Translations under genes and position numbers: made by a program | In this document: positions 1-6,167 of the stretch, piece by piece | Numbering within the stretch: the stretch's first letter is position 1 | How the letters are laid out: every line of letters starts with the position of its first letter | Assembly (NCBI GenBank): GCA_046760705.1 | Contig: JBHIER010000213.1 | Span: forward strand, 1 to 6,167 | Direction: 5' to 3' | Source: JBHIER01 sp046760705 [NCBI: bacterium] | Lineage (GTDB): Bacteria > JBHIER01 > G020348925 | DNA: 6,167 nucleotides | Notes under the pieces: generated by a model | What the model was told of the DNA's origin: nothing | What the model saw: only the letters and a program-made list of their open reading frames with translations | Database searches by the model: none

Positions 1-20
1 TGCGGTGTTTTTCAAACCTC

Positions 21-38
21 TCAGGTAAAAAAACCTGA
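21..38 (+). other. Small hairpin with an all-A loop
   Basis: TCAGGT (21-26) and ACCTGA (33-38) are exact reverse complements around a loop of six A. A short TTCTT follows. It could be a weak first terminator ahead of the strong one, but the stem is only 6 bp and the T run is interrupted. Confidence 0.35.
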
Positions 39-47
39 TTCTTCCTC

Positions 48-93
48 CTGCAGAACAATCGACAGCTTCCGGAGATTGTTCTGCAGTTTTTTT
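48..93 (+). terminator. Strong rho-independent terminator
   Basis: A perfect 13-bp stem, CTGCAGAACAATC (48-60) with GATTGTTCTGCAG (74-86), has a 13-nt loop and is followed at once by seven T (87-93). The T run lies only on the right side, so it terminates + strand transcription arriving from a gene upstream of the window. It also insulates the sugar transferase from upstream transcription. Confidence 0.88.
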
Positions 94-166
94 GTGAGCC
101 TTATCCAACTCAGGGCGGACAAAGTGTCAAAAGAGCGGGCGGACCCCGTTGGATAGATTATCAAGG

Positions 167-192
167 GGGCAGGCAGGAACGTCCGCGCCTAC
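167..192. repeat. 26-bp direct repeat, copy 1
   Basis: This is identical over 26 bp to 274-299. It starts GGGCAGGCAGG and ends GTCCGCGCCTAC. Identity stops on both sides, so the unit boundaries are sharp. The start-to-start distance between the copies is 107 bp. Confidence 0.85.
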
Positions 193-273
193 AGATGCGC
201 GGTATGGAAACCGCGGCTACGGTTGGCGGGGAGACCAAGCGCAGGGGCCGAACTCTGTGTCGGCCCCTTCTGA

Positions 274-299
274 GGGCAGGCAGGAACGTCCGCGCCTAC
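274..299. repeat. 26-bp direct repeat, copy 2
   Basis: This is the second exact copy of the 167-192 repeat, placed 5 bp after the perfect 9-bp-stem hairpin 243-268. Two copies with unrelated DNA between them argue for dispersed repeat units rather than a CRISPR array, which would need more copies and regular spacers. Confidence 0.85.
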
Positions 300-361
300 G
301 AGGAAGGGGATGCCGGAGAGTTCCGAGACCCCCTCTTTTTTGGATATGCCGAAAATGGGGG

Positions 362-390
362 TGGACAAGGGGGCCAAAAAGATATATATT
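362..390 (+). promoter_or_regulatory. Putative sigma70-like promoter for the sugar transferase
   Basis: TGGACA (362-367) and TATATT (385-390) each match the sigma70 consensus at five of six bases and are separated by exactly 17 bp. The spacer contains GGGGG then AAAAA. Transcription would start near 397 and leave a leader of about 160 nt before the ATG at 560. The prediction is from sequence alone. Confidence 0.5.
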
Positions 391-470
391 GAGAGAGATG
401 TCGGTTGCCGTCTGGGAGCTGCGAAAAGGTCGGCGGGGGCCTCTCCCGAGTGGCCTGGGGGGTGAACTGA

Positions 471-500
471 GAAACGGAGAGGCGATCAATTCGCCGTTTC
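471..500 (+). other. Bulged hairpin in the putative leader of the sugar transferase
   Basis: GAAACG (471-476) pairs with CGTTTC (495-500), and an inner GCGA (482-485) pairs with TCGC (491-494) around a 5-nt loop. Five nucleotides on the 5' side are left as a bulge. It sits about 60 nt before the start codon. It matches no riboswitch class I know and has no T run. Confidence 0.35.
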
Positions 501-559
501 AATCTCACTGCCGATTGCTCGATTCCAGCCGGCGCACGGAAACTCTGTAACGTCACAAT

Positions 560-1966
560 ATGTCGAAATCAAAAGAGAAAAGTCTGCTCCTCATCACGGA
601 CATCGTCGCCTTCAACCTCGCTTTTGCGGTGGTCACTGTTGGTGCGCAGATAGGAGCGCAGGTTGAGGGAAGGTGGTTCGTCACCTTTCCCGAAAGACTG
701 AACGGAGCTCTGGCTGGGGCTCTCTCCATCTACTGGCTCATCTTCTTTACCCTCTTTGGACTCTATAGGTCCTGGTACAATCAGTCACGGTTGGACGAAG
801 TTTTTCAAGCATTTAAGGTCTCTTTCTTCGGTATGGTCATCCTGTCCATTGTCACCTTCAACCTCGAGGCTCCGTTTCTCCTTTCCGCTCTTCTTCTCTC
901 AGCCTATTGGTTCATTCTCTTCACCTTTGTCTGCACAGGCCGTCTGGGCATCCGTAGCTTTCAAAGACATCTCTTGATCAAGGGGATCGGGAGAAGGAAC
1001 ACCCTCATCGTCGGTGGAGGGACCACTGGTGGGGATCTGCTCAAAAAGATCAAGGGCCATCCAGCTCTGGGTTATGAGGTGATCGGGTTTGTGGACAAGA
1101 GGCCAGATGGGGTGCAGAATGGGCTGGACGGCGTGCCCTTTTTGGGCACCTACGAGCAAATTCCTCATCTGGTGGATACGTTGAAGGTGAGCGACATTAT
1201 TGTCGCTGTGGAGTCGGGGTCGCATCAGGAGATCCTGGATATTATCGACAGTTGCAACGGTCTGCCGGTGAACCTCAAAATTGTGCCGGATCTGTACGAT
1301 ATCGTGAGCGGTCACGTAAAGACGCAGGAGATCTCCGGGTTCCCCTTAATAGACCTGCTGGCCGAACCGATGGCCCCTCTGGAGCGACAGCTCAAAAGGG
1401 CCATGGATATCGGCGTCTCCCTGCCTGTGCTCCTCTTCTTCTGGCCGTTATGGGCTCTGATCGCCATGCTCATCCGATTGGACACGAAGGGATCTATCTT
1501 CTTTACCCAGGACCGGGTCGGAAAGGACGGGAAGGTTTTCGTCATGATTAAATTTCGCTCCATGGTGCGAGACGCCGAAAAGCGCACCGGGCCGGTGTGG
1601 GCCCAGAAGGACGACTTTCGGATCACCCGCGTCGGCCGGGTCATCCGAAAGTTCAGACTGGACGAAATCCCCCAATTCATCAATGTTCTCAAGGGTGAGA
1701 TGAGTCTGGTCGGCCCCAGACCGGAGAGGCCCTATTTCGTCGAACAGTTGAAGGATAAAATTCCCCTCTATACGAAACGGTTGAAAGTCCGACCGGGGCT
1801 GACCGGTTGGGCCCAGACGAAACATAAGTACGATTGCTCGTTGGACGACGTCCGCGAGAAACTGAAGTACGACCTCTACTATCTGAGAAACATGTCCCTG
1901 ATGCTCGACCTGAAGATCCTTTTGCAGACTGCGGCCGTCATGATCAAGGGGAAAGGGGCCCATTAG
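560..1966 (+). CDS. Polyprenyl-phosphate sugar-1-phosphate transferase (exopolysaccharide / O-antigen initiation)
   Basis: A 468-residue inner-membrane enzyme of the WbaP/WcaJ/GumD type. It moves a sugar-1-phosphate from a UDP-sugar to undecaprenyl phosphate, the first step of a surface polysaccharide. Hydrophobic segments lie at about 8-28, 50-68, 88-102 and 104-124, the usual N-terminal bundle. A Rossmann-like CoA_binding_3 region follows, with glycine motif LIVGGGTTGG at 149-158. The catalytic C-terminal bac_transf domain starts near KRAMDIG (279-285), has a membrane helix at about 285-305, the LDEIPQ segment with the catalytic Asp-Glu pair (368-369), SLVGPRPE (382-389) and RPGLTGWAQ (411-419). 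Full length is normal for the large family members. The start gives the expected short basic N-terminus before the first helix, although no good Shine-Dalgarno is visible. The sugar cannot be told from sequence. No other glycan gene is in the window. Confidence 0.93.
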   Translation: MSKSKEKSLLLITDIVAFNLAFAVVTVGAQIGAQVEGRWFVTFPERLNGALAGALSIYWLIFFTLFGLYRSWYNQSRLDEVFQAFKVSFFGMVILSIVTFNLEAPFLLSALLLSAYWFILFTFVCTGRLGIRSFQRHLLIKGIGRRNTLIVGGGTTGGDLLKKIKGHPALGYEVIGFVDKRPDGVQNGLDGVPFLGTYEQIPHLVDTLKVSDIIVAVESGSHQEILDIIDSCNGLPVNLKIVPDLYDIVSGHVKTQEISGFPLIDLLAEPMAPLERQLKRAMDIGVSLPVLLFFWPLWALIAMLIRLDTKGSIFFTQDRVGKDGKVFVMIKFRSMVRDAEKRTGPVWAQKDDFRITRVGRVIRKFRLDEIPQFINVLKGEMSLVGPRPERPYFVEQLKDKIPLYTKRLKVRPGLTGWAQTKHKYDCSLDDVREKLKYDLYYLRNMSLMLDLKILLQTAAVMIKGKGAH

Positions 1967-1978
1967 ATCCCCCCTGAA

Positions 1979-1992
1979 CTGAGAGAGCTCAG
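1979..1992 (+). other. Short hairpin after the sugar transferase
   Basis: CTGAG (1979-1983) pairs with CTCAG (1988-1992) around AGAG, 12 bp after the stop codon. There is no T run, so at best it is a weak terminator or 3' end stabiliser. Confidence 0.25.
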
Positions 1993-2008
1993 CGGCGCTC
2001 GGACGAAT

Positions 2009-2030
2009 TTGTCAACTCTTTTCTTGACAA
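2009..2030. promoter_or_regulatory. Inverted repeat overlapping the serS -35 box (possible operator)
   Basis: TTGTCAA (2009-2015) and TTGACAA (2024-2030) are perfect 7-bp reverse complements separated by 8 bp. The right half contains the whole -35 hexamer TTGACA (2024-2029), so a protein bound here would compete with RNA polymerase. The alternative is coincidence: any TTGACA has a fair chance of a partial partner nearby. The other TTGACA promoter in the window (5093) has no such partner. Confidence 0.4.
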
Positions 2031-2052
2031 CCCCTCCTTTTCTATGTATTTT
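2024..2052 (+). promoter_or_regulatory. serS: Sigma70-like promoter of serS
   Basis: A consensus -35 TTGACA (2024-2029), a 17-bp spacer and a -10-like TATTTT (2047-2052) lie just upstream of serS. Transcription would begin near 2059, leaving a leader of about 30 nt. That is too short for a T-box, so tRNA-sensing attenuation is unlikely. The same hexamer pair and spacing recur at 5093-5121. Confidence 0.65.
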
Positions 2053-2089
2053 TCCTCCGAGATGGGACCGTCACAATGAAAGGGACTGC

Positions 2090-3361
2090 ATGTTAGATCA
2101 GAAGTACATTCGCGAGAATGTGGAGGCAGTAAAAAGGGGTGTTGCCAATAAAGGGGAGGAGGCCGACATCGATGCCTTTCTCCGCTGGGACAAGGAACGG
2201 AGGGCACTGTTGGCCGAGGCCGATGGGTTGCGGCACTTACGGAACGTCACCTCAGAGGAGATCGGCCGGCTCAAAAGTGAGAGAAAGGACGCCTCCGAGA
2301 AGATCCAACTCATGCAACAGGTGGCTCAAAAGATAAAGGATCTCGAAGGGGAGATCAGGGAGATCGAGGCCAAGATCCAGACCGTCCTGTTGGCCATACC
2401 AAATCTTCCCCACCCTTCGGTGCCGGTGGGCTGCGGTGAAACCGACAACGTAGAAATAAGAAAGTGGGGTCAGAAGCGGGAGTTTGAGTTCGAGCCTCTG
2501 CCCCACTGGGAGATCGGCGAGCGGCTGGAGATCATCGACTTTCGGAGCGGTTCCCAGATGTCCGGTTCGGGGTTCGTCACTTTCAGAGGACTGGGGGCCA
2601 GGTTGGAAAGGGCGCTGATCAACTTTATGCTCGGACTTCATACCGAGAGACACGGCTACACTGAGCTGGCCCTACCCTTTGTGGTCAACCGCAGATCCAT
2701 GACCAACACCGGGCAACTTCCCAAACTGGCAGAGGATATGTACCTGTGCGAGCTGGACGACCTTTTCCTCATCCCCACAGGAGAGGTGCCTGTGACCAAC
2801 ATCTATCAGGATCAGATCTTGAGAGAGAAGGACCTGCCGGCATACTACGTGACCTATACCCCGTGTTTTCGCCGCGAGGCTGGCTCTTACGGCCAGGAGA
2901 CCCGCGGTCTGATCCGGGTGCATCAGTTCGACAAGGTCGAACTGGTCAAATTTGTCCGCCCTGAAACCTCCTACGATGAACTGGAAAGGTTGCTCAGGGA
3001 TGCCGAGGAGGTGCTCCAACTGTTGGGACTGCCCTACCGGGTCGTCTCCCTCTGTACGGCCGATCTCAGCTTTGCTGCGGCCAAATGCTACGACATCGAA
3101 GTCTGGGCTCCGGGGGTGGGAAAGTATCTGGAGGTCTCCTCATGCTCCAATTTCGAAGATTTTCAGGCCCGGAGGGCGGCCATCCGTTTCCGCAGAGAGC
3201 AGACAGGCAGGGTGGAGTACGTTCACACGTTGAATGGATCAGGGGTGGCCCTGCCCAGAACCGTCATCGCCCTCTTAGAGAACTATCAGACGGAGAAAGG
3301 AACCGTGGTCGTCCCGGAGGTGGTGCGGAAGTACATGGGCGGCCTGGAACTGATTGGCTGA
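2090..3361 (+). CDS. serS: Seryl-tRNA synthetase (EC 6.1.1.11)
   Basis: A cytoplasmic class II aminoacyl-tRNA synthetase of 423 residues, the usual length. It charges tRNA-Ser, and also tRNA-Sec where present, with serine using ATP. Residues 1-100 form the N-terminal domain with the long antiparallel coiled coil (charged heptads at about 34-100) that grips the tRNA variable arm. The catalytic core shows the motif 1 region GARLERALINFM (169-180), the serine pocket LIPTGEVPVTN (227-237; TAE in many homologues), motif 2 CFRREAGSYGQETRGLIRVHQF (259-280) and motif 3 with VSSCSNFEDFQARR (349-362) and TLNGSGVALPRT (380-391). The ATG at 2090 is preferred over the upstream in-frame TTG at 2009 because homologues begin MLD-like, AAAGGGA (2079-2085) lies just upstream, and a TTG start would fall upstream of the promoter's transcription start. 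No truncation or missing catalytic motif is seen. Confidence 0.97.
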   Translation: MLDQKYIRENVEAVKRGVANKGEEADIDAFLRWDKERRALLAEADGLRHLRNVTSEEIGRLKSERKDASEKIQLMQQVAQKIKDLEGEIREIEAKIQTVLLAIPNLPHPSVPVGCGETDNVEIRKWGQKREFEFEPLPHWEIGERLEIIDFRSGSQMSGSGFVTFRGLGARLERALINFMLGLHTERHGYTELALPFVVNRRSMTNTGQLPKLAEDMYLCELDDLFLIPTGEVPVTNIYQDQILREKDLPAYYVTYTPCFRREAGSYGQETRGLIRVHQFDKVELVKFVRPETSYDELERLLRDAEEVLQLLGLPYRVVSLCTADLSFAAAKCYDIEVWAPGVGKYLEVSSCSNFEDFQARRAAIRFRREQTGRVEYVHTLNGSGVALPRTVIALLENYQTEKGTVVVPEVVRKYMGGLELIG

Positions 3362-3372
3362 CAACCTAAAGA

Positions 3373-3395
3373 CGATGGGCCTGATGACCTCATCG
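3373..3395 (+). terminator. Weak hairpin after serS
   Basis: CGATGGG (3373-3379) can pair with CTCATCG (3389-3395) with one G-U pair and a 9-nt loop, starting 12 bp after the serS stop. Only a short TTT (3403-3405) follows, several bases away, so intrinsic termination is possible but poorly supported. Confidence 0.3.
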
Positions 3396-3418
3396 CTCAG
3401 ATGTTTCCTGGAATATTC

Positions 3419-3444
3419 GCCACAGAGGCGCAGAGACACAGAGA
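3419..3444. repeat. CACAGAG-type purine-rich dispersed repeat
   Basis: This non-coding segment reads GCCACAGAGGCGCAGAGA then CACAGAGA, an internally repetitive run of CACAGAG/CGCAGAG units. Very similar CACAGAGGCACAGAG tracts occur between genes in many environmental bacterial genomes, from memory. A shorter echo, CCACAGAGTCACAC, is at 5137-5150 in the next large gap. No function is known to me. Confidence 0.5.
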
Positions 3445-3573
3445 TAGACGAAAAACAAAATGTTATGAAATCCAGACCCGAAATATATGTCAGATCAGGT
3501 GCTGAGACGTAAAGATTAATATAAACATCTCTATCTGCTCCGCATCTCAGTAGTTTATGAAGGGTTTATTACG

Positions 3574-4824
3574 ATGCGACTTTTTCCGAAAGAGAACGGG
3601 CTCGGACCCTCTGGGCGTACATACGAAATGTCAGCCTTTTTTAAAGGCTGCCTCTTCATTATAGCCATCCTCCTCATTCTGGCCTTTCTCATCTACAGCC
3701 AATATGTGGTCCACCGATTGAGGGACAACGAGCGAAAGCTCCTCCACGTGTATGCCAACCTCTATGCCGCTGCCACCTCTGAGCTTTCAGACGGGGAGGA
3801 GCTAAGCCTCATTTTCGATGAAGTCATTCGACCCACAGACTTTCCTATCATTGCTACCACGGCCGCCGGTCAGCCCTATGCCTGGAAGGGGATCGGGGTT
3901 GAGGTCGACGACCGGAGCGAGAAGGGGTTGACCAGAGTGGGCCGCATTCTGGCCAAAATGGATGCGAAGACAGAACCCATCCCCTTACTGGTGAAGGAGA
4001 CAGGCCAGATCGTGGGCTATCTCCACTACGGTGACTCCGGCTTGGTGAGGCAATTGAGCTGGATGCCTGTGGTCCAAATTGTCGTCGTCGGTCTGTTCAT
4101 CTTCATCGGGTTCCTCGGATTTCGGAACATCAAGAGGAGCGAGCAGCGCTACATCTGGATCGGTATGGCCAAGGAGACGGCCCACCAACTGGGGACCCCT
4201 ATCTCGTCGCTGATGGGCTGGCTGGAACTGATCAAGGCCGGAGGCGTAAAGGAGGGCCTGGATCAGGAGAGGCTCAGAGAGATCGTGCGCGAGATCGAGA
4301 GCGACCTGGTGCGTCTCAACAAAATTGTCTCCCGTTTCAGCCAGATCGGCTCGGAGCCGAAGCTGGAGGAGCAATCGGTCATTCCCATCCTCTCCGAGAC
4401 GGTGAGCTACTTCCGCCAGCGCCTGCCCCAGTTGAGCAAGCAGATCGAGATCCGGGAGCGATACGATGAGATCCCTGCCCTGCGAGTGAACAGAGAGCTC
4501 TTAGGCTGGGTCTTTGAGAATCTGTTCAAAAATTCCATAGATTCCATCGGGGACAACGGCGGCCGGATCGAGATCGGGGCCGGTCTCAACCACGACAAGA
4601 ATTGCGTGGCCATCACCTTCACCGACACCGGCCGGGGCATCGATGCCAAGGCCCAGCGCAGAATCTTCGCCGCTGGTTACAGTACCAAGAAGCGGGGTTG
4701 GGGCCTCGGCCTGACCCTGGCTAGGCGGATCATCGAGGAGTACCACAGCGGCCGCATCATGCTCAAAGAAAGTACGCCCGGCCAAAGAACAACCTTCCTG
4801 CTGACATTACCCGTTAGAAAATAG
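3574..4824 (+). CDS. Membrane sensor histidine kinase, AHQLGTP-box type
   Basis: A 416-residue inner-membrane kinase. One membrane helix (about 24-43) and a second (about 164-183) bracket a periplasmic sensor of about 120 residues with PIIATTAAGQ (91-100) and GYLHYGDSGL (148-157). The cytoplasmic part has the phosphoacceptor box KETAHQLGTPISSLMGWLE (200-218, His204), then an HATPase_c domain with N box ENLFKNSID (315-323), G1 box DTGRGI (351-356) and GWGLGL (375-380). There is no HAMP or PAS domain. Glutamine after the histidine, where many kinases have Glu or Asp, marks a subfamily I associate with Bacteroidota and relatives. The ATG at 3574 has AAGGG (3560-3564) nine bases upstream; Met19 (3628) is a less likely start. 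The PorX-like gene downstream is the probable partner, as PorY is for PorX, but I cannot claim orthology to PorY. Confidence 0.9.
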   Translation: MRLFPKENGLGPSGRTYEMSAFFKGCLFIIAILLILAFLIYSQYVVHRLRDNERKLLHVYANLYAAATSELSDGEELSLIFDEVIRPTDFPIIATTAAGQPYAWKGIGVEVDDRSEKGLTRVGRILAKMDAKTEPIPLLVKETGQIVGYLHYGDSGLVRQLSWMPVVQIVVVGLFIFIGFLGFRNIKRSEQRYIWIGMAKETAHQLGTPISSLMGWLELIKAGGVKEGLDQERLREIVREIESDLVRLNKIVSRFSQIGSEPKLEEQSVIPILSETVSYFRQRLPQLSKQIEIRERYDEIPALRVNRELLGWVFENLFKNSIDSIGDNGGRIEIGAGLNHDKNCVAITFTDTGRGIDAKAQRRIFAAGYSTKKRGWGLGLTLARRIIEEYHSGRIMLKESTPGQRTTFLLTLPVRK

Positions 4825-4829
4825 AAACT

Positions 4830-4872
4830 GGTACACTGTGACATAAATTCTGTACCGTCTATTGGCAATAGA
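4830..4872. other. Two adjacent dyads after the kinase stop codon
   Basis: GGTACA (4830-4835) and TGTACC (4851-4856) form a 6-bp inverted repeat with a 15-nt loop. Two bases later TCTATTG (4858-4864) and CAATAGA (4866-4872) form a perfect 7-bp palindrome around a single G. There is no T run, so they may act as a 3' end structure for the kinase mRNA, or the 15-bp palindrome may be a protein site. Confidence 0.4.
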
Positions 4873-4926
4873 TTATTACGAAGAAAACCCTGTGATTGAT
4901 CTATGAGGGACAGGGAAATCTGAACT

Positions 4927-4974
4927 CGAATATCGAATCCCCGGCTTTCGCGGAGGGCAAGTTTTGGATATTCG
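4927..4974. repeat. 8-bp inverted repeat CGAATATC
   Basis: CGAATATC (4927-4934) and GATATTCG (4967-4974) are exact reverse complements separated by 32 bp. The flanks (GAATCC on one side, GGATTTCC on the other) echo the same GAAT/GATT words, suggesting a decayed repeat element. Confidence 0.45.
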
Positions 4975-5092
4975 GATTTCCAACAAGAGTTCTATCTGCT
5001 TTCAGACATTTAGAATGGCCGGTATTGAGGACAAGACTTTTGAGAGGCTATACTGGGCTGTAACTCTGCCAGGCCTGAGACTCAATTTCCCC

Positions 5093-5121
5093 TTGACAGC
5101 ACCCCATTTTTCGGGTATTTT
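5093..5121 (+). promoter_or_regulatory. Sigma70-like promoter for the PorX-like gene
   Basis: TTGACA (5093-5098), a 17-bp spacer and TATTTT (5116-5121) repeat the exact hexamers and spacing of the serS promoter; both -10 boxes are followed by one more T. The spacers also share a C-run then T-run layout. The start would be near 5128, giving a leader of about 250 nt that carries the inverted repeat 5203-5300. This implies the regulator is transcribed separately from the kinase. Confidence 0.6.
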
Positions 5122-5184
5122 TACCGTGACTAAGGGCCACAGAGTCACACCCCTCAACGGGGCTCAGAGAGCTTTCGAATCAAT

Positions 5185-5224
5185 TATGGGAGTACTGGAG
5201 TGTTGGAGTATTGGAGTGTTGAAA
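5185..5224. repeat. Five tandem 8-bp TRYTGGAG-like units
   Basis: The units are TATGGGAG, TACTGGAG, TGTTGGAG, TATTGGAG and TGTTGAAA, in perfect 8-bp register. The outer units are degenerate. The tract lies in the predicted leader of the PorX-like gene and supplies the left arm of the larger inverted repeat. Confidence 0.75.
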
Positions 5225-5300
5225 ATCTTAGCACCAGTTCCCAGGTCCCGCAGATTCAGATCTTAGCGCGGTCCACTACCCCAACTCTCCAATACTCCAA
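5203..5300. repeat. 98-bp inverted-repeat element in the PorX-like leader
   Basis: The arms are 5203-5221 (TTGGAGTATTGGAGTGTTG) and 5282-5300, whose reverse complement differs at one of 19 positions. They enclose 60 nt that contain a direct repeat, ATCTTAGC, at 5225-5232 and 5260-5267. As RNA the arms would make a long stem in the 5' leader. As DNA it looks like a small non-autonomous dispersed element. GGAGTATTGGAG-type repeats occur between genes in other environmental bacteria, from memory. Confidence 0.7.
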
Positions 5301-5377
5301 TTTGTCCCCCGCCCTGGTGGATAAAATATGCGGCAGGTCTCGGTTGCTGATGATTAAGGATAGGAATGGTGGAAGCG

Positions 5378-6167
5378 ATGAAGAGAATCTTGTGGGTTGA
5401 TGATGAGATCGACCTGCTCCGGTCCCACATTCTGTTCCTGGAGGAACGGGGTTACTCGGTCTCGGCTACCAACAGCAGCCTTGATGCTGTGGAGTTGGTG
5501 CAGAAGGAACCCTTCGATCTGGTCCTCTTGGACGAGATGATGCCAGGCAAAGACGGTCTGGCCATCCTCACCGAGATCAAGGACCTGAACCCTGGTCTGC
5601 CGGTGATCATGATCACCAAGAGCGAGGAAGAACGGCTCATGGACGAAGCCATCGGCAAGCGTATCGACGACTATTTGACCAAGCCGGTCAACCCCAGCCA
5701 GATCCTTTCGGCGTGCAAGAAGATCTTAGAAAGGCAAAAGATCCAACAGGGTCGGGTCACTCAGGACTACGTCACTGAGTCGAATCGGATCAGAAGCCTC
5801 CTCTCGGGGCCGGTTTCGTGGCGCGATTGGATCGACATCCACAGCAAGCTGGTCAAATGGGACATTGAGCTGGACCGCAGCGAGGACGTCGGGTTGAGAC
5901 AGAGCCACCGGGATCAGAGACACGAGTGCAACATCGAATTTGCGAAGTTCGTCGAACGCCACTATGCCGGTTGGCTCGAAGGGGGAGACCGGCCTCCCCT
6001 CTCCGTGGATGTCGTCGCCCAACACATTGTCCCTGAGCTCCGATCGGAGGTGAATGTGATCTTTATTGTTATGGACTCCATGCGCCTCGATCAGTGGGCC
6101 GCTATCGAGCCCCTCCTCTTCGACTATTTCACCGTCCACCGAAACTATTACTACTCCATTCTGCCCA
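5378..6167 (+). CDS. porX: PorX-like response regulator: CheY receiver plus PglZ/alkaline-phosphatase-type domain (3' end missing)
   Basis: Partial gene, 263 residues visible, running off the right edge. Residues 1-120 are a CheY-like receiver: acidic pocket ILWVDDE (4-10; Asp8, Asp9), phosphoacceptor Asp52 in LLDEMMPG (50-57), switch Thr80 in MITKSEEE (78-85) and Lys102 in TKPVNP (101-106). A helical linker (about 120-220) follows, then the beginning of a PglZ domain with VIFIVMDSMRLDQW (227-240; Asp233 a likely metal ligand) and NYYYSILP (256-263). The order and motifs match PorX, the Bacteroidota regulator of type IX secretion whose PglZ domain is reported to act on oligonucleotides. The sequence ends where PorX has the Thr nucleophile (ILPTAT); the single leftover base is A, compatible with Thr. 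No DNA-binding domain is seen. GGTGG (5368-5372) precedes ATG 5378; an in-frame ATG at 5366 with AAGGA (5356-5360) is an equally possible start, adding MVEA. Whether type IX secretion exists in this organism is unknown. Confidence 0.9.
   Translation, partial: MKRILWVDDEIDLLRSHILFLEERGYSVSATNSSLDAVELVQKEPFDLVLLDEMMPGKDGLAILTEIKDLNPGLPVIMITKSEEERLMDEAIGKRIDDYLTKPVNPSQILSACKKILERQKIQQGRVTQDYVTESNRIRSLLSGPVSWRDWIDIHSKLVKWDIELDRSEDVGLRQSHRDQRHECNIEFAKFVERHYAGWLEGGDRPPLSVDVVAQHIVPELRSEVNVIFIVMDSMRLDQWAAIEPLLFDYFTVHRNYYYSILP

Follow-up and report, generated by a model that had tools for sequence, protein, structure and literature searches.

Adjacent genes for a sensor kinase and a PorX-type regulator, and their probable link to SprA-type export, in an uncultured lineage of the FCB group

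Background

In Flavobacterium and similar bacteria, a membrane sensor kinase and its partner enzyme PorX are known to act together as the switch of a machine for protein export, and GldL is the reported binding partner of PorX in that genus. The window, i.e. the whole stretch of 6,167 nucleotides analysed here, carries the 5' part of a porX-like gene downstream of a gene for a sensor histidine kinase. An earlier note on this DNA placed the pair probably outside classical Bacteroidota and proposed that its role may lie elsewhere than in type IX secretion. The locus thus raises the question of whether kinase and regulator correspond to PorY and PorX, and which process they control. The literature debates whether PorY is the main kinase of PorX and whether PorX acts via GldL; lineages in which porY and porX are adjacent, and in which PorX tracks SprA without a detectable motor, bear on both debates. 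We consider it probable, at about 0.78, that the two adjacent genes code for a PorY–PorX two-component system whose PorX promotes SprA-type (type IX) export in a lineage of the Fibrobacterota-Chlorobiota-Bacteroidota (FCB) group.

Results and discussion

The porX fragment and its nearest complete relative

The porX open frame begins at position 5366, and translation from the ATG at 5378 (Table 1) reproduces the residue numbering Asp8, Asp9, Asp52, Thr80 and Lys102 given for the receiver in the earlier note. The window carries all five residues, and none of them varies across the 96 rows of a PorX alignment. For the Bacteroidota-containing phylum, this alignment lacks five of 20 PorX loci (L095, L097, L098, L099 and L101), which failed the motif filter. 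The fragment (267 amino acids) scores 336 bits with the NCBIfam model NF052313 (T9SS_RR_PorX; cut-off 300) and matches solved PorX chains with an E value of about 4e-68, well past chance; its receiver domain scores 92.3 bits with Pfam. Both the IVMDSMRLDQW segment and the terminal SILP, reported previously, are present in the window. With the relatives in agreement, the PorX-type receiver-PglZ architecture proposed for this protein is borne out.

Table 1. Features of the window, with coordinates from its first nucleotide
Feature	Position	Strand	Basis or remark
serS, in the conserved neighbourhood serS-kinase-porX-tsaE	2090..3361	+	TIGR00414, 524 bits
Sensor histidine kinase, probable PorY orthologue	3574..4824	+	Open reading frame from ATG 3574, stop ending at 4824; 416 aa; HisKA and HATPase_c over cut-off
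Extracytoplasmic sensor region, PAS/Cache-like in the model	3703..4068	+	Between two membrane helices; model pLDDT 75
Phosphoacceptor box MAKETAHQLGTP	4162..4221	+	Sequence; His204 at 4183-4185
Sigma-70-like promoter match before porX	5093..5121	+	Consensus scan, 10/12 matches; not evidence of function
5' part of porX (receiver, helical linker and beginning of PglZ), truncated at the window end	5378..6167	+	NF052313, solved PorX chains
First zinc-ligand Asp of the PglZ domain (~Asp237 of PorXFj)	6074..6076	+	96/96 alignment rows

Of the catalytic site, the window holds just one residue, the zinc-ligand Asp listed in Table 1, since the contig stops ahead of the catalytic Thr; the role of the corresponding Asp237 in PorXFj is taken from PMC10951265. 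The closest relative is locus L001 of the metagenome-assembled genome 'Gemmatimonadota' bin29, which is 78% identical, shows the same gene order and contains an intact porX gene encoding all catalytic and zinc residues. Its complete PorX scores 670 bits with NF052313 (cut-off 300), and the PglZ domain likewise exceeds its cut-off. The Thr nucleophile and metal ligands, which the earlier note had proposed to look for, are thus all found in this nearest complete relative of the shorter window fragment, and the catalytic Thr and the zinc ligands are invariant in L001 and in every alignment row that reaches them.

Lineage and gene neighbourhood

In the tree of the PorX rows, from which four incomplete rows (L027, L042, L057 and L077) were additionally omitted, the window and L001 group together with a support of 100, and both fall within a clade of 55 rows (support 99) that is separate from those of the Bacteroidota-containing phylum. 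This grouping supports a window lineage outside Bacteroidota, in line with the earlier placement; the source is assigned to an FCB lineage that is uncultured and has Zixibacteria and Latescibacterota among its relatives. A position inside ordinary Bacteroidota PorX, combined with a full type IX system, had been named as evidence to the contrary, but PorX groups outside and GldL, GldM and GldN were not detected in the nearest genome. Judged from its sequence, PorX of the window is orthologous to Bacteroidota PorX, as shown by the family score, the common porX–tsaE neighbourhood and the tree.

The gene tsaE lies directly 3' of porX at 70 of 74 testable loci, small gene overlaps being counted as adjacent, and within the Bacteroidota-containing phylum it directly follows porX at 13 of 20 loci; serS is located upstream at 40 of 67 testable loci. 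As matches to the consensus, the TTGACA-type promoters mentioned earlier are present: TTGACA-17-TATTTT occurs at 2024-2052, ahead of serS, and at 5093-5121, ahead of porX. The region 1960-5420 contains five promoter-like matches, as compared to 1.8 ± 1.3 in shuffled sequences.

The kinase gene beside porX

The kinase with an AHQLGTP box, noted previously, is confirmed by an intact reading frame with His204 in the box and by Pfam scores of 31.8 bits for HisKA and 65.7 bits for HATPase_c, each over cut-off. The AHQLGTP box was found in the window and at 52 loci in the locus comparison, and at 30 of 30 further loci the box reads AHQLGTP or AHQIGTP. Two membrane helices, predicted from the model, flank the extracytoplasmic sensor. 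When the sensor region alone was searched, Foldseek returned no match at E ≤ 0.001; in structure comparison, its top Z score (8.9) was to the WalK sensor, with middling Z scores to extracytoplasmic PAS/Cache domains. When the complete kinase model was used as the query, the top fold matches were kinase structures, which says nothing about the sensor.

Profile searches detected one full match to the kinase family in 42 of 43 PorX-positive genomes (G047 is a PorX-positive genome without a match), in none of seven PorX-negative genomes and in all 14 GldM-positive genomes, and the co-occurrence with PorX holds even where the two genes do not adjoin. Because of this co-occurrence, the kinase of the window is probably PorY. 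The kinase gene moreover lies directly upstream of porX at 54 of 79 testable loci overall, and at 50 of 53 in the clade of the window. Both the linkage and the co-occurrence of unlinked genes argue against the alternative that the adjoining kinase is not PorY and that PorX receives its phosphate from a different kinase or from acetyl phosphate. This alternative, which we regard as improbable, could draw on the phenotype of a P. gingivalis porY deletion, described in PMC8050853 and PMC11320123 as milder than that of a porX deletion, and on the intergenic gap of 553 bp between kinase gene and porX in the window, which has its own promoter match. Due to this gap and the promoter match within it, kinase gene and porX need not share one transcript.

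Type IX secretion components in related genomes

Per-genome searches covered 50 genomes of the 80 PorX loci, picked so as to vary the names and to include complete chromosomes. Genes for SprA and for proteins of the PorV family are present in bin29, the nearest genome, along with many T9SS C-terminal domains. SprA exceeded the cut-off in 47 of the 50 related genomes and PorV-family proteins were found in all 50, as were T9SS C-terminal domains, the model for which also matches two of 14 control genomes, one of them over cut-off. Among 61 genomes of the Bacteroidota-containing group, PorX and SprA occur together in 47, are both missing from 13 and are discordant in one, albeit these cases are not independent because the sampled genomes are related; SprA was found in 47 of 48 PorX-positive genomes of the Bacteroidota-containing phylum. 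According to gene coordinates, sprA is located directly 5' of porX in ten genomes.

These data do not support the earlier suggestion of a role outside type IX secretion, for example in free-standing oligonucleotide signalling. The full conservation of the phosphodiesterase residues would fit such a role, as would the failure to detect the motor bound by PorX in Flavobacterium and the few PorX-positive genomes with SprA below cut-off, namely G003, G008 and G047 among the 50 relatives, and G052. However, the set of type IX components in the closest genome, the concordance of PorX and SprA in 60 of the 61 genomes and the sprA–porX adjacency leave little room for it, and we consider it unlikely.

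The motor proteins GldL, GldM and GldN

Of the type IX genes that the earlier note had suggested looking for, SprA and the PorV family are thus present in the relatives, but profile searches did not detect GldL, GldM and GldN in bin29 and hardly ever detected them among the relatives. These results are suggestive of an absence of GldLMN from these lineages. The widened searches for GldL and GldN comprised 80 genomes, i.e. the 50 relatives, 28 of 33 further PorX-positive, GldM-negative genomes and two GldM-positive controls. Genome G072 contains a divergent GldL/GldM-like gene pair, with a GldL_N score of 24.0 bits that exactly equals the cut-off. With a profile including this divergent GldL, a single new member above noise emerged from the 80 genomes, comprising two positive controls and 78 others, in G014, which likewise has a divergent GldL/GldM-like gene pair. 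A GldL candidate in G007 (24 bits) was rejected, as its open reading frame bears Band_7 and flotillin domains, and in the 80-genome search G059 gave a weak A2 match, with an E value of 0.04, that was regarded as noise.

In view of the pairs in G072 and G014, a firm absence of GldLMN is not claimed. The pair could be an ordinary PorXY that belongs to a complete type IX system driven by a motor, its GldLMN proteins having diverged beyond the reach of the profiles used; we rate the chances of this as even. The two divergent pairs support it, and so does the failure of the GldN model to pick up the G072 operon; moreover, a cryo-EM study (PMC10994853) infers that energy input is needed for substrate release. 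Against it, the widened GldL profile added G014 alone, and a published survey (PMC7323717) includes 'Incertae sedis' Bacteroidetes that possess Sov, PorV, PorX and PorY and lack PorK, L, M and N. Another survey (PMC4793230), based on a T9SS model with GldJ, GldK, GldL, GldM and GldN profiles, found T9SS in Bacteroidetes only; models built on such profiles could miss systems of the kind described here.

A more far-reaching and rather doubtful proposal is that PorY–PorX forms the ancestral core of the regulation of an SprA-type secretion system, and that this system runs without the GldLMN rotary motor, or on an unrelated motor, in Zixibacteria, Latescibacterota, Calditrichota, KSB1 and lineages related to them. 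On this view, PorX would have acquired its binding to GldL late, within Bacteroidia, and its original output would have been hydrolysis of an oligonucleotide signal and/or control of transcription.

Proposed mechanism

For the PorY–PorX system favoured here, the extracytoplasmic sensor of the kinase would control phosphorylation of His204, from which the phosphate would be transferred to Asp52 of PorX. Phosphorylated PorX may form the dimer known from the solved structures, and dimerization would switch the zinc phosphodiesterase (PglZ) domain. The residues that direct control of a nucleotide signal by phosphorylation would require, a possibility raised in the earlier note, are conserved. Phospho-PorX is predicted to make the SprA-type (type IX) export system more strongly expressed or more active. 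Because GldL was not detected in the nearest genome, an enzymatic or transcriptional output of PorX is more likely here than direct binding to the motor. The uncultured environmental bacteria considered here are a source of proteins for phosphotransfer and phosphodiesterase assays.

Comparison with known systems

Receiver, three-helix linker and PglZ domain follow one another in the same order in the PorX proteins known from Flavobacterium johnsoniae and Porphyromonas gingivalis (NF052313; PDB 8ted, 8p6f and 7pv7). As in these proteins, the catalytic Thr and all zinc ligands are kept in L001 and its relatives, and tsaE adjoins porX in many genomes. The lineage of the window differs from that of known PorX in lying outside Bacteroidota, and the nearest genome differs from Flavobacterium in that the GldL partner of PorX was not detected. 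By description, the kinase resembles PorY of P. gingivalis (PGN_2001) in its two membrane segments, its HisKA and ATPase domains and its similar length, the porY gene comprising about 1185 nt according to PMC4800418. The same source describes phosphorylation of PorX by PorY and an unlinked, 'orphan' arrangement of porX and porY in P. gingivalis, whereas in the clade of the window the kinase gene adjoins porX. The alkaline-phosphatase-like PglZ domain is also common to PorX and the PglZ proteins of BREX systems (PMC12839542), but L001 PorX scores 105 bits with BREX_PglZ_3, below the cut-off of 250, as compared to 670 bits with the PorX model, and PorX, unlike BREX PglZ, carries a receiver domain.

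The kinase–PorX pair and its closest relatives

The earlier note's account of a histidine kinase followed by a receiver-PglZ regulator proved accurate: both kinase domains and the regulator fragment scored above the Pfam and NCBIfam cut-offs, respectively, the fragment reaching 336 bits (T9SS_RR_PorX cut-off, 300 bits) despite its missing half. Among solved structures, those of PorX match the fragment best. The window ends directly after SILP, just before the catalytic threonine of PorX.

Genes and non-coding features of the window
Feature	Position	Strand	Remarks
Direct repeat, 26 nt	167–192 and 274–299		exact; 107 bases apart; non-coding left end
Exopolysaccharide sugar transferase	560–1966	+	
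Promoter-like TTGACA-17-TATTTT	2024–2052		before serS
serS	2090–3361	+	
CACAGAGGCGCAGAGACACAGAG stretch	3421–3450		serS–kinase gap
Histidine kinase	3574–4824	+	HisKA and HATPase above Pfam cut-offs; His204 within AHQLGTP
Promoter-like TTGACA-17-TATTTT	5093–5121		before porX; same as before serS
GGAGTATT-type units	5189–5300		8-base period; between kinase and porX
Inverted repeat, 19 nt	5203–5221 / 5282–5300		95% complementary; 60 nt spacing
porX, 5' half	5378–6167	+	NCBIfam T9SS_RR_PorX; cut by window end

The repeats between kinase and porX perhaps represent a small mobile or structural element; stretches like that in the serS–kinase gap are a recurrent intergenic feature of many environmental genomes.

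A single scan of genome contigs confirmed 104 relatives; the 80 best were retained. The closest among those scanned, L001 (CP070758.1, MAG “Gemmatimonadota” bin29), shows 78% identity across the PorX fragment and has the gene order sugar transferase, serS, kinase, porX, tsaE, tsaB, rimI, accD, folC; for porX and the next five genes these names were confirmed above profile cut-offs. Its porX is complete (670 bits with T9SS_RR_PorX), with the PglZ domain above cut-off and near end-to-end alignment to solved PorX sequences. The PorXFj residues listed in two reports (Thr271, Asp237, Asp360, His364, Asp414, His415, His499; PMC10951265, PMC11320123) were invariant in an alignment of 96 rows wherever the rows reach them, so the enzyme is very likely active in this lineage; for the window's own PorX, we infer activity. 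At the dimer interface, Ser388 was invariant (92/92 rows) and Ser384 variable (75/92).

A quick maximum-likelihood tree was built from 92 PorX rows, with support values from a method without bootstrap. In it the window joins L001 (100) within a 55-row clade (99) in which Zixibacteria predominate and Latescibacterota, Eisenbacteria and two other Gemmatimonadota-labelled MAGs also occur. Together with KSB1 and Calditrichota rows, this clade forms a 75-row group, window included (98), separate from 15 rows of the Bacteroidota-containing phylum and from loci L078 and L079; the root split is weak (63). Since PorX of L001 does not group with those of the two other so-labelled MAGs (L029 and L038), the label of bin29 appears doubtful. 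Near-identity of PorX from L035 (WYBG01000482.1), a MAG named Deltaproteobacteria, to that of the Calditrichaceae MAG L034 suggests that the former is probably misnamed.

Gene neighbourhood and identity of the kinase

Among the best 80 of the 104 relatives, tsaE lies directly 3' of porX at 70 of 74 testable loci, and it does so at 13/20 loci of the Bacteroidota-containing phylum, for which flanks comprised only 1.5 kb; this common position supports orthology of porX across the group. The kinase gene directly precedes porX at 54 of 79 testable loci, comprising 50/53 in the clade of the window (all but L012, L038 and L072) and four with a truncated porX that were left out of the tree; the count was 0/20 for rows of the KSB1/Calditrichota branches. 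At locus L008 there is a kinase match 5' of porX, and upstream of porX no open frame of >250 residues with an AHQLGTP box was found; this kinase gene may be frameshifted or misassembled. Co-transcription of the pair in the window is possible only, because the gap of 553 bp contains a sigma-70-like promoter match.

A kinase-family profile comprising sensor and HisKA, without the ATPase domain, matched fully once in 42 of the 43 PorX-positive genomes, whether adjoining porX or not, the sole exception being G047, and had no match in 7/7 PorX-negative genomes. Genome G014 contains an additional 36-bit fragment, and its full match has two in-frame stops. The phosphoacceptor box of 30 returned kinase loci reads AHQLGTP (28) or AHQIGTP (2). 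P. gingivalis PorY is described as containing two membrane segments as well as HisKA and ATPase regions, encoded by a gene of roughly 1185 nt (PMC4800418); compared by description, this layout and gene size fit the kinase family, which is probably PorY. A sensor-only model (pLDDT 75) resembled extracytoplasmic sensors of the PAS/Cache type (best Z 8.9, with 111 residues aligned at rmsd 3.4); Foldseek searching with this model returned no match at E ≤ 0.001.

Co-occurrence with type IX secretion genes

Fifty genomes were selected from the 80 loci; the translocon protein SprA (TIGR04189) exceeded its cut-off in 47 of them, the exceptions being G008 (none), G003 (below cut-off) and G047 (match at E 6.5e-4). 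T9SS C-terminal domains (controls: 2/14 match, one above cut-off) and PorV-family proteins (controls: 1/14 matches, none above cut-off) exceeded cut-offs in 50/50 genomes each. A second sample of 61 genomes was drawn from the phylum to which the “Bacteroidetes” MAG G048 belongs; PorX was above cut-off in 48 and SprA in 47 (46/60 plus G048). Presence of the two agreed in 60/61 genomes (both 47, neither 13, PorX alone 1; Fisher's test, p = 2e-12, the genomes being related and the 13 negatives possibly one clade). In 10/47, sprA directly precedes porX on the same strand, with 26 to 188 bp between the ends of the matches; at L078 the order is sprA-porX-tsaE-tsaB-accD. The co-occurrence and this adjacency therefore do not support the proposal of the earlier note that the pair serves a process other than type IX secretion. 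G052, the genome with PorX alone, has PorX and GldM above cut-off and zero SprA candidates, due to either incomplete assembly or real loss.

The motor proteins GldM (TIGR03517) and GldL (TIGR03513) were above cut-off in none of the 50 relatives' genomes; one weak GldL match turned out to be a flotillin-like protein. In the G048 phylum, GldM was above cut-off in 14/61 genomes, which are exactly the 14 top PorX scorers, and in 0/10 genomes with sprA directly before porX. An N-terminal GldL profile, for which 13 of the 14 GldM loci and a divergent protein of G072 supplied the sequences, was run on 80 genomes. It recovered its own members G062, G091 and G072; G014 was a new match at 31 bits, and the match in G059 was at noise level. 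Divergent GldL/GldM-like pairs occur at L120 (362–3168; G072, followed by a GldN-sized gene) and L129 (G014); curated TIGR models fail to detect them or do so only marginally. The GldN profile (PF19841) matched only the two positive controls in the same 80 genomes and missed the divergent operon of G072. For GldLMN in the window's relatives, “not detected” is therefore the apt wording.

Proposed function and comparison with known systems

According to published work, PorY phosphorylates PorX in P. gingivalis (PMC4800418), PorX is a zinc phosphodiesterase forming an intertwined dimer and required for T9SS function (PMC10951265, PMC11320123), and GldL is a binding partner of its receiver in F. 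johnsoniae (PMC10951265). Parts, conservation, neighbourhood and co-occurrence of the kinase–PorX pair are directly documented here; the same PorY-to-PorX chain would operate in the window's lineage, with control of SprA-dependent export as its end point. As GldL was not detected, an output via the enzyme or transcription is more likely than one via the motor.

In the literature covered, largely outside subscription papers and preprints, we came across no publication describing a linked porY–porX pair or PorX and SprA without motor outside Bacteroidota. Two points are of wider use: kinase and regulator genes are linked, and PorX is dissociated from a detectable motor. A 2020 study had already described, for “Incertae sedis” Bacteroidetes, Sov, PorV, PorX and PorY in the absence of PorK, L, M and N (PMC7323717). 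The pair in the window is of a known kind, here in an under-described lineage.
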